Shown: in pieces, positions 1 to 49,282 of the stretch
Position numbering within the stretch: the stretch's first letter is position 1
Layout: every line of letters begins with the position of its first letter
Source of the DNA: Nitrosarchaeum sp.
GTDB lineage: Archaea; Thermoproteota; Nitrososphaeria; Nitrososphaerales; Nitrosopumilaceae
DNA: 49,282 nt
Assembly: GCA_023264875.1 (NCBI GenBank)
Contig: JAHFUX010000004.1
Coordinates: forward strand, 1-49,282
Direction of reading: 5' to 3'
Made by a program: the position numbers and the translations under genes
The notes under the pieces: model-generated
What the model was told of the DNA's origin: nothing
What the model saw: the letters and a program-made list of their open reading frames with translations, nothing else
Database searches by the model: none

Positions 1-220
1 CATTGCTAGAAATTACAGCAAAATTTCGTCCCTCACCAATTGACTCTAGGAATTCTTTGATTGCAGTTATTACCACGTTTTTGTCAATTTTTTCATCATT
101 TAATGAAGACAGCATAAATTCATTAATCTTCAAAGTAGGTATCGCAGCAACTTGATCTGACACATAAACGACTAATTCGCTCTTTATAGATGCCACATCT
201 CTACAATCAATTGTAAGCAT
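1..220 (-). CDS. Hypothetical protein, C-terminus cut by window edge
   Basis: An open frame starts with ATG at 220 and runs off the left edge, giving the first 73 residues (MLTIDCRDVASIKSELVVYV...). There is no signal peptide and no recognisable motif; the visible part looks like a soluble alpha/beta protein. It is divergent from the gene at 304, and the 84-base gap between them holds a perfect 12-bp inverted repeat. The frame was read directly from the sequence. I do not recognise the family and cannot assign a function. Confidence 0.6.
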   Translation of the reverse strand, partial: MLTIDCRDVASIKSELVVYVSDQVAAIPTLKINEFMLSSLNDEKIDKNVVITAIKEFLESIGEGRNFAVISSN

Positions 221-264
221 AAAGTTTGGTGAAAGAATCAATATTTTAGTTTAACAAATATTTG

Positions 265-297
265 AAAATGATTATTATGGTTTGAAATAATCATTTT
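265..297. promoter_or_regulatory. 12-bp perfect inverted repeat between divergent genes
   Basis: Arms AAAATGATTATT (265-276) and AATAATCATTTT (286-297) are exact reverse complements around a 9-base spacer. The right arm ends 6 bases before the ATG at 304, so the element covers the expected TATA and transcription start region of the plus-strand gene. It could be an operator for one or both divergent genes. The stem is very AT-rich, so a chance palindrome cannot be excluded. Confidence 0.4.
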
Positions 298-303
298 TCA
301 TAG

Positions 304-690
304 ATGAGAGATTCAGAGACATTTGGTGTGGAAAAAGGATACGGAAAAGAAGTAGTTACATGGCTAAATCAACAATCCAAAGATCAAGGATCTAAATTTG
401 AGGCAAGACTGTATGGATATACAGTGACTACAAAAAATTTTGGAGACTTTGAAATGTTTTCATGGATGGGAGATGTACAGATTGCAAGAAAAATGATCAA
501 CAAAGCAAGTAAAAGATTCAAGATCAAAGTAATAGAAGGAGGATACAAACCAAAAGAAAAGTTATTCCGAATGAAGAAATTTGATTATGCAAAGGTTAGA
601 AAAGATGAAAAGACAATAGGGCAGTTAGAATTTGAGGCATCAAGATTGGGTAACGGACATTGGGAGATAAAAAATGAAGAGCGCCATTAG
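304..690 (+). CDS. Conserved-looking hypothetical protein, 128 aa
   Basis: A soluble, lysine-rich 128-residue protein without signal peptide, membrane segment or cysteine cluster. The N-terminal half contains an aromatic-rich stretch (GDFEMFSWMGDVQIARKM), and the rest is charged. It begins at ATG 304 just after the inverted repeat. The following dehydrogenase gene starts 27 bases after its stop with its own ribosome binding site, so the two are probably co-transcribed. I do not recognise the family. Coding is supported by the uninterrupted frame and by composition like its neighbours. Confidence 0.75.
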   Translation: MRDSETFGVEKGYGKEVVTWLNQQSKDQGSKFEARLYGYTVTTKNFGDFEMFSWMGDVQIARKMINKASKRFKIKVIEGGYKPKEKLFRMKKFDYAKVRKDEKTIGQLEFEASRLGNGHWEIKNEERH

Positions 691-717
691 AAAATATCTA
701 ATTAGGAGAGAAAAAAG

Positions 718-1590
718 ATGACAAAAATTGGAATTATTGGAACAGGAATGCTTGGAAATGCAGTTGGGTTACATTTAGTTAAATCAGGTTTTGATTTAAC
801 AGTATACAACAGAACAAAAGAAAAAACAAATGAATTAAAAAATAATGGTGCAAAAGTTGTATATTCTCCAAAAGATGTAGCTGAAAATTCAGAATTGATA
901 ATCATAGTTGTAAAAGATGCAGATGTCGTAAAAGAAGTATCATTTGGGAAAAATGGAATCATTGAAGGAAAGCACGAAGGGCTAACAGTTGCAGATATGA
1001 GTACCATAAATCCAGTAGAGTCAAAAAAGATTTCAAAAAAATTTCTAGATCATAAAATAATTAAATTAGATACACCAGTTATGGGGGGGCCAAATGTAGC
1101 AATTACTGGAGAATTAGTATTAATGGCATCAGGAGATAAAAAGACATTTGATAGATTCAAAAATGTTTTTGAAAAAATAGCAAACAAAATATTTTTTTTA
1201 GGAGAAAATGGAACAGCCCATCTAGTCAAACTTGCAATGAATCTTCAAATAACAATGCTTGCACTTGCTCTTTCTGAGGGAATAACACTAGTAAGAAGTG
1301 CAAATGTAGATCCAAAGATATTTCTAGATATTTTAAATTCAACTTATTTTAAAACAGGAATGAGTGAAAATAAGGCATACAAGATGATACAAGATGAATT
1401 TGATGCAACGTTTACCCTTGCAAATTTGAAAAAAGATATTAGCACTATTACAGACACTGCAAAATCATTTGGGATCAAACTACCAATGACCAAAAAAGCT
1501 GAAGAAATATACAAAGAGGCAATGAAAAAAGGATTTGGAGATATAGATTATACAGGAATTTTAGCATACATCAAAAAAAACAATTCTTAG
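718..1590 (+). CDS. 3-hydroxyisobutyrate dehydrogenase family NAD(P)-dependent oxidoreductase
   Basis: A 290-residue member of the 6-phosphogluconate/3-hydroxyisobutyrate dehydrogenase superfamily, which oxidises beta-hydroxyacids or reduces related semialdehydes. The dinucleotide motif GTGMLGNAV lies at residues 8-16 and the substrate-binding signature DTPVMGGP at 118-125. The catalytic lysine is probably K171 in KLAMN, with N175 nearby. The length is normal for the family. A ribosome binding site (GGAGAG, 705-710) supports ATG 718. The true substrate (glyoxylate, succinic semialdehyde, hydroxyisobutyrate or other) cannot be read from the sequence. Confidence 0.85.
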   Translation: MTKIGIIGTGMLGNAVGLHLVKSGFDLTVYNRTKEKTNELKNNGAKVVYSPKDVAENSELIIIVVKDADVVKEVSFGKNGIIEGKHEGLTVADMSTINPVESKKISKKFLDHKIIKLDTPVMGGPNVAITGELVLMASGDKKTFDRFKNVFEKIANKIFFLGENGTAHLVKLAMNLQITMLALALSEGITLVRSANVDPKIFLDILNSTYFKTGMSENKAYKMIQDEFDATFTLANLKKDISTITDTAKSFGIKLPMTKKAEEIYKEAMKKGFGDIDYTGILAYIKKNNS

Positions 1591-1658
1591 CATAACAAAT
1601 AAAAAACATGACTGAATTTTACCAAAAATTCTATAAGATACGCCAATAAAATTACCAT

Positions 1659-2420
1659 GTGCGATTAAAAGATAAGGTAGCAATAATTACGGGTGCATCA
1701 AGTGACATTGGTAAAGGTGTCGCAAAAAGATTTGCAGAAGAAGGAGCCAAAGTAATTCTCATTGCAAGAAATCTAGAAGGGTTAGAGAAAGCCAGAAAAG
1801 AGATAGGAAATGAAAAATCTACTGCATCCATGTCGTGTGACTTGATTAATGAATCTCAAGTAATACAAACAGTTAATCAAATTATGGCCACATATGGAAA
1901 AATAGATATTTTAGTCAATAATGCAGGGGCAATCAATGATCCAGTTCACTTTCATGAAATGGCAGATTCTGAGATTAAAAAATTAATTGATATCAATTTG
2001 TTTGGGGTTTTTCACATGACAAAATCTGTGCTAAATAAAATGTCAGATGTTAAAAAAGGAGTTATCATAAACATTGGTTCAATCTCAAGTGAAAGAGCTA
2101 TACCAAGAGTTCATTTGGCAGCATACTCGGCAACAAAAGCAGCGATAACAATGTTCACAAAATCAATTGCAGTAGAATATGCAAGAAAAAATATTAGGTG
2201 CAATGGGATAAATCCAGGAATTATCAATTCAGGCATGATAAAACCATATCTTGATGATCCACAAGCAAGAAAAGTTCTAGAAGAAAGATTACCGCTAGCA
2301 AGAATTGGTGAACCAGTAGATGTTGCAAATGCAGTGTTATTCTTAGCATCAGATGAGGCAAATTGGATTACAGGTATTGTTCTCAATGTAGATGGTGGAA
2401 AAACAGCTTCGGAAGGATAA
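1659..2420 (+). CDS. Short-chain dehydrogenase/reductase (SDR), FabG-like
   Basis: A 253-residue classical SDR with a Rossmann fold. The cofactor motif TGASSDIG is at residues 11-18, with Asp at the place of the usual second glycine. NNAG is at 87-90, the catalytic serine region GSIS at 140-143, and YxxxK is Y156-K160. The C-terminal part ([10 protein letters not shown]...VDGG) is typical of the family. The start is GTG at 1659; the overlapping ATG at 1657 is out of frame. Substrate is unknown; 3-oxoacyl reductases and sugar or alcohol dehydrogenases share this layout. It lies 68 bases after another dehydrogenase on the same strand. Confidence 0.85.
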
Positions 2421-2439
2421 TTCTGTTTGAATCTTTTTT

Positions 2440-2562
2440 TCAAGATGAAGTGATCTTATTTTTTCTTTTATTGTAAGACTTGTAGCTAAAAGCAGTAAGC
2501 CCCATAATTATTACAGTGATTGCAGACCAGAGTACAAAAGAAGCAATATTAGACTCGGCCAT
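2440..2562 (-). CDS. Small single-pass membrane protein, 40 aa
   Basis: A 40-residue frame on the minus strand: a short acidic N-terminus (MAESNIAS), one membrane helix (about residues 9-26) and a basic tail (SYKSYNKRKNK). The basic residues suggest the C-terminus stays in the cytoplasm. It fills most of the gap between convergent and divergent neighbours. Thaumarchaeal genomes carry many such miniproteins, but I cannot name a family. Support is the clean helix-plus-basic-tail design; length alone would not be enough. Confidence 0.5.
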   Translation of the reverse strand: MAESNIASFVLWSAITVIIMGLTAFSYKSYNKRKNKITSS

Positions 2563-2677
2563 TAAACAAACATAGATGGGTTAAACATCTAAAGTTTTGG
2601 TTTAAAAAAACAAGATAATAAAATAAATTTTAAGTTATTTCTGAAACATCTAAATAGATTTGATACGAATAACTTTC

Positions 2678-2887
2678 ATGCCGGAATTAATATGTCCAGA
2701 TTGTGGAAAGCGCTTATTTCATGAAAATGAAGATACATTAAAGATAGAACAAACAGTACATGGAAAATTCTGTAGGAAAAAAATAGGAGAAAGCTATAGC
2801 TTCATGCATAGAGATCTAGCACATATGAGTACATTTGATTCAGAAAGAGAAAATGACGGGTCTGGGACACCAGTTTTAAAAAAATAA
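2678..2887 (+). CDS. Small zinc-ribbon protein, 69 aa
   Basis: The protein begins MPELICPDCGKRLFHE and carries CPDC (residues 6-9 region) plus a later single cysteine in GKFCRKK, so the metal site may use a histidine or be incomplete. An upstream TTG at 2660 would add six residues, but ATG 2678 puts the zinc motif at the usual place close to the N-terminus. The C-terminal tail is polar and looks disordered. Function unknown; such small zinc proteins often bind nucleic acids or partner proteins. Confidence 0.6.
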   Translation: MPELICPDCGKRLFHENEDTLKIEQTVHGKFCRKKIGESYSFMHRDLAHMSTFDSERENDGSGTPVLKK

Positions 2888-2951
2888 TTCAGGCAAGTCA
2901 GGACACAAAACTACCTCAAAATTATATTCTAGGATCAACAAAGCAAAGAAG

Positions 2952-4178
2952 TTGGCAACAGAGTATCATTATGATTTAGTAATAGTAGGAGGGGGTCCAG
3001 CAGGCTCATCAGTAGCATATGAAGCATCAAAAAATGGAATTAAGGTTGCGCTTTTAGAGAAAGAAGAAACAATTGCACAGTCAGTTAGAACCAGCGGAGT
3101 TACATGGATACAAAACATAAAAGAATTTGGTATTCCAGATGACTGTTATAATCCGATTAAAAATTACTCATTTTGTTCACCAAATAACGAAGTTACGATT
3201 AGAGATACAGTCCCACAAGCTGCAGTTTTAGATGTAAGAAAAACATATCGATGGTTAGCAGAGCAGGCAAAAAATGAAGGTACAGATATTTTTCTTAAAA
3301 CCAACATCAATAATGTGATAAAAAATAAAGATGGAGATATTGTCGGAGTAAGTGGAACAGGCAAGGAAGGAGAGATAATATTTCATTCCAAAGTTATTGT
3401 TGATGCAAGTGGATTTTCTTCAACAGTTTCCAAAGCTATGGGATTTGTAACACAGTGGGAGAGATTCGGAGCAGGAGCAGAATACGAAGTAAGAGCTGAA
3501 AACGTAGATCAAGAAACATGGTGGCTCATGGTGGGTCAGAAATATTCTCCAGCAGGATATGCATGGATTTTTCCTGTAGGAAAAAATATTGTAAGAATAG
3601 GAGTTGGAGTTGGAAAACCAGAATCGCAAGTAGACCCTACAGAGCGATTAAAAGAGTTGATGGACTCAAAAATTGGTCCAATCAGTAAATTAGGAAAAAT
3701 TACTCCTATTGAATTTCATTATGGGTTAATTCCAAACGACGGGTTATCAAGAAAAACAGTATACAATAATTTGATTTTGGTAGGAGATTCAGCAGGTCAG
3801 GCCAATCCATTAGTATTAGAGGGAATAAGATATGCAATAAAATTTGGAAGAGTTGCAGGCAAAATAGCATCAAATGCAATAAAATCAGGAAAGACAGATG
3901 AAATGGCACTGTATCCATATGAAGAAAATTGGAAAAAAGATATTTATGCAAAAATCAAATCTGCAGGAAAAGTTCAAGATAGATGGATTGGGTTATCAGA
4001 TAAAGAATGGGATAGAGAATTAGACATAATCAAGGAATTAAAACCTGATGAATTTTTAGATTTTATTAAAGCAGATTTTGGATTAGCAAGTATGATAAAA
4101 TTAGCAACACATCATCCAAAATTAGCAGTTAGACAGTTATTCAACTTGGTAAAAAGCAAAAACAAGATCGAGAAATAA
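2952..4178 (+). CDS. Geranylgeranyl reductase family FAD-dependent oxidoreductase
   Basis: A 408-residue flavoprotein. The N-terminal FAD motif GGGPAGSS is at residues 13-20, and a second FAD motif (LVGDSAGQANPL) appears around 275-286, as in the geranylgeranyl reductase family. In archaea these enzymes saturate the isoprenoid chains of membrane lipids (digeranylgeranylglycerophospholipid reductase), and related ones saturate quinone side chains or dolichol-like lipids. The start is TTG at 2952, which puts the Rossmann strand at the proper distance. The family call is firm; the exact substrate is inference. Confidence 0.85.
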   Translation: MATEYHYDLVIVGGGPAGSSVAYEASKNGIKVALLEKEETIAQSVRTSGVTWIQNIKEFGIPDDCYNPIKNYSFCSPNNEVTIRDTVPQAAVLDVRKTYRWLAEQAKNEGTDIFLKTNINNVIKNKDGDIVGVSGTGKEGEIIFHSKVIVDASGFSSTVSKAMGFVTQWERFGAGAEYEVRAENVDQETWWLMVGQKYSPAGYAWIFPVGKNIVRIGVGVGKPESQVDPTERLKELMDSKIGPISKLGKITPIEFHYGLIPNDGLSRKTVYNNLILVGDSAGQANPLVLEGIRYAIKFGRVAGKIASNAIKSGKTDEMALYPYEENWKKDIYAKIKSAGKVQDRWIGLSDKEWDRELDIIKELKPDEFLDFIKADFGLASMIKLATHHPKLAVRQLFNLVKSKNKIEK

Positions 4179-4260
4179 GAAAATAGATAGATTTGCAACG
4201 TTGTTTATAACAAGAAACCAGAAAGACAATCTTCAAATTAAATCAAAAATACAACTAACA

Positions 4261-4544
4261 TGTGTGAGCTGGAGCACGATACACTGCTACGGCAGAGGAA
4301 ACTCCTCCCTCCATACAGGAAATGTGATCCGGAGATGGATAATCAGAGATGATTGGCAACGGAACAGAAAATAATCCAACCTGGCGCACAATGATGGCAA
4401 AACCTGAGATTTCCAGAGAAGGAATGAAAAAGACGCCCCACATGGAGCAAAGCCAAACAGAACTATAGGATCCTGTACCAAGTTCAGGTAGGCTGCAAAG
4501 CGTAATATCGTGAAAACAGAAGGAGGGTTACTCCCAGCACACAC
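4261..4544 (+). ncRNA. rnpB: RNase P RNA (archaeal)
   Basis: This gap is less AT-rich than its surroundings and holds no convincing ORF. Near the 5' end is GAGGAAACTCC (4295-4305), close to the universal RNase P core GAGGAAAGTCC. Near the 3' end is ACAGAAGGAGGGTTAC (4516-4531), matching the conserved ACAGAA...GGCTTAC region. The two ends pair: TGTGTG...CTGG at 4261-4272 with CCAGCACACA at 4534-4543, forming P1. The middle contains GGAACAGAAA and GGCAAAACC stretches expected for the P7-P10 and P11-P12 core. The RNA is the catalytic subunit of tRNA 5' maturation. Ends are set by P1 and may be off by a few bases. Confidence 0.88.
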
Positions 4545-4547
4545 AAA

Positions 4548-4553
4548 TTTTTT
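4548..4553 (+). terminator. T-run terminator of RNase P RNA
   Basis: Six T residues follow the last paired base of the RNase P RNA by four bases, in an AT-rich tract. Archaeal RNA polymerase terminates at such T-runs without needing a hairpin. Confidence 0.5.
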
Positions 4554-4577
4554 AAAATATTTAAAATTTTGAAGAGG

Positions 4578-5936
4578 TTAACTCATTGACTTGACTTGTT
4601 CTTTACAAAGACTAGCATGACATCTGCATGTTGCATCACACAAACATGAACCATGTATTTCACAGTCACATTCAGAACCAATTTCTGCAGATGCTGCACA
4701 ACCACATGCTGCTTCCTCCTTATTACTAGCAATTGCTGGAGGGGGGCTTTGTTTTTGGTCTTCATATACACTTCTAGTTTGTGTATAATCAGATACGTCA
4801 GCAAGCTGTGCTTCACCTCTATTAGTTTGATAACCACCAGAAGATGCACTTGTTTGATAACTTACTAATCTACTTGGATCAATTCCTTGTTGACCAGTTG
4901 TTTGATTCTTTAATGTTCTATTACTAAAGATGAAAAATGCAATACCACCAATTGCGGCCATTCCTGCCATGCCATAAACTATCATCACAGGAAAGTCTCC
5001 AGTAGAAGTTGTTTGGTAACCTTCTGGAGGAGTTGGTGTAATTCCTGCAATTTCTAAACCATCAAGTACATCCAGTGCACCAAATCCAATTGCAGCGATA
5101 TTTCCCTGATCAGATGACTGAACACTTCTAACTACATAATTTTGATCAGCAATCACTGGAGCTTCAAAAATTCTTTCCACTTGTCTTCCTTCTCTGAGAC
5201 TACTTTCACCCATTGTCCATCTAGAGACAACAAATCCAGAGATAGACTCATCTAATCCAAATGTAGCTGCATCAGAAGTAACTCCAGTAGGATCAAATAA
5301 AAAGTGCCAATTAGTCATTGGTTGTTCTAAAATATAATCTGCATTGATGAGACCTTTTGACAATATTGAATCTGCTTCGGTTCCTGCAAGAATATCATAG
5401 ACTGCAGGCTCTTGGTCTTTTAACAAAGATATTGGTAAATTTATTTCCACACCATCAATTACAATAGAATCATTAGTGCTTATTCCTCTCCAACCCATAT
5501 CAACTAAAGTACGAACTTGGTCTTTTGTAATTACATAGTCAGTTAGAGTACCTTTTAGAATTACTTTGTAATCTACAGAAGTGTTGAGATTTCTGCCTTT
5601 AAGATGAAAATCATAAGAGACATTTAGATCAGATATTTTTGCATGACTTCCATCAGATTGAATTTTTTGATTAAGACTTGCAATTAATTGTTGAACTCCA
5701 GAGTTTGATGCATCTGCAGAACCACTAACTGTCCATTCCTTCTCATGTAATTCATCAAATATCTTACCACCGTTTGGATACTCGATAAAGATAGTTTTCT
5801 GATAATTATAAGAGAAAGGAGATGCATTACTATTAGGATTAATTTTGGCGTCTACCTGTGCTGCCCAAACAGAAGAACTTGAACCAATTACAAACAAACC
5901 AGCAATCAAAACTGCTAAAAATACAGTCCTAGACAC
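4578..5936 (-). CDS. Surface-exposed membrane-anchored protein with cysteine-rich cytoplasmic tail
   Basis: 452 residues. A signal peptide covers about residues 1-25 (hydrophobic core LAVLIAGLFVIGSS, cleavage near VWAAQ). A large beta-rich extracellular domain follows, then one membrane helix (about 315-339) ending in a basic stop-transfer (FSNRTLKNQ). The 113-residue tail would be cytoplasmic: first polar and Q/S/T-rich, then nine cysteines (411, 413, 423, 425, 431, 433, 437, 439, 444), mostly as CxC pairs. This suggests metal binding or redox sensing behind an external domain. I do not recognise a named family. It is divergent from cofD. Confidence 0.75.
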   Translation of the reverse strand: MSRTVFLAVLIAGLFVIGSSSSVWAAQVDAKINPNSNASPFSYNYQKTIFIEYPNGGKIFDELHEKEWTVSGSADASNSGVQQLIASLNQKIQSDGSHAKISDLNVSYDFHLKGRNLNTSVDYKVILKGTLTDYVITKDQVRTLVDMGWRGISTNDSIVIDGVEINLPISLLKDQEPAVYDILAGTEADSILSKGLINADYILEQPMTNWHFLFDPTGVTSDAATFGLDESISGFVVSRWTMGESSLREGRQVERIFEAPVIADQNYVVRSVQSSDQGNIAAIGFGALDVLDGLEIAGITPTPPEGYQTTSTGDFPVMIVYGMAGMAAIGGIAFFIFSNRTLKNQTTGQQGIDPSRLVSYQTSASSGGYQTNRGEAQLADVSDYTQTRSVYEDQKQSPPPAIASNKEEAACGCAASAEIGSECDCEIHGSCLCDATCRCHASLCKEQVKSMS

Positions 5937-6052
5937 GAATAAAATCGACAGTCAATTAGTAATAAACTTATCCTCAAAAACTAGATCGGTGATTTCTGAA
6001 AAAGTAATATGGAGTAACAGCAAATGGCTTTAGAGTTTTAGGAGAAAATGAA

Positions 6053-6973
6053 ATGATTACAGTACTAGCAGGCGGGACAGGTTCGGTGAAACTAGTCAGA
6101 GGATTAGTAGCTCAAGAATCCAAAGTCAATGTAGTAAGTAATGTAGGGGACAATTATTGGCTTTATGGATTATACGTGTGTCCAGATATTGATACTATTG
6201 TTTACGGTCTGGCAGATTTACTAGATCAGGAGCGAGGATGGGGAATTAAAAAAGACACATTCAATTTTCTAAGACAGATGGAAGTGTTTGGAGAAGAGAC
6301 ATGGTTTAGAGTCGGAGACAGAGATGCCGCAACTCACTTGATAAGAACAAACATGTTAAAAAACGGTAAAAATTTGAGTGACATTACAAAATGGATGTGT
6401 GAGAAATTTGCAGTCAGTGCAAATATTATTCCAGTTACAGATAACAGCATAGAAACAAGAATAATCACAGACAAAGGAGAATTGCATCTTCAAGAATATT
6501 GGGTAAAACATCGTGGAAGAGATAAAGTTGAAGGAATTCAATATATCGGAGCAGACAAAGCACGCCCAAATCCTGAAGCAGTAAATGCAATTCATGATGC
6601 AGACATGGTAATTTTGGCACCAGGAAATCCACTAACATCTATTGGGCCAATGTTACAAATTAAAGGAATTCGAAAAGAACTTTCAAAAATTAAAAAGAAA
6701 GTTGTTGCAGTTAGTCCACTCATTGGAGATAAAGCCATCAGTGGACCAGCAGCAAAATACATGGAAGCAGCAGGAATTGAAGCAAATGCATATGGTCTTG
6801 CAAAAATGTATTCAGATGTATGCTCTAACATAGTAGTAGATGCAAAAGATAGATTACTTGTAAAGAAAATTCAAAGTCTAGATATGAAAGTATATGAAAC
6901 AAAAATTACCATGAACAATAAACTAGCTGAAGACGCATTAGCAAATTTCATTTTAAAACAAATACACGTATAA
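6053..6973 (+). CDS. cofD: 2-phospho-L-lactate transferase (coenzyme F420 synthesis)
   Basis: CofD joins the phospholactyl (or phosphoenolpyruvyl) group, carried by a guanylated intermediate, to the deazaflavin FO, giving F420-0. The N-terminal signature VLAGGTGSVKLVRGL and the NVGDNYWLYGLYVCPDIDT region are typical, as is the LAPGNPLTSIGPML region near residue 190. The 306-residue length is normal. Ribosome binding site GGAG at 6041-6044 supports ATG 6053 over the out-of-frame ATG at 6048. It is followed after one base by cofC, so the two consecutive F420 steps are in one operon. Confidence 0.93.
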   Translation: MITVLAGGTGSVKLVRGLVAQESKVNVVSNVGDNYWLYGLYVCPDIDTIVYGLADLLDQERGWGIKKDTFNFLRQMEVFGEETWFRVGDRDAATHLIRTNMLKNGKNLSDITKWMCEKFAVSANIIPVTDNSIETRIITDKGELHLQEYWVKHRGRDKVEGIQYIGADKARPNPEAVNAIHDADMVILAPGNPLTSIGPMLQIKGIRKELSKIKKKVVAVSPLIGDKAISGPAAKYMEAAGIEANAYGLAKMYSDVCSNIVVDAKDRLLVKKIQSLDMKVYETKITMNNKLAEDALANFILKQIHV

Positions 6974-6974
6974 T

Positions 6975-7613
6975 TTGAAAATTGCGGCTATTGTTCCTGT
7001 AAAGACTTTCTCTCTAGCAAAAACACGTTTGGGTTTATCATTACAACAAAAAGAAGATTTATGCAAAATTATGTTAGAAGAAATATTGTACATATTATCG
7101 ATTTCACCACAAATTGAAAAAACAATAATTGTAACAAAAGAAGAAAAAGCAATTGAACTTGGCAAAAAATACAATGCCATAATCATCCTAGATAAGGAGG
7201 AAAAAAGCGTAAACAACGCAGTGGCTCTAGCTGACAAATATCTGTTAGAAAATAAATTTGATGCATCAATTGTTTTCCCACAAGATATACCATTTATCAA
7301 AACTCAAGATATTGATTTTATGTTAAACTACAAAGTACCACCAAATTTTACAATAGTAGTGCCCTCTAGAAGATTTGATGGTACAAATGCACTTGTAAGA
7401 ATGCCAATAGATTTGATGATAACGCATTATGATGAAGACAGTTACAAAATTCACATGAACACTGCAAAAGAATACACTAGAAACGTAGCACTTGTTTTTG
7501 TAAAAAGAATAATGTGGGATGTAGATAACATGGATGATCTGAGATTTCTTCTAGAACAAAATGAGAAACCAGAGATTGCAGCTAAAATTAGAAATATTTT
7601 AGATGTAAAATAA
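6975..7613 (+). CDS. cofC: 2-phospho-L-lactate guanylyltransferase (coenzyme F420 synthesis)
   Basis: CofC activates 2-phospholactate (or PEP) with GTP to make the substrate of CofD. The N-terminal nucleotide-binding motif IVPVKTFSLAKTRL and the IVFPQDIPFI motif (metal-binding Asp) are characteristic of this nucleotidyltransferase family; 212 residues is the normal size. The start is TTG at 6975, one base after the cofD stop, which implies translational coupling. cofG and cofH lie elsewhere in the window; the gamma-glutamyl ligase gene cofE is not here. Confidence 0.9.
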   Translation: MKIAAIVPVKTFSLAKTRLGLSLQQKEDLCKIMLEEILYILSISPQIEKTIIVTKEEKAIELGKKYNAIIILDKEEKSVNNAVALADKYLLENKFDASIVFPQDIPFIKTQDIDFMLNYKVPPNFTIVVPSRRFDGTNALVRMPIDLMITHYDEDSYKIHMNTAKEYTRNVALVFVKRIMWDVDNMDDLRFLLEQNEKPEIAAKIRNILDVK

Positions 7614-7692
7614 GCAAAACACGCCAAGTTTTTGATAAATTAATGATCGTAGGTAAAGATCACCAGATTTATAAGAAATGAATTAGCAATGG

Positions 7693-7700
7693 TTATATAT
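7693..7700 (+). promoter_or_regulatory. TATA box of the TFB gene
   Basis: TTATATAT lies about 34 bases before the ATG at 7731. With the usual archaeal spacing, transcription would start near 7723, leaving a short leader with a purine-rich GAAAGG. Confidence 0.45.
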
Positions 7701-7730
7701 TATTCATAAAAGGTTTTGAAAGGAAAAAAT

Positions 7731-8639
7731 ATGGTTAAAAATGTAAATCCAAAAGACAGATGCCCAAGATGTGGACAGGGCACACTAGTCACAGATGCAA
7801 CAACAGGAGAGAATTTTTGTGGGAAATGTGGCTTTGTAATTACTGATAAAGTTGATGAGTCAGGTCCAGAATGGAGATCATTTTCTAATGAAGGTGAAAA
7901 CAAAAGCAGAGCAGGAGTACCAACTTCATTGGCAATGCATGACATGGGATTGGCAACTGTAATCAATCCTCAAAACAGAGATGCAACAGGCAAACCACTT
8001 ACTTCTGCCATGAAAAGTACTATTGAAAGACTTAGAACATGGGACAGCAGAAGTCAAGTTCATGAACCTGTGGATAGAAACTTTAGACAGGCATTTAGCG
8101 AACTAGATAGATTAAAAGACAAATTAGCAGTAGGCGATGCAGTTATCGAAAAAGCTGCTTACATTTATCGTAAAGCATTGGAGAAAGGTCTTGTAAGAGG
8201 ACGTTCAATTTCAGCATTAATTGCATCTGCACTTTATGCTGCATGTAGAGATACAGAAACTCCTAGAACACTAAAAGACATTGGACAAGCAAGCAACATA
8301 AAGCGAAAAGATATTGCAAGATGTTATAGATTGTTATTAAGAGAACTTAATTTGAAAATGCCAGTAGTAGATCCTGTAAAATGCATATCAAGAATCGCAA
8401 GTAAGGCAGGATTATCTGAAAAGACAAAAAGAGCAGCCACAAAAATACTACAAACTGCAGAAGAGCAAAAAATATCGGCAGGCAAAGATCCAATGGGATT
8501 AGCAGCTGCTGCACTTTATGTTGCATGTGTTACAAATGGTGAAAATAAAACTCAAAGAGATGTTGCAGAAGCAGCTGGAGTAACAGAAGTCACAATAAGA
8601 AATAGATACAAAGGTTTGAAACTTGCACTAAATCTTTAA
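7731..8639 (+). CDS. tfb: Transcription initiation factor TFB (TFIIB homolog)
   Basis: TFB bridges TBP on the TATA box to RNA polymerase. This 302-residue copy is canonical. The zinc ribbon has all four ligands (C11, C14, C30, C33). Next come the B-reader/linker region (GPEWRSF) and two cyclin-like repeats (about 105-200 and 205-300) ending in a helix-turn-helix for BRE recognition (QRDVAEAAGVTEVTIRNRYK). ATG 7731 is preferred over the in-frame TTG at 7716, because the ribbon then begins at the expected place. A divergent paralog lies at 20128-21018. Confidence 0.93.
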   Translation: MVKNVNPKDRCPRCGQGTLVTDATTGENFCGKCGFVITDKVDESGPEWRSFSNEGENKSRAGVPTSLAMHDMGLATVINPQNRDATGKPLTSAMKSTIERLRTWDSRSQVHEPVDRNFRQAFSELDRLKDKLAVGDAVIEKAAYIYRKALEKGLVRGRSISALIASALYAACRDTETPRTLKDIGQASNIKRKDIARCYRLLLRELNLKMPVVDPVKCISRIASKAGLSEKTKRAATKILQTAEEQKISAGKDPMGLAAAALYVACVTNGENKTQRDVAEAAGVTEVTIRNRYKGLKLALNL

Positions 8640-8669
8640 TTTATTACGAATTAAATTTCAAATAACATA

Positions 8670-9662
8670 CTATTCAATTTTTAATTTTTGTTCTTTTTTT
8701 GAATTAAAATAAGTAATTAACAATACACAAATTGAAAATATACCAGATATTAAAAACAACATTTCCATTGTATTTATGAGAGGATGTGAAAATGCCGCCT
8801 CAATAGTCATCTCATTAATCTGAGATACAAAATTTGCATATGAAAATATAAAATAATTTGTTCCCCAATGAACAAGAATTGCAGGTATCAGACCAAATCT
8901 AAAATATAGCCAACCAAGTATAATTCCACTTGCACTGGCTTGTGCAAATTTTCCTTCACTCCATGGTTCACCAGTCATAATATGAGCTAGTCCAAAAAAT
9001 ATACCAACTAAAACTATCAAAAACAGAATTTTTCTAAAATCATAGATATGTAAATTACTATTTGGATTCCAAAGGGATTTGAAAAAATATTTTATAGATG
9101 ATTTGTGTGAATAAAACACAAAAAGCGGCAAGCCTATGAGAATCACCCTAAATCCAAGCTCTTCAACAATAGGGGACAGACTCACATACAAAAACTGAGT
9201 CAAGTCATTATTTACTGGTGGAGGAATAGTGACTATCCCAAATCCCTGTTGAATAAAATCAATAATTATAGATATCAGAATTAGAATTGAAAACCATTTT
9301 GTTATTGTAATCATATAGTTTGATTTTGTTTCTAATTTTCCATTACTGAGATGGGTGGACAGTGTTTTTAGAAATCCTTTATCAGGACCAAATATAGCTA
9401 TTGTAAAAAGAATAGCATAGATAGACCATAAAACAATAAAGACATCGCCAATTTCAATATCAAATGGAATGAGATATCTAATTTCTTTGAAAATATCAAG
9501 ATCATTTAAAGGATATTGAAAATTAATATCATCTCCAATATCAGTATCAAATACAACAAATAAGCCAAATGGAAATGACAACAACATCATACCAAATATG
9601 ACAGACAAAAGTGCCAAATGAGGAATGCCTATAATTTGGAGAATTTTATTTGGTACTTGCAA
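8670..9662 (-). CDS. CPBP family intramembrane metalloprotease
   Basis: A 330-residue polytopic protein with about eight hydrophobic segments. It carries the CPBP/CAAX-protease motifs: EExxxR at E167-R172 (EELGFR), a metal-binding histidine H227 in FFGLAH, and H265 in ILVHWGTN. Family members cleave prenylated proteins or peptides inside the membrane, or act in bacteriocin immunity; in archaea the substrate is generally unknown. It is convergent with tfb and its start lies 7 bases from the aIF1 stop, so it may share the transcript of aIF1. Confidence 0.85.
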   Translation of the reverse strand: MQVPNKILQIIGIPHLALLSVIFGMMLLSFPFGLFVVFDTDIGDDINFQYPLNDLDIFKEIRYLIPFDIEIGDVFIVLWSIYAILFTIAIFGPDKGFLKTLSTHLSNGKLETKSNYMITITKWFSILILISIIIDFIQQGFGIVTIPPPVNNDLTQFLYVSLSPIVEELGFRVILIGLPLFVFYSHKSSIKYFFKSLWNPNSNLHIYDFRKILFLIVLVGIFFGLAHIMTGEPWSEGKFAQASASGIILGWLYFRFGLIPAILVHWGTNYFIFSYANFVSQINEMTIEAAFSHPLINTMEMLFLISGIFSICVLLITYFNSKKEQKLKIE

Positions 9663-9669
9663 TGTCTAT

Positions 9670-9978
9670 CTAATGAAGCTCGATGCTAGATTCAGGAAAT
9701 CCTAAATGGATCAGAGTATCTTTGATTGTGTCCCTATGATCACCTTGAAGAAATATGTAGCCATCTTTTGCGGTTCCACCACAAGCATATTTGTTTTTTA
9801 ATTCTTTGGCGACTGTTTCTAAATTATTTAATTTAGGGTCTAATCCTTCAATCATAGTTCCTTTTTTCTTGAATCGTCTAGTTTCCAAACGAATTATAAT
9901 TTTTGTACTATCTTTAGCGAGCTCACCACAAGCGCATAGATCTTCAGGAAGACCACATGTATTACAAATTACCGCCAT
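9670..9978 (-). CDS. Translation initiation factor aIF1 (SUI1) with N-terminal zinc knuckle
   Basis: A 102-residue SUI1/eIF1 domain protein, which monitors start-codon choice on the small ribosomal subunit. The C-terminal part (RFKKKGTMIEGLD...LKNKYACGGTAKDG) is the classical SUI1 core. The N-terminus carries CNTCGLPEDLCAC, a C-x2-C-x6-C-x-C knuckle as in archaeal and DENR-like SUI1 proteins. The same spacing returns in three miniproteins at 21.6, 22.8 and 23.1 kb. The start at ATG 9978 puts the knuckle at residue 5. Confidence 0.92.
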   Translation of the reverse strand: MAVICNTCGLPEDLCACGELAKDSTKIIIRLETRRFKKKGTMIEGLDPKLNNLETVAKELKNKYACGGTAKDGYIFLQGDHRDTIKDTLIHLGFPESSIELH

Positions 9979-10082
9979 ACGTTCTAAATTATTCCGATTT
10001 TACGCACTATTAAGCCTTGTTTGAGATATTAATGAAATTGCAAAACAATTGTATTTTTTAGAGAGAAATCCCAACTCAACAT

Positions 10083-10412
10083 ATGTCAAAAGATCTTACA
10101 AAAAAGGCAGCCGAAATGTTATTGAAAGGAGCAACTCTGCTAAGTGAGCCATGTCCATATTGTTCAGGGGTAAGAGTAATGAAAGAAGGTCATGCATTAT
10201 GTATCAATTGTGGTAGAGAGCCCGAAAAAAAAGAGATAGTTGGAGTAAAGCAACAAACAGAAAAAACAAGATTAGAGATCACACTGGAGAGAAAATTATC
10301 AGAGTTAACCAGAGAATTAGAACAAGAAACCAATCATGAAAAACAACAAGAGATTCTAAGATCAATTAATTCACTCATAGAAACAACGAAAAAGTTGCAG
10401 CACAAACAATAA
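10083..10412 (+). CDS. Sjogren/scleroderma autoantigen p27-like zinc protein (UPF0148 type)
   Basis: 109 residues. A zinc ribbon (CPYC...CINC, about residues 22-42) is preceded by KKAAEMLLKGATLL, the typical opening of archaeal UPF0148/autoantigen-p27 proteins. A charged coiled-coil C-terminus (about 55-109, heptads rich in E, K and L) follows. The function is unknown in archaea. A TATA-like GTATTTTTTA (10051-10060) 27 bases before ATG 10083 suggests a leaderless transcript. Sec61 beta and DUF2070 follow on the same strand. Confidence 0.8.
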   Translation: MSKDLTKKAAEMLLKGATLLSEPCPYCSGVRVMKEGHALCINCGREPEKKEIVGVKQQTEKTRLEITLERKLSELTRELEQETNHEKQQEILRSINSLIETTKKLQHKQ

Positions 10413-10449
10413 AGTATTTATGTCAAAATTCAAGCTTTGAAAAACAACC

Positions 10450-10620
10450 ATGAGCAGTAAAAGAAAAGGAGCCCCACTACCAGCATCAAGTGGAGGTCTC
10501 ATGAGATTCTTTGAGGATGAGACTAAAGGATTCAAAGTTGATCCAAAAATTGTTGTTTCAGTTCCAATCAGCTTGATTGTGGTTTCATGGTTAATTGATA
10601 TATTTTTGGCTCCACGATAG
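10450..10620 (+). CDS. Preprotein translocase subunit Sec61 beta
   Basis: A 56-residue tail-anchored protein, too short for many gene callers. It has the archaeal Sec61 beta pattern: a basic, flexible N-terminus with PLPASSGGLMRFFEDE, then GFKVDPKIV, and one C-terminal membrane helix (about residues 34-52) ending in APR. It is the small subunit of the SecYE-beta export channel. A TATA-like AAGTATTTAT (about 10412-10421) lies roughly 30 bases upstream. The DUF2070 gene starts 3 bases after the stop, so they form an operon. Confidence 0.9.
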   Translation: MSSKRKGAPLPASSGGLMRFFEDETKGFKVDPKIVVSVPISLIVVSWLIDIFLAPR

Positions 10621-10623
10621 AAC

Positions 10624-12363
10624 ATGGAAAAATCTTCAGATGATGTTTCAAATATACACAATAGATTTTCCCTTACATTAATCAATCCAGCATCACATTA
10701 TTTTTCTCTGGTAGGATCATTAGCTATTGCAGCAGTAATTGTAGCTACGGTTTATTTTGGATATCTTGGTTCAGATGAAATTTGGTTTAGAATTCTAGGT
10801 GTAATTGGAATATTAGCATTAACCCAGCTAATCGATAAACAATTTACCAGAAAAAAAGAGTATTCAAAATCACTACACGCATCTCTTTTTGGAAATATGT
10901 TGTGGATTGCAGTATTACTAATGGGATTACTTGCAAGTGTAGTATTAGCAAAAGATGCATCATTGTTTTTTGTAACATATGGAATGTTTCTATTTGCTAG
11001 TTTTAGAATCGGAATTTTCACCACAACATTAGGTGCAAGTATTAGAAAAGCATGGGCCATATGCATGGTGCAACCACTTGCCATGTTCTTAGTAATGATT
11101 CCGTATGACATGTGGAATTCAATGTTGACAAATCCAATGGCAATAGGATTTGGAGCAGTGTTTTTGATAATTGCCAGTGTTTGGTCGGTATTAACAGATA
11201 GAGCTGGAAGACCAGGTATGGAAAGTACACACAGAACAATACAAGCATACTTGGCATCACAAGGAAATGATTTTACAGAAGCTGAGGAGATCATTGAACA
11301 GCGTTCGTATAAAACCAAAGTATCTACATCTCAAATAAGACTACGTTCATCAAATGGAAATACAGAATTTAGGATGGTCTTACCTGAGATTCATCCAGGT
11401 CCATATCATCCAGTCGGAGGAAGCAATATTCCATATTTGATTTACAAAAATCTAGATTCTTCAGCAATGGTCATGCATAGTATTTCAGATCACTCGTTAA
11501 ATCTTCCATCAAAAAATGAAGTGGAAAATTATTTAAAAAATCTAGACAAAAGTATAGTTAAAGAAGAGGGACTAGTGTGCACAGAGCCGGTAACTGTTCA
11601 AATTAACAAAGCTAGAGTCACGGGATTACTCTTTGGAAATAATCCGTTATTGTTTCTCTCATTATCACCACATGGTATGGAAGATATTCCAAACTATATG
11701 AAAAAAGAAATCGAACAGTATGCCAAAAATAGAAACTATGTAAGAATATTGATTGTCGATTGCCATAATGCAATGGGCGAAGAAATTTCAAAAGAAGATG
11801 GAGAAGATATGCTAAAAGCAGCAAAGTCTTGTCTTGATTCTTTAATTACAAAGGATAGTTATCCTATAGAATTTGGCTATGCAAATTCAGATAGTATGGA
11901 TGTATGGACAGAAGATTTGGGAATGGGGGGTCTAGGAATAGTATGTCTAAAAATCAATGGCAAGAAATTCTTTCTTGGATGGGCAGATGCAAACAATATG
12001 GAAAATGGAATAAGAGAAAAAATTGTAGAGAATTTTGGAAAAAAAGAATATCAATTATTAGAAATTTGTACATCAGATACACACTATGCCCCAGTTAAAG
12101 CAAGAAACAGAAATGGATACTATCAACTGGGATTAATCACAGGTGCAGAAAAACTATCCAAGTGGTATTTGGAAATCGCAAATGATGCAGAATCAAAAAC
12201 AACATCGGCAAAATTTGAAATTTTAGAAAATGAGACAGATGTAAAAATTATGGGGCCTGGAATATACGAGGATTATTCCAAAGCGCTAGATAATTCCCTA
12301 AAAATAACAAAGGGGTTTATGATTGGAAGTGTCATATTATTCATAATTACTTTGTTCCTATAG
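10624..12363 (+). CDS. DUF2070 family membrane protein
   Basis: 579 residues. Six or seven membrane helices occupy about residues 25-190. A large soluble domain (200-555) with conserved-looking HPGPYHPVGGSN, HGMEDIPNY and VDCHNAMGE motifs follows, and a last membrane helix spans 557-577. The histidine/aspartate motifs suggest a metal-dependent enzyme domain facing the cytoplasm, but no activity is established for this archaeal family to my knowledge. It follows the Sec61 beta gene by 3 bases. Its last 17 bases overlap the convergent nuclease gene. Confidence 0.82.
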   Translation: MEKSSDDVSNIHNRFSLTLINPASHYFSLVGSLAIAAVIVATVYFGYLGSDEIWFRILGVIGILALTQLIDKQFTRKKEYSKSLHASLFGNMLWIAVLLMGLLASVVLAKDASLFFVTYGMFLFASFRIGIFTTTLGASIRKAWAICMVQPLAMFLVMIPYDMWNSMLTNPMAIGFGAVFLIIASVWSVLTDRAGRPGMESTHRTIQAYLASQGNDFTEAEEIIEQRSYKTKVSTSQIRLRSSNGNTEFRMVLPEIHPGPYHPVGGSNIPYLIYKNLDSSAMVMHSISDHSLNLPSKNEVENYLKNLDKSIVKEEGLVCTEPVTVQINKARVTGLLFGNNPLLFLSLSPHGMEDIPNYMKKEIEQYAKNRNYVRILIVDCHNAMGEEISKEDGEDMLKAAKSCLDSLITKDSYPIEFGYANSDSMDVWTEDLGMGGLGIVCLKINGKKFFLGWADANNMENGIREKIVENFGKKEYQLLEICTSDTHYAPVKARNRNGYYQLGLITGAEKLSKWYLEIANDAESKTTSAKFEILENETDVKIMGPGIYEDYSKALDNSLKITKGFMIGSVILFIITLFL

Positions 12364-12982
12364 TATTCATTTGATCAAGGTTGCCATAAAATTCATCTAC
12401 AAATGATGAAAATTGAAAGATTGGAACTATAGGCACCTTATCTATGAAATCTATCTTATCGTGGTATAAAGTCACAATTACAGGTACAGCTATGGCACCT
12501 GGAGTTTTTAAAATGTAATGTTTTGTCCTTGCAATCTGTTTTTTCACTGCAGAAGATAACGTAGAAGAGCTGTAACGTTTCCAATGCTTACAATCAATTA
12601 GCATAGCAATACCTAATCGTATGCCAATGACATCAATTTCCATTCGGGGTTTGGTAAGAATTAGATTTTTTATAATTGCAAAGTTTTTAGAGTATAAAAT
12701 TTCAGCAACTAACCCCTCAAAATCTTTCCAGTTAATCATAATTGAAATTTCATCTAGTGGACTGCCATTTTTTATTAATTCAATTGCAGCTTTGAGTTTA
12801 TCACCGTCTTCAAAATAATACTTGTTTGCTTGTTTTGTTCCAATTCCAGTTTTAATATACCAATCTAGAATTTTTTGGGAATCAATAGAATTTGTTTTTG
12901 TAATTGCAGTAAAATCTTCAACAGAGATACCACCGGGAATAATCCCATTTAGTCCAGTTAGCATATTTTGATTAAATTTCAT
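12347..12982 (-). CDS. Winged-helix plus PD-(D/E)XK nuclease-like protein
   Basis: 211 residues. The N-terminal 75 residues look like a DNA-binding winged helix (SIDSQKILDWYIKTG...NKYYFEDGDKL). The C-terminal part has a restriction-endonuclease-like core: E89/E94 in the helix FEGLVAEIL, D117 in EIDVIG, and D130-x-K132 in LIDCKHW, followed by a helix with QIART. This arrangement resembles Mrr-like and archaeal Holliday-type nucleases. No methyltransferase or restriction partner is adjacent, so a repair role seems as likely as defence. The gene overlaps DUF2070 by 17 bases at the 3' end. Confidence 0.7.
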   Translation of the reverse strand: MKFNQNMLTGLNGIIPGGISVEDFTAITKTNSIDSQKILDWYIKTGIGTKQANKYYFEDGDKLKAAIELIKNGSPLDEISIMINWKDFEGLVAEILYSKNFAIIKNLILTKPRMEIDVIGIRLGIAMLIDCKHWKRYSSSTLSSAVKKQIARTKHYILKTPGAIAVPVIVTLYHDKIDFIDKVPIVPIFQFSSFVDEFYGNLDQMNTIGTK

Positions 12983-13082
12983 ATTATTTTTCTTTGATAA
13001 TTAAGATGATATAGGTTTTAGGAGATATGATCAGGAGGTTATTGTGAAATAGGTTTTATTACAACCAAACTAAATAACGGTT

Positions 13083-15551
13083 ATGAAATTATTGCTAGTA
13101 TTCATACTAGCTCTCACAGTAGTATCTTTAATCCATAATGATTCATTTGCAGAAAAGAGTACATTTTTTGATTCTGTAAAGTTTATCCAGTATTTGGATG
13201 AAAATACAGCACTAGAAGAAGTAAGAAACGGGAATTTAGATATTTATTATTATAGAATTTCCTCAGATAGATTAGAAAATCAGAAATTACGAGAAGGATT
13301 AGAGGTGTTTGATTCAACTGGAGGATCTTACAGCATACTAGTAAATCCAGCAGAATCAGATAAATTCAATCCATTTTCAATCAAAGATGTCAGATTTGCA
13401 TTAAACTATCTAATAGATAGAAAATTGATTGTCAATGAATTGATGGGGGGATACGGCGCACCTATGATCTCTTACTATAGTCCTTCAGACCCAGAATACC
13501 TTACCATAATAGAGCAGTTAGAGACATTCAATTTCAGATACAATCCAATATTGGCAGAAGAGATGATTTCAAACGCACTGCAAGAAAAAGGTGCAACAAA
13601 ATCAAATGACAAATGGGAAATTAATCACAAGCCAATTGAAATTACAATTTTTATCAGAAGTGATGATCCGGTTAGAAAATCTATTGGTGAGATTTTATCT
13701 TCTGAATTAGAAAAGATAGGATTTATAGTAAAAAAAGAATATGGAGATTTGAACAAGGCTTTTGTTGTTGTGCATGGCTCAGACCCAGCAGATATGAAAT
13801 GGAATATGTATACGGAAGGTTGGGGAAGATCTGCATTTGTAAAATATGATTCAATAGGATTATCTCAAATGTATTCTCCATGGTTTTCAAATATGCCTGG
13901 ATTCAATAACCCTTCATATTGGAATTACAAAAATGAGTACTTGGATACTATAACTCAAAAAATTTACACTGGGGATTTTCAATCAGAAGATGAAAGAGCA
14001 GATTTAATTCAAGATGCAATTGCAGAAGGAGTTGATCAATCAGTTAGAATTTTTCTAGCAAGTAAAATTGATCAGTATGTAGCAAATGAGAAAATGAAGG
14101 GAATAATTAATGATTTGGGAGCTGGAGTTCCAAGTAGATTCACACCAATTAATTCTAGAAGTGATGATAAAGAACTAGTTATCGGCGTTAAGCAAATCTA
14201 TCAGGGAGCATGGAATCCAGTAATGGGATTAGGTGACACATACAGCAGACAAATCTGGGGGATAATTTCAGATCCTATTACTTTCAAGCATCCATTCACA
14301 GGAAAAACATTTCCAGTCAGGGCAGATTGGAATGTAGAGACAGCAGGACCAAATGGGAAATTAAATGTGCCAGACGATGTAATAATGTGGGATCCGAAGA
14401 AACAACAATGGGAAAAAGTACCCACCGGAACTCAAGCAACAAGTAAAGTCAGATTTGATTTTAAATTTAGCAATTGGCATAATGGTCAAAAAATGGATAT
14501 GAATGATATTTTACATTCATTGTATTTTACAATGGAGTGGGGAACACAAACGGATGAAAATGACAAGACATTTGATGTAGAATTTACCCCAATAGCTTCA
14601 CAGGCGGTTCAAACTATAATTGGAATCAAGCCTGTTGATGAGGACACAATTGATGTTTATGTGAATTATTGGCACTTTGATGAAGGTGAGATTGCAGATT
14701 GGGCAGCATTATGGAGTTCAATGCCATGGGAGATTTCAGCTGCAATGGAACAAGCTGTAATAGATGGAAAAGCATCATTTTCCAGATCCGGTGCAACCAA
14801 TAAAAATGTCAGTTGGATTTCTTTAATAATTCCAAATGATGCTAAAATGATTCAAAGTTATTTGAATAATTTTAGTGAAAAGAAATACATTCCAAAATCA
14901 CTAGAGTCATTTGAAACAGATTTTAATTATTTTGATAGCAGGTATACCGCGTCATCAGAATGGGTTGAAGTACACAATCACGCAGTGATTAGTAATGGAC
15001 CATTTTACCTTAGTACATATTCACCAGAATCAAGAAGTATTACTGTTAATGCTTTTGATGATGAAACATATCCTTTCAAGTTAGGGTACTGGTCAGAATT
15101 TGAAAAAACAGAATTTCCAAAAATAACAAATGTGGATTCACCAGATATCATTCAAAAAGGAACTGAATTAGAGATAAACATAGAAACATCACATGCAGAT
15201 TCAATTCTTTATTTTCTGACAGATAGCAATGGGAATTCAACATTATCAGAACTGATTAGCGTAGACAAAAACTCCACCAGTATTAAGATTCCAGGTGAAA
15301 AAATAGAGAAGATGGATACAGGTGCAAAAGATCTAAAAATATTTGCCATTTCTAATTCAGTGTTAAAACCAGATTACTATTCTACAAGTTTCTTGGTAGT
15401 GGAAAACAAAGGAGTACTACCTGAGACAAATCAAAACGATATAGAATTTAATGAAAATAATTCTTTTGAATGGATATGGCTAACTGTACCAATAACAATC
15501 ATTGCGACAACTGCGATATACATTAAGAAAAGAAAACATCGTAATTATTAA
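13083..15551 (+). CDS. ABC transporter solute-binding protein (family 5), membrane-anchored
   Basis: 822 residues. A signal peptide (MKLLLVFILALTVVSLIHN, cleavage near SFAEK) is followed by two stretches similar to the peptide/nickel-binding family 5 fold, about 30-360 and 368-690. Then come a beta-rich Ig-like segment (about 690-785) and a C-terminal membrane anchor (WIWLTVPITIIATTAIYI) with a basic end. It should capture an external solute, perhaps oligopeptides. No permease or ATPase gene is next to it. TATA-like GGTTTTATT (13052-13060) sits about 26 bases before ATG 13083, suggesting a leaderless mRNA. Its last 4 bases overlap the convergent tsr3 gene. Confidence 0.82.
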   Translation: MKLLLVFILALTVVSLIHNDSFAEKSTFFDSVKFIQYLDENTALEEVRNGNLDIYYYRISSDRLENQKLREGLEVFDSTGGSYSILVNPAESDKFNPFSIKDVRFALNYLIDRKLIVNELMGGYGAPMISYYSPSDPEYLTIIEQLETFNFRYNPILAEEMISNALQEKGATKSNDKWEINHKPIEITIFIRSDDPVRKSIGEILSSELEKIGFIVKKEYGDLNKAFVVVHGSDPADMKWNMYTEGWGRSAFVKYDSIGLSQMYSPWFSNMPGFNNPSYWNYKNEYLDTITQKIYTGDFQSEDERADLIQDAIAEGVDQSVRIFLASKIDQYVANEKMKGIINDLGAGVPSRFTPINSRSDDKELVIGVKQIYQGAWNPVMGLGDTYSRQIWGIISDPITFKHPFTGKTFPVRADWNVETAGPNGKLNVPDDVIMWDPKKQQWEKVPTGTQATSKVRFDFKFSNWHNGQKMDMNDILHSLYFTMEWGTQTDENDKTFDVEFTPIASQAVQTIIGIKPVDEDTIDVYVNYWHFDEGEIADWAALWSSMPWEISAAMEQAVIDGKASFSRSGATNKNVSWISLIIPNDAKMIQSYLNNFSEKKYIPKSLESFETDFNYFDSRYTASSEWVEVHNHAVISNGPFYLSTYSPESRSITVNAFDDETYPFKLGYWSEFEKTEFPKITNVDSPDIIQKGTELEINIETSHADSILYFLTDSNGNSTLSELISVDKNSTSIKIPGEKIEKMDTGAKDLKIFAISNSVLKPDYYSTSFLVVENKGVLPETNQNDIEFNENNSFEWIWLTVPITIIATTAIYIKKRKHRNY

Positions 15552-16042
15552 TCAGATATACCATATTCTTTTAGAATGACAGCAATTTGATCTTCAGATT
15601 CTAATTTAGAATATTCACCCAAAAGATTTTGGTTTAATTCATAAAAAGTATGCCCCCACTTGAATTTATCAAGTATTGCAAGTGCCTCATCTCTAAAACC
15701 TAAAATAAATAATGAGGCAGATAGGGCTTCAGCAGTAGTAAGTTTATTGAATTTTGCATAATTAACAGGATTGCCAGCAAGCAATGGCGGTAATTTTCTT
15801 TTGATGCCACTAAATTTTTTTGAAAATGCCTGGTCAGCAAGAGTCCAGGAACAATCAATCCCAACTATTGAATTTATCAAAGATCTGTCTTTAGGTAAAA
15901 GAGTTTTTTCAGAAAAAGGATCTAAGACAAGTCCTTTATTTCCTATTTTTTTGATATTTTTTGCAATTCCAAATTTAACCATTTTTGCTGCGGTGCATTT
16001 TTTTGGATCATCCTGATAAAACATCAAAACCTGAAGATTCAT
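15548..16042 (-). CDS. 16S rRNA aminocarboxypropyltransferase Tsr3
   Basis: Tsr3 (formerly DUF367 or RLI-like N-terminal domain) transfers the aminocarboxypropyl group of SAM to a hypermodified uridine of small-subunit rRNA. The 164-residue protein shows the typical DDPKKCTAAKMV start, VLDPFSEKTLLPKD, IVGIDCSW, RKLPPLLAGNPVNYAK and LTTAEALSASLFILG segments. It is convergent with the solute-binding protein gene. The assignment rests on the strong signature order. Confidence 0.88.
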   Translation of the reverse strand: MNLQVLMFYQDDPKKCTAAKMVKFGIAKNIKKIGNKGLVLDPFSEKTLLPKDRSLINSIVGIDCSWTLADQAFSKKFSGIKRKLPPLLAGNPVNYAKFNKLTTAEALSASLFILGFRDEALAILDKFKWGHTFYELNQNLLGEYSKLESEDQIAVILKEYGISD

Positions 16043-16074
16043 AGAGTTAGATATGAAATGATAGTATTTTGAAC

Positions 16075-19000
16075 TTACTCTAGTATCTTGTAGTTAATTT
16101 TGTAATAGAATCGGGATGCTTGATCATCTTTGATTACATCTACATTCCAAGTTACATTAGGCAAAAAGTCCGTAGATGACTCTGGAATGATGTCAAATTT
16201 CTCAAGATATACATCAGGACCACTATACCTAACTTTTAGATTAACTCCATCTACTGAAACAGATTCATAGATTTGTCCTGGTTTTTTAGTAGAACCTTGT
16301 ACAAGACAGTTTTCCTCAGGACCAATAACACAGACTCCGGATTCAGAAGAAATTCTCAGATTAACATCAGACTGATCAGCTTTTGCAGTAAGTAATGAAC
16401 CAGAAAGTACACGTGGCAATACCTGATTATCATCTATGGTTTTTTCATTTGTGATAATGGATGTTTTATTTTCCAAAATTCTGTTGACTTTTTCAATTAT
16501 AGTTAAAGGTGATTTTTCAGATTCTAAGATAACAGGTTTTTCTATTACATCAAACATCAAAGATTTTGTTTCAAAACCAGCATCCACTGTAATTTCATAT
16601 GAGCCCAAACTTGATGGGGAATCAGATATCTGAATTTGGTGTGAAAATGAACCAGAAGAACTAGGTCTAATAGTAGTAACAGGGCCTAAGTGTTTACCAC
16701 AGTAAAATGAACCACATGTTATTTCACCAGATATTTTCTGAATTACACTGACATCAAATTGTTCAAGATAAATTAGCTTGTTTGGTTTACCAGATATAGT
16801 TACCAAGTCACCAGGATAATATTCAGATTTATCAGTAGCAAGTAAAAGTGATAATTTTTCATCAGAACCAAAAGAGAAATCATTTGCAATAGTGAATGTA
16901 GATTCAGATTGTTTATTTGAATATGATGCTTTTACTTTGTATTCACCCTCACTGAAAACAGTTATTGGTAATTCAAATAAGCTCTGGAAATTTCCACCTT
17001 GATCAGGATAAACAGATGCCGCATAGATTTGTTTGTAGGGGAATTTACCATCAATTACAAGGATTGTGATTCTTTCTGGAATTACCAACCCTTCAGAACC
17101 TTGTTCTCTTTTAATGATATTCCCAATTACCTTTAATTTTTCTCCAGCTTTGTACAGAGATTTGTCAGTAGAGACATACAATGGAATCAAAGATAAAGAG
17201 TCATTTTCAGGATCAGCAGAAACTTTGAAGAAAACATCTTTGCCATGAGAGGAAGCGGAGACATGAATTTTATAAATTCCATAATTGGTTTTAGAAATGG
17301 AACGGTCATCTAGTTTTATAGCCAGAGGTTTTTCAGTAATAGGGGCAATCCAAGACCAAGAAAATCTCTGGTTATCAACAGTAGCACCGGAATTAATTGT
17401 GCTACCATCAGGTTTTGTAAGAGAAATACTTACAGAGTTATCACCAGTCGGAGGAAGCAATCCAGTCAAAAGAACAGTTTCACCTAAACCATAAACCTGT
17501 TTATCCAAAGTAAGTAATGCCCCATCACTTAATTTCAAAGGGTCTATAATTCCAACAGTGATAGTTTTTGTCAGTCCACGATATTCTGCTTTTATTTTAT
17601 AAGATCCTTCAGTAAATGCACCAGGCATTATACTTGTTTGAGCTGAAAATTTTCCAGAAGATTCAGGTATTGCAGTAAGTTCGTATGCAATAATCAATCC
17701 ATTGTTTTCTCTAGTTTGAGCACCACCCACTTTATTCACACCTGTAATCTCTAGTGGACTACCATCTTCATGGGATATTGAAATCTTTACTGATGCTGTT
17801 TGAAAGCTTGAACTAGTAGCAGGAGTGGTAATAAAACCATTAACTGTCATGACATCACCTAAATCATAAATCACTTTATCTGTTGAAAGGGAAAGAGGAT
17901 CAGCATTTGCAATGTATTCGCTGGTATTTGTAACTGCATGAATTGTTTTTGATGCAGAACCAATCTCTTTTGAAACAGAGATTTTGTAATCTCCCAATCG
18001 AATATCACTATCAGGTATTTTGAAAGAATATGTAAAAGAACCATCACCAGATATTTTTATGATATCTAAAATTTTAAATCCAGAATTACCACCACCCAGG
18101 GCACTTGTAGCAAGTGCAGCATTTTTGGTCTGAATAATTTCTAAATCCATAAAGCCAACCCACGCGTTGTTTAATCTTCCTGTAATGGTAACAGTTTCAC
18201 CTAAACCGTATGCATCTTTATCAGTCCACAAAGATATTGCTTTTTCTTCTTTGATATCCTTAATGACTTCAAAAGATGCAAGTGTCGATTTATCAAAATA
18301 TTCACCAATTATCTGATATTTTCCATAAGCAGGATTCACAGTAGTAAGAAACACATTTGTAGAGAATTTTCCATTTGTAGGATACAAACTACCTGTAGAA
18401 ATTATTTTCCCAGTTGGATTCTTTATAGTAAATTTCAAGCCTTCAAACGGAATTACGGTGGTAGTAAAACCAGTCATAGATAAAGTATCTCCAGGAAGAT
18501 ACTGAGATTTATCAGTAGTAATGCTAAGAGTACTGTCTTCTTTGATATCTTCTACAATAATTTCATCACCTACAGAGAAACTGGTTTGAGATGTTGCACC
18601 ACCATAACTAACTGAAACAGAGTAAATACCGGGGTTAATTCCAAGAACTTGCTGAAGATTCAAAGTTGTCTTATAATTCAAATTAAGATCAGGATAAAGT
18701 GAGATTGTTTTATTATAGTTAGAACCAGATATTTTTACAAGTATTTGATCAGCATGAAAATATGGTTTTACAAGGAATATTTGTTTTGAGACATTTCCTT
18801 GAATAGTGGCGGTTTCACCAAACAGGTATGAAGATTTATTTGATGATATTGATACTAAAACACCTTCTTTGTCTTCTGCAACGATTAACTTTCCATTTGA
18901 AGAACTAGCTGTAGAAATTACAAATTTCCAATCACCAGTACTATCCAAGTCATATCCATCAGAGGTTCTTTGCCAAGATAAAAAATCATTTTTCATGTCA

Positions 19001-19371
19001 GATAATAATGGAGTCTTATCTACAACCACACTATTCTTGTCTTTTAGTTCAACTGATTCGTTAGTATCAGCAAACCATAATTTTTGATATGAAAATGTCA
19101 AAAATTTTCCAGATTCAATAAAAGTACCAGCAGGAATGATCATTGTTTTTTTCAATATGGTAGTTGATGCGATTTGCCAACCACCGATATCAATTTTAGA
19201 ACTTGTAGGATTATAGAGTTCAACCCATTCTGTGATAGATTTGGCATCATCACCGGGTGGATTAATATCGATTTCATTAATTACAACATGATCAGGAGTA
19301 GATTGGGCATTTACTGTAATAACTAGTCCACTAAGTAACAAAATAGAAAATAAAATAAGGATATTCTTCAT
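16075..19371 (-). CDS. Secreted lamin-tail and Ig-like repeat surface protein
   Basis: 1098 residues. A signal peptide (MKNILILFSILLLSGLVITVNA) is followed by a lamin-tail domain (VVINEIDINPPGDD...WVELYNPTSSKIDIGGWQI, about residues 28-140). Seven beta-sandwich repeats come next, each opening with a version of [ST]xDKxxYxxGExxxxxG (e.g. TDKSQYLPGDTLSMTG, LDKQVYGLGETVLLTG). No clear membrane anchor is seen at the C-terminus (YYKINYKILE). The repeats resemble macroglobulin/Ig-like modules of archaeal cell-surface proteins. It is probably attached to the S-layer or released; adhesion or extracellular interaction is inference. Confidence 0.8.
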   Translation of the reverse strand: MKNILILFSILLLSGLVITVNAQSTPDHVVINEIDINPPGDDAKSITEWVELYNPTSSKIDIGGWQIASTTILKKTMIIPAGTFIESGKFLTFSYQKLWFADTNESVELKDKNSVVVDKTPLLSDMKNDFLSWQRTSDGYDLDSTGDWKFVISTASSSNGKLIVAEDKEGVLVSISSNKSSYLFGETATIQGNVSKQIFLVKPYFHADQILVKISGSNYNKTISLYPDLNLNYKTTLNLQQVLGINPGIYSVSVSYGGATSQTSFSVGDEIIVEDIKEDSTLSITTDKSQYLPGDTLSMTGFTTTVIPFEGLKFTIKNPTGKIISTGSLYPTNGKFSTNVFLTTVNPAYGKYQIIGEYFDKSTLASFEVIKDIKEEKAISLWTDKDAYGLGETVTITGRLNNAWVGFMDLEIIQTKNAALATSALGGGNSGFKILDIIKISGDGSFTYSFKIPDSDIRLGDYKISVSKEIGSASKTIHAVTNTSEYIANADPLSLSTDKVIYDLGDVMTVNGFITTPATSSSFQTASVKISISHEDGSPLEITGVNKVGGAQTRENNGLIIAYELTAIPESSGKFSAQTSIMPGAFTEGSYKIKAEYRGLTKTITVGIIDPLKLSDGALLTLDKQVYGLGETVLLTGLLPPTGDNSVSISLTKPDGSTINSGATVDNQRFSWSWIAPITEKPLAIKLDDRSISKTNYGIYKIHVSASSHGKDVFFKVSADPENDSLSLIPLYVSTDKSLYKAGEKLKVIGNIIKREQGSEGLVIPERITILVIDGKFPYKQIYAASVYPDQGGNFQSLFELPITVFSEGEYKVKASYSNKQSESTFTIANDFSFGSDEKLSLLLATDKSEYYPGDLVTISGKPNKLIYLEQFDVSVIQKISGEITCGSFYCGKHLGPVTTIRPSSSGSFSHQIQISDSPSSLGSYEITVDAGFETKSLMFDVIEKPVILESEKSPLTIIEKVNRILENKTSIITNEKTIDDNQVLPRVLSGSLLTAKADQSDVNLRISSESGVCVIGPEENCLVQGSTKKPGQIYESVSVDGVNLKVRYSGPDVYLEKFDIIPESSTDFLPNVTWNVDVIKDDQASRFYYKINYKILE

Positions 19372-19638
19372 CGTGTCTTCCTATATTGAATGCCTGAAAG
19401 CCTCATTTTAGAATGGAATTGAGGAAAAGTTGAGCTAGTTGTGAAAGTTGACCTCAATTGTAGGACTTTGTGGGCCATTTTTGTACAAAATTTATAGATT
19501 TTATAATATTTAGGATCTGCGTATGAATAATTTGTAGGCAGGGTTCTAGATTTTTCAAGATTTCAACACCACTAAAAAGTAGGATTGTGGTAGAGCGTAC
19601 AATCGAATATACCTAATTCATAGTATTTAGTTTTGAGG

Positions 19639-19932
19639 TTATGCAGGAACTGATAACTTTCGCATATAGTCATAATGTATTCTCAAAAAATCCATGATCT
19701 TTCTATCCTCATTTTTGTCAATCGGAGCTCCATTTGCAAGTATGCTCAGATATTTTAAATCTAAATCTAGACGATGGAGTGATGTTTTAATTCCACCTTC
19801 ATATCCTGTTCTCAAATATTCTATGATTTTATCTTCGGTCTGTACAATCTCAGTTTCCAGATTCTTAATGTCCTCATGGACACTTCGTCTCATTGTTTCT
19901 CTGAATACATATTGAAAAATAATCTTATTCAT
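19639..19932 (-). CDS. Hypothetical helical protein, 97 aa
   Basis: An all-helical, charged 97-residue protein (ETMRRSVHEDIKNLETEIVQTEDKI...) with no cysteine cluster or membrane helix. It may form a coiled coil or a four-helix bundle. A 267-base gap without an ORF separates it from the surface-protein gene start; I see only a weak 8-bp inverted repeat there (19417-19424 with 19452-19459). It lies near the divergent TFB paralog. Family not recognised. Confidence 0.65.
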   Translation of the reverse strand: MNKIIFQYVFRETMRRSVHEDIKNLETEIVQTEDKIIEYLRTGYEGGIKTSLHRLDLDLKYLSILANGAPIDKNEDRKIMDFLRIHYDYMRKLSVPA

Positions 19933-20127
19933 ATGATTTCTTTAAATTCGTTAAAAATAATTCAAATTTTTGAACAAAATAAAAGAAACATAACATTTTC
20001 TTTTATAAAATCAAAACTCCAAATGAGTTATTCCAGATTTGCTAAAATAATGTTGTAGAAGATTTGTTTATTTCATAATATTTCTATAAAAACTAATAAT
20101 ATTGTACAGCGTTAATAATTACGATAA

Positions 20128-21018
20128 CTAAGATAATTCAATGTATTTTTTATAATCTTGTAATCTATTACGAATAGTTACACTAGTTATTCCAGAAATT
20201 TTGGCAATCTCATGTTGGGAAAGAGATATGTTAGTTCTGATACCTGCCATATAGATTACAGTAGCAGCTACTGCATTGGGATTTTTTCCTGCAGTTAGTT
20301 CTTTTTCTTTTAGAGTATCAAAAAATTTTATAGCTTCTCGTTTAGTGATTTCAGGTATTTGTAAATTATTTGCAAATTTTATGATGCAGTTGATCGGATC
20401 TGTTACAGGAACAGTAAGTCTTAGATTTTGAAATAGTATTCTATAGGATCTTGCAATTAATTTTCGTTTTTCCTGAAGGTGATTTGAAATATCGATAATA
20501 GTTCTGGTAGTTTCCATGTCTCTGCATGCAGCATACATACATGCTCCCACTATGGATTTGACAGTCCTACCACGTACTAGTTGTGCCTTTGCAGCTTTTC
20601 TGTAAAGATATGCGGCTCTGTCAATTACGGCATCAGAAAGACCTAGTTTTTCTTTAAGTTTGACCATTTCATATAATGCAATTCTTAGATTTTTCTCCGA
20701 AGATGTTTTTGCTTGACTCCTAGAATCCCATATTCTCATTCTTTTCATGGATTGTTTCATTTCGTAACCTAATGGTTTTCCAACAAAGTCACGATTGTAT
20801 TTTCCAATTATTGTCGATAGTCCCATATCATGCATTGTTAATGATGTTGGTGCATGTTGATCGTGTGTAAATGATCTCTCTTCTTTTCTTGTATCTGTAA
20901 TATTTTCTTGTAAAATTCTTCCACAACTCTGACAGAGAATTTCACCTGTTTCAAAATCAGTAATTATAATACTTTCATTACATGGGAGAACTTTGTTTGC
21001 TATGAGTTTTTGAACCAT
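20128..21018 (-). CDS. Divergent TFB paralog with incomplete zinc ribbon
   Basis: A 296-residue TFIIB homolog. The core is well conserved: APTSLTMHDMGL, IGKYNRDFVGKPL, RIWDSRSQ, two cyclin repeats and a C-terminal helix-turn-helix (QHEIAKISGITSVTIRNRLQ). In the N-terminal ribbon, however, the first of four zinc ligands is absent: the place of CPxC is VLPC (V10, C13), while C29 and C32 are kept. Multiple TFBs are common in archaea and can steer polymerase to special promoters. This copy differs clearly from the canonical TFB at 7731 and sits among small regulators, so a specialised role is plausible. Confidence 0.9.
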   Translation of the reverse strand: MVQKLIANKVLPCNESIIITDFETGEILCQSCGRILQENITDTRKEERSFTHDQHAPTSLTMHDMGLSTIIGKYNRDFVGKPLGYEMKQSMKRMRIWDSRSQAKTSSEKNLRIALYEMVKLKEKLGLSDAVIDRAAYLYRKAAKAQLVRGRTVKSIVGACMYAACRDMETTRTIIDISNHLQEKRKLIARSYRILFQNLRLTVPVTDPINCIIKFANNLQIPEITKREAIKFFDTLKEKELTAGKNPNAVAATVIYMAGIRTNISLSQHEIAKISGITSVTIRNRLQDYKKYIELS

Positions 21019-21056
21019 AAAAGATAATCATTCCTGATTCCAAAATATTCTAAAAT

Positions 21057-21413
21057 TTAAAATGTCAATCCCTCTTTCATCATTAGGGATAAATCATTTC
21101 TTAGCGGATCATAACTAAGTGCAAAATTTAGATTATCCAAAAGTGAATCTATTAATGCGCATTTATTTTTTGCATATTGATAATATCTATCAAATGCCAT
21201 ATCAAATGAATTACATTTTCCAAATTGACTCCAAAAATCATCACGTACGACGATATATTCTTGCAGAAATTGGCGTACAGGTACTTCAACAACTGGTGCC
21301 ATATTATAGCGCAAAAGTTTGACTAGTATTGTCTCAAATTCCCTGTCTAGATTTGCATCATAGATTTGTTGGTAAATACTTGCCATATTTTCAAGTAAAT
21401 ACCATAACTTCAT
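21057..21413 (-). CDS. Hypothetical soluble helical protein, 118 aa
   Basis: 118 residues, helical and rich in aromatic residues (DDFWSQFGK, FDRYYQYAK), without zinc motif or membrane helix. The start could be ATG 21413 or the later in-frame ATG at 21386 (MASIYQQIYDANLDREFE), which gives a cleaner beginning. A short frame (21391-21468) overlaps its 5' end and precedes it on the same transcript. It lies 38 bases upstream of the TFB paralog on the same strand. Family not recognised. Confidence 0.6.
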   Translation of the reverse strand: MKLWYLLENMASIYQQIYDANLDREFETILVKLLRYNMAPVVEVPVRQFLQEYIVVRDDFWSQFGKCNSFDMAFDRYYQYAKNKCALIDSLLDNLNFALSYDPLRNDLSLMMKEGLTF

Positions 21414-21468
21414 CTTTGGCTAGTTTTTCTCTAAATTTTTCTTTGTCTCTTTGTTTTTTATCTTTCAT
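21391..21468 (-). CDS. Short upstream ORF, 25 aa, overlapping the next gene's start
   Basis: ATG 21468 opens a highly charged frame (MKDKKQRDKEKFREKLAKDE...) ending at TGA 21391-21393, inside the first codons of the 118-aa gene. A TATA-like TTATATAATA on the minus strand (21501-21510) is about 38 bases upstream, making this the first ORF of the transcript. It may be a leader ORF that couples translation, or a chance frame. Low confidence. Confidence 0.3.
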   Translation of the reverse strand: MKDKKQRDKEKFREKLAKDEVMVFT

Positions 21469-21604
21469 GGTATAATATTGTGGTAATGGAATTTATTGTA
21501 TATTATATAAAACATAAACAAATATGTAAGAATAGTTGAAAATAATGAACATTTTTTAAGATTTTTGAATTTAAATTATAATATCATGCTTTCGTACATA
21601 GAAC

Positions 21605-21757
21605 ATGTATGATGTTCTAAAAGGTGAATATCTTGATCTTTATACTGATTGTAATCAATGTCATAACCCATTATCACATTGCCATTGTAAATGTCATTAT
21701 TGTGGAAAACGAGATGATTGTGAATGCGCATTATTTGATACAGTTACAGGAGGTTAA
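21605..21757 (+). CDS. Cysteine-rich miniprotein A, 50 aa
   Basis: A 50-residue protein with ten ordered metal-ligand candidates. Pattern C-x2-C-x6-C-x-C-x-C-x2-CGKR-x2-C-x-C: CNQC at residues 16-19, CHCKC at 26-30, then CGKRDDCEC. The same spacing, including CGKR, occurs in the protein at 23102, so they are paralogs. TATA-like AATTATAATA (21574-21583) lies about 27 bases before ATG 21605, suggesting a leaderless gene of its own. It probably binds one or two zinc or iron ions. Function unknown. Confidence 0.7.
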   Translation: MYDVLKGEYLDLYTDCNQCHNPLSHCHCKCHYCGKRDDCECALFDTVTGG

Positions 21758-21923
21758 ATGAAATCTGAATATTTATGATACTAAAACGATCAAATGTGTA
21801 ATTTGTCAAAAGGCAATAGGTGAAGTAGATTTTGATGCGGAAGTAATTCGCCCAAAATGTGGGCAGTGTTCAAATCCAATTCCCGATACTAAGGATAAAA
21901 TGCCCTACTTGATTTATAACTAG
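21758..21923 (+). pseudogene. Small zinc-ribbon ORF with a disrupted or non-canonical start
   Basis: Right after the stop of miniprotein A, ATG 21758 opens a frame that ends after six codons. One base later (frame starting CTG 21765) a 52-residue frame runs to TAG 21923 and looks like a true small zinc protein: LNIYDTKTIKCVICQKAIGE followed by KCGQCSNPIP, i.e. CxxC...CxxC. Deleting T21764 would give ATG-AAA-CTG-AAT and restore a full gene. It is therefore either a +1 frameshift (mutation or sequencing error) or a gene starting at CTG 21765 or ATT 21771. Function unknown. Confidence 0.45.
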
Positions 21924-21950
21924 ATTTTTAGCACATTAAACTCAACAAAA

Positions 21951-22481
21951 TCATTTGCTAAAACCTTGATTTCCAACCACATTTAACGTGATTGTGGATT
22001 TTATGTTTGCAATTTTTCGAATCTTTTTACTAATAATATCCGAAATGTCATTATATGTTGGTGCAACAAGTGTACAAATAATTTCAAAAGAACCAACCAA
22101 GTTATTAGCTTCCACCACTTCAGTTATTTTTTCTAGTTCGTGCAAGATTACAGATTCTTGTGATCTGTTACAATGAATTATAACAAAAGCCTGTGCCATG
22201 TATTTTTCTAAAACCTCTTTTTCACTTTTGGTTGTTTTTCTAAAACTTTCTTTTTCATTTATCAGTAATGTCAATGTTGAATAGATTTTTTGAATTTTTC
22301 GAATTCCATTAGAAATATCATGTTGAATTTTTCCCTCATCATTTGACTCTAGTTTTGTTATAATATCATACGAGCCAAATGTGCCATGTGCCTCCTTTAC
22401 ACTTTTAATTTTATTTAGATTTGATATGACAGAGGATTCAGATCCAGATTCATTAGCTATTAGAACAAAAGCTTTAGGCAT
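21951..22481 (-). CDS. Tandem Lrp/AsnC ligand-binding (RAM) domain protein
   Basis: 176 residues made of two RAM domains (about 1-80 and 93-172), each with the AFVLI/AFVII opening strand and the GxFGSYDI / VGSFEII glycine-rich turn. No helix-turn-helix DNA-binding domain is present. Stand-alone RAM domains bind small molecules such as amino acids and form oligomers, or pair with full-length Lrp regulators. The fused duplication would make an intramolecular dimer. It lies 4 bases after a single-RAM gene, in one operon. Confidence 0.8.
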   Translation of the reverse strand: MPKAFVLIANESGSESSVISNLNKIKSVKEAHGTFGSYDIITKLESNDEGKIQHDISNGIRKIQKIYSTLTLLINEKESFRKTTKSEKEVLEKYMAQAFVIIHCNRSQESVILHELEKITEVVEANNLVGSFEIICTLVAPTYNDISDIISKKIRKIANIKSTITLNVVGNQGFSK

Positions 22482-22485
22482 ATCC

Positions 22486-22725
22486 TTAGTTTTGTCCTTC
22501 TATTCCCATAAGAGTGAGAGTGGATCTAATGTATTCTATTTTTCGTATACTCCAAATGATAATTTCTCGTAGTTTCTCTTTTTCAGCGTGTTCAATTTTT
22601 GCAATTATATCGTATGCACCAAACGTCCCATACACTTCCTTGACTGAATCTAGATGCTTTAGATTTTCAATTATTGTCTCTTCTTTTCCCAATTCACAGT
22701 TAATCAAAACATAAGCTGTTGCCAT
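22486..22725 (-). CDS. Single Lrp/AsnC ligand-binding (RAM) domain protein
   Basis: About 79 residues from ATG 22725 (MATAYVLINCELGKEETII), with the RAM signature VYGTFGAYDIIAKI and no DNA-binding domain. An in-frame upstream extension to 22806 exists, but it adds an improbable hydrophobic leader, and the domain starts exactly at MATAYV. It precedes the tandem-RAM gene by 4 bases. Likely role: small-molecule sensing or modulation of an Lrp-type regulator; this is inference from the family. Confidence 0.78.
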   Translation of the reverse strand: MATAYVLINCELGKEETIIENLKHLDSVKEVYGTFGAYDIIAKIEHAEKEKLREIIIWSIRKIEYIRSTLTLMGIEGQN

Positions 22726-22810
22726 GATATCACATGTTACCAGATCATTATTTAATATGAATAGTAGATTTATAAATATTTGTTTGAGTTTATTCAAAAT
22801 AATCAAATAT

Positions 22811-22822
22811 ATTTATATATAT
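22811..22822 (+). promoter_or_regulatory. TATA box of cysteine-rich miniprotein B
   Basis: TTTATATATATT is centred about 32 bases before ATG 22849. The placement suggests a transcript starting at or very close to the start codon. Confidence 0.45.
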
Positions 22823-22848
22823 TAAGTAAACTACTTTATTATTGTGTA

Positions 22849-23013
22849 ATGCGCTATAGTACCATGAGCTATTGCATAAAATGCTTTGCGCCAGCAGATG
22901 TGTGTTTCTGTGAAACAAAAAAGGTACCTCTTAGTGAATATACTCATGAAATGAAAGAATGTACTGATTTGAAATGTTATTGTAAGAAACACATACCAAA
23001 GATGGATTCATAA
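22849..23013 (+). CDS. Cysteine-rich miniprotein B, 54 aa
   Basis: 54 residues (MRYSTMSYCIKCFAPADVCF...). The N-terminal knuckle CIKCFAPADVCFC has the C-x2-C-x6-C-x-C spacing shared with miniproteins A and C and with the aIF1 N-terminus; a second group (C-x5-C-x-C: CTDLKCYC, then KKH) follows. ATG 22849 is chosen from the TATA distance; the second ATG (22864) would still keep all cysteines. Probably a small metal-binding protein. Function unknown. Confidence 0.65.
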   Translation: MRYSTMSYCIKCFAPADVCFCETKKVPLSEYTHEMKECTDLKCYCKKHIPKMDS

Positions 23014-23101
23014 AAATTTATTTAGAATAAAGATTAAACATTAAACAAATTTTAAGAATATTATTTACACATTTAATTTTCATGGTGTCATAATATACTC
23101 G

Positions 23102-23248
23102 ATGAGAGAAGATTTTGCAGAATATACAAAATGTGGTGGTTGTAGTGCCTCATTATTACTCTGTGATTGTAATTGTCCTAAATGTGGAAAAAGAGAGAAA
23201 TGCGAATGTAGCCTAAAACCGATTAAATGGAGCCAATTAGGTTATTAA
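23102..23248 (+). CDS. Cysteine-rich miniprotein C, 48 aa (paralog of A)
   Basis: 48 residues with the pattern C-x2-C-x6-C-x-C-x-C-x2-CGKR-x2-C-x-C (CGGC, CDCNC, CGKREKCEC), identical in spacing to the protein at 21605. TATA-like ATTTAATTTT (23071-23080) lies about 26 bases before ATG 23102, suggesting a leaderless gene. It is convergent with uspA. The N-terminus (MREDFAEYTK) and the C-terminal IKWSQLGY differ from the paralog, so only the metal core is conserved. Function unknown. Confidence 0.7.
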   Translation: MREDFAEYTKCGGCSASLLLCDCNCPKCGKREKCECSLKPIKWSQLGY

Positions 23249-23278
23249 TTTTATGATGTTTGATTAGATTAATTATTG

Positions 23279-23695
23279 TTATCGTACTACCATGACAGGA
23301 CATTTTGCATGATGCATAACTTTTATCGATACACTACCTAAAATCAGTTCCTTAAAGACACCCATACCACGAGTACCAAGTACAACTAGATCATAATCTT
23401 CAGAATTAACAATTTCTATAATCATATTTGCAGGATCTCCAATTTCTAACATGAATTTTGGGTGAATGTCTTTTTCTAAAGCATCCTTTTTGTATTCTTC
23501 TAACATTGAATTTGCTTTGATTTTAAGATCTTTAACTAGCTCAAGACTTGCAGCACTATCCCCACCAAACTCACATGAAACTACGTGAATCACATCAATT
23601 TTACATTTAGATATTGACGCAAGATAAATCGAGGTTGTGAATGCTTTTTTTGCCGATTCTGAACCGTCAATTGCAACAAGTATCTTTGAAAACAA
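23279..23695 (-). CDS. Universal stress protein, UspA family
   Basis: 138 residues. It opens with FSKILVAIDGSESAKKAF and ends with the nucleotide-binding motif G-x2-G-x9-GS (GTRGMGVFKELILGS) and CPVMVVR, so it belongs to the ATP-binding class. Family members form dimers and modulate stress responses. It is preceded on the same strand, 19 bases away, by a two-CBS protein; the two probably form an adenylate-sensing operon. Start is the ATG at 23695. Confidence 0.9.
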   Translation of the reverse strand: MFSKILVAIDGSESAKKAFTTSIYLASISKCKIDVIHVVSCEFGGDSAASLELVKDLKIKANSMLEEYKKDALEKDIHPKFMLEIGDPANMIIEIVNSEDYDLVVLGTRGMGVFKELILGSVSIKVMHHAKCPVMVVR

Positions 23696-23714
23696 TCATT
23701 TCCTCAATTCGATT

Positions 23715-24179
23715 TTAAGGAATTTTATTTTTAATCAAAGATAAGTGATTAACCAAATCAGTAGATGTTATTATTCCAATGACTTTGTCATTTTCAACTA
23801 CTGCAATCTTACGAATTTTTTTTGATGACATTTGTTTGGCCGCATTTAAAATTGATTCATTTGGGCCTATTGTTTGTAAAGGCATTGACGCTACATTACC
23901 TACTGGTGTATCTGGAGGATAATTGTTTGCCATAATTTTAATTGCAAAGTCTCTGTCAGTTATAATTCCTATAGGGATGGAATCTTTTTTTACAAAAACA
24001 GAACCTATCCCCTGCTCCATCATTTTAGATATCTGATATACAGATGTGGAATACGGTGCCACTATCAATTGTTTTGACATTACATCTTTCACTAAAATTT
24101 CTGATAGGCCTTTTTCTAATTTGTTATCATTTACAAAAGTTTTTTTTGTGTTTTTTGTTAACCCATCAAAAATTCCCAT
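23715..24179 (-). CDS. Two-CBS-domain protein
   Basis: 154 residues with a short polar N-terminus and a CBS pair (about 28-85 and 92-150). The first contains VKDVMSKQLIVAPYSTSVYQ and IGIITDRDFAIK, the second NESILNAAKQMSSKKIRKIAVV and IGIITSTDLVNH. CBS pairs bind adenosine nucleotides (AMP, ATP, SAM) and act as energy sensors; the partner is not visible here. It is first in a likely two-gene operon with uspA. Confidence 0.9.
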   Translation of the reverse strand: MGIFDGLTKNTKKTFVNDNKLEKGLSEILVKDVMSKQLIVAPYSTSVYQISKMMEQGIGSVFVKKDSIPIGIITDRDFAIKIMANNYPPDTPVGNVASMPLQTIGPNESILNAAKQMSSKKIRKIAVVENDKVIGIITSTDLVNHLSLIKNKIP

Positions 24180-24540
24180 TGTCTAATATTACTCAACAAA
24201 AACTTAAGCCTTTCTAAATATCGAATTAACCTAAGAATTTATGAAATCAGAAATATGTCAGAATTTAATTATCATAGATGAATAGGTAGTAATCAAAACC
24301 AAGTAGTTATCCAATGACAACTCTATATTCTGGTTCCAACACCAACTTCCATACCATTGATGTTTTTACTAGTTGATCACTACCTAAAGTAAACATATTC
24401 TGGTGAAATAAAAACAGGATTTGGAGGATCATGAATATTTGTTTGTTATTTCTATTAATATTAAACAACTTGAAATGTATGTGAAAAAATAAAATATTGA
24501 AAAACTATTAACTCATAAACTCAAAAAACAACGAACATCC
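24180..24540. other. Intergenic gap of 361 bases, possible gene relic
   Basis: No intact gene was found. On the minus strand a short piece ending near 24383 reads HDPPNPVFISPEYVYFR before a stop. It looks protein-like but is only about 20 codons open and has no start. A second short frame (about 44 codons from ATG near 24430) overlaps it. These could be remains of a decayed gene or chance. The 3' end must hold the promoter of the methyltransferase gene. Confidence 0.25.
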
Positions 24541-25224
24541 ATGAGTAGTGAAAATCCAAAAGATTTAGTTCCAATGTTTTTTACTAATACTGCTAATTCA
24601 TATGATAAAATAGTATACTGGACTACATTTGGGAAAGATAATGCTTGGAAAAATAAAATTATAGAACAACTATCCTCTGAAAAAACAGTGTTGGATCTTG
24701 CATGTGGTACAGGCATTCTTACAAAACAAATTGCAGATAAAATTTCACAATCAACAATTGTTGGGGTGGACATTACGGAGAACTATATTGAAAAAGCAAA
24801 AGAAAAATTAAAGTCATACCAAAATATTTCATTTGTAAATCAGGATGCCGAAAAACTAAATCTGGAAAGAAAGTTTGATTGTATTACTGCATCATATTTA
24901 CCTAAATATTGCATATCTGATGTTTTAGTCAAAAATTGTATTGAACATCTTAATAATGGTGGAAAAATAATTCTACATGACTTTACATATCCAAAAAATA
25001 GATTTGTAAGAAAAATGTGGAACTTTTACTTTAACATACTTAATTTGGTAGGATTTTTTATCCCAGATTGGAAAAAAGTGTTTGTTAGTTTACCTCATCT
25101 CATAAGAACTACAAATTGGGTAACGGAGTACGAAAATACCATGAAAAATAACGGATTAAAAGTTTGCAAACAAGATTTGACATTTGGAACTTCAGCTATT
25201 ATTGTTGGAACCAAGATTATCTAA
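24541..25224 (+). CDS. Class I SAM-dependent methyltransferase, UbiE/MenG-like
   Basis: 227 residues. SAM motif I LDLACGTG is at residues 51-58, acidic motif II follows in VGVDITENYIEKA, and later come NQDAEKLNL and the UbiE-type NGGKIILHDFTYP. Overall it resembles demethylmenaquinone/2-polyprenyl methyltransferases. Its 3' end overlaps by 33 bases the convergent gene for a chorismate-lyase-like protein, which is followed by a UbiA-like membrane protein. This context supports a role in quinone head-group methylation, but the substrate is inference. Confidence 0.75.
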   Translation: MSSENPKDLVPMFFTNTANSYDKIVYWTTFGKDNAWKNKIIEQLSSEKTVLDLACGTGILTKQIADKISQSTIVGVDITENYIEKAKEKLKSYQNISFVNQDAEKLNLERKFDCITASYLPKYCISDVLVKNCIEHLNNGGKIILHDFTYPKNRFVRKMWNFYFNILNLVGFFIPDWKKVFVSLPHLIRTTNWVTEYENTMKNNGLKVCKQDLTFGTSAIIVGTKII

Positions 25225-25629
25225 TCTAATTTCTTCTAAAATAGTAAACCACACAATTCCATTGTGAATTATTTCATATTTCCTTAAGACCAAAGCATCA
25301 TCAGTATTACGGTTAAAGGAGATCACATTTCGGGTTGCTTTGATGTTGTTGATATTAAGAATAGTGCCTACTCCATGTTTTTTCTTTAAAAGATCAGACA
25401 TAATAGATTCAGGCAAAACAGTGGAATCAAATTCCACGTATGCTTTAATCACAGGCAATTCATTTGCAATGATTGCAATCTTTCTCACAAATTGGTGAGG
25501 CGTGATAGCATTTTGTTCTATTACTTCTAAATGGATATTGCAATTTAATATCTCACTAAGAACAGTAATCACTTGACCTACAGGAGCATCCAATATTTTA
25601 TTTAACAAATCTTCAGAAATCGTATTCAT
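25192..25629 (-). CDS. Chorismate pyruvate-lyase-like protein (DUF98/UTRA fold)
   Basis: 145 residues. The segments HQFVRKIAIIANELPVIKAY, FDSTVLPESIMSDL, GVGTIL, ATRNVISF and LRKYEIIHNGIVWFTILEEI follow the order seen in chorismate-lyase-like proteins (UbiC, DUF98), where Arg and the final Glu contact 4-hydroxybenzoate. Such enzymes release pyruvate from chorismate. The UTRA ligand-binding domain shares this fold, so a binding rather than catalytic role is possible. Neighbours (methyltransferase, UbiA-like protein) fit quinone or aromatic metabolism. The start is 16 bases from the stop of the UbiA-like gene. Confidence 0.6.
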   Translation of the reverse strand: MNTISEDLLNKILDAPVGQVITVLSEILNCNIHLEVIEQNAITPHQFVRKIAIIANELPVIKAYVEFDSTVLPESIMSDLLKKKHGVGTILNINNIKATRNVISFNRNTDDALVLRKYEIIHNGIVWFTILEEIRLDNLGSNNNS

Positions 25630-25645
25630 ATAGTATTATTGTGTT

Positions 25646-26341
25646 TTAAACAATTAAAAGGTGTCTTAATACAAAAAAGAAAATCGTTCCAAATATCACA
25701 ATAGAGCTGACAAGTTTGAGAATAGTTTCTTTTTTGTGAAATATTTCATAAGGTGCATTTTGTTGCTTTAGAATTTTATATTTTCGGGAGATGGTTATCA
25801 AAAGGTAGCTTGCAAGACCGGCAATTATAGAAAATATTATTGTTTCAAAAGATATGGAGTTTGATTGAATTACTGCTCCTGCAAAAACAGGCAAAATTCC
25901 CCAAGATATGACAAATGAGACATTATTATGAAATTTACCATGAAACAATTCAAGATTATATGCAAAAAGAAAAAATATTTCGATCGCCCCTATTGGAAAT
26001 AACATCCAAGAATCTAAAAACGCATAATACATTCCAATGGAAAATGACAAAATTAGAGAAACAATTGATGCTAACCATAGATTGGTCCGAGATATGTTCC
26101 CCCAGGGTCTTTTCTTACTTCCCAAGGCATCAAGGCAATGGGCAGACACCCCAATTGCAAAAAAATAGAGTAAACCAATCGATAGTAATCTATCCAGACT
26201 AGATTCTACTGAAAGAGAACCCCAAATTACAAAGGATATGACCATTCCAGTATAAGGTAAAAACAAAATTCCCACAGTTAGTCTAAAATTCCTAGGACCA
26301 AATTTTGGAACAAACCATTCGGATAATCTGTCATTTGGCAT
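25646..26341 (-). CDS. UbiA-like polytopic membrane protein
   Basis: 231 residues with about seven hydrophobic helices. Around residues 66-84 it reads AHCLDALGSKKRPWGNIS, reminiscent of the UbiA prenyltransferase loop (NDxxDxxID...RP...G.IS): the last Asp and the RPxGxIS part are kept, while the first Asp residues are missing. The second aspartate loop is not evident (AYNLELFHG). It could be a divergent prenyltransferase or a non-catalytic relative. It is co-oriented with the chorismate-lyase-like gene and probably in one operon. Confidence 0.5.
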   Translation of the reverse strand: MPNDRLSEWFVPKFGPRNFRLTVGILFLPYTGMVISFVIWGSLSVESSLDRLLSIGLLYFFAIGVSAHCLDALGSKKRPWGNISRTNLWLASIVSLILSFSIGMYYAFLDSWMLFPIGAIEIFFLFAYNLELFHGKFHNNVSFVISWGILPVFAGAVIQSNSISFETIIFSIIAGLASYLLITISRKYKILKQQNAPYEIFHKKETILKLVSSIVIFGTIFFFVLRHLLIV

Positions 26342-26409
26342 TATTTTTATCTCAATCTAGTATTCTGATGTTGCCTATAGCAATATGGTCAGATCTTATC
26401 TTTCCAAAG

Positions 26410-26658
26410 TTATTCATTTACAGAATCACAATTTGGACATTTTTGATTACATATTTTAGAACCGCAGTCAGCACAGATGCCGTCTCCCAGTTCTTTTTCT
26501 ATAGATTTTCTTCTATATCCTACATAGAATTTTATTCCAAAATAGATAGCAATTGCAATTAAAGCCGCATATATTGGTGCCATGAAAGGAATCAATCCAA
26601 TCATAAAAAGTAAAAGACCAACAATCAAAATAATATCGCGTTTTTCAAAATTCAACAA
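26410..26658 (-). CDS. Small membrane protein with C-terminal zinc ribbon, 82 aa
   Basis: Two adjacent hydrophobic segments (about residues 8-25 and 27-46) are followed by a basic linker (YRRKSIEKE) and a zinc ribbon CADC...CPNC (about 62-78; an extra Cys in KICNQKC). The ribbon would lie in the cytoplasm. This design (hairpin anchor plus ribbon) is frequent in archaea, with no known function. The gene ends 68 bases from the start of the UbiA-like gene. Confidence 0.65.
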   Translation of the reverse strand: MLNFEKRDIILIVGLLLFMIGLIPFMAPIYAALIAIAIYFGIKFYVGYRRKSIEKELGDGICADCGSKICNQKCPNCDSVNE

Positions 26659-26801
26659 AATTAAAACCAGATAGAATTCATAAAAACATGCCGGAGCTCA
26701 GAGCCATTAGTTTTACTTCATATCAAAGTCATTACTCTAACTCTTCCTCATTGCTCGGCAATAAAATTAGAATATGATTTGATAATAAGATAATGATTTA
26801 G

Positions 26802-26878
26802 TGGTGGGATCGGCGTGATTTGAACACACGACCTCTGCGTCCCAAACGCAGAATCATACCAAGCTAGACCACGATCCC
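26802..26878 (-). tRNA. tRNA-Pro (anticodon TGG)
   Basis: Read on the minus strand from 26878, the RNA folds as a standard cloverleaf: acceptor GGGATCG/CGATCCC, D-arm GTCTAGC..GGTATGATT, anticodon stem CTGCG/CGCAG with loop TTTGGGA (anticodon TGG), and T-arm GTGTG-TTCAAAT-CACGC. Discriminator A is at 26805, and CCA appears to be encoded at 26804-26802. No intron is seen. It reads proline CCA codons and, by wobble, others. Confidence 0.95.
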
Positions 26879-26952
26879 AGTGAATCCTCAAAGTCGCCCA
26901 ATTTAAGCTTGATAGATAATCATTTTAAAGGCATTCAAAAGAACAGAAAATA

Positions 26953-27849
26953 TTGCAGTTAGACGATTATATCAAAGCCGGAAAAATTGCTGCTGAAGTA
27001 AGAGAGATGGTAAGAGAAAGAAACTGGGTTGGAAAAACAGTTTATGAAATTTGTGAGGAAGTAGAAAATCAAATTAAAAAACGCGGAGCAAAATGCGCAT
27101 TTCCAGTAAATGTAAGTATCAATGAAATAGCAGCCCATTATACAGCAGAACCAAATGATCCAATCATAATTACAGATTCTGATTTGGTCAAAATTGATCT
27201 TGGCACACAAATTAATGGATATATTGCAGATACTGCAGTTACAGTTTGTCAGGATGCACAATTTGAGGGATTGATTAAAGCTGCAGAAGAAGCATTAAGC
27301 AATGCAATGTCCATGATAAAAGTAGGAGTCAAAGCAAGTGATATTGGACGAACCATAGAAAAAACAATAAAACAAATGGGATTCAAACCAATTGCAAATC
27401 TTAGTGGACATTCTTTAGGACAGTACACAATACATGCAGGAAGATCCATCCCAAATATTTGGTCAGTTGGGGGATTTACACTGACAGAAAATACAGCTTA
27501 TGCATGTGAACCATTTGTCACTACAGAAAAAGGAGGGGGGTTTGTAAGAAATGGAAAAATAAAAAACATATTTGCATTAAATTCAAGAAAAAAAACAAAA
27601 AATGATGAAGCAGATAAACTGCTTGATTATATCTGGGAAAAATTTAACATGTTACCTTTTGCATTAAGATGGATTACAAAAGATTGGGAAGAAAAGAAAG
27701 CCAGAGAACTATTAGAACAACTTGTTAATAAAAAAGCAGTTCAGGCATATCCAGTATTAATTGAAATAAATGAGCAAAGAGTAGCTCAAGCAGAACATAC
27801 TTTTATTCCAAATGAGAATGGGGTTACAGTAACAACTATTTCTCAATAG
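26953..27849 (+). CDS. map: Methionine aminopeptidase, type II
   Basis: The enzyme removes the initiator methionine from nascent proteins. 298 residues; the five metal ligands are visible: D82 (VKIDLG), D93 (GYIADTAV), H153 (LSGHSLGQY), E186 (ACEPF) and E281 (QAEHTF). The helical insertion before the last ligand marks type II, as expected for an archaeon. The start is TTG at 26953. The stop overlaps by 14 bases the convergent zinc-ribbon gene. Confidence 0.95.
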   Translation: MQLDDYIKAGKIAAEVREMVRERNWVGKTVYEICEEVENQIKKRGAKCAFPVNVSINEIAAHYTAEPNDPIIITDSDLVKIDLGTQINGYIADTAVTVCQDAQFEGLIKAAEEALSNAMSMIKVGVKASDIGRTIEKTIKQMGFKPIANLSGHSLGQYTIHAGRSIPNIWSVGGFTLTENTAYACEPFVTTEKGGGFVRNGKIKNIFALNSRKKTKNDEADKLLDYIWEKFNMLPFALRWITKDWEEKKARELLEQLVNKKAVQAYPVLIEINEQRVAQAEHTFIPNENGVTVTTISQ

Positions 27850-28015
27850 TTTCGCCAAAGATTTTTTCTATTACAGTAATTCCATTACAAGAATCACATT
27901 TTGAGGTTTCAGTAAAGAGAACATCTCCAAATTGGAATTTTCTTTTTCGTTCCAAATTACATTTATTGCATTTTTCTACAGTATATGCTAAGATAGTTTT
28001 TTCTTTTGAGAACAT
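27836..28015 (-). CDS. Small zinc-ribbon protein, 59 aa, coupled to DUF1512
   Basis: 59 residues with two CxxC pairs: EKCNKCNLERK (about residues 15-18) and SKCDSCNGI (about 40-43), i.e. a complete four-cysteine ribbon. Its ATG (28013-28015) overlaps the DUF1512 stop as TAATG, so the two genes are translationally coupled. A nucleic-acid or partner-binding role is likely from the fold only. The gene was read from the sequence and is short enough to be missed by gene callers. Confidence 0.75.
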   Translation of the reverse strand: MFSKEKTILAYTVEKCNKCNLERKRKFQFGDVLFTETSKCDSCNGITVIEKIFGETIEK

Positions 28016-29136
28016 TATTGTGGTACCCCCATGGTATTTCCTACACCAATTAACAAAACAGATTGACCAGGTTTTATATTGTCATGAATCATCTCATAGA
28101 TTTGCAAGCGTACATTATCTGCCTTGTCTGCAATTTCTTTAGTCATTAGGGTGATTGCTTCTTTGACAGATTGTTTTATTACAATTGCAAAAATAGGAAT
28201 GTTATTTTTTGTTGCAATGTTCTCTATCTGAAATCGTTCAGTTCCAATTCCACCGATTGCTGCACCAAATCCTTGTGCAGTAGTTGCAGATTCTTCTCCT
28301 TCCATTTTTAATGCAGCATCTACCATGATGATAATATCAGGTTTGTTTTTAGAGATAATTGATTCCACTGCATCTCCAGGTCTACCAACAGTAGAGCCAG
28401 GACCTTCAGCTTTTAATAAAAATAATTTTCGTCCATCATATTGAATTTCACTAAGAACGGTTTGAAAAGCAATTGATTCCTTTTTAGTATCAAGCATCAT
28501 TTTGCCTACAACCATAGGGCCTATCCCATCACCTATAGGCTGACCCATTTTAAAAGCAGGAATAGCTTTGTGCATGGCTTCTGCTTCTTCTAATATAAAA
28601 GGCAAAATCATTTGAAGCGGTAAAATTAATGGATAGTTATTCTGTTTTTTTGCAGTCAAGTAAAGGTGATTAATTACTTTGTAAATCATTTGCAAAGAAG
28701 TGGCAATTTCAAGCAGGGTTTGAATTTTGGTTAATTCTAAATCACTTGTTTGTGGAGACAATGATTTTACATGTTCTCTAGAATAATCTTCTCGAGCCCT
28801 TACGATATGTCTAACTTTGGAAACTATTCCGTTTGGGTCCATGTCAACTGGCATTATAGTAAAATAATCTAAAAAGCGGTCAATTTTTTTAGTCGGATCA
28901 TCTTTAGGATTCATGTTTTTTTTAATATAATCAATTAGTTCATTTCGGGATTGAGTTTTGTAGTCTTCTAGTTTATTGATTCCTTTTTTTATTTCTCCAG
29001 ATGTAATTGCTAATTGAATTCTCTGCCCATAGAAGACAAAAATAATAATTGGAACAATCCAGATTAACATCATAATTGGATTGGTTTCATCATTTAATCC
29101 AAACAATTGATCAAAATCGATGTTTGTAAAATCCAA
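28015..29136 (-). CDS. DUF1512 family protein
   Basis: 373 residues: one membrane helix near the N-terminus (about 19-36, MMLIWIVPIIIFVFYGQ), then a large cytoplasmic domain. Recognisable stretches are VSKVRHIVRAREDYSREHVK, FKMGQPIGDGIGPMVVGKM and AEGPGSTVGRPGDAV, plus IIMVDAALKMEGEESATTAQGFGAAIGG with many glycines, suggesting a phosphate- or nucleotide-binding site. The family is archaeal and uncharacterised to my knowledge. Overlap with the following zinc-ribbon gene points to a joint function. Confidence 0.8.
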   Translation of the reverse strand: MDFTNIDFDQLFGLNDETNPIMMLIWIVPIIIFVFYGQRIQLAITSGEIKKGINKLEDYKTQSRNELIDYIKKNMNPKDDPTKKIDRFLDYFTIMPVDMDPNGIVSKVRHIVRAREDYSREHVKSLSPQTSDLELTKIQTLLEIATSLQMIYKVINHLYLTAKKQNNYPLILPLQMILPFILEEAEAMHKAIPAFKMGQPIGDGIGPMVVGKMMLDTKKESIAFQTVLSEIQYDGRKLFLLKAEGPGSTVGRPGDAVESIISKNKPDIIIMVDAALKMEGEESATTAQGFGAAIGGIGTERFQIENIATKNNIPIFAIVIKQSVKEAITLMTKEIADKADNVRLQIYEMIHDNIKPGQSVLLIGVGNTMGVPQ

Positions 29137-29260
29137 TAGATTCAGAGTTAATGGAATCCAAATTAAATCATTCGTATAATCAAAGACAATAATGAAAAAT
29201 TCAACCTAAAGTAGAAATTGTAAAAATAGTCTACTCGAGGGTAAAAAAATGGCGAGTGCT

Positions 29261-29269
29261 TTTATTATA
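29261..29269 (+). promoter_or_regulatory. TATA box of tbp
   Basis: TTTATTATA is centred 28 bases before ATG 29293, the archaeal spacing for a transcript starting at the start codon. Confidence 0.5.
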
Positions 29270-29292
29270 GGGATGGTAGAAAAAACCTGAAT

Positions 29293-29853
29293 ATGCCACA
29301 GACAAAGCCTATTGTAAGCGTGGAAAATGTTGTAGCATCTGCCTCAGTTGACCAGAAAATGGATCTAAATGAAATTACAAGAACATTCCCAGATGTAGAA
29401 TATCATCCTGACCAATTTCCAGGACTAGTCTTTAGACTAAAGAGTCCAAAAACAGCAACTTTGATTTTTACCTCAGGAAAAATGGTATGTACGGGATCAA
29501 AATCTGAAGAAATGGCAAGAAAAGCAGTAAAAACAGTAGTACAAAAACTTCGAAAAGGAGGAATTAAAGTAAAAAAAGATGCAACAGTTGAAATTCAAAA
29601 TATAGTAGCATCAATTAATCTTGGGGGTAAAATCCATCTTGAACAAGCCGCACGAACTTTACCAAGAAGTATGTATGAACCTGAACAGTTTCCAGGATTA
29701 ATTCACAGAATGTTAGATCCAAAAACAGTAATTTTGTTATTTTCTTCTGGAAAACTTGTATGCACTGGTGCTAAAAAAGAACCAGATGTGTACAGATCAG
29801 TAAACAACTTGCATGCACTACTAGAAGAAAAAAATCTAATGATCTACGATTAA
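29293..29853 (+). CDS. tbp: TATA-box-binding protein
   Basis: TBP binds the TATA box and recruits TFB. 186 residues with the twofold repeat (about 7-95 and 98-184): IVSVENVVASASVDQKMDLN / VEIQNIVASINLGGKIHLE, YHPDQFPGLVFRL / YEPEQFPGLIHRM, and TLIFTSGKMVCTGSKS / VILLFSSGKLVCTGAK. The acidic tail typical of many archaeal TBPs is absent. It is the only TBP in this window, against two TFBs. Confidence 0.96.
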   Translation: MPQTKPIVSVENVVASASVDQKMDLNEITRTFPDVEYHPDQFPGLVFRLKSPKTATLIFTSGKMVCTGSKSEEMARKAVKTVVQKLRKGGIKVKKDATVEIQNIVASINLGGKIHLEQAARTLPRSMYEPEQFPGLIHRMLDPKTVILLFSSGKLVCTGAKKEPDVYRSVNNLHALLEEKNLMIYD

Positions 29854-29877
29854 TCGTAGATTGAATTTATTTTCAGA

Positions 29878-30204
29878 TTACTTTATTGGACTTCCTAATG
29901 GAACATCTTCATTGACAGTTAACCAAAACGGTTTATCATCAACATCAGCTGCCAAAAGCATTGCATTTGATTCTACACCTGCCATTGTTTTTGGTTCTAG
30001 ATTTGCAATAACAATTACAGTTTGTCCAATAATGTCTTCGGGTTTGTAATATTGTGCACCACCAATTATCACGTTTCTTTTTTCATTACCAAGATCAATG
30101 ATTCCTTTAATAATTCTGGTTTTACCTGAGATGGGTTCAGTTGAAATAATTTTTGCCACACGAATATCTAATTTTGCAAAATCATCATAAGTTACATAAG
30201 ACAT
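29878..30204 (-). CDS. tRNA-binding OB-fold protein (MetRS beta / CsaA-like)
   Basis: 108 residues forming one EMAPII/Arc1p-type tRNA-binding domain: FAKLDIRVAKIISTEPISG, RNVIIGGAQYYKPEDIIGQ, VIVIANLEPKTMAGVESNAM and VPLGSPI. In many archaea this domain is a stand-alone partner of methionyl-tRNA synthetase; related bacterial CsaA has chaperone-like properties. It is convergent with tbp. Role as a tRNA synthetase partner is the best guess. Confidence 0.88.
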   Translation of the reverse strand: MSYVTYDDFAKLDIRVAKIISTEPISGKTRIIKGIIDLGNEKRNVIIGGAQYYKPEDIIGQTVIVIANLEPKTMAGVESNAMLLAADVDDKPFWLTVNEDVPLGSPIK

Positions 30205-30245
30205 AAGAATTCCTAAATTACCTTGTTAAAATGAATTTCGAAATT

Positions 30246-30461
30246 TCACATTAGAGCTTTTTTATCAATACCACTTGTCTCAATTTCATATTTTAGAGCC
30301 GCGGGAAGTTCAATGTATTTTTTATTAACCAATACAATTATTTGGTCATCAGGCACATTTACCATTTTTAGTAACTTGCCACGTTGATGAGCATAAGCAT
30401 TTTTCCAAAATCCTGCTCCATCAAAGGTTTCAATTTTTGGCATATATCGTGAAGGTTTCAT
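30246..30461 (-). CDS. Hypothetical protein, 71 aa
   Basis: A basic 71-residue protein (MKPSRYMPKIETFDGAGFWK...) with no motif or membrane helix. The end ETSGIDKKALM follows a likely helix. The frame is clean and composition matches neighbours. A branched inverted-repeat structure (30475-30553) lies just upstream. Family not recognised. Confidence 0.6.
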   Translation of the reverse strand: MKPSRYMPKIETFDGAGFWKNAYAHQRGKLLKMVNVPDDQIIVLVNKKYIELPAALKYEIETSGIDKKALM

Positions 30462-30474
30462 TTTAAGGGTAATT

Positions 30475-30553
30475 GACTGTGACGGAAGTTTGGCAATTGC
30501 CGTTAGAACTGGAGTTACTGTTCTGGATTTTAGGCATGTTGCCCATCACAGTC
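30475..30553. other. Branched hairpin (cloverleaf-like) in divergent intergenic region
   Basis: Outer arms GACTGTGA (30475-30482) and TCACAGTC (30546-30553) pair perfectly. Inside are three smaller stems: ACGG/CCGT (30482-30485 with 30500-30503), AGAAC/GTTCT (30505-30509 with 30520-30524) and GGCA/TGCC (30533-30536 with 30540-30543). The size resembles a tRNA, but no T-loop, anticodon loop or D-loop signature fits on either strand. It may be a structured non-coding RNA, a leader of the minus-strand gene at 30461, or a regulatory site. Confidence 0.35.
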
Positions 30554-30611
30554 TCTTTCTGTACATATAGGAATCTAATATATTTAATGCGAAATTAACG
30601 AATAAAAGGCC

Positions 30612-31028
30612 ATGGCAGAAATCGAAGTTTCAGTTGGAATTAGTGCTCAAATAGACAAAGTTTGGGATATAGTATCAGACATAGATAACGAACCAAAATT
30701 TTGGAAAGGAACTAAAGAGATTAGAAACATATCAAAAAATGAAAATACAGTCAACAGGGAGATAACCATTGCATTTAGAGACCAAAAATGCATACAAGAA
30801 GTAAAATTGTATCCCAAGGAAAAGATCGAGGCTGTATTTACAAAAGGAATCATAGACGGAACTAAAATCATTACTCTAACTGCCAAAGATGGAAAAACAT
30901 TGCTGAATGTAAAATGGGATATCAAACTTACAGGTGTGATGGGGATGTTTACAGGGATGATAAAAAAACACATTGAAAGTGGAACAGTGCAAGCATTGCA
31001 AAAGATCAAAGAAGAAATAGAGAGATAA
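30612..31028 (+). CDS. SRPBCC (START-like) ligand-binding protein
   Basis: 138 residues of the SRPBCC/polyketide-cyclase-like fold: EVSVGISAQIDKVWDIVSDI at the N-terminus, then beta strands and a long C-terminal helix (MIKKHIESGTVQALQKIKEE). These domains form a hydrophobic cavity that binds lipids, polyketides or cofactors. An AT-rich TATA-like element lies at 30571-30583. The GT2 gene starts 5 bases after the stop, suggesting a lipid-linked role; this is inference. Confidence 0.8.
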   Translation: MAEIEVSVGISAQIDKVWDIVSDIDNEPKFWKGTKEIRNISKNENTVNREITIAFRDQKCIQEVKLYPKEKIEAVFTKGIIDGTKIITLTAKDGKTLLNVKWDIKLTGVMGMFTGMIKKHIESGTVQALQKIKEEIER

Positions 31029-31033
31029 AATTC

Positions 31034-32239
31034 ATGGAATTAATTTCAGATATTTTGAATTATACACTAACTGCAATTTTAATTGGAGTATCCATTACAT
31101 GGATATTTCTAATTAAATCGATGATTGATTCTGTCAGATTAACTCCATATCTAGATAAATTTGAAAGAAAGGAACACACTAATCCCAAAGTTTCAATTAT
31201 TCTTCCTGCAAGAAATGAAGAAGAATTTATTGGAAAATGTTTAGATTCGTTAATTGAGCAAGACTATACAAATTATGAAATTATTGTAGTTGATGATTCA
31301 TCAGATGATGCAACAGGTAAGATTATTTCAGAATATGCAAAGAAAAATTCCAAAATAATATCAGTGAGTGCGCAAATAAAACCAGATGGATGGATGGGGA
31401 AAAACTGGGCATGTATGGAAGGATACAAAAAGGCAACAGGAGAATTATTATTATTTACAGATGCAGATACTAAACATTCACAAAATGTAATTTCTCTTGC
31501 AGTATCACATTTACTTTCTTGTAATTTAGACGCATTATCAGCAATTCCGAAAATGCGTACAATGGATTTTTGGACAAGCATCACACTTCCTATGATTTCA
31601 ACATTTCTTCATACAAGATTTTCAGCTATTCGAGTAAATGACCCTTCAAAGAAAACAGCATATTTCTTTGGTAGTTTTTTCATAATTAAACAAAAAACCT
31701 ACAAAGAAGTAGGAATGCACGAGGGTGTAAAACATGAAATTATTGAAGATGGGGCACTAGGAAAAAAAGTAAAACAATCAGGACATAAGATGAAAATGAC
31801 GAGAGGAGATCATCTGATAGAAGCAGTGTGGGCACGAGACAAAAGTACACTTTGGAATGCCCTCAAAAGACTGATGATTCCACTATATCTTCAAAATGAA
31901 AAAATTGCAATTGGTGTTTTCTTTGCAGTATTATTCTTACTTTTTATGCCATTTCCAATTTTAGCATATTCTGCTTTATGGGTATTGGAAACAACATCGT
32001 TTTTAATTTTATTTGTAGCGTCATTTGTTGCGTCAATTATGATTTACATAGGAGCAATAATTGAAGCCAAGAAACTATTACAATTGAGATTAATTGAGGC
32101 ATTATTTGCTCCTCTAGGGAGCTTGATAGTAGTACTAGGATTTTTGGGCGGATTACTTCAGGCAAAAAACAGTACCATATCTTGGAGAGGAAGAAAATAT
32201 TCCATGAAAGATCATGTTCAGAATTCGATAAGTGTATAG
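31034..32239 (+). CDS. Membrane-bound glycosyltransferase family 2
   Basis: 401 residues. An N-terminal membrane helix (about 8-28) is followed by a GT-A domain with KVSIILPARNEEEFIGKCL, the nucleotide-binding VVDDSSDDA, and the metal-binding DADT (about 142-145); the acceptor-side EDGALG lies near 240. Three C-terminal helices (about 290-380) anchor it. It probably transfers a sugar to a lipid or carotenoid-like acceptor. It is 5 bases downstream of the SRPBCC gene and upstream of an HtrA protease. Confidence 0.85.
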   Translation: MELISDILNYTLTAILIGVSITWIFLIKSMIDSVRLTPYLDKFERKEHTNPKVSIILPARNEEEFIGKCLDSLIEQDYTNYEIIVVDDSSDDATGKIISEYAKKNSKIISVSAQIKPDGWMGKNWACMEGYKKATGELLLFTDADTKHSQNVISLAVSHLLSCNLDALSAIPKMRTMDFWTSITLPMISTFLHTRFSAIRVNDPSKKTAYFFGSFFIIKQKTYKEVGMHEGVKHEIIEDGALGKKVKQSGHKMKMTRGDHLIEAVWARDKSTLWNALKRLMIPLYLQNEKIAIGVFFAVLFLLFMPFPILAYSALWVLETTSFLILFVASFVASIMIYIGAIIEAKKLLQLRLIEALFAPLGSLIVVLGFLGGLLQAKNSTISWRGRKYSMKDHVQNSISV

Positions 32240-32276
32240 CAATACTTTTAGATAGAAAATATGGTAACGATTTCGC

Positions 32277-33413
32277 ATGGATAAATCAGGAATGTTAGTA
32301 GGAGGAACAGTAGGGGCTGTAATTGTTGCAGTTATTTTTGCAGTAATTTTGATAACACCTACTACAATGAAGTCTGAAATTATTTTAAGTGACAAACCCA
32401 TTCCAAGTGCAATAGGAGAAACTTCAGCATATTCAAAGAATCTTTCATTAATTGAGATATTTGAAAAATCAGAACCAGGAGTAGTAAGAGTTAATGTTCA
32501 AAGAACAGATCAAGCAAATGGAACTAGTGGAATTGGCTCAGGTTTTGTTTTTGATAAAAAAGGACATATCATTACAAATTCTCATGTTGTAAAGGATGTA
32601 AAAAAAGTGGTGGTTACATTTCTTGATGGTCGTTCATACAATGCAGAAATAATTGGTTTTGATGAATTTACAGACATTGGAGTTGTAAAAGTTAATGCGG
32701 ATTTATCATTGTTACAACCACTGGCATTGGGGGATTCATCTAATCTCAAAGTTGGAGAGCCAATTGCTGCAATTGGAAATCCATTTGGACTATCAGGTTC
32801 TATGACATCAGGAATTGTCAGTCAATTAGGTAGATTATTACCTTCAGGTGCAGGGTATTCCATTCCAGATGTGATTCAAACAGATGCTGCAATCAATCCA
32901 GGAAATTCTGGAGGACCGTTGCTAAATATGAGAGGAGAAATTGTTGGAATAAACACGGCAATACAATCCACTACAGGTGAATTTACAGGGGTTGGATTTG
33001 CAGTCCCATCCCAGACAATAGCCAAAATTGTTCCAAGTCTAATAGAAAATGGAAAATATCATCACCCATGGATTGGAATTTCGGGCAGAGATATTGATCC
33101 TGATCTAGCCAAAGTTTTGAATCTAAATGATGCAGTAGGATTTCTTGTAATCACAGTAGTAGAAAATAGTCCTGCAGCAAAAGCAGGCATACATGGATCT
33201 AATGAGACAGTTCAAGTGGAAGGAGTAAATTATCCAATTGGAGGAGACATCATACTATCAGTAGATGGCAAACAAGTAAGAAAAATAGACGATATTTTGA
33301 TTCATCTACAAAGAGCAAAATCGGTTGGAGATGAAATGAATTTAGAGGTTCTAAGAGAGGGCAGAACAACTAATATCACAATTGTCTTAGAAGAAAGACC
33401 AAATGGAAATTAA
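32277..33413 (+). CDS. HtrA/DegP-type serine protease with PDZ domain, membrane-anchored
   Basis: 378 residues. A single N-terminal membrane helix (about 7-28) is followed by a trypsin-like domain with an intact triad: H103 (TNSHVV), D133 (FTDIGVV) and S211 (NPGNSGGPL). One C-terminal PDZ domain (about 280-370) contains GFLVITVVENSPAAKAGI and GDIILSVDGKQVRKIDD. The protease domain should face outside, serving quality control of exported proteins. Ordinary length for a one-PDZ member. Confidence 0.92.
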   Translation: MDKSGMLVGGTVGAVIVAVIFAVILITPTTMKSEIILSDKPIPSAIGETSAYSKNLSLIEIFEKSEPGVVRVNVQRTDQANGTSGIGSGFVFDKKGHIITNSHVVKDVKKVVVTFLDGRSYNAEIIGFDEFTDIGVVKVNADLSLLQPLALGDSSNLKVGEPIAAIGNPFGLSGSMTSGIVSQLGRLLPSGAGYSIPDVIQTDAAINPGNSGGPLLNMRGEIVGINTAIQSTTGEFTGVGFAVPSQTIAKIVPSLIENGKYHHPWIGISGRDIDPDLAKVLNLNDAVGFLVITVVENSPAAKAGIHGSNETVQVEGVNYPIGGDIILSVDGKQVRKIDDILIHLQRAKSVGDEMNLEVLREGRTTNITIVLEERPNGN

Positions 33414-33455
33414 AACAATACAAGCATAAATACTTCTAGGCAAGCAACACAACTA

Positions 33456-34625
33456 TTGAACAAACTTGTGTTAAACTCTGAGAGTTTAAACAATGTTTTA
33501 GAAAACAAGATGATTTCCAGAGACGAAATAATACAAATCTATGAAAATTCAAAAAGTAATCCCAATGAATTATTTTCAACAGCGCAAAATCTGAGAAAAA
33601 AATTCAAAGAAAAATCAGTTACATTTTCAAAAAAAGCATTTTTCAACATTGTAAATTTATGTAAAGACACATGTTCGTACTGTACTTACAAGGCAGAACC
33701 AGGTGAGAAAAAAATATCCTTGATGTCAAAACAAGAAATAAAACAATTATTGAATCTTGCAAAAAAATACAGATGTGTAGAAGCTTTGTTTGTAACAGGG
33801 GAGCAACCTGAACAAAGATATCAAGAGGCAAGAGATTGGCTAAAAACAAACGGATTCAAATCAACTGCAGAATATTTGATTCATGCATCAGAATTAGCAA
33901 TAGAAAGTGGATTGTTTCCACACACTAATGCAGGAAACTTGAATAAAGAAGATCTAAAAGAATTGCAAAAAAGCAATGTATCAATGGGCATAATGTTAGA
34001 AAATATCAGTGAAAGACTCACAAAAAAAGGAATGCCGCATTATCTAGCAGCGAGTAAGAAACCAAATGCACGATTAGAAGTACTAGAGAATGCGGGAAAG
34101 TTGAGAATTCCAATGACAACCGGGATCCTTGTAGGAATTGGAGAAACGCCGATGGAAATCATAGATTCAATTTTGGCAATAAGAAAACTACATGAAAAAT
34201 ATGGAAATATCCAAGAAGTGATCGTACAAAACTTTCAACCAAAACAAGATACTCTGATGAAAAATTTCCCTTCAGCCAATGAAAATTATTTCAAAATAGT
34301 TGTTGCATTAACAAGAATAATCATGCCAAAAATGAACATACAGATTCCTCCAAACTTATCTCCAAATTCATATCATGGTTTTCTATCCTTGGGAATTAAT
34401 GATTGGGGTGGAGTTTCACCACTTACACCTGATTATGTAAATCCAGAGTTTTCTTGGCCAGAGATTAAAAAAATAGAACAAGACTCAAAGAATGCAGGAT
34501 TTGAACTAAAGTGTAGGTTTCCTGTTTATCCAGAATTTTTTTCATTTATTGGCAAAGAGTTAAGAAATAAGATGAAAAACATCGAAGATGAAGAAGGATT
34601 GGTAAAACAGGAGTATTGGAGATGA
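33456..34625 (+). CDS. cofG: FO synthase subunit 1 (7,8-didemethyl-8-hydroxy-5-deazariboflavin synthase)
   Basis: A radical SAM enzyme of coenzyme F420 synthesis; CofG and CofH together build the deazaflavin FO from tyrosine and 5-amino-6-ribitylamino-uracil. 389 residues; the [4Fe-4S] motif C-x3-C-x2-C is C69, C73, C76 (CKDTCSYC). LFVTGEQPE and GILVGIGET are typical CofG stretches. The start is TTG at 33456. The stop overlaps the cofH start as ATGA. Separate CofG and CofH proteins are the usual archaeal arrangement. Confidence 0.92.
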   Translation: MNKLVLNSESLNNVLENKMISRDEIIQIYENSKSNPNELFSTAQNLRKKFKEKSVTFSKKAFFNIVNLCKDTCSYCTYKAEPGEKKISLMSKQEIKQLLNLAKKYRCVEALFVTGEQPEQRYQEARDWLKTNGFKSTAEYLIHASELAIESGLFPHTNAGNLNKEDLKELQKSNVSMGIMLENISERLTKKGMPHYLAASKKPNARLEVLENAGKLRIPMTTGILVGIGETPMEIIDSILAIRKLHEKYGNIQEVIVQNFQPKQDTLMKNFPSANENYFKIVVALTRIIMPKMNIQIPPNLSPNSYHGFLSLGINDWGGVSPLTPDYVNPEFSWPEIKKIEQDSKNAGFELKCRFPVYPEFFSFIGKELRNKMKNIEDEEGLVKQEYWR

Positions 34626-35881
34626 GCATCAACATAGAATCACTGCTTAAAAATTCAGACTCTTTTGTTTCTGAGATTTTAAACAAGGCATTATCAGACA
34701 AAGAGATATCAGCACGAGAAGGGTTAAGACTATACAATACAACAGGCATAGATTTTCATTTAGTAGGATTGGTTGCAGATGAAATTAGAAAAAGAAGAGT
34801 TGGAGATACTGTTACCTATGTTGTAAATAGAAACATCAATTTTACCAACGTATGTATCAAACAGTGTGGTTTTTGCGCATTTAGTAGAGATTTCAGAGAA
34901 GAAGAAGGGTATTTTCTTCCAACAGATGAAATTGTAAGACGTGCAAAAGAAGCATATCAGTTAGGCGCAACTGAAGTATGCATTCAAGCTGGTCTCCCAC
35001 CAGATATGGATGGGGGTTTGTATGAAAATATTTGTAGAGAAATTAAAAAAGAAATTCCAGATATTCACATACATGGATTTTCACCAGAAGAGGTTCTCTA
35101 TGGAGCAACAAGATCAAAGACTACAATTAGAGAATATCTCAAAAGACTCAAAGAATCAGGGGTAAATACTCTACCAGGAACAGCAGCAGAGATTCTAGAT
35201 CAAAAACTAAGAGATAAAATTTCTCCAGGAAGAATAAGTGTGAAAGATTGGATAGAAGTAATAAAAACAGCTCACAATCTTGGAATCAACACAACATCAA
35301 CTATGATGTTTGGACACATTGAAACACTTGAGGACAGAGTAAATCATATTGCAAAAATCAGAGAAATTCAAAAAGAGACAAGAGGTTTTACAGAATTTGT
35401 CCCACTCAATTTTATTCATAGCGAAGCTCCAATGTATAAACATCAATTGCATGATGGAATAAGACAAGGTGGTAGCGGTAATGACGTATTGCTAACACAT
35501 GCAATTGCAAGAATTATGTTAAATAATTACATAGACAATATTCAAATGTCTTGGGTAAAAGAAGGGCAGAAAATGTCACAATTATTGTTAATGTGGGGAG
35601 CAAATGATTTTGGAGGAACTTTAATCAATGAAAGTATTTCAACATCTGCAGGTTCCAATCACGGTCAATTGATAAGACCAAAAGAAATAAGAAGACTGGT
35701 AAGAGAAATTAAAAGAATACCTGCAGAAAGAAACACCAATTACAAAATATTGAAAAAATTTGATACTAGTGATGAATCAGATGATGAATTGGATAAAATT
35801 TCGGATTTATCAAAATTTGGGTCATATGCAGAACTGATCAAAATTAACAAATTCAAATACAAAAATCCAAGGAAAGAATAA
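34622..35881 (+). CDS. cofH: FO synthase subunit 2 (5-amino-6-(D-ribitylamino)uracil-L-tyrosine transferase)
   Basis: The partner radical SAM enzyme of CofG. From ATG 34622 it has 419 residues with C-x3-C-x2-C at C78, C82, C85 (CIKQCGFC), HGFSPEEVLYGATRS, LPGTAAEILD and FVPLNFIHSEAPM typical of CofH. MqnC and MqnE of menaquinone synthesis are related, but the overlap with cofG decides for CofH. ATG 34622 (ATGA overlap) is preferred to an upstream TTG at 34616. It lies about 27 kb from the cofD-cofC operon. Confidence 0.93.
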   Translation: MSINIESLLKNSDSFVSEILNKALSDKEISAREGLRLYNTTGIDFHLVGLVADEIRKRRVGDTVTYVVNRNINFTNVCIKQCGFCAFSRDFREEEGYFLPTDEIVRRAKEAYQLGATEVCIQAGLPPDMDGGLYENICREIKKEIPDIHIHGFSPEEVLYGATRSKTTIREYLKRLKESGVNTLPGTAAEILDQKLRDKISPGRISVKDWIEVIKTAHNLGINTTSTMMFGHIETLEDRVNHIAKIREIQKETRGFTEFVPLNFIHSEAPMYKHQLHDGIRQGGSGNDVLLTHAIARIMLNNYIDNIQMSWVKEGQKMSQLLLMWGANDFGGTLINESISTSAGSNHGQLIRPKEIRRLVREIKRIPAERNTNYKILKKFDTSDESDDELDKISDLSKFGSYAELIKINKFKYKNPRKE

Positions 35882-36009
35882 TGGGACACCTTAGACAATG
35901 CATTGAATAACTCAAAAAAAAGAATCGATTAAATAGAAAATATAGAACTGTAGGCACAAAATGAGGTGTAAAAAAACCATCTAGACGGATCAACAAAGCT
36001 TCAGGTTAA

Positions 36010-36043
36010 CATTAATAAGGTAATATACCGTACCATACGGTAT
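36010..36043 (+). promoter_or_regulatory. Promoter with 19-bp palindromic operator on the start site
   Basis: A TATA-like ATTAATAA (36011-36018) lies about 27 bases before ATG 36042. Between the two is ATACCGTA-CCA-TACGGTAT (36025-36043): two perfect 8-bp arms around a 3-base centre, ending inside the start codon. The palindrome would cover roughly -17 to +2 of a leaderless transcript. Its position directly before a DNA-binding protein gene suggests autorepression. Confidence 0.6.
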
Positions 36044-36389
36044 GATGCGAGCAAGACTGACATACATACCAATAGAAGTAGCAGACCAATTCGAAGATTT
36101 TATTATAAAACGAGATGTCCAAATACTAGATGCAGTAAAAGCAAGAACACGTGATTACAGTACATTATCTCTTCTGAAATTACTGTATCAGCTTAGAGGA
36201 AATCCAATGACGTTTTCAGATCTGTATTCAAAATCAAAAATAAGAATGAAAAAATCATTTCTAAATTATTTACATCTTTGTGTAAATTATAACTTTGTGC
36301 AAAAAGAAGCAATAGGGTCTAACATGATCTATTCCATAACAGACAAAGGAAGAACCATGTTGAATTTGTTTATTCATAAAAGTAATTAG
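36042..36389 (+). CDS. Winged-helix transcriptional regulator, probably autoregulated
   Basis: 115 residues from ATG 36042 (a second ATG at 36045 is equally possible). After RARLTYIPIEVADQFEDFI, the segment from about 43 to 110 looks like a winged helix: LLKLLYQLRGNPMTFSDLYS, KSFLNYLHLCVNYNFV, and IYSITDKGRTML as the wing and last helix, as in archaeal MarR/PadR-like small regulators. The palindrome over its start is the probable target. PAC2 follows 22 bases downstream, and purM beyond, so it may regulate those too. Confidence 0.75.
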   Translation: MMRARLTYIPIEVADQFEDFIIKRDVQILDAVKARTRDYSTLSLLKLLYQLRGNPMTFSDLYSKSKIRMKKSFLNYLHLCVNYNFVQKEAIGSNMIYSITDKGRTMLNLFIHKSN

Positions 36390-36411
36390 ACAGAACAAAT
36401 CGATGTAAAGA

Positions 36412-37137
36412 ATGCAAGAAGCGTTTCCAGAAGCAGAAGTATTTGAAATTAAAAAAACAAAACTCAACAGCCCAATAATATTGGCAGGGTTTGTAGGTGC
36501 AGGTCTTGTAGGACCACTTGCAATTAGTCACATCATCGAAGAATTAAAAATGGAGGAGATAGGATTGATGAGATCAAAATATCTTCCGCCATCAACTGTT
36601 TTTATGAAAGGCAGATTACGTCATCCTTTCAGATTTTATGCAAACAAAGAAGGTACAATATGTGCAATAATTTGTGAAATAACATTAAGAATAGAAGGAC
36701 TGTACTCACTTGTTTCAGCCATTTTAGATTGGGTAGAGAAAAAAGGCTCAAAAGAAATTGTAATTTTAGATGGGATAGCAAGTGAAGAGCATGATGATAA
36801 AGCATATTGTGCAGCAGGAGAGGATTTGATAAGAATGATGGCAGACAAAGACATCAGTATGATTTCACAGGGATTTATCACTGGGATTCCAGGAGGAATT
36901 TTAAATGAATGCATTGTAAGAAAAATTCAAGGAATATCTCTACTTGCAAAAGCAAACAAAACATCGCCAGACCCAGCAGCGGCATCGACGTTGATAGAGG
37001 CATTAAATCGATTCTACGATATGAGAATAGATACATCTGATTTGGAAAAGGAAAAAGATAGAATTAATTCTGAATTTAGCGAATTGTCTCAAAAATATGT
37101 TGAACATAGAGAAGAGTTTGCTGGCATGTACATGTGA
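36412..37137 (+). CDS. PAC2 family proteasome assembly chaperone-like protein
   Basis: 241 residues. The PAC2 (former DUF75) fold is indicated by SPIILAGFVGAGLVGPLAI near the N-terminus, KEIVILDGIASEEHD, ITGIPGGILNEC and PDPAAASTLIEALNRF. A short C-terminal coiled coil follows (about 208-236). Eukaryotic relatives help build the proteasome alpha ring; archaeal members are thought to have similar or ATP-grasp-linked roles, unproven. It shares an operon with the winged-helix regulator. Confidence 0.85.
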   Translation: MQEAFPEAEVFEIKKTKLNSPIILAGFVGAGLVGPLAISHIIEELKMEEIGLMRSKYLPPSTVFMKGRLRHPFRFYANKEGTICAIICEITLRIEGLYSLVSAILDWVEKKGSKEIVILDGIASEEHDDKAYCAAGEDLIRMMADKDISMISQGFITGIPGGILNECIVRKIQGISLLAKANKTSPDPAAASTLIEALNRFYDMRIDTSDLEKEKDRINSEFSELSQKYVEHREEFAGMYM

Positions 37138-37186
37138 GTCAAAAACTAGGCAAATTCTTTTATTCACAGCAAATACGCATGAAACT

Positions 37187-38209
37187 ATGGTCTTAACCTA
37201 CAAAAAGGCAGGCGTGGACATAGCCAAAATCAAACAAAGTCAAGCAGCAATAGGCAAGATGATTGAATCAACACACAAACTCCAAAAAATGGCAAAAATC
37301 ACACATGGTTTTGGACATTATGCTGGAATTGTAGAAATTCCAGGAGGAAAATTATTAGCTACTCATACAGATGGTGTAGGAACCAAAGTAGTAATTGCAA
37401 ATTTGATGAAAAAATACAACACAATTGGAATTGATTGCGTTGCAATGAATGTAAATGACATAATCTGTATTGGTGCAACTCCGGTTTCATTTGTAGATTA
37501 TATCGCTGCAAACAAAAATGATCAAAGAATTTTCAAAGGAATCGTAGAAGGATTGGTAAAAGGTGCAAAGAAATCGGCAATGCCAATTGTAGGAGGAGAG
37601 ACAGCAATAATGCCAGATGTCATTGCAGGAAAAGGATTTTCATTTGATCTAGCTGGAATGGTAGTAGGTCTTGTTTCAAAAAAAGACATGGTACTTGGAA
37701 ATAAAATAAAAAAAGGAGACATTATCATAGGTGCAAAAAGTAGTGGAATACATTCCAACGGATATTCATTGGCAAGAAAAGCGCTTTTAACAAAATATTC
37801 CATAAAAGACAAAGTAAAAGGAGTGGGAGTAATAGGAGAATCGCTTTTAACACCCACTGAAATTTATGCAAAACCAGTTTTAGAAATAATTCAAAAGTGC
37901 AAAGTGAATGGGTTGGCACACATTACAGGTGGAGCATTTACGAAATTACTCCGCCTCAAAAAAATAGGGTATGACATAGATTCACTACCAACAATTCCAC
38001 CCATAATGAAATTAATTGAAGAACAAGGTGTGAAACAAGATGAAATGTATAAAACATTTAACATGGGCGTAGGATTTTGTGTTGTAGCATCAAAAGATCA
38101 AGCAGGTAAAATAAAATCAATATTTAAAAAACACCATATTTCAAGTCAGGAAATTGGTCAAATTACGTCTAGAAAAGGAGTTTTTGTGAATTCTACAAAA
38201 ATTGCATAG
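37187..38209 (+). CDS. purM: Phosphoribosylformylglycinamidine cyclo-ligase (AIR synthetase)
   Basis: Purine synthesis step 5: FGAM plus ATP gives AIR. 340 residues from ATG 37187 (MVLTYKKAGVDIAKIKQ, the normal PurM start); a 90-base in-frame extension upstream is not credible because it overlaps the PAC2 end. Motifs: ATHTDGVGTKVVIA, GIDCVAMNVNDIICIGATP, GGETAIMPDV, KSSGIHSNGYSLAR and HITGGAFTKL, all in order. It is followed by a transporter gene, with no other pur gene in the window. Confidence 0.95.
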   Translation: MVLTYKKAGVDIAKIKQSQAAIGKMIESTHKLQKMAKITHGFGHYAGIVEIPGGKLLATHTDGVGTKVVIANLMKKYNTIGIDCVAMNVNDIICIGATPVSFVDYIAANKNDQRIFKGIVEGLVKGAKKSAMPIVGGETAIMPDVIAGKGFSFDLAGMVVGLVSKKDMVLGNKIKKGDIIIGAKSSGIHSNGYSLARKALLTKYSIKDKVKGVGVIGESLLTPTEIYAKPVLEIIQKCKVNGLAHITGGAFTKLLRLKKIGYDIDSLPTIPPIMKLIEEQGVKQDEMYKTFNMGVGFCVVASKDQAGKIKSIFKKHHISSQEIGQITSRKGVFVNSTKIA

Positions 38210-38283
38210 TAATTAGACAGTTGTGAAAGAATGTTTTACCAATAATTACCTTATATGACCACATTTTATTTGAGAATAGAGAA

Positions 38284-39708
38284 ATGTTAGGAGTATCCAT
38301 TCATAAAAAAACAATTATTGGACTTTTGCTTCTAAGCGTTCTTTCCATTTTGATTTGGATCATGCCAGCAATGATAGGGTTTGATGCAAGTGTTTCCTTG
38401 CGTCTTTTAGCCATAGTTCTACTTTCAATATACATTATACTGGCATTTGAGATTGTTCATAGAACAGTAATTGTGTTAGTAGCAGCTACAATTGCAATCA
38501 TAATTGGTATCACCACCGGTCTTTTTCAATCTGATGAAAGTTTTGAATTTGCAATTCGTTCTGTTGATTTTAACACAATAGGTCTTTTGCTAGGAATGAT
38601 GATCATTGTGATCATTTTAGCTGAGACAGGAATTTTCCAATATATTGGAATCAAAATGTGTAAGGCATCCAAAGGAAACATGTGGAAGCTTCTGGTCATG
38701 ATGAGTGTATTTACTGCAGTTACATCGATGTTCATAGATAACGTTACAACAATTCTGCTTATGATTCCCATCACTATTTCCATATTCAAAACTTTTCGCA
38801 TGTCACCTATCCCATTCATACTTGCACAGGTGCTTGCATCAAATGTAGGTGGAACTGCTACTCTCATCGGAGATCCTCCAAACATAATGATAGGCTCAGC
38901 TGCTAACATTGACTTTAGTGCATTTTTGATTCACATGGGTCCTGTGATTGGCGTTTCGTTGATAGTATCACTTATTTTGTTCAAAGTATTTTTTAGAAAA
39001 GATCTAAGGGCAACACCACAAAATCTTGGAGAATTAATGAGTCAAAGTGAAATATCACTCATTAAGGATAGACCGCTTTTAATAAAATCATTAGTGGTGT
39101 TGTTTAGTGTTATAGTACTTTTTGTCATTCATGGTAGTTTACACATTGAACCTTCACTTGTTGCACTTGGTGGAGCAGGAGTTTTGCTACTCATATCAAA
39201 AACAAAACCTGAAAAAATATTACATGAGGTTGACTGGAGCACTCTCATATTCTTTGCGTGTCTTTTTATCACCATAAATATCGGAAGAGAATCCGGAATG
39301 ATTGATGTGTTGGCCAAGACTGCACTTGGCATCACAGCAGGAAATCCCTGGGCAAGTTTCTTTGTGATAACATGGGTGTCTGCAATTGCAAGTTCCTTTG
39401 TAGATAACATTCCATTTGCTGCAACTATGATACCGCTAATTGAAGTGTTAAATCAAAATCCAAGTATTGCTGCAGAATTTCATAATGCCATTAGTCCTCT
39501 TTGGTGGGCATTATCTTTGGGGGTAGGACTAGGAGGAAATGGCACACTTATTGGATCCAGTGCAGGAATCATTGCTATAGGACTGGCAGAAAAACATGGT
39601 TACAAAATTACCTTCATACAGTTTTTCAAAATTGGATTTCCATTCATGATAATAACAGTGGCAGCAGGTAGTGTTGTTTTGATGATTGATCTGATGCTAA
39701 GACTATAG
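38284..39708 (+). CDS. ArsB/NhaD-type ion transporter
   Basis: A 474-residue polytopic protein with about 11-12 membrane helices. It belongs to the ion transporter superfamily of ArsB, NhaD and the P protein: FIDNVTTILLMIPI, VLASNVGGTATLIGDPPNIMIG and the second copy FVDNIPFAATMIPLIE, GNGTLIGSSAG mark the two inverted halves. Substrate (arsenite, Na+/H+, or dicarboxylate) cannot be decided; no ars genes are adjacent. The sequence is slightly less AT-rich in codon choice than its neighbours, but not strikingly. Confidence 0.88.
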   Translation: MLGVSIHKKTIIGLLLLSVLSILIWIMPAMIGFDASVSLRLLAIVLLSIYIILAFEIVHRTVIVLVAATIAIIIGITTGLFQSDESFEFAIRSVDFNTIGLLLGMMIIVIILAETGIFQYIGIKMCKASKGNMWKLLVMMSVFTAVTSMFIDNVTTILLMIPITISIFKTFRMSPIPFILAQVLASNVGGTATLIGDPPNIMIGSAANIDFSAFLIHMGPVIGVSLIVSLILFKVFFRKDLRATPQNLGELMSQSEISLIKDRPLLIKSLVVLFSVIVLFVIHGSLHIEPSLVALGGAGVLLLISKTKPEKILHEVDWSTLIFFACLFITINIGRESGMIDVLAKTALGITAGNPWASFFVITWVSAIASSFVDNIPFAATMIPLIEVLNQNPSIAAEFHNAISPLWWALSLGVGLGGNGTLIGSSAGIIAIGLAEKHGYKITFIQFFKIGFPFMIITVAAGSVVLMIDLMLRL

Positions 39709-39813
39709 AACAATTTCAAGAGCGCAAAGGACAATATTATTTCTAAAAAGTACTAAAAAATCGAAACTGTGAAGTTATTTAACGAATTTATGTACTATAC
39801 AACATGAATATTC

Positions 39814-41406
39814 ATGAACAAGTTAGAGCCCATATTTTCAAAAGCATGTGGAGAAATCATGCAAAATCTCCTAACTGTAAATGAACCAACTAAAAAACAA
39901 GTCAAAAATGAAATTAAAAAAATATGTGCAAAATATGCACTTTCACGAATTCCCAGAAACCATGAAATTCTTTCAATGGCAAAAAATTCAGATTTTTCCA
40001 AATTACAAAAAGTTTTGCTTAAAAAACCAATCAAGACAGCATCAGGAGTATCAATAATTGCATTAATGCCAAAACCATATGCGTGCCCACATGGAAGATG
40101 TACATATTGCCCAGGTGGAATTGAATACAATTCACCTAATAGCTATACAGGAAAGGAGCCATCAACACTTAATGCAATTGAAAATGGATATGATCCCAAA
40201 CTCCAAATCACAACAAAAATTGAAAAACTAATTGCATATGGACATGACCCATCAAAGATGGAAATAGTAATTGTGGGGGGGACGTTTTTATTCATGCCAA
40301 AAGACTATCAAGAAAATTTCATCAGGTCTTGCTATGATGCACTAAATGGAACAAATTCAGATAATTTAGAAGAAGCAAAATCAAACAACGAACATGCAAA
40401 AATAAGAAATGTTGGATTTACAATTGAGACAAAACCAGATTATTGCAAACAGATACACGTTGATGCAATGCTAGATTATGGAATTACGCGAATAGAGATT
40501 GGAGTTCAATCATTACAAGAAAGAGTGTACAAAATTGTCAATAGAGGACATGATTACAATGACGTAATAGAATCATTTCAAATTTCAAAAGATGCAGGAT
40601 ATAAAATTGTGGCGCATATGATGCCAGGTCTTCCTACAATGACTCCAGAGGGAGACATTGCTGATTTTAAAAAGTTATTTGATGATCCACAATTCAGACC
40701 AGACATGTTGAAGATTTATCCATCACTAGTCATAGAAAACACCCCACTTTATGACGAATACAAACGTGGGAAATACACTCCATATTCAGATCAAGATATG
40801 ATCAGAGTTCTAACTGAAGTAAAGAGAAACATTCCAAAATGGGTCAGAATAATGAGAGTACAAAGAGAGATATCACCAAATGAGATCATAGCAGGTCCAA
40901 AATCAGGAAACCTCAGACAAATAGTACATCAAAATCTGAGCAAACAAGGTATTTCATGTAAATGCATAAGATGTAGAGAGGCAGGACTATCAAACAAAAA
41001 GACAGATGATCAGAATCTAAAATTAAATAGAATTGATTATGAGTCATCTGGCGGAAATGAAATATTTTTGTCATATGAAGATACAAATGATTCAATTTAT
41101 GGATTTTTGAGATTAAGAAAACCAAGTATTTTGGCACATAGAAAAGAAGTTGGAAATGACTCTTGTATTGTACGAGAACTACATGTGTACGGCAAATCAT
41201 TAAAGTTGGGAGAAAAAGGAGAAAATCAAATACAACATTCAGGATTGGGGAAAAATTTAATGAAAGAAGCTGAAAAAATTTCTAAAGAAGAATTTGGTGC
41301 AAAAAAACTTTTAGTAATTAGTGCTGTAGGAACAAGAGAGTATTATCAAAAATTAGGGTATTCGTTATATGGACCATACATGACAAAACCATTGAATCAA
41401 GAATAG
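39814..41406 (+). CDS. elp3: tRNA uridine-34 carboxymethyl-forming enzyme Elp3
   Basis: Elp3 adds the acetyl-derived carboxymethyl group to wobble uridine of tRNA. 530 residues: radical SAM domain with C91-x4-C96-x2-C99 (CPHGRCTYC) and FTIETKPDYC, MMPGLPTMT, then a zinc-coordinating region (CKCIRCREAG) and a C-terminal acetyltransferase domain (SGLGKNLMKEAE, VGTREYYQKLGY). It is a stand-alone archaeal Elp3 without other Elongator subunits. Two bases separate it from lysS. Confidence 0.94.
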   Translation: MNKLEPIFSKACGEIMQNLLTVNEPTKKQVKNEIKKICAKYALSRIPRNHEILSMAKNSDFSKLQKVLLKKPIKTASGVSIIALMPKPYACPHGRCTYCPGGIEYNSPNSYTGKEPSTLNAIENGYDPKLQITTKIEKLIAYGHDPSKMEIVIVGGTFLFMPKDYQENFIRSCYDALNGTNSDNLEEAKSNNEHAKIRNVGFTIETKPDYCKQIHVDAMLDYGITRIEIGVQSLQERVYKIVNRGHDYNDVIESFQISKDAGYKIVAHMMPGLPTMTPEGDIADFKKLFDDPQFRPDMLKIYPSLVIENTPLYDEYKRGKYTPYSDQDMIRVLTEVKRNIPKWVRIMRVQREISPNEIIAGPKSGNLRQIVHQNLSKQGISCKCIRCREAGLSNKKTDDQNLKLNRIDYESSGGNEIFLSYEDTNDSIYGFLRLRKPSILAHRKEVGNDSCIVRELHVYGKSLKLGEKGENQIQHSGLGKNLMKEAEKISKEEFGAKKLLVISAVGTREYYQKLGYSLYGPYMTKPLNQE

Positions 41407-41408
41407 AT

Positions 41409-42995
41409 ATGTCAGAGCAGGAAATATTTGGAAAGGGAACATGGATAGACAAATTAGCTCATGAGTTACTAGAACGTGAAAAATCTCTAGGTAGAAGTTT
41501 AGATCTTTTGAGAGTTGAAAGTGGACTGGGAGCTTCAGGAGTACCACATATTGGAAGCCTAGGAGATGCAGTTAGAGCATATGGAGTAAAACTTGCACTA
41601 GAAAACTTTGGATACAAATCAGAATTAATTGCATACTCGGATGATTTAGATGGATTAAGAAAGATTCCAGAGGGATTTCCTGATTCTTTAGAAGAGCATT
41701 TGGCAAAACCAGTTTCATTGATTCCAGATCCATTTGGATGTCACGAGTCATATGGAATGCACATGAGCAGCATTTTGTTGGACGGTCTTGACAAAATGGA
41801 AATTAAATACGAATTTAGAAGAGCAAAAGACACATACAAAAATGGATTACTAAAAGATCAGATTCATACAATTTTGCAAAATAGCTCAAAAATAGGAGAT
41901 AAAATTTCAGAACTTGTAGGCCAAGAAAAATATCAGAAATTTCTCCCATATTTTCCAGTTTGTGCAAACTGTCACAGACTCTACACCGCAGAAGCGTTTG
42001 AGTATTTAGCAGATGAGAGGAAAGTAAGATACAAGTGTCATGACGCAGAGATTGGCGCAAAAATGATCAAAGGTTGTGGCCATAATGGAGAAGCAGACAT
42101 TACCAAAGATTTAGGAAAACTTGCATGGAAAGTGGAATTTGCTGCAAGATGGGCAGCATTTGATATTAGATTTGAAGCTTATGGAAAAGACATCATGGAT
42201 TCGGTCAAAGTAAATGATTGGGTATCAGACGAGATTTTGAGTTTTCCACATCCTCATCATGTCAAATATGAAATGTTTTTAGATAAAGGAGGAAAGAAGA
42301 TTTCAAAATCACTAGGCAATGTGGTCACAGGACAAAAATGGATGGAATTTGGAAGCCCAAAATCCATTTTATTACTTCTTTACAAAAGAATTACAGGTGC
42401 AAGAGAATTAGGATTTGAAGACATACCATCGCTAATGAATGAATATAATGAATTAGAAGACATATTTTTTGGAAAAATCAAAGTAGACAATCAGGCCAAA
42501 TTAATAAAATCAAAAGGACTCTATGAATATGTAAATCTACTAGAACCACCAAAAGAGCCAAGCGTTCATGTCAACTATAGATTACTAGTTGAATTAGCTA
42601 AAATGTTCAAAGAAAATAGAACAGAAAGAGTAATGAAAAAATTGCTAGATTACGGAGCAATCAAAAATCCAGATCCAGAAATAGAAAAATTAATTGAGTT
42701 GGCAGGAAATTTTGCAGATGAATTTGATCAACAAGAAAAAGTAGAAATTGATATGGATGAATCAGCAAAAAAAATATTGAAACTACTAGTAGATGCGCTT
42801 AATGCAGAAGAAGAACCAGAAGACATTCAAAATACAATATATCAGATTGCAAAATCAAATGGAGTAGAGCCAAAGGATTTCTTTAAAATTTTGTATCAAA
42901 TAATATTGGGCACATCAAGAGGACCTAAAATTGGGCCACTAATCTCAGATATTGGAAGAAAACAAGTTGCAAAGACGGTATCAAAGTACATCTAA
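41409..42995 (+). CDS. lysS: Lysyl-tRNA synthetase, class I
   Basis: 528 residues; class I LysRS, typical of archaea. The HIGH-like motif is PHIGS (residues 46-50) and the KMSKS-like motif is KISKS (about 297-301). A zinc-binding region CANCHRLYT...CHDAEIG...CGHNG lies in the middle. The C-terminal half forms the helical anticodon-binding part. It starts 2 bases after elp3 and is followed after 3 bases by a small membrane protein gene, so all three share an operon. Confidence 0.95.
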   Translation: MSEQEIFGKGTWIDKLAHELLEREKSLGRSLDLLRVESGLGASGVPHIGSLGDAVRAYGVKLALENFGYKSELIAYSDDLDGLRKIPEGFPDSLEEHLAKPVSLIPDPFGCHESYGMHMSSILLDGLDKMEIKYEFRRAKDTYKNGLLKDQIHTILQNSSKIGDKISELVGQEKYQKFLPYFPVCANCHRLYTAEAFEYLADERKVRYKCHDAEIGAKMIKGCGHNGEADITKDLGKLAWKVEFAARWAAFDIRFEAYGKDIMDSVKVNDWVSDEILSFPHPHHVKYEMFLDKGGKKISKSLGNVVTGQKWMEFGSPKSILLLLYKRITGARELGFEDIPSLMNEYNELEDIFFGKIKVDNQAKLIKSKGLYEYVNLLEPPKEPSVHVNYRLLVELAKMFKENRTERVMKKLLDYGAIKNPDPEIEKLIELAGNFADEFDQQEKVEIDMDESAKKILKLLVDALNAEEEPEDIQNTIYQIAKSNGVEPKDFFKILYQIILGTSRGPKIGPLISDIGRKQVAKTVSKYI

Positions 42996-42998
42996 AAT

Positions 42999-43199
42999 AT
43001 GGCCCACAGTGAGCACAACAAATCAAAAAATAGCGGAAGTTTTATGCTAGTAATATTTGGGGGATTGTTGTTATTTTTAGCACCTAACATAAATCCCGGC
43101 AATCCAGTATTGGGAACCATTGCATTAATTGGCGGAATTGTCATTGGCGGAGTTGGGTTTTATCTCAAGTTTATCCGTACAAGAGCAAAAAGAGTCTAA
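42999..43199 (+). CDS. Small two-helix membrane protein, 66 aa
   Basis: 66 residues with two hydrophobic segments (about 14-28 and 35-58, rich in Gly) and basic ends (EHNKSKN, RTRAKRV), so both ends are probably cytoplasmic. It lies 3 bases after lysS. No family recognised; a membrane role is clear only from composition. Confidence 0.7.
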   Translation: MAHSEHNKSKNSGSFMLVIFGGLLLFLAPNINPGNPVLGTIALIGGIVIGGVGFYLKFIRTRAKRV

Positions 43200-43236
43200 A
43201 GAAACGTTCATCTTTTGGGAAATTTTGTAGATAAAC

Positions 43237-44007
43237 ATGGGTCTTTTTGAAAAGAAAAAGGAGCAAGCAGATGAAAGAATAGCTAAAAAAAGTGAAGAAG
43301 TTATTTTAAAAGAAGCACTTGGAACTGAAGTGATAGAATTACAAAAAGAATTCAGAGCAAAGCAAGAAGAAATAGAAAACATAACAAAAAAAATACAAAG
43401 TGTAAAAGAAGAATATGATATAGCAACAAGCAATTTGATGTCAGTAAAAAAAGAATCCAATCAGAAAAAAATGGAACTGGATACGATATATTTAGAGTAT
43501 AAAGATATCAAATCAAAAATAAACAACATAGATGAAAGACTCAATAACAATAAAAAATCAGTGGAGGAATTAGATAAAGTAGAATCAAATCTCACAAAAA
43601 TGAAGCATAATCTTGAAAAGATTACAAACGAGCATGATGCAATTAAAGAAAAAATAACAGAAGAACAATCATCCTTGCACAAAATAGTTGCACAACAAAT
43701 TCAAGCACAAAAAGAATTAGATGGGATCACTTCAAGATTATACAACGTAAAAAATCTGCAAAACAGTAATGAAACAAGTATTTTTACACTTAAAGAAAAA
43801 GAATTCATAGATGAAACAAGAGATAAAAGAGAAACAAAAGGCATCATAGAAGCAGCAAGTGTAGTGGTAGGGTCATTAAAATCAAAATTAAGCATGGCAG
43901 AAAAAGAACTAGAAACAGTTCAAACATTATTAGAAAAAGAGCGCAATGAACATATTCAGACTAAAAATGAACTTGAAAAACTAAAAAGAAAATTAGATTC
44001 TAACTAG
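43237..44007 (+). CDS. Long coiled-coil protein, 256 aa
   Basis: Almost the whole protein is predicted coiled coil (E, K, L, I heptads; e.g. VIELQKEFRAKQEEIENITK), with one short break near residues 185-205. It opens with MGLFEKKKEQADE and has no signal peptide or membrane helix. It may be a structural or scaffold protein similar in shape to SMC/Spc-like coils; no ATPase heads are present. Sequence similarity to named proteins would be dominated by the coil, so I give no function. Confidence 0.75.
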   Translation: MGLFEKKKEQADERIAKKSEEVILKEALGTEVIELQKEFRAKQEEIENITKKIQSVKEEYDIATSNLMSVKKESNQKKMELDTIYLEYKDIKSKINNIDERLNNNKKSVEELDKVESNLTKMKHNLEKITNEHDAIKEKITEEQSSLHKIVAQQIQAQKELDGITSRLYNVKNLQNSNETSIFTLKEKEFIDETRDKRETKGIIEAASVVVGSLKSKLSMAEKELETVQTLLEKERNEHIQTKNELEKLKRKLDSN

Positions 44008-44045
44008 CACATATAGAATATGAAAAACAACACTAATTTTCAAAC

Positions 44046-44144
44046 TTAACGCATAAAATCTACAGCATATAGTGAGAAAAAGAAAAATGCAATGCCACCA
44101 CCAAGAATGGCAATCCATGCGGCAATTTGTTTAATTTTAGACAT
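44046..44144 (-). CDS. Tiny membrane protein, 32 aa
   Basis: A 32-residue frame: MSKIKQ, then one glycine-rich hydrophobic helix (about 7-28: WIAILGGGIAFFFFSLY) and DFMR. The basic N-terminus suggests it is cytoplasmic. The pattern is typical of thaumarchaeal tiny membrane proteins. Read directly from the sequence; the short length keeps confidence moderate. Confidence 0.45.
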   Translation of the reverse strand: MSKIKQIAAWIAILGGGIAFFFFSLYAVDFMR

Positions 44145-44211
44145 AATGACAAATTCAAAAAAACACATTATTGAATCTACGTAATCATTAAAAATAAACG
44201 CTGTAGAAAGG

Positions 44212-44385
44212 TTAGCCGTAAATTAAGCAGTGTTCGCACTCACAATTTGCTTGTTGTTTTAATTTTACCAAACATTTTTTGTGTTGACCAGCTTGGCATT
44301 GAACACATACTTGATCTATGTTATCAACACTTGTGTATTTTTTTGATTGATCAAAACCAAATCCGCCATCTTGAGGTCCAACCAT
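44212..44385 (-). CDS. Cysteine-rich small protein, 57 aa
   Basis: 57 residues. The N-terminus is Gly-rich and polar (MVGPQDGGFGFDQ), then CVQCQAGQHKKC (about 27-38) and CECEHC (48-53): C-x2-C-x7-C-x9-C-x-C-x2-C. The spacing is close to, but not the same as, the miniproteins at 21-23 kb. It probably binds a metal ion. Found by reading the gap. Confidence 0.6.
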   Translation of the reverse strand: MVGPQDGGFGFDQSKKYTSVDNIDQVCVQCQAGQHKKCLVKLKQQANCECEHCLIYG

Positions 44386-44420
44386 ATTTATCTTTACATT
44401 AAAGCAGTATTTCTACTTCA

Positions 44421-44720
44421 CTAAGAAAGTGCTTTCTCAATTGAATTTTTCAGATCTGTTCTGTATGTTTCAATGATTCCCCTAATTTCAAAAATATCAA
44501 CAAATCCACCAGCTGATGCGCGTGTTGCTTTTAGAAGATAATGTAAAGTGCCCTCCTCAATTTTTCCCACATAATATCCATAAAGAAAATCCACTTGATT
44601 TTCACATTTCCAAATTTGTTTGACATTTGGAAAAGTTTGGTGAATTTCAGAAGGAACATCTCTTATTCTTAGTTTCACATAATCTTCAAGTGATTTTCTT
44701 ATTGATGAGTTATGGAGCAT
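44421..44720 (-). CDS. Hypothetical protein, 99 aa
   Basis: 99 residues, alpha/beta in character (e.g. FLYGYYVGKIEEGTLHYLLK), with no membrane helix, and one lone cysteine. The position between several short genes and the clean frame support coding. I do not recognise the family. Confidence 0.6.
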   Translation of the reverse strand: MLHNSSIRKSLEDYVKLRIRDVPSEIHQTFPNVKQIWKCENQVDFLYGYYVGKIEEGTLHYLLKATRASAGGFVDIFEIRGIIETYRTDLKNSIEKALS

Positions 44721-44750
44721 TATCTAAAACTAGTTAACAACACTTGTTTT

Positions 44751-44942
44751 TTAGTCATTATTTTTATCGGATTTGTTTTCTGAATCAGGTTTATCCCATA
44801 AATGCATAGTTCCACGAATCATAAAAGAACCAACAATAATTGCAACAATTCCGCCTACAATAAAAAGAAAAAAATGTCCTATACTTTTCAGATTAATCAA
44901 CAAATACAATATGTCTAATGTGTAATTATAATTGTCTAACAA
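44751..44942 (-). CDS. Small single-helix membrane protein, 63 aa
   Basis: 63 residues: an N-terminal segment MLDNYNYTLDILYLLINLKS that may be hydrophobic, a clear membrane helix at about 23-46 (FFLFIVGGIVAIIVGSFMI), and a charged tail (KPDSENKSDKNND). The precise start is uncertain, since the helix needs only the later part. Family not recognised. Confidence 0.55.
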   Translation of the reverse strand: MLDNYNYTLDILYLLINLKSIGHFFLFIVGGIVAIIVGSFMIRGTMHLWDKPDSENKSDKNND

Positions 44943-44975
44943 ACAAGATTAAAGAAGAGCAAAAAGAGGGTTAAT

Positions 44976-45284
44976 TTACTTTTGAGATTTTAATTTTTGT
45001 ACAGTTTTTGAAAATTCGTTCATAGGAACAATTTTGACTGTACTCATAGAAGAGATGCCAACAGCAATACAAAGTTGTTCTATATCATGTGCGTTTTTTG
45101 CATCCAAAATAATTATCCATTCATGCTCTAAAACAGACATGTAAAATCCAATAATTTTCAAAATCTGGAATTTTTTCATGTTGGATTTAATTTTAGTTTC
45201 CATAGTAAGGAAAATCTTTCGGCTGGTACTGTTATTTAGTGGACATGATTCTGGGCTATGAATTGCAAAGACTCCAAATAACAT
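44976..45284 (-). CDS. Small DUF3303-like protein, 102 aa
   Basis: 102 residues opening MLFGVFAIHSPESCPLNN, which resembles the start of DUF3303/YCII-like proteins (MLF..FTH.PENCP). The remainder (IIGFYMSVLEHEWIIILDA, IEQLCIAVGISSMSTVKIVPM) fits a ferredoxin-like alpha/beta fold. Such small dimeric proteins have no agreed function. Start at 45284 is chosen because the N-terminal motif is conserved in style. Confidence 0.6.
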   Translation of the reverse strand: MLFGVFAIHSPESCPLNNSTSRKIFLTMETKIKSNMKKFQILKIIGFYMSVLEHEWIIILDAKNAHDIEQLCIAVGISSMSTVKIVPMNEFSKTVQKLKSQK

Positions 45285-45314
45285 ACAATGGAAAGAAATT
45301 CTGTTATTTTTAAA

Positions 45315-45911
45315 CTATATCATTAGATGTTTGTTTTTAAAACGATTTTTTTTTGTAAAACAATCTGCTGTGTGATCATTTACCATGCCAACTGCTTGCA
45401 TGAAAGCATAACAAATTGTGGGACCAACAAAATTAAATCCATGATTTCTTAGATCTTTACTCATTTTTTCAGAAATACTAGTAGATGCAGGTAAATCAGA
45501 TAGTTTTTTGAAATTATTTATTATTGGCTTATGATTTACAAAACTCCAGATATATTTGTCAAATGAGCCAAATTCCTTTTGAATTTTCAAAAAATATTTT
45601 GCATTATTGATTGCCGAGTTAATCTTTAATCTATTCCTAATTATTTCTTGATTATCTAGTAACTTTTCTACATGTTTGGAAGTGTATTTGGAAACCTTGA
45701 TAGGATCAAAGTTAGAAAATGCTTTTCTGTATCCTTCTCGCCTCTTAAGAATTGTAGACCAAGACAATCCAGCTTGTGCCCCTTCCAATATCAGGAATTC
45801 AAACAATTTTGTATCATCATGTTGTGGTATTCCCCATTCGTTATCATGATATTCTATGTTAAGATCATCTTTTGCCCAGATGCATCTAGTTTTCATATTA
45901 AGACTAGTCAA
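45315..45911 (-). CDS. tag: DNA-3-methyladenine glycosylase I
   Basis: Removes 3-methyladenine from alkylated DNA. The protein (198 residues from ATG 45911, or 193 from the in-frame ATG 45896, MKTRCIWA, which fits the family start better) has the Tag opening CIWAKDDLNIEYHDNEWG, FEFLILEGAQAGLSW and the zinc ligands C and H near the N-terminus plus HTADC near the C-terminus (H-x3-C). All expected motifs are intact. Confidence 0.9.
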   Translation of the reverse strand: MTSLNMKTRCIWAKDDLNIEYHDNEWGIPQHDDTKLFEFLILEGAQAGLSWSTILKRREGYRKAFSNFDPIKVSKYTSKHVEKLLDNQEIIRNRLKINSAINNAKYFLKIQKEFGSFDKYIWSFVNHKPIINNFKKLSDLPASTSISEKMSKDLRNHGFNFVGPTICYAFMQAVGMVNDHTADCFTKKNRFKNKHLMI

Positions 45912-45950
45912 TTCAACATAAAATAATAGTTACCATATTGTGAATCAAAT

Positions 45951-46376
45951 ATGAAAATGAATCAACAACTACTTCAAATTAATAGAAATTTTATAATTTG
46001 TTTTGTTGTTTCAGCCTCACTTTCGGCAGGTGTTGCTCAATCATTATCAGAGTATGAAAATCAGATCACAACTACAATTACCATTGGAGTAGGATATGGG
46101 ATTTATTTTGGAATTTTCTCAGTTTTATTTTATTTGGATAATAAAAACAGATACAGGCAAATGAAATCAAGTTTAATTAGAAAAGAACTATTTAGTATGA
46201 TTTCATCATTTGGAATAGGTGAAATCATTTATCTTGCAATAAGATGGCCATCGTTATACTATTTTCTTGAAATTAGCATAGAGCCATACATTGCATCGTT
46301 GATATCAGAGGTGATATCGACTGCATGTTACATGATGACAGTAACTATTTTTTTAAGAAAAACAAAGACTTTCTAA
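45951..46376 (+). CDS. Polytopic membrane protein, 141 aa
   Basis: 141 residues with about four hydrophobic segments (14-30, 41-62, 83-100, 105-135). Charged loops (YLDNKNRYRQMKSSLIRKE) fit alternating topology. No conserved motif or named family is recognised. It is divergent from tag; the intervening 39 bases must hold both promoters. Confidence 0.65.
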   Translation: MKMNQQLLQINRNFIICFVVSASLSAGVAQSLSEYENQITTTITIGVGYGIYFGIFSVLFYLDNKNRYRQMKSSLIRKELFSMISSFGIGEIIYLAIRWPSLYYFLEISIEPYIASLISEVISTACYMMTVTIFLRKTKTF

Positions 46377-46422
46377 AATAATAATCCTAACAAGATAATG
46401 TAATTTTCAATTAAATAAGAAG

Positions 46423-46497
46423 CGGGCTCGGTCGGATTTGAACCGACGACCTAACGCTCCGCAAGCGTTCGCACTATCCAAGCTATGCAACGAGTCC
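46423..46497 (-). tRNA. tRNA-Arg (anticodon GCG)
   Basis: Read from 46497: acceptor GGACTCG with CGAGCCC, D-stem GCAT/GTGC, anticodon stem AACGC/GCGTT with loop TTGCGGA (anticodon GCG), T-arm GTCGG-TTCAAAT-CCGAC, discriminator G. The third acceptor pair is A3-C70, a mismatch. CCA is not encoded. No intron. It decodes CGC and CGU. Confidence 0.93.
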
Positions 46498-46549
46498 AAC
46501 AGATTCTGGCTATATCAAATTTTTAAAAACGTTTGGTATTTGTAAAAAA

Positions 46550-47254
46550 TTATACTTCTTTTTCTGCCTTGTTAATATAGACATAATTCATTATCAAACC
46601 CGCAATTATACCACCTAGGATTGGTGCTGCCCAGTACATCCAATGGAATTCCCAGAATCCAGAGATTAATGCAGGACCAAATGTTCGTGCAGGATTGACA
46701 GATGCACCAGTCAATGGAACTGCAACTAGGTGAATCAGAAATATCATTCCACCAATTGCAAATCCATGCAATCCGGGGGATGCTTTTTTGTGTACAGCCG
46801 TCATGAAAATTACAAGTACTAAAAAGAATGTCAAAATTGCTTCAACTGCAAATCCAGAACTGATGCTGTTATTGAGAAGATCACTTGGTCCGCCTTGGGT
46901 ACCAAAATTAACTTTGGCTCCAAGTTCTGGCAAAATTACTTTCAGAGTGGCTGCTGCTGCAATTGCGCCAATTAATTGTGAAATAATATATCCAATACCA
47001 TCAGTAATTCCAATTTTCCTAGTAATCATCATAGGAATGGTTACAGCCGGATTGATGTGAGCACCAGATACATGTCCAAATGCATAGACCATCAAAGCAA
47101 TAGCGCCACCATGTCCAAGTGCAATAAACAAAACAGATTGAGTAGTAAGACTTTCACCAAATGCAGATACTGCTAAAATGACTGAAAGGGGACCAAAAAA
47201 CACCAAACCATATGTTGCAATTGCTTCAGCAAGATATGCTCTTGGGTTTGCCAT
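46550..47254 (-). CDS. Aquaporin (MIP family)
   Basis: 234 residues, six membrane helices. The two pore motifs are NPA at 68-70 (GAHINPAVT) and 186-188 (GASVNPART). The selectivity residues resemble AqpZ: F43, H174, A183, R189 (Thr in AqpZ at 183). The His and Arg pair suggests a water-selective rather than a glycerol channel; small neutral molecules such as ammonia or CO2 cannot be excluded. It ends 52 bases from the tRNA-Arg gene. Confidence 0.93.
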   Translation of the reverse strand: MANPRAYLAEAIATYGLVFFGPLSVILAVSAFGESLTTQSVLFIALGHGGAIALMVYAFGHVSGAHINPAVTIPMMITRKIGITDGIGYIISQLIGAIAAAATLKVILPELGAKVNFGTQGGPSDLLNNSISSGFAVEAILTFFLVLVIFMTAVHKKASPGLHGFAIGGMIFLIHLVAVPLTGASVNPARTFGPALISGFWEFHWMYWAAPILGGIIAGLIMNYVYINKAEKEV

Positions 47255-47356
47255 TAAGCAAAAACCAGTTTTATTTCCATATAAAAGATTCGGACAGATC
47301 TTGGGATCAATTGAAGTTAAAAAGTAATTAATTATGGAAAAAGAATTGAAAATATC

Positions 47357-47821
47357 ATGATAACAGAAGGAGAGTCAGTTCCAAAATTTGAGATAAATGA
47401 TGCAGACGGTAATAGCGTAAAATCAAGTGATTTTAAGGGTAAAAAACATGTCATCTATTTTTATCCAAAAGACTTCACACCTGGCTGTACGACAGAAGCA
47501 GACGAATTCTCCAAAGATTACAAAAAATTTCAAAAAGAAGGAATTGAAATAATCGGCATTAGTCCAGACGATGTAGAATCTCATAAAAAATTTTGTGAAA
47601 AAATGGGAATAAAATATCCACTTCTTGCAGATGTAGACAAGACAGTATCAAAGCAATTTGGAGTTTGGGGTAAAAAGCAGTTCATGGGAAGAGAATACAT
47701 GGGAGTTGCAAGAAGCACATTTTTGGTTAATGAGAAAGGGAAAATTTTCAAGATACATACAAAAGTAAAACCTGCAGGACATTCAAAAGAAGTACTAGAT
47801 GATTTTTTAAAACTAAAATAA
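47357..47821 (+). CDS. Peroxiredoxin, Bcp/PrxQ type
   Basis: 154 residues. The peroxidatic cysteine is C44 in the motif DFTPGCTTEADEF. The resolving cysteine five positions later, typical of many PrxQ proteins, is absent (Glu-Ala there); another cysteine is C80 (KKFCEKMG), which may resolve in an atypical way, or the enzyme is one-Cys. VARSTFLVNEKGKI follows the family. TATA-like TAATTAATTAT (47324-47334) lies about 28 bases upstream of ATG 47357. Confidence 0.92.
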   Translation: MITEGESVPKFEINDADGNSVKSSDFKGKKHVIYFYPKDFTPGCTTEADEFSKDYKKFQKEGIEIIGISPDDVESHKKFCEKMGIKYPLLADVDKTVSKQFGVWGKKQFMGREYMGVARSTFLVNEKGKIFKIHTKVKPAGHSKEVLDDFLKLK

Positions 47822-47848
47822 AAAATAATTAAAAGAAAAGAGATTAAA

Positions 47849-48607
47849 TTAGAACCCTTTTGGCAAACTGCCACGAGTTGTATTTGCTCTAGATTTTGCC
47901 TCAGCTTCAACAACTTTTTGATATGCTTGTTGTTCTTCAATTCGTTGTTGTTCCATTCTTTGCAAGTAAGCTTTTTCATAATCTTCTAACTGTTCCTTTC
48001 TTGATTTTCCAGAATTGCTAGAATAAGATGAAACTTGAGGTTGTTCAGTTCCTTTTGGCAATGTACCTCTACTTGGTTTTGGTGGAGGTGCTTGATAGGT
48101 TTGAACCTGTGCTACAGAACCATCAACAGTTAAAGAAGTACCACTAAAACCGCCAAACATTTTGTCTGCTGGATGATATGCGAGTCTTGGTCTTGTTGCA
48201 AAGTACTGATTTGATGGTTGTGTATATCCAGGAACTTTTGCTTTTTGGTCATTCCAGTTTGTTGTTGGAACTTTACCTACTGGAGCAGTTCTTCTTACAA
48301 AGTATCTGTTTGGAGCTGGAGAATAACCTGTGACATGTGCTCTATACCAATGAAAATCAGTCATCTTGGAATTTTGGTAAGCATTCTCTAATGCTGCTTG
48401 TATAGTCAATGGTGGTTGTGCCTTTACCTCAGCTGGTTTTGGTGCTGTTGGTTTTGTTTCAGCTGGCTTTACCTCAGCTGGTTTTGTTTCAGCTGGTTTT
48501 GGTGCTGTTGGTTTGGCTTCAAGTTGAGTTGCCAATTTATTCAATTTAGCTTCTAATTCTGCAATCTTGTTTTCAAGATCTTGTTTTGTTTGCTTTTTAG
48601 CAGCCAT
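47849..48607 (-). CDS. Proline/lysine-rich repeat protein, 252 aa
   Basis: Four parts: an N-terminal coiled coil (about 1-32, ENKIAELEAKLNKLATQLEA); a low-complexity KPAE/KPTA linker (33-68) that recalls flexible bacterial or eukaryotic linkers; a core (about 69-185) of TIQAALENAY, HWYRAHVTGYSPAPNRYFV and the similar PGYTQPSNQYFATRP; and a Q/E-rich helical C-terminus. No signal peptide or membrane helix. The core is repeated exactly in the neighbouring truncated copy. Family not recognised. Confidence 0.75.
   Translation of the reverse strand: MAAKKQTKQDLENKIAELEAKLNKLATQLEAKPTAPKPAETKPAEVKPAETKPTAPKPAEVKAQPPLTIQAALENAYQNSKMTDFHWYRAHVTGYSPAPNRYFVRRTAPVGKVPTTNWNDQKAKVPGYTQPSNQYFATRPRLAYHPADKMFGGFSGTSLTVDGSVAQVQTYQAPPPKPSRGTLPKGTEQPQVSSYSSNSGKSRKEQLEDYEKAYLQRMEQQRIEEQQAYQKVVEAEAKSRANTTRGSLPKGF
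48048..48496. repeat. Exact direct repeat, copy 1 (at least 449 bp)
   Basis: This segment inside the 252-residue gene is identical, base for base, to 48834-49282. The left boundary is sharp (A at 48047 versus G at 48833); the right boundary is not visible because copy 2 continues to the window end. Confidence 0.92.
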
Positions 48608-48829
48608 GCATTTCAGTAAATATCACATTGTTTATTTACATTTTGATCAGGTGAAATTTGTAATTAAAATTAATTGTAAAAAGTAAATCATAATATGTAA
48701 AAATTTCATAAATTTAAAACAATTTGACAAATACAAATAAAATAACATTCAATGTCCAATACCGATTAAAAAAGTAGAATTGGTGTGAGTGAAGAATAGT
48801 ACGAAAAATAGAAAATAAAAGAAATTGAA

Positions 48830-49282
48830 TTAGGTTCCTTTTGGCAATGTACCTCTACTTGGTTTTGGTGGAGGTGCTTGATAGGTTTGAACCTGTGCTA
48901 CAGAACCATCAACAGTTAAAGAAGTACCACTAAAACCGCCAAACATTTTGTCTGCTGGATGATATGCGAGTCTTGGTCTTGTTGCAAAGTACTGATTTGA
49001 TGGTTGTGTATATCCAGGAACTTTTGCTTTTTGGTCATTCCAGTTTGTTGTTGGAACTTTACCTACTGGAGCAGTTCTTCTTACAAAGTATCTGTTTGGA
49101 GCTGGAGAATAACCTGTGACATGTGCTCTATACCAATGAAAATCAGTCATCTTGGAATTTTGGTAAGCATTCTCTAATGCTGCTTGTATAGTCAATGGTG
49201 GTTGTGCCTTTACCTCAGCTGGTTTTGGTGCTGTTGGTTTTGTTTCAGCTGGCTTTACCTCAGCTGGTTTTGTTTCAGCTGG
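48830..49282 (-). CDS. Truncated tandem copy of the proline/lysine-rich gene (5' end outside window)
   Basis: On the minus strand the frame enters at the right edge in the KPAE linker and continues through the same core as the 252-residue protein. It then stops right after RGTLPKGT (TAA 48830-48832). It therefore lacks the last Q/E-rich ~65 residues of its sister. The core is identical at DNA level, so the event is recent or maintained by gene conversion. The start and any N-terminal coiled coil lie outside. Confidence 0.75.
   Translation of the reverse strand, partial: PAETKPAEVKPAETKPTAPKPAEVKAQPPLTIQAALENAYQNSKMTDFHWYRAHVTGYSPAPNRYFVRRTAPVGKVPTTNWNDQKAKVPGYTQPSNQYFATRPRLAYHPADKMFGGFSGTSLTVDGSVAQVQTYQAPPPKPSRGTLPKGT
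48834..49282. repeat. Exact direct repeat, copy 2 (reaches window edge)
   Basis: Identical to 48048-48496 over 449 bases, with an offset of 786 bases. It starts just before the new stop codon of the truncated copy and probably continues beyond the window. Confidence 0.92.

Follow-up and report, generated by a model that had tools for sequence, protein, structure and literature searches.

What does a palindrome laid across the start codon of a small DNA-binding protein gene control? In the window, the whole 49,282-nucleotide stretch of Nitrosarchaeum DNA that was analysed, an earlier note had described such an element between a TATA-like box and the start of a winged-helix gene, with PAC2 and purM downstream, and had proposed an autorepression circuit over a gene set that links protein quality control with purine synthesis. 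Read from the window sequence, the element is a 19-bp palindrome, ATACCGTACCATACGGTAT, composed as ATACCGTA-CCA-TACGGTAT; it lies exactly where the note had placed it, downstream of the TATA-like element ATTAATAAGG, and ends on the first two bases of the regulator ATG (Table 1). With up to three mismatches allowed, the window contains no other match, and dinucleotide shuffles give an expectation of 0.01. The two downstream genes were likewise found as claimed. Our analysis predicts that this palindrome belongs to a family of control sites which ammonia-oxidising archaea have also kept at radA and at two genes for tiny zinc proteins, and comparison of the sequences lends good support to a putative autorepression circuit whose set comprises radA and two orphan zinc microproteins.

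Table 1. Features at the regulator locus (window coordinates) and further copies of the putative operator in the same genome
Feature	Position	Strand	Basis or remark
TATA-like element of the regulator promoter, ATTAATAAGG	36011..36020	+	sequence; spacing to operator shared with orthologs
Putative operator (the 19-bp palindrome), 2-bp overlap with ATG	36025..36043	.	sequence; conserved in orthologs
Operator unit 1, TACCGTA, TATA-proximal	36026..36032	.	ortholog alignment
Operator unit 2, TACGGTA	36036..36042	.	ortholog alignment
Winged-helix regulator, 115 aa	36042..36389	+	start probably 36042 or 36045; about 70 orthologs in family
PAC2-family protein (proteasome assembly chaperone-like)	36412..37137	+	probably co-transcribed; not a constant member of the system
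Conserved TATA-like element of purM	37155..37167	+	separates purM from the regulator transcript
purM	37187..38209	+	probably outside the regulon
Operator at radA	C12:92300-92316		overlaps the radA ATG
Operator at the CxxC...CxxH protein gene	C25:46649-46665		gene divergent from trpE
Operator at the 35-aa micro-ORF	C27:11390-11406		ORF absent from annotation

The regulator promoter and its neighbours

The earlier note had staked its reading on conservation of the palindrome upstream of orthologs, and we recovered the operator at 79 of 80 named regulator loci, the sole exception being L276, whose protein match begins only at residue 6. Further orthologs that we inspected also carried it at the start codon, apart from a few copies that were degenerate or cut by a contig end. 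In most orthologs with a recognised TATA word, TTAATA begins 14 bases 5' of the operator.

The downstream genes fared differently. PAC2 follows the regulator at most loci, often by 25–30 bases, and probably shares its transcript where present. Several species have no PAC2 behind the regulator, such as Nitrosotalea devanaterra, where purM comes directly next; in genome G203 the regulator lies far from PAC2 and the operator stays with the regulator, none being found at PAC2; and genome G211 retains PAC2 without a regulator in front. purM has a conserved TATA-like promoter of its own, TTCTTTTATTC, about 25–30 bases before its start. The proposed purine and proteostasis regulon was thus rejected for purM, owing to that promoter, and weakened for PAC2, which is often, not always, the next gene. 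Elsewhere in the window, Rfam identifies an archaeal RNase P RNA gene at 4264-4542.

The putative operator pattern and the promoters that carry it

Alignment of the sites revealed a conserved core of TAC-N-GTA, 3 or 4 bases, and a second TAC-N-GTA, in which each 7-bp TACNGTA unit is palindromic by itself and the unit centres are mostly C or G in either orientation. The long dyad is the commonest form, with centres C then G in 104 of 190 sites, and other forms occur; at the regulator gene, Nitrosotalea and two other genera have an 11-bp instead of a 10-bp spacing. From these alignments, a pair of TACNGTA units with a spacing of 10 or 11 bp describes the site better than one dyad does. The exact pattern TACNGTANNNTACNGTA has four copies in the genome of the window, which is Nitrosarchaeum-like by its closest named orthologs, against 0.015 expected from its dinucleotide composition. 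The 15 other genomes searched with it have 2–5 copies each, and the reversed pattern occurs 0–1 times. Across 30 near-complete genomes, we counted 2–5 exact sites per genome, with a reversed-pattern control of about 0.3. Two scans of viral contigs returned 11 matches, none with a plausible archaeal-promoter pattern, and use of the operator by viruses was rejected on that ground. Our literature searches found no description of the motif or the regulon.

A genome-wide motif search, suggested earlier as a way to other targets, did uncover further sites, at genes other than purM. Four promoters carrying the operator are common across Nitrosopumilaceae genera: those of the regulator, of radA, of a 61–72-aa CxxC...CxxH protein, and of a 35-aa C2H2-like micro-ORF, MIQCEYCPRGFIDTAIGLAEKTFHELLHEPEVVNK. 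Neither zinc microprotein found a convincing family in Pfam, NCBIfam, PHROGs or PDB. The micro-ORF is very likely a real protein, because residues C4, C7, F11, L18, H24 and H28 are invariant and pN/pS is 0.24 over 32 distinct sequences. A coiled-coil gene farther downstream was the first-guess target of this fourth site and was discarded, the 35-aa ORF just after the operator being its true neighbour; a T-rich stretch lies between the two genes. At the third site, trpE appears a less likely target than the CxxC gene: the CxxC gene is the constant partner, and in several genomes trpE is preceded more closely by a TATA-like box of its own, TTTAAATA. On the trpE side of the operator, a conserved stretch, GAGGATCCCAAAATGGAGGGGCATAACTGGGC..TTGGGA..CCCTCAGTT, directly follows the site in genera g5 and g10 (L141:2988, L146:3015, L376:1110, L193:1501), with apparently paired changes between genera. 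It has no credible Rfam match, shows no more than mild stability when folded as a single sequence (z -1.3), and is possibly a small RNA or trp leader.

Counted from the first base of the TATA word, the site follows at 14 bases in the regulator promoter and many radA promoters and at 7 bases in that of the micro-ORF; at the CxxC gene, the TATA word GTACCTTTATA directly follows the site. The operator consequently fills the stretch from TATA box to start codon at the regulator and radA, and abuts the TATA box on its upstream side at the CxxC/CxxH gene. With every site in or touching the core promoter, repression is the favoured mode of action. Archaeal TATA boxes lie about 25 bases from the transcription start, and this spacing implies that the regulator, radA and micro-ORF transcripts are nearly leaderless and do not include the dyad in full.

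Lineage-specific sites were also recovered. Genome G219 has an operator at the start of an Orc1/Cdc6 gene (L365:285-301, on a 4.3-kb contig), genus g9 (L370, L373) has one at the promoter of a third orphan zinc microprotein, MEKSTCYRCGTDGLSWSQEFHRQTGKWKLENHKGCSLS, and G076 and G203 carry extra operators at ORFs without assigned function. These are single cases that hint at DNA transactions. A different repeated element, TACNGTANNNNTACNGTA, occurs three times in about 100 bp between two divergent small ribbon-helix-helix-like genes (L229:1501-1604, G183:C58) and is probably the operator of another regulator.

The regulator protein and its co-occurrence with the operator

The regulator yields only weak Pfam matches, and the TrmB domain (PF01978) is not among them at E-values up to 0.1; against the Sso10a chromatin family (NCBIfam NF053610) it scores 15.4 bits, below the 60-bit cut-off. 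In an AlphaFold model based on 31 orthologs, residues about 40–112 are confidently placed as a winged helix, with helices at 41–53, 58–65 and 70–82, a wing at 86–99 and a further helix at 101–111. The nearest solved folds are AspA, AF1382, Sso10a-2 and HxlR/ArsR-type regulators. AspA of plasmid pNOB8 (PDB 4rs8, 5k5q) is the best fold match (Foldseek E 1.5e-4, TM about 0.5–0.7) and a weak sequence match (E 0.058, 18–20% identity). Both proteins are small archaeal winged helices, but AspA sits in a partition operon, whereas the regulator neighbours cofH, PAC2 and purM, with no partition partner. In our sample of the order, we found the regulator in 50 of the 52 genomes belonging to its family; outside the family we obtained two weak partial matches only.

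Co-occurrence was counted in genomes at least 90% complete. All 30 such genomes with the regulator have at least two exact sites, whereas none of the five without it (G084, G217 and G228 of genus g7; G189 and G211 of g11) has an exact site at the target promoters, the one exact match in G228 being unrelated to these promoters. The target genes are largely retained in these five genomes. In g7, where both the regulator and PAC2 are absent, radA and the CxxC gene persist, and each promoter keeps one unit with the other decayed; at radA the TATA-proximal unit 1 alone remains. Genera g7 and g11 form separate clades in a RadA tree whose backbone is poorly resolved; regulator losses being few, two or three events underlie the co-occurrence. 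The Cenarchaeum-like g11 genome G189 retains at radA a site with one mismatch, TACGGTACGATACAGCA, as well as an exact TACNGTA pair at 11-bp spacing, with a TATA-like box beside it, where a DNA N4/N6 methyltransferase gene begins (L377, C1:907300-907317). Such sites in a genome with no detectable regulator imply either that a diverged regulator was missed or that another protein reads them.

The autorepression suggested by the earlier note is therefore upheld in part: the position over the core promoter, the family-wide conservation and the joint loss of regulator and operator all speak for it, but the regulated set had been named wrongly. We infer that the winged-helix protein very probably binds these operators and that, once bound, it quite likely represses its targets. 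On the same comparative grounds, the gene probably encodes a small autoregulated repressor.

Proposed releasing signal, alternative readings and known systems

The regulator would bind paired TACNGTA units one helical turn apart (10–11 bp), probably with one winged helix per unit, and would thereby block TBP/TFB or RNA polymerase at each promoter. A signal would then release it, and RadA, the two zinc microproteins and the repressor itself would rise, together with PAC2 in most species. The sites are placed differently from promoter to promoter, and activation may occur at one of them. DNA damage or replication stress is our first choice of signal, because RadA is the sole well-understood target, and is put forward tentatively. 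LexA and a classical SOS regulon are missing from archaea, where the control of repair genes is largely open (PMC2246294); since a general SOS-type control of radA is not established in them, a damage signal would be notable.

The best-known parallel is the LexA/SOS system, in which a repressor controls its own gene and the recombinase gene (recA there, radA here), along with small accessory genes, by way of a dyad operator placed at the core promoter; here too, putative operators lie at the gene for the repressor and at that for the recombinase. The differences lie in the regulator, which at 115 aa consists of a winged helix only and has no LexA or S24 peptidase match, in the very small regulon and in the archaeal core promoter, so that by analogy it is the circuit logic, not the protein, that resembles SOS. 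An unlikely elaboration is that Nitrosopumilaceae have a circuit of SOS type arisen independently of LexA, in which the autorepressor would sense DNA damage, perhaps via RadA filaments, and derepress RadA and the two zinc microproteins, which in turn would act on recombination or on the repressor itself. The damage motif of the Sulfolobales is the hexamer ANTTTC. Their DNA-damage regulators Orc1-2, TFB3 and ArnA (PMC9738581, PMC6934391, PMC10470591) likewise exert archaeal damage-response transcription control, but they are other proteins, and their hexamer differs from the motif found here. In the Sulfolobales damage response, radA is little or not induced (PMC2246294).

Rather than damage, the regulator might sense redox state through a thiol, like OxsR or HxlR/YodB, and induce RadA and the zinc proteins when oxidative or nitrosative stress sets in. 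All of 31 diverse orthologs share Cys80, YodB, QsrR and SqrR are among the structural neighbours, and archaeal OxsR, a single-domain TrmB regulator, works as a single winged helix with one conserved cysteine (PMC9426492). However, in the monomer model Cys80 is placed towards the end of the recognition helix, where it is probably part of the hydrophobic core, and not at the OxsR dimer-helix position; OxsR also differs in motif and targets, and we saw no thioredoxin or peroxidase gene with an operator. We consider a redox sensor unlikely. Coupling of the regulon to the cell cycle or replication, without induction by damage, seems less likely again: periodic RadA expression over the cell cycle has been reported for Sulfolobus (PMC2246294), and both the Orc1/Cdc6 operator and the resemblance to the plasmid segregation protein AspA fit such a role, but that operator occurs in G219 only, and we saw no operator at a gene for cell division or segregation.

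It is improbable that another transcription factor binds the sites and simply counts the winged-helix gene among its targets. Autoregulation is deduced from position only, and g11 keeps near-sites without a detectable ortholog; against this, g7 lacks the regulator and the paired sites alike, and the operator is kept at nearly every named locus, moving with the regulator gene in G203. Finally, an RNA hairpin at the mRNA 5' end, an idea invited by the overlap of the inverted repeat with the start codon, is rejected as extremely improbable by start-site geometry, since TATA spacing places transcription initiation within or past the dyad at three promoters (regulator, radA and micro-ORF), the site lies upstream of TATA at the CxxC gene, unit centres vary, and many sites are not long dyads.

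With a repressor that reads paired TACNGTA units as the preferred reading, the analysis brings to light a conserved 35-aa zinc micro-ORF that had no convincing match in the protein-family libraries searched, and describes a candidate self-regulated switch, previously undescribed, that might act like the bacterial SOS response. It yields a candidate repressor, an explicit operator and four promoters in one of Earth's most abundant archaeal groups.
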